Below, piece after piece: positions 1-10,000 of a stretch of DNA of 10,000 nucleotides (the first letter of the stretch is position 1; every line of letters begins with the position of its first letter). The DNA is from Acropora yongei (lineage: Eukaryota > Cnidaria > Anthozoa > Scleractinia > Acroporidae), in the NCBI GenBank assembly GCA_014634225.1, contig BLFN01000393.1:2672169-2682168 (forward strand), read 5' to 3'. The notes beneath the pieces were generated by a model. That model was not told where the DNA came from, did not search any database, and saw only the letters and a program-made list of their open reading frames with translations. Position numbers and translations under genes: made by a program.

Positions 1-420
1 TGTCGGATTTGTCAAGTTAAATATTCACTTACTCACGACGAGACAAGTCATTGCGCAAAACTAATTACGGAGGTTTACATCTCAGTAAAAGTATGACGTC
101 TTCAAAGATAATTCAATTAGGATTTATGACAGCTGATAGACGCCTGAAATGTTTCGGTCTTTTTGTTTGAAGAGAGTTGGCACTTAACCAAGTAATACGC
201 TTAAAGCAGAGGTTTAGCTGCAAACCTCTCTTTAGTTTTTTTTTAATTAATGTTTTGATTTTTTTCATGTTTTTAATCATACTTTATTAGTTTTTCGTTT
301 TACGCCGGGTTGTCGTTAACTAGTTCTGTCCTGTACACGCATACGCACATTCGACATGACATGATTCTAAGTTCAACACATTCTTGAACTTCTGAGACTG
401 GCCTTCAAAACTTCAGAGAT
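1..420. other. Non-coding stretch at the window edge with a possible minus-strand splice donor
   Basis: No open frame of useful length is present and the sequence is AT-rich with T runs (about 236-245). The one notable site is a good donor-like sequence on the minus strand at 31-36 (GTGAGT, overlapping a second GTAAGT). If used, a minus-strand first exon would run leftward from the promoter-like block at 421-640 and end at base 37. A CRE-like TGACGTC lies at 94-100. This exon is only a possibility; no protein was recognised. Confidence 0.25.
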
Positions 421-484
421 GCGCGAGGTCTGGCTGAGTACAGCGGCATTTGCTAATCAACGCATGTTAGACAGCGCGCCGTAG

Positions 485-635
485 ACTTAAGCCAATCACA
501 AGGCTTTGTGCAATCACGCGACTGGTAATGAGCGCGGGAAAACGAATCCAACACGAGTCAATTTCCTCTAATTGGTGAAAAACGGCACCGAACCTTCTGG
601 CCAATCAAGGAATTAGGCTTCAATAGTCCAATTTC
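485..635. promoter_or_regulatory. Promoter-like block: four CCAAT boxes around an E2F-type site
   Basis: CCAAT pentamers occur at 492-496, 601-605 and 628-632 on the plus strand and at 571-575 on the minus strand. Two continue as CCAATCA, the preferred NF-Y form. Between them, 532-542 reads GCGCGGGAAAA, whose complement fits the E2F consensus TTTSSCGC. The block is visibly richer in CpG than its flanks (for example 473-481 and 515-535). In animals, NF-Y boxes with an E2F site typify promoters of proliferation-linked genes. No TATA box is evident. The direction is unresolved: no open frame follows on the plus strand, and a donor-like site lies about 400 bases away on the minus strand. The motifs are seen; promoter function is inferred. 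Confidence 0.45.
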
Positions 636-640
636 CTGCT

Positions 641-1175
641 TGAAGGTCACGTAAATTCTTTCTAAGACAAAGTCAATAAGACAAAAATATATCGCGTATC
701 TATTCTGTCAAACTCAAACGCAAACCTCATCATAGTTAGAGCTAAGAAACCATTGTGAAATGTCAGTTTAGGAATATTCTCAGAAGTTTATATCGGCACT
801 GCAGGTAACCATAAAGAGGCATTAGTGGTTTGCACTCGACGTTAAACGCAAATAACTCCTAACAACTAGTCGCAATAGATTGTACAGCACCGAACTGACT
901 GATCAGTGCTGTAAGTTATCTAGAAATAAATGAAAGAACGAAAATGGCATTATAGCAATTTCGAAAATCAGCAATTTTTCCGGCTCCAAGTAAAATTAAC
1001 CATATAATGTCCAAGGACAAAATGATTACTCCTTTCAACAAAATATTCACTGACAGTTTTCTACTTGTAAGCAAATTCGTTTAAGTCCTTGAGGTATTGT
1101 AGTTCAGTCTTTGACTGTCGTATATTGAACTGAGTTATTGGTACATTGAGAAGTAAGGTAGTTCAATAATAAGTT
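641..1175. other. Intergenic, no gene seen; contains a 31-base stem-loop
   Basis: This AT-rich stretch has no coding frame I can support. It contains an inverted repeat at 883-913 (8-bp perfect arms, 15-base loop) and otherwise only short A/T runs. Nothing resembling a tRNA, snRNA or transposon end was found. Confidence 0.4.
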
Positions 1176-1192
1176 TTTATTCGAGATTTATT
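1176..1192 (-). terminator. Twin AATAAA polyadenylation signals for gene A
   Basis: Read on the minus strand, AATAAA occurs at 1181-1176 and again at 1192-1187, about 250 and 265 bases beyond the gene A stop codon. That gives a 3' UTR of ordinary animal length. Between stop and signals, four ATTTA pentamers (plus coordinates 1364-1368, 1342-1346, 1311-1315, 1264-1268) suggest an AU-rich, possibly unstable mRNA. In DNA this AT-rich such hexamers also arise by chance. Confidence 0.4.
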
Positions 1193-1442
1193 CATGATAC
1201 GTTGCGTGATTAAAGGATTTTTAACAACTGAATTTGTCGCCTAATCAGATTAAAAGGCAACATAAATAAGCCAACAGTTTTTCCGTTAAGGCCTCCATTT
1301 TTTATAAGGTTAAATAATCTTTTGTCTTTCCTTTTTTGTTCTAAATAGTTAATTGAGTATTTGTAAATAGCAGCATTTTCGTCTGACCTTTGTATTTATC
1401 CGTAGCTAAGGTAAACTAACCGGATCAAGACGATAAGAAGAA

Positions 1443-2177
1443 CTATAAATCGGTCGAGCACAGATCAGTCTCTGGCCCCAAATCCTCGTTTAGAAATCCA
1501 CTCCATGACATGAAACTTCTTAAATCTCCTCTGTTTGGGTCTCCATTTCTAGAAACCATGGGAAGAATCTCCCCGCTCCACGATGCACTTCGCTTTCTTT
1601 GGCGTCGTACGTTTTTCTGATCTTTATCACGGTTTTTTTGTTTATCAAACTGGATGCCCTGTGTGTCGTTCATGCATTCCTTCTCTTGTAAATAACGTTG
1701 TGTTGAATGGCATGGCGACTCCTGCTGAAAGTTCGCAGCGAATGGGTGTAATTGAAGCATTAAATTAACTTCTTCAGGTGTTTGAACGCAAATTGTTGGA
1801 ATAACAATCTGCTTTTCCTCCGGTGACGTTTTTCCAGTCTTGAAAGGAAAGATATGTCTTCTATGCAACGAAGTGTTTCCCTTCTGCTTCGCTCCACATG
1901 TCGAATTCTCAGGTTCCGATCTTCTTTGCTTTGCCTTTGACCCAAACAGCGAGCTCAGTTTTAGACTCTGCGGTGTGTGTTGATTGTCTTTCTTCATCAT
2001 TCTTGGTAAAGTAGAAGATCTTGTCCTGCGTAGGGATGTCACATCGACAGTCGCAGAGGAACCACTTTTAACCACACAAGGGATGTCCTCCGCCGACCGA
2101 GCGCTTCGATGTTTCAACGAAGAGAACGCTCGAAAACACATAATCGTGTGTTTTTTATCCACAAGAGGCTTCTCCAT
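1443..2177 (-). CDS. Gene A: uncharacterised 244-residue basic Ser-rich protein with 14-3-3-type motif and PDZ-ligand C-terminus
   Basis: I do not recognise this protein. It starts at an ATG in a strong context (A at -3, G at +4). Two in-frame stops lie just upstream (2208-2210, 2211-2213), so it begins here or follows an acceptor within those 30 bases; an AG sits immediately before the ATG. There is no signal peptide or membrane segment, and the composition suggests a mostly disordered protein. Residues 53-58 are RSSTLP, an exact mode-1 14-3-3 pattern (RSx[S/T]xP). Residues 85-89 are RRSEP. A basic run at 191-196 could be a nuclear signal and leads into RSASWS (196-201). SWSG occurs twice (199-202, 224-227). 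The chain ends LCSTDL; Thr-242, Asp-243, Leu-244 fit a class I PDZ ligand. A TATA box lies upstream at 2461-2468. The tail shared with gene B (6459-6806) is the best sign that this frame is real. The frame could instead be the last exon of a longer gene. Confidence 0.6.
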   Translation of the reverse strand: MEKPLVDKKHTIMCFRAFSSLKHRSARSAEDIPCVVKSGSSATVDVTSLRRTRSSTLPRMMKKDNQHTPQSLKLSSLFGSKAKQRRSEPENSTCGAKQKGNTSLHRRHIFPFKTGKTSPEEKQIVIPTICVQTPEEVNLMLQLHPFAANFQQESPCHSTQRYLQEKECMNDTQGIQFDKQKNRDKDQKNVRRQRKRSASWSGEILPMVSRNGDPNRGDLRSFMSWSGFLNEDLGPETDLCSTDL

Positions 2178-2401
2178 CTTTAATATTCCAATGAAGATGA
2201 AACGGTGTCACTATTCTATTCCGCTGGAAACACGAATCACAGAATCCAACAATATTGGCTTCAGTTTGCGTGAGATTTTTCTCCTGCAAGAAACCTCCAG
2301 CTTTGTCACGGCAACGTTATCTGCTGTAACTGATACCCAATCTCCTCTTACATTTCCTGCTCTTGTGTCTTCTAATCTAGACGTTAGGACACGAGTCAAG
2401 T

Positions 2402-2468
2402 ATTTGCATGCTTCTGTTTTTGCCTTGTAGGCATGAGTATCATCACTTGACCTACTGCTGTATTTATA
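2402..2468 (-). promoter_or_regulatory. Candidate core promoter of gene A: TATA box and octamer
   Basis: On the minus strand, 2468-2461 reads TATAAATA, a canonical TATA box. It predicts a start site near 2430-2440 and an unspliced 5' leader of about 255-260 bases. Bases 2402-2409 are a perfect POU octamer (ATTTGCAT on the plus strand), just downstream of the predicted start. The leader holds several short upstream ATG frames (for example from about 2435 and 2409) that end quickly, which could damp translation. TATA-driven promoters in animals are often inducible. The match is exact, but function is inferred from position only. Confidence 0.45.
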
Positions 2469-2469
2469 A

Positions 2470-3690
2470 GATCTTTAGGGAACTTGTTATTTCATTAGGC
2501 AACCATTGTCTGGGGTTGTAACCGTGCTAGAAGACGATACGTCTATGAGACATTGTTAGTGGGCGCACAAATTCACTGCCGTCGGAAACGATGTTTTCGG
2601 TTGCTTCTTCAAGTGTCAAGCCTCATTTTTTGTAGACAAAAAATGCAAATATGAAATGAAGATTTTTGTTGTTTGGGTTAGAGCAGAAATCATGTGTGTT
2701 TATCCATAAAATGGCGGCCAATAAATTTCGAGCTTTTTCTGAAGAAGACGGTATAAGCTCCAATACAATTCAATGACTTCATTGAAAGACGGAAGAACGA
2801 TTTTAAAAGGTATAAAATGAACAATTTCAGCTTGAAGTTGTAATTATATAAGAAGGCTTCAGTTTTTTAAAACGGAAAAAACTGTTCAAACTGTCTTGTT
2901 TCGTGTCAAACACTATTATCTTCAAAAAAGACAAATGATCTTTAACTCTCGGCTTCATTCTCTACTTGGCGCAATTGAAGAAGCCCAAAGAAGTGCTAAA
3001 GCTTAAGTGATGTTCTTTTGATAAAAAAGGAAGCAACTTGAAACAAAACCGCTTGAGTCTCTTTCAAGCGTAGGTCTTAAAATCCCACTGGTAGCTGACG
3101 CAAGAGAGTTTCTCTTACTCCCTTTACCGACTGTGCACACTAAGAACTCAATTTCGATAATGATATAGTTTTCGTGTTGACGAAATTATTGTTGTAGGCC
3201 ATTTTTTGTCCGTTTTGTCTTCAGAGTCCTTATTATACGAAATCGCTATCAGAACCCAAACATAGTTAGCTATAAATAGCAATATCCTTAGGTTTTATCG
3301 AGTGTGACCACTCGTCTCAAAGCTTATTTTCAACATAGCTCGTTTTCCCGGCCTTTGTTCTTTCAAGCTGATTATATTAAACTGCTTTAAAAGCCGGTGG
3401 CGGCTTTGATCGTAACAGGGGAGACCGGGGCTGATGGCTAATAATATTTCCCTAGGGGAATGTTAGAATTGATAATCCCCTATGGAAACATTTTAGGCAC
3501 CTCGTGGATATGTGATTCATACATATACCCCGTCGTTGTCTAAAATAACCCTTATATTTACGTTAAAATTGGAGAATTTTTGTTTTCAAGTGCGAATTTT
3601 CCTTAAGTTAACTTTTGTAGTCGACGATTGCGGTGCATAGGCATAACATATCCTGACCGTTTGTTAAAGAAGGTCATCGCTCTCAGGTCA
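2470..3690. other. Intergenic, no gene seen
   Basis: No coding frame is convincing on either strand. A TATAAAA at 2811-2817 (plus) has no open frame after it and is probably chance. The segment 3386-3500 is more GC-rich than its surroundings. It contains a perfect 7-bp hairpin with a 4-base loop (3390-3407) and an imperfect palindrome at 3448-3460, so it may be the remnant of an old repeat. No RNA gene was recognised. Confidence 0.4.
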
Positions 3691-3876
3691 CAGGGGCGGA
3701 TCTAGGAGATAGGTGTAGGGCTGCGCACTCCCTCCCCCTCGAGATGCCCTGAGGCTTTCTAAATGTCCTAAAATGAGAAGTATTCTTCAAAAGCAGCACG
3801 AGACAAGGTTGAAGTCATTTCTTAGTGATGCAGCATCTCCCCTTCTCTCCTAAGAATAATCCTGAATCCGCACCTC
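3691..3876. mobile_element. Non-autonomous hAT-like MITE, about 186 bp
   Basis: The left end at 3691-3707 begins CAGGGGCGGATCTAGGA. The right end at 3860-3876, read in reverse, is GAGGTGCGGATTCAGGA, matching the left end at 13 of 17 positions. The CAGGGGCGGATC-type terminus is characteristic of many hAT-superfamily elements and their MITEs across animals. The interior is too short to encode a transposase and has pyrimidine-rich tracts (3728-3740, 3838-3850). hAT elements make 8-bp target duplications, but the flanks (3683-3690 and 3877-3884) do not match, so the copy is either old and decayed or its edges are slightly off. Several terminal mismatches also point to an old insertion. It lies roughly midway between the starts of genes A and B. 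Confidence 0.7.
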
Positions 3877-5800
3877 GGTTATCTACAGCCCAAAATTGTG
3901 AGCCGGAGGATAAGCGGGTTTTTTTTCTAGAAATATATCGCTTCTGCAATTAAGCCACCTTGCGTCGCTCTGGCCTACTGCCAAGTAGTCCAGTGCTGTA
4001 TTTGGACCGATTCTAAGATAATGATACGGGAAAATGAAAGTTAAAGTTGAATAGTATTCTTAGATGAACAACTTTCCCTTGTTATACGAAACGTTAACTT
4101 AACGATAAGGGCTGAGGGACGCTTCGACACATCTATCATGCAAACTCATTCTGCTCGTTGTCTCGAAAGTCCTCGACATATCTGCAGCAGAGTTAGTGTT
4201 TAGAACTGAATTCTCGCAAATGTCCATTTGTACAAAAATTTGGGCGTACGGGAAATTTAGGCGTGAACTTTAATTGCAATCAAATAATTAATAAACATCC
4301 AATTTATGTCCACACGGACGTTTAAAGATGAATTATAAATGAGATACTTGACGACCTTATCAATTTTACACAGGCGCTCTTGGTCTGTAGCTTATAATCT
4401 TTCTGTACATATTAGAACCTACGAGAAGAAATTTTAACATTGTATCTCTTATAAAATTTCACCGGCAGACAAATGACCTGGTAACGCATTTTTTAAAATT
4501 GCTGTTAAAGACGCTGGAAAACGCTTTTTAATTGAGTGTCGAAAGGAGTTTCAAGTATTTGCTGAATGATCTTAGCCAATGAGGGGCAAACATAAAGCAA
4601 TTGTGGCTGATTGCTCGCACAATTTTTCCCGGGCTATGCACCGGGTGCACCATGAAGTTGCTTTCTCCCTTGAAAAGCTTTCAGAAAACAAGAAACATGA
4701 GAAGTAGTCTTTTTTTCTTGTTTTTCTATTGGATTTGAGGTAAGGTGTTTGCAAGCAAGAGTCCAAGGAATTCAACATGCTTCATTGACAACCTTTGAAC
4801 TAACATATCATATTTTATCTTTGTTTGTAAGCTATTCACAACAAAAAACTTATCACGAACTTGCTTTACTCATTAGAATCTTCGAGAACAAATTTCAATG
4901 CGGTCTTTTTTGGAGAAGTGTGCATGCCTGTCATTTTTTCAATTTCCGAGTCTTCATTGGTGTAAGTTGAAATAATCCAAATGTATTTTTATGCAAAATG
5001 GTGGTATTTTTAGCTTTCCGCTAGGTAGACCGTGAATGACAACAACGGATGTTTACTTTCGACGTCTAACGTCAAGCATTCGCTAAATTCAGGCTAATAT
5101 TTGGCATAAAACCTCGACAATCCTCATATTGTTTCCATACTATTTCTTGCAAGTGCTTGCTCTAAAGCTGTTACAGCAGTCAGTTAGAAGTAAGAACTCA
5201 GCTGAAATCAAACGTCTCGTTGACTTTGGCTCTCGCCACTCCACCTGTAAAACTTGGTGAAACGGCTTCTCATATCCTCATGACGTTTGCAATCTTGGTA
5301 AAAATTTAGTTGATAGTTGAGCCAAACAAGTTATAAACTATGCGTCAATCAAAAGAAAATGACAATATTGTTTTCCATTATTATCCAAACTGAGCAGCCG
5401 CTACAAGGTGTTTGAGAAGAGTGCATCATTTTTTTTTTTGAGTAAGGAAGGCAAAGCGCGGGACGCCAATGTTCAGCCATCGATAAACAGAAACTTTATT
5501 GATTTAAGGAGGCAAATTTCGCGATACAATGAATCCGGCGCGCGTTTTACAAGTAGGACATACATTTCTTTGCCGTGCGAAACGGCAGGGCCAGTCCACA
5601 GCGTTACAGCGTGCATAATACCGTCTTTTATCTTGTTTATCTTTTATCCGCTAAAGAATACCTTGCCAATTTTGTACAACGAAAAATAAAAGATTGAAAA
5701 TCGTGATTGCGCAAAGCTCTATGTGGAGATTTTGTTTCTAAATTACTGAAACTCCCTATTGAAAAAACCAGTAACGCCTAAAAGAAGTGACCTTTACCAC
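3877..5800. other. Long intergenic stretch, no gene seen
   Basis: About 1.9 kb with no frame I can support. A 68-codon minus-strand frame at 4572-4778 and a 93-codon plus-strand frame at 5408-5689 (no ATG start) are within chance expectation and resemble nothing known to me. Small structures include a 13-base palindrome at 4637-4649 (TGCACC-G-GGTGCA) within a GC-richer patch, and a CCAAT box on the minus strand near 4578. An AATAAA on the plus strand at 5685-5690 has no gene upstream that it clearly serves. Confidence 0.4.
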
Positions 5801-5811
5801 CAGCCGGTAAT

Positions 5812-5820
5812 TATATAAAT
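5812..5820 (+). promoter_or_regulatory. TATA-like box, candidate distal promoter of gene B
   Basis: TATATAAAT-like sequence at 5812-5820 is a good TATA match on the plus strand, about 640 bases before the gene B start codon. If used, the transcript would need either a leader of about 600 bases or a spliced 5' UTR. It competes with the nearer TATA-like site at 6223-6230. AT-rich DNA makes chance matches common. Confidence 0.2.
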
Positions 5821-5913
5821 TCTGCCCTGCTTTTCTGAGAAAATAACTACAAGCTGAAGATCTATCGAGTGTTGATTCTTAACTCATTTGTTTAAAGCGT
5901 CCATGAAGACAGG

Positions 5914-5951
5914 CCTGTAAATATATGTAAACACGTGTAAACGTTTACAGG
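5914..5951. promoter_or_regulatory. Forkhead/E-box palindromic cluster
   Basis: This 38-base block has outer arms CCTGTAAA (5914-5921) and TTTACAGG (5944-5951). Inside lie TGTAAACA (5926-5933) and the 12-base perfect palindrome GTAAACGTTTAC (5937-5948), giving three forkhead-type GTAAAC cores in about 23 bases. A CACGTG E-box (5932-5937) sits between two of them. It lies about 510 bases upstream of gene B. The density and symmetry suggest a real enhancer site; binding itself is inferred. Confidence 0.4.
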
Positions 5952-6035
5952 GAGTTAGGAAAGCAACCTCTTATTAACATAATCACCTTTAAGCCATTAT
6001 CTTTTAAGCGTGCCAGTAATTGAAAGATCACGAGA

Positions 6036-6051
6036 TTGGTAAATTTACCAA
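6036..6051. repeat. Perfect 16-bp palindrome
   Basis: The sequence TTGGTAAATTTACCAA is fully self-complementary. It lies 85 bases past the forkhead cluster and about 410 bases before gene B. It could bind a dimeric transcription factor, but I know no consensus for it. Confidence 0.5.
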
Positions 6052-6192
6052 CGGAAACTACGTGACAATATCAAAACAGTTCAAATGTTGGCAGCTAAGG
6101 AGTTCTCCTCAAAAGAAAATTGTTGGAGAACCCTTAACTAGGGGTCGTGAATTTGATGTTATTTGAAAATTGAAGAGGTCAAGCTCTGCGCC

Positions 6193-6230
6193 CTAAATAT
6201 AGCAAACGCAATCAGGGAGATCTTTATATG
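6193..6230 (+). promoter_or_regulatory. Candidate proximal promoter of gene B: MEF2 site and TATA-like box
   Basis: Bases 6193-6202 read CTAAATATAG, an exact match to the MEF2 consensus YTAWWWWTAR. Twenty bases further, 6223-6230 reads TTTATATG, a moderate TATA-like box that would place a start near 6255 and give a leader of about 200 bases. Spacing and orientation fit a compact plus-strand promoter for gene B, but the TATA match is imperfect. Confidence 0.3.
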
Positions 6231-6458
6231 CGGAATGTTTTGTTGACTCACCACTTAGTCGAAATTCTAGCTTTCTTTCTATGAGATCTGCAATTAGCGT
6301 CAAATAACAGAAGCCATCAGGCCAGAGACCAATCGGATTGATCAAAATGTCTCAATGTTTGAGATGATAAATCAAGGTCGTACACCTCGAATACATGTTC
6401 GGCGATTTTTATCTCTTGATTCTTGAACGCTTTAAAAGGATCTACTTAGCAGCTTGCC

Positions 6459-6806
6459 ATGAATGATAAATTCAACACGGAACTCACCAAAAAGATGCGG
6501 CGGAAAAGTTCTGGGAATATGAGCTCGGCGTCTTCCAGTTCAACAAGTTCATCTTTCAGCTGTTTCAGTGGCGAATCGTCTCTCGGCATGGATCTTGGAT
6601 CAGTGAGCGAGGTTGAAGCGCATCTAATAGACATGGCCGAGAATGCCAAACAGCGAAGGAGAGGACGTAGCAAGTCAGTGCCTCACATAAAGAGAGTTCG
6701 CACCTCGTCGACAGATGAACCAATTGACTTGACGGTATACACCAAGATGGATGCCAGGAGCTTCCAAGAAATGCAATCTACGAGCCTTTGTTCTACGGAG
6801 CTTTGA
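6459..6806 (+). CDS. Gene B: uncharacterised 115-residue Ser-rich protein with 14-3-3, CtBP and PDZ-ligand motifs
   Basis: I do not recognise this as a named family. The ATG has G at -3 and an in-frame TAG lies only 9 bases upstream (6447-6449), so it is the natural start unless a weak acceptor at 6452 is used. The frame is more GC-rich than its flanks. Residues 14-17 (RRKS) form a basophilic kinase site, and 22-34 are almost all Ser. An acidic/hydrophobic stretch (45-61) could form a short helix. Residues 66-72 are a basic patch, possibly nuclear. RSKSVP (70-75) is an exact mode-1 14-3-3 motif, RVRTSS (79-84) a second kinase-type site, and PIDLT (88-92) fits the CtBP-binding pattern PxDL[S/T]. 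The chain ends LCSTEL, with Thr-113, Glu-114, Leu-115 as a class I PDZ ligand, nearly identical to the end of gene A (1443-2177, opposite strand). There is no signal peptide or membrane segment. Function is inferred from short motifs only. Confidence 0.65.
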   Translation: MNDKFNTELTKKMRRKSSGNMSSASSSSTSSSFSCFSGESSLGMDLGSVSEVEAHLIDMAENAKQRRRGRSKSVPHIKRVRTSSTDEPIDLTVYTKMDARSFQEMQSTSLCSTEL

Positions 6807-6848
6807 TGCTTTGAGGTGAATTTCTTCTTGGAGGCATTTTCCGCACAA

Positions 6849-6871
6849 TATTGCAAGTATTGCAAGTATTG
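6849..6871. repeat. 9-bp tandem repeat in the probable 3' UTR of gene B
   Basis: The unit TATTGCAAG occurs twice exactly (6849-6857, 6858-6866) and is followed by a partial TATTG (6867-6871). It starts 43 bases after the gene B stop. Each unit includes TTGCAA, a C/EBP-like half site, but in a transcript it may simply be replication slippage. Confidence 0.7.
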
Positions 6872-7239
6872 TCGGCGTGTGAGTCGATTTCAAAGCCATG
6901 AAGAGGATTTAGCCAAAACGTAACAAAACAGCCTCTAACATGGTTCTCGCCGTTACTGTCTCAGTTTGCACAGACATTTGATTCACCCTGTGAGATGTTC
7001 ACATATCCACCGTTCGATTCTGCACAGATGTTTTGCAACGTATAGAAAGAAAAACGCCAGATGTTGGCCAGGGTCTTAGTAGTGGTATGCGCAACTTGAA
7101 GACGGTTTTCGAGACGCTTTACTCGTAATTGGGGACTTAATAGCATTGATTTCATGATCATACGGCTATAGACGGTTACTTTAAGAGTCAGGCTGCAGCG
7201 GTATCCACTTTTACTCAGTGCATTTAACTTACTCTAAGT

Positions 7240-7245
7240 ATTAAA
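7240..7245 (+). terminator. Possible ATTAAA polyadenylation signal for gene B
   Basis: ATTAAA, the commonest variant signal in animals, lies 434 bases after the gene B stop. The first canonical AATAAA on this strand downstream of gene B that I found is at 7685-7690. Either could end the transcript; no GT-rich downstream element is obvious. Confidence 0.2.
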
Positions 7246-7405
7246 ACAGCAGTCTTTAACCCGAGCTTAATGTCAGTGTATTATGTTGACAATGACATGA
7301 TTTTAGGACGAAATAGATCGGCGCTATGGCAATCTAGGAAGCTAATGCGCTCTATAGGTTTTGGAGTTGTGTTATGTTTAAGGATGGTCTGATATTTTTT
7401 GTCTC

Positions 7406-7435
7406 AGGACGAAGTCCTAGGATGAAGTCCTAGGA
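7406..7435. repeat. 13-bp palindromic tandem repeat, 2.3 copies
   Basis: The units AGGACGAAGTCCT (7406-7418) and AGGATGAAGTCCT (7419-7431) differ at one base and are followed by a partial AGGA (7432-7435). The first unit is itself an inverted repeat, AGGAC-GAA-GTCCT. A tetranucleotide microsatellite begins three bases later. Confidence 0.75.
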
Positions 7436-7437
7436 TA

Positions 7438-7453
7438 AATGAATGAATGAATG
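7438..7453. repeat. (AATG)4 microsatellite
   Basis: Four perfect AATG units directly follow the 13-bp tandem repeat. Two unrelated slippage-prone repeats side by side mark this as an unstable, likely polymorphic spot. Confidence 0.85.
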
Positions 7454-8790
7454 CTGTTGACCAGTGTTCCTCTCCTTGGAACTGTTTATGGCATTGTAAA
7501 AAGTAGTTATAGTACATCCTAAGGCGGAACATTTCATATAGGAAGCCACCGAGAAAAGCGTTTTCCTTTGGTACTGTCCCCATGATTACTCATTATGGTA
7601 GAATTAACACAGTTAAGAGCATGATAGGCAGTAGCAGTTCCAAAGTTAACAAACTAGTTTAAAGACTGTGGGTAAAAATTAATGAATAAAATATCTTAAA
7701 GTGAAAGGCATAAAATGTGCCGAGCTACAAGAATGAATGGTATTATGTAACCTTTCTATTGATGTAGACAGAGTTTGATGACTTCTTTCGTGTCTGAGAA
7801 TACATAGCTGCTAAAAAACTTTAATCGTCAAGTTCGCTATTTTAACTGGTCTTTTTAATCAATTTCGATGTGACTCATACAGAAGCGTTACTAAATTTTT
7901 TGCCATAGGAATTCTTGTTATGAGGTAGCATGCCAGATATATCTTCAGTAAAAAGCTGTGAGACAAATTCCTAACCTCGAGCATGTCTATTAGGTTTTGG
8001 TTTTTGATGACACAAAAGACTGAGACAAATGTTGTAGCAGGTATCAATAACATGTTTAGCCGTTTGATGGAGTTATCATCTAATTGGGCTCTCCGAGGCG
8101 GAAGCTTTTTTTTGAAGAAAAGATAAAACTGTCTCAGAGGACTTGAAGTGGAACAAGACAAGACGTAAATTACTCCGTGTGGAGACACTTATTAATACTA
8201 CTGTCAGACATAATGTGGATTATTCATTCGGTCGTAAAATGATGCTAGACGTCTTGTCGGGTTAAGTTTCATAGATATTTTACTTATTTTTACAGTGCCC
8301 TTTCAGTAACTCGGGCTGACTCAGCAACTCGGTAACATGTTTTGCTAAATTTCTAACTTTTCAGAGCTATAATCACTCACGTTGATAAATGTCGGGAAAA
8401 TCTTTGGCTTTTGTCTTCAGACTTGCGCCGGTGCCACAGACACCCGTCACATGCGAACAAGCTATTCTCGGTATTCAGTTACTTGAGAGCTTAGTAATGA
8501 GACAGTAGAACTCACACTGAAGGGAAAATCATGCCGGAACTTCTTCCAGAGATAGTTATTGTTAGATTGAATATCAGTTGCAGCTGTTTAGACATTCTCT
8601 TTTTCCTTTAAACAGTATTTGTTGATTAGGAACAACCTGAGCAAAGCAAGAGTAAACGAGTTTGAGGGTTTTTCTTATTTCACAGTTACTGATTTTTATC
8701 CACAAAAAGTTTAGTGGATATAGTTTGTGCTGGTTCTAAACTTGGCCAGTCTGGATCACGAACAGCTAAACTTCTCTGCGAAAAAATATC
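7454..8790. other. Intergenic, no gene seen; one NF-E2/ARE-type site
   Basis: No convincing coding region. A 109-codon minus-strand frame at 7859-8188 opens on GTG rather than ATG and looks like AT-rich hydrophobic noise. Bases 8317-8326 read TGACTCAGCA, an exact NF-E2/antioxidant-response type site containing the AP-1 core. Good acceptor-like tracts end at about 8294, 8420 and 8684 on the plus strand, but only very short frames follow them. The longest recognised is 28 codons at 8422-8508. Confidence 0.35.
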
Positions 8791-8796
8791 GTTGGT

Positions 8797-8890
8797 CCAA
8801 TCAGCAACTCGAGCCGCAAAATTTCCCCTATTTATGAATAAACATATTGAACGGAACGTCACGTGACAGTCTTTCACGAGAAACCACGTG
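8797..8890. promoter_or_regulatory. Promoter-like block: CCAAT box, CLEAR-type E-box and second CACGTG
   Basis: CCAATCA at 8797-8803 is an NF-Y box. Bases 8858-8867 read GTCACGTGAC, a perfect 10-base palindrome identical to the CLEAR element consensus recognised by TFEB/MITF-type bHLH-Zip factors. A second CACGTG is at 8885-8890, 27 bases after the first core. A TTTAAAAAATAA tract follows. CLEAR elements sit near start sites of lysosome and autophagy genes in vertebrates, and MITF/TFE factors are conserved in animals. No gene was recognised on either side, so the direction is open; a first exon starting near 8920 on the plus strand, or one on the minus strand below 8790, are both possible. 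Confidence 0.4.
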
Positions 8891-10000
8891 CTTTAAAAAA
8901 TAACCAGCGGAAGGTTTTTTTCTCTTTGCTCGGCTGAATAATTTATTTGAGAACAAGAAAACAAAGACAGTAGATTTAAATAAACGCTTTAGACCATTTT
9001 TAAGCTAGCTTTTCATAGCCCGAATTTGTGGCAAAATAAATTTATTTACCAAATGACACGCGAAAAGGAAGACACAGTGGAGTATTTATGAAATATTTTC
9101 AGTTAAAACGGGGAATATGCTTGGTGTGATTTTGAACCGTTGATAGGTATCAGAAAACTAACTCGTTCGCTGCCCTCACTCGTTCATTTTTGAGATACTC
9201 CTCAATTCGTGAATAAGAGTCGTGCTCCAAATTTTCGACAAAGTTATCTTTACATTCGCTCGTGAGATGAGCATTTGCAACAATTAGTTTTGCAGAGACA
9301 AGAAGAGTAGACCTCTGAAACTCATTCTTTTTCCTCGTCTTCAAGGAGGGCGATATGGTGAAGCGATTTCTGATGCCAATTCATGTCCTGTCAGTCAGCA
9401 CGATTTCTTAGTCAACTGATTGCAAGACGAGTACCATGGGGGGCCATCAAAAGAATGCTTAGATTGACTTCCTCACTAAAATAGCCTTCTTCACAGCTTT
9501 GAGTCCAACATACTTGGAAAATGAAAATATTTCGTAACCCGTTAGTAGATTTCAATATTCAAGGGCGAGAGATGTTACGCTGGAATTTAAAGCCTTGAAA
9601 TGGCCGAAAAGATGGTACTTCTTTTTTTTCTAATTTCCATCAAATTCTTCCATCTTCAGTTGGAGCTGTATTCATCTTTTTAAAATGCTGGTTGATTTTT
9701 TTTACCCAGAAAGTTTTCAGAAAAGCTTTTATCACTGACTTTGAACTATTGCTATGCAAAATAGCCGGAGTGATGCAAAATCTAACGTGAGCGACAAATT
9801 GCTGTCAAATTTCCCATTAAGGCTAGGTTTCGATTGAAGATCTGCAAGATCTTTTAGTGCTTATAATCCACGTGTCTCACAAAGAACATTCTACTCATTT
9901 GAAAATTTCATTAATGCCATAGACTCTCAATTTCTTATTCATTGGTTTGGTGGCTCGCATTTTACGTTTACAATTCATTTGCAAAATGTAACTCACTGGG
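8891..10000. other. No gene recognised; possible leader or intron of an off-window gene
   Basis: The stretch is AT-rich with no supported coding frame. It could be the 5' UTR and first intron of a gene driven by the block at 8797-8890 and lying beyond the window, or plain intergenic DNA. A short inverted repeat, AAGATCT-GCA-AGATCTT, lies at 9837-9853. The 64-codon minus-strand frame at 9150-9344 shows no recognisable motif. Confidence 0.35.

Follow-up and report, generated by a model that had tools for sequence, protein, structure and literature searches.

Genes A and B of the window, by which we mean the whole 10,000-nucleotide stretch of Acropora yongei DNA that was analysed, belong to a local array of at least four and probably five genes. 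We consider that the members of this array are serine-rich, predicted mostly disordered, phosphosite-bearing proteins whose common C-terminal tail likely docks onto class I PDZ scaffolds of a single kind, and we give this reading slightly better than even odds (about 0.55). Local duplication is the probable origin of the array, after which all but the tail would have been replaced or would have diverged rapidly.

Genes A to E and their distribution

The original prediction described two frames, A and B, on opposite strands, and both exist as claimed, as do the motifs at their given residues (RSAS and RSKS as listed here, and RSF at A 220-222 and B 100-102). The features are as follows.

1443..2177, minus strand: gene A, a single open frame of 244 aa ending in ETDLCSTDL
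1446..1472, minus strand: gene A tail ETDLCSTDL, fitting the class I PDZ ligand consensus, with the stop TAG directly after it
1581..1592, minus strand: RSAS of gene A within RKRSASW, a basic phosphosite-like motif, residues 196-199
1767..1802, minus strand: conserved core of gene A, IPTICVQTPEEV, residues 126-137
2004..2021, minus strand: second basic site of gene A, RSSTLP, 14-3-3 mode-1-like; RSFSLP in distant relatives
6459..6806, plus strand: gene B, a single open frame of 115 aa ending in STSLCSTEL
6603..6659, plus strand: predicted helix of gene B, residues 49-67
6666..6683, plus strand: basic site of gene B, RSKSVP, 14-3-3 mode-1-like; RSKS is residues 70-73
6786..6803, plus strand: gene B tail LCSTEL, fitting the class I PDZ ligand consensus, with the stop TGA directly after it
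Plus strand: gene C, 328 aa, absent from the original prediction
Minus strand: gene D, the fifth neighbour, ending in LSSTEI
Plus strand: gene E, 136 aa, absent from the original prediction

The neighbours stand in the order C (plus), A (minus), B (plus), D (minus) and E (plus). When the 405 Mb assembly was scanned, the tail codons followed by a stop were found in frames longer than 55 aa at four places only, and these are A, B, C and E, all on one contig and within 43 kb. Genes C and E thus answer the question of whether further genes ending in LCST[DE]L lie nearby. The relaxed pattern gave 23 matches in the same 405 Mb, of which the remaining 19 were frames of 55 aa or less, versus 19 matches for a reversed-pattern control in the same assembly. 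Three of the first seven pattern matches (L002, L003 and L008) were rejected, being frames of 12-14 aa on the correct strand. Gene B has one match in the assembly. The window and its surroundings were read over 130,000 bases; N masks 51,149 of these, and further members of the array may therefore be hidden.

Genes C, D and E also have relatives. A profile search with the three returned 70 further rows, and the three relatives for which an organism is named come from stony corals. Contigs of equal length suggest that different families lie together at five places, one of them in Desmophyllum.

The C-terminal tail

Full-length queries returned eight relatives for gene A (E 3.1e-23 or better, identity 93 to 35%) and eight for gene B (E 6.6e-27 or better, identity 98 to 56%), some of them close in both cases. 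LCST[DE]L is the exact end of all eight A relatives and all eight B relatives, with none lacking it, which confirms that A and B are conserved and belong together. In the nine sequences of the A family, eight of the nine tail columns are invariant. Across the array, the consensus is [LF]CST[DE]L in A, B, C and E, with the variant LSSTEI in D. In A, B, C and E every one of the six tail codons varies at its third base while the encoded residue is kept, a pattern indicative of selection at the protein level. Among nine-residue windows ranked by conservation, the tail comes only ninth of 107 in B and tenth of 98 in D. The tail is common to an Acropora-like genome and Desmophyllum in two families, and the two corals belong to different suborders.

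The shared end could in principle be a coincidence between two chance frames. On the one hand, the bodies of A and B fail to align, and the length of gene B falls inside the range of chance frames in Markov windows. BLASTP aligned the tail alone (6 of 8 residues identical, E 0.14), and a first whole-length profile comparison gave a probability of 6% (E 0.006), so that the A-B pair by itself is weak. On the other hand, gene A at 244 aa exceeds the longest ATG open reading frame in 200 Markov windows (212 aa). Among 400 Markov copies of the window, none had a pair of ATG open reading frames of at least 60 aa that shared five of the last six residues, and two had a pair sharing four, in a test whose feature was picked after the fact. 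The case was decided by the relatives of A and B, which keep the tail. Together with the rarity and clustering of long tail-bearing frames in the genome, they refute the chance match, which we regard as practically out of the question. The original argument that two chance frames were unlikely is thus upheld by the Markov test and the relatives.

The class I PDZ ligand pattern stands at the C-terminus in 86 of 86 rows, a count in which 70 rows came from the C/D/E query that itself held the tail, and which assumes that the W after the motif in 19 rows is a stop codon TGA that the source translated as Trp. Position -2 is always T, position 0 is L in 79 rows and I in seven, D and E alternate at -1, and one row reads T-T-E-L. 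Cys at -4 and Leu or Phe at -5 are conserved more strictly than a simple ligand of class I would require. We infer that the tail would be read by a class I PDZ pocket, considering that it fits X[S/T]X-hydrophobe-COOH, that its variation over the 86 rows obeys the class I rule (D or E at -1, L or I at 0, T fixed at -2) and that as many as seven terminal residues can be read by a PDZ domain. Both the class 1 consensus and this reading length are given in PMC2553845.

An exact C-terminal position would suit any carboxylate-reading pocket, and the tail might instead be a C-terminal degron, whose free end is read by a ubiquitin ligase adaptor that sets a common half-life for the array proteins. However, the fixed T at -2 and the L or I at 0 are the class I PDZ rule, and we know of no degron class with this tail sequence; we consider the degron improbable. 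An ER-retention reading of the final EL was dropped, since the ER-retention consensus requires D, E, N or Q at -2 and the residue there is none of these.

Protein bodies and similarity within the array

In the last 60 columns, profile comparison beat all 25 column shuffles in each of the seven pairs tested, out of ten possible. For A-C, E was 3e-12 and became 2e-4 without the last 12 residues. For A-B without the last 12, the score was marginal (16.7, where the shuffle maximum for the full 60 columns was 15.9). The similarity of A-E, B-C, B-E and C-E in the last 60 columns was almost entirely in the tail. Without the last 12 residues, these four pairs and B-D, five of the seven, showed no convincing profile similarity in this region. 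When the last 12 residues were removed and the whole remaining bodies compared, B-E gave E 3e-4 with a basic element in common, A-C gave only 0.019, and the remaining eight of the ten pairs gave 0.067 to 0.62. By profile, gene D was linked weakly to B (E 0.002) and not at all to A, C or E.

Judged by profile, the nearest relative of A is C and not B. Accordingly, the old inverted duplication of two genes that had been proposed gives way to an array of some five neighbouring genes. It may be asked whether A to E are paralogues at all, or unrelated neighbours that gained the motif by convergence or exon shuffling and serve one scaffold. The five pairs that lack convincing similarity upstream of the tail, and the eight whole-body comparisons with E above 0.05 and just 0.019 for A-C, are in line with such an origin. 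We consider it unlikely all the same, as A and C are alike directly upstream of the tail, B and E have their basic body element in common, and tight clustering is the expected outcome of local duplication.

The basic RSxS site that the original prediction gave A and B in common is real: RKRSASW is kept in 8/8 relatives of A and RSKSVPH in 8/8 relatives of B. In B its distance from the end is constant, at 46 in seven of eight relatives by script, the eighth having been scored on a later site, whereas in A it varies from 43 to 52. RRxRSx[ST]LP is also present in 8/8 relatives of A, so that both families conserve a site of the RSxSxP type. The RSF tripeptide did not survive as a shared feature; it occurs in four of the eight B relatives and, being missing from all eight A relatives, is coincidental.

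No Pfam family convincingly matches A or B. Window A had no match in Pfam, and window B reached 15 bits with DUF1081, below the cut-off of 25; other family members gave best E values of 0.01 for A and 0.033 for B (cut-offs not given), and six C, D and E proteins had no Pfam match at cut-off. We did not accept DUF1081 for B (sub-cut-off, touching two of nine members) or GAPT for A (E 0.01, touching four of nine). A possible resemblance of gene B to the vertebrate RGCC protein was dropped, as no such Pfam match is listed. Searches against solved structures gave no match for A, 12 weak rows for B (E 0.29 to 0.87) and none for two tail peptides, and a literature search gave no title on these proteins among the matches listed. 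The idea of a new family is partly retained: no convincing Pfam family was found and A, B, C and E share the tail, but its exact [LF]CST[DE]L form is absent from D.

AlphaFold, run on nine-row alignments, gave a mean pLDDT of 46.5 in A and 60.4 in B; the sparseness of these alignments may account for part of the low confidence. Gene A is predicted to be almost wholly unfolded, with two short low-confidence helices (134-142 and 144-148) that begin inside the IPTICVQTPEEV core or just past it. Gene B is predicted to be mostly unfolded apart from one longer helix; the block means of pLDDT for residues 51-70 are 82 and 75. In a charge-hydropathy plot, E lies on the ordered side and B barely on the disordered side.

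Proposed mechanism and comparison with known systems

On the PDZ reading, the C-terminal [LF]CST[DE]L, or LSSTEI in one member, would bind the class I pocket of a scaffold. Basophilic kinases may phosphorylate the RSxS sites, and 14-3-3 proteins might then bind the phosphorylated sites. The proteins would thus toggle between a scaffold-bound and a 14-3-3-bound state, and the paralogues, in competition for one scaffold, would deliver different bodies to it. Tentatively, we extend this to "one plug, many bodies", in which the array is held together across stony corals and one PDZ plug is multiplied onto different disordered, phosphosite-rich bodies, as orphan adaptors competing for one scaffold under kinase control.

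The tail itself could also be a phospho-dependent 14-3-3 mode III ligand, with a phosphorylated serine or threonine near the carboxyl end and PDZ binding secondary. Positions -3 and -2 of the tail are S and T, and according to PMC7961048 class I tails bind 14-3-3 when phosphorylated at the end and unphosphorylated ones do not. However, most viral tails in that paper have arginines before the phosphosite, and the array tails have ETDLC, STSLC or TTNFC there, with no basic kinase consensus. We therefore rate this as less probable still than the degron.

Disordered proteins that diverge fast are, as a rule, orphans that offer no functional handle. Here several dissimilar neighbours share an end of six to nine residues, and one bait peptide should retrieve the common partner of the array. 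The array is also a case for a short linear motif outliving the protein bodies attached to it.

Like RSK1 and papillomavirus E6, as presented in PMC7961048, the array proteins combine a class I tail with basophilic-kinase-type sites in one protein. Unlike in those proteins, RSAS of A and RSKS of B sit 43-52 residues from the end, outside the tail, and there is no predicted folded domain; we claim no sequence relation. With class I PDZ-ligand proteins in general, the array proteins have in common an exact C-terminal S-T-[DE]-[LI] (T-T-E-L in one row), an invariant T at -2 and a hydrophobe at 0. They differ in that their tail is conserved over six to nine residues, among them Cys at -4, which is Ser in D, and is carried by clustered neighbours whose bodies are dissimilar and lack a recognised domain. 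Finally, although the other A site, RSASWS, and the sites of C and E lack the proline of the 14-3-3 mode-1 motif RSxpSxP, the proteins resemble mode-1 clients in the motifs RSKSVP of B and RSSTLP of A (RSFSLP in relatives).

Genes A and B and their relatives

In the assembly (405 Mb, 365 contigs), re-reading of the two divergent frames gave the coordinates, strands and lengths of the original prediction.

Gene A: window 1443-2177, minus strand, 244 aa, ends LCSTDL
Gene B: window 6459-6806, plus strand, 115 aa, ends LCSTEL

Taken as sequences by themselves, the two would be thin evidence for a family. BLASTP aligned only their last eight residues (E 0.14), and whole-length profiles gave a probability of 6% and an E-value of 0.006. 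Among 400 Markov windows, none contained two ATG ORFs of at least 60 aa with five matches in their six final residues, and 2 contained a pair with four, for a feature that was chosen after being seen. Gene A is longer than the longest ORF in all 200 Markov windows of a length test, and B does not exceed the longest ORF of these 200 windows. A 148-aa frame (window 1984-2430, plus strand) runs antisense over the start of A (1984-2177) and extends past it, and the short tandem repeat AGGATGAAGTCCT occupies window 7406-7436 in 2.4 copies.

The relatives settle the status of the pair. Full-length searches showed eight relatives of B (37 candidates; E 6.6e-27 or better, identity 98 to 56%) and eight of A (108 candidates; E 3.1e-23 or better, identity 93 to 35%). 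The predicted common end was upheld, with LCSTEL or LCSTDL terminating 16/16 of these proteins, as was the basic RSxS site, which reads RKRSASW in 8/8 A relatives and RSKSVPH in 8/8 B relatives. The RSF tripeptide, also predicted to be common, was found in 0/8 A and 4/8 B relatives and is withdrawn. The A family also showed a second basic site, RRxRSx[ST]LP, in 8/8 relatives, and the last 9 columns of the family include 8 invariant ones. The ORF of three B rows continues through W after the tail; we consider this a stop read as Trp because the same codon in the window DNA is the stop TGA. Across all families, W directly follows the tail in 19/86 rows.

A local array of about five genes

We read 130,000 bases of contig BLFN01000393.1, including the window at 2672169-2682168, of which 51,149 were masked. 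Among 109 ATG frames of at least 50 aa in the readable part, five passed an end filter (acidic class I end, or class I end plus basic phosphosite), namely A, B and three frames outside the window, and all five have database relatives.

Gene C: contig 2666313-2667299, plus strand, 328 aa, ends IETDLCSTEL
Gene D: contig 2696483-2696803, minus strand, tail-bearing exon, ends RLSSTEI
Gene E: contig 2709726-2710136, plus strand, 136 aa, ends TTNFCSTEL

The order is C+, A-, B+, D-, E+, and with C and E the further tail-bearing genes looked for near by were found on the same contig. The upstream exon of D, MMNEMRPKEWEDIAFRLS, starts at about 2697207 and is followed by GT; CAG precedes the second exon, and the intron spans ~310 bases by hand count. 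P0034, P0041 and P0046 cross this junction without a break on contigs of at most 1159 bases, which fits with spliced mRNA.

Scanned with degenerate codons for LCST[DE]L and a following stop, the assembly gave 7 matches vs 2 for the reversed pattern, and a 43-kb stretch of this contig holds 4 of the 7. A looser pattern that allowed L, I, M, F or V as first and as last residue, and C or S at -4, gave 23 matches vs 19 in the control, and those in open frames >55 aa, read in frame, were A, B, C and E (4/23). The scan is blind to intron-split tails, masked stretches and AGY serine at -4, such as that of D. Genes B and E each match the assembly once.

An ORF encoding a DM DNA-binding domain (2656948-2657514, minus strand; PF00751, E 4e-9 on the first 60 residues) precedes gene C by ~9 kb, which makes a Dmrt-type gene the neighbour of the array. 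Also near the array, outside the window, a 1153-aa frame (2736419-2739880, minus strand) carries repeats of MQNGTAIDRLNTPQ at its printed ends and is probably a long coding-length minisatellite.

Searching with a profile built from E, D and the last 190 residues of C gave 70 proteins among 1083 candidates (41 at E <1e-3, 29 at 1e-3 to 1). Sorted by motif, with P0032 and P0037 shifted to E by eye, these were 16 C, 7 D and 47 E proteins. The ends were LCSTEL in 16/16 C rows, LSSTEI in 7/7 D rows, and FCSTEL (45), FCSTDL (1) or FCTTEL (1) in E rows, counts that are biased to the tail since the query, unlike those of the A and B searches, contained it. An organism is given for three of these rows. 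P0023 is a D-family protein of Acropora cervicornis; D is identical to the protein of this species at 101/106 positions, and E to one database row at 136/136, identities that make Acropora or a near relative the likely source of the window. P0039 (OS493_008493, C) and P0082 (OS493_008498, E) come from Desmophyllum pertusum, and the two species are Scleractinia of different suborders. The C relatives open with a near-invariant basic stretch of amphipathic look, RRLGxEISKLGLRMR, which could bind membrane or calmodulin.

The search reports the longest contig per protein cluster; 24 rows were on contigs >100 kb, of 17 distinct sizes. Five sizes recur across different families, where treating contigs of equal size as one is our inference: 4,030,342 bases (Desmophyllum; C and E, locus tags five apart), 2,044,226 (B and E), 904,884 (B, C and D), and 824,971 and 631,533 (C and E each). 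None of the eight A relatives was on a contig >100 kb. Two E rows have the contig size 684,019 in common (P0048/P0066) and two others the size 71,326 (P0065/P0073), which suggests ongoing duplication of E in some species; these pairs are likely recent duplicates. P0048 and P0066 have unlike N-termini (MPQYK... and MRAQ...) and identical tails.

Kinship and conservation of the tail

Profiles of the last 60 columns gave E-values, each for a single comparison among ten pairs, of 3e-12 (A-C), 2e-6 (C-E), 8e-6 (B-C), 1.5e-5 (B-E), 3e-5 (A-E), 6e-5 (A-B) and 0.002 (B-D), and 0/25 column shuffles matched the observed score for each of these 7 pairs. No profile similarity was found for A-D (0.19), C-D (0.052) or D-E (0.31). 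Without the last 12 residues, A-C alone stayed clear (E 2e-4), A-B was marginal (E 0.0036; score 16.7 vs a shuffle maximum of 15.9 from the full 60 columns), and similarity faded for A-E, B-C, B-E, C-E and B-D. When the bodies were compared in full, again minus the last 12 residues, E was only 0.019 for A-C and at least 0.067 for the other eight pairs, and B and E had a basic element A-[KQ]-x-R-R...S-x-S in common (E 3e-4). These comparisons indicate that the local array is well supported, that A pairs best with C, and that common descent of all five genes is likely, D being the weakest member. The proposed inverted duplication of A and B gives way to a local array in which the best partner of A by profile is C.

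Tail codons of four genes
A: CTG TGC TCG ACC GAT TTA
B: CTT TGT TCT ACG GAG CTT
C: CTG TGT TCC ACA GAG CTA
E: TTC TGT TCC ACA GAA CTG

The third base varies in 6/6 of these codons, and the residues are constant save L/F and D/E, a pattern that points to selection at the protein level. Among nine-column windows, where ties exist, the last nine columns rank 2/236 (A), 9/107 (B), tied 1/320 (C), 10/98 (D) and 2/128 (E) in conservation.

Predicted disorder and a possible PDZ and 14-3-3 role

AlphaFold2 models from nine-row alignments showed a mean pLDDT of 46.5 and pTM of 0.14 for A (short helices 134-142 and 144-148), and 60.4 and 0.22 for B (helix 49-67, a short one at 99-102). By charge and hydropathy, A, B, C and D are on the disordered side of the line, B by a narrow margin, whereas E falls among ordered proteins. 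Pfam gave no convincing match for the array proteins. RSxSxP is a 14-3-3 motif, and the RSxS and RSxSxP sites upstream of the tails resemble sites for basophilic kinases and for 14-3-3.

Class 1 PDZ ligands follow X[T/S]X-hydrophobe-COOH, and as many as seven residues at the end are read by PDZ clefts (PMC2553845). The tail fits this consensus: T at -2 is unreplaced in 86/86 rows, and the tail varies as the class 1 rule permits, with D or E at -1 and either L or I at 0. Considering this fit together with the kinase- and 14-3-3-like sites, we propose that the proteins may be disordered adaptors on which the shared tail would serve as one PDZ plug. Among the literature matches listed, from a collection with few subscription journals, no title concerned the A-E proteins. 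Every step of the mechanism beyond the sequence facts is inference. For phosphorylated class I tails of RSK1 and viral peptides, 14-3-3 binding was measured (PMC7961048); the A-E proteins could be handed over between PDZ and 14-3-3 partners.
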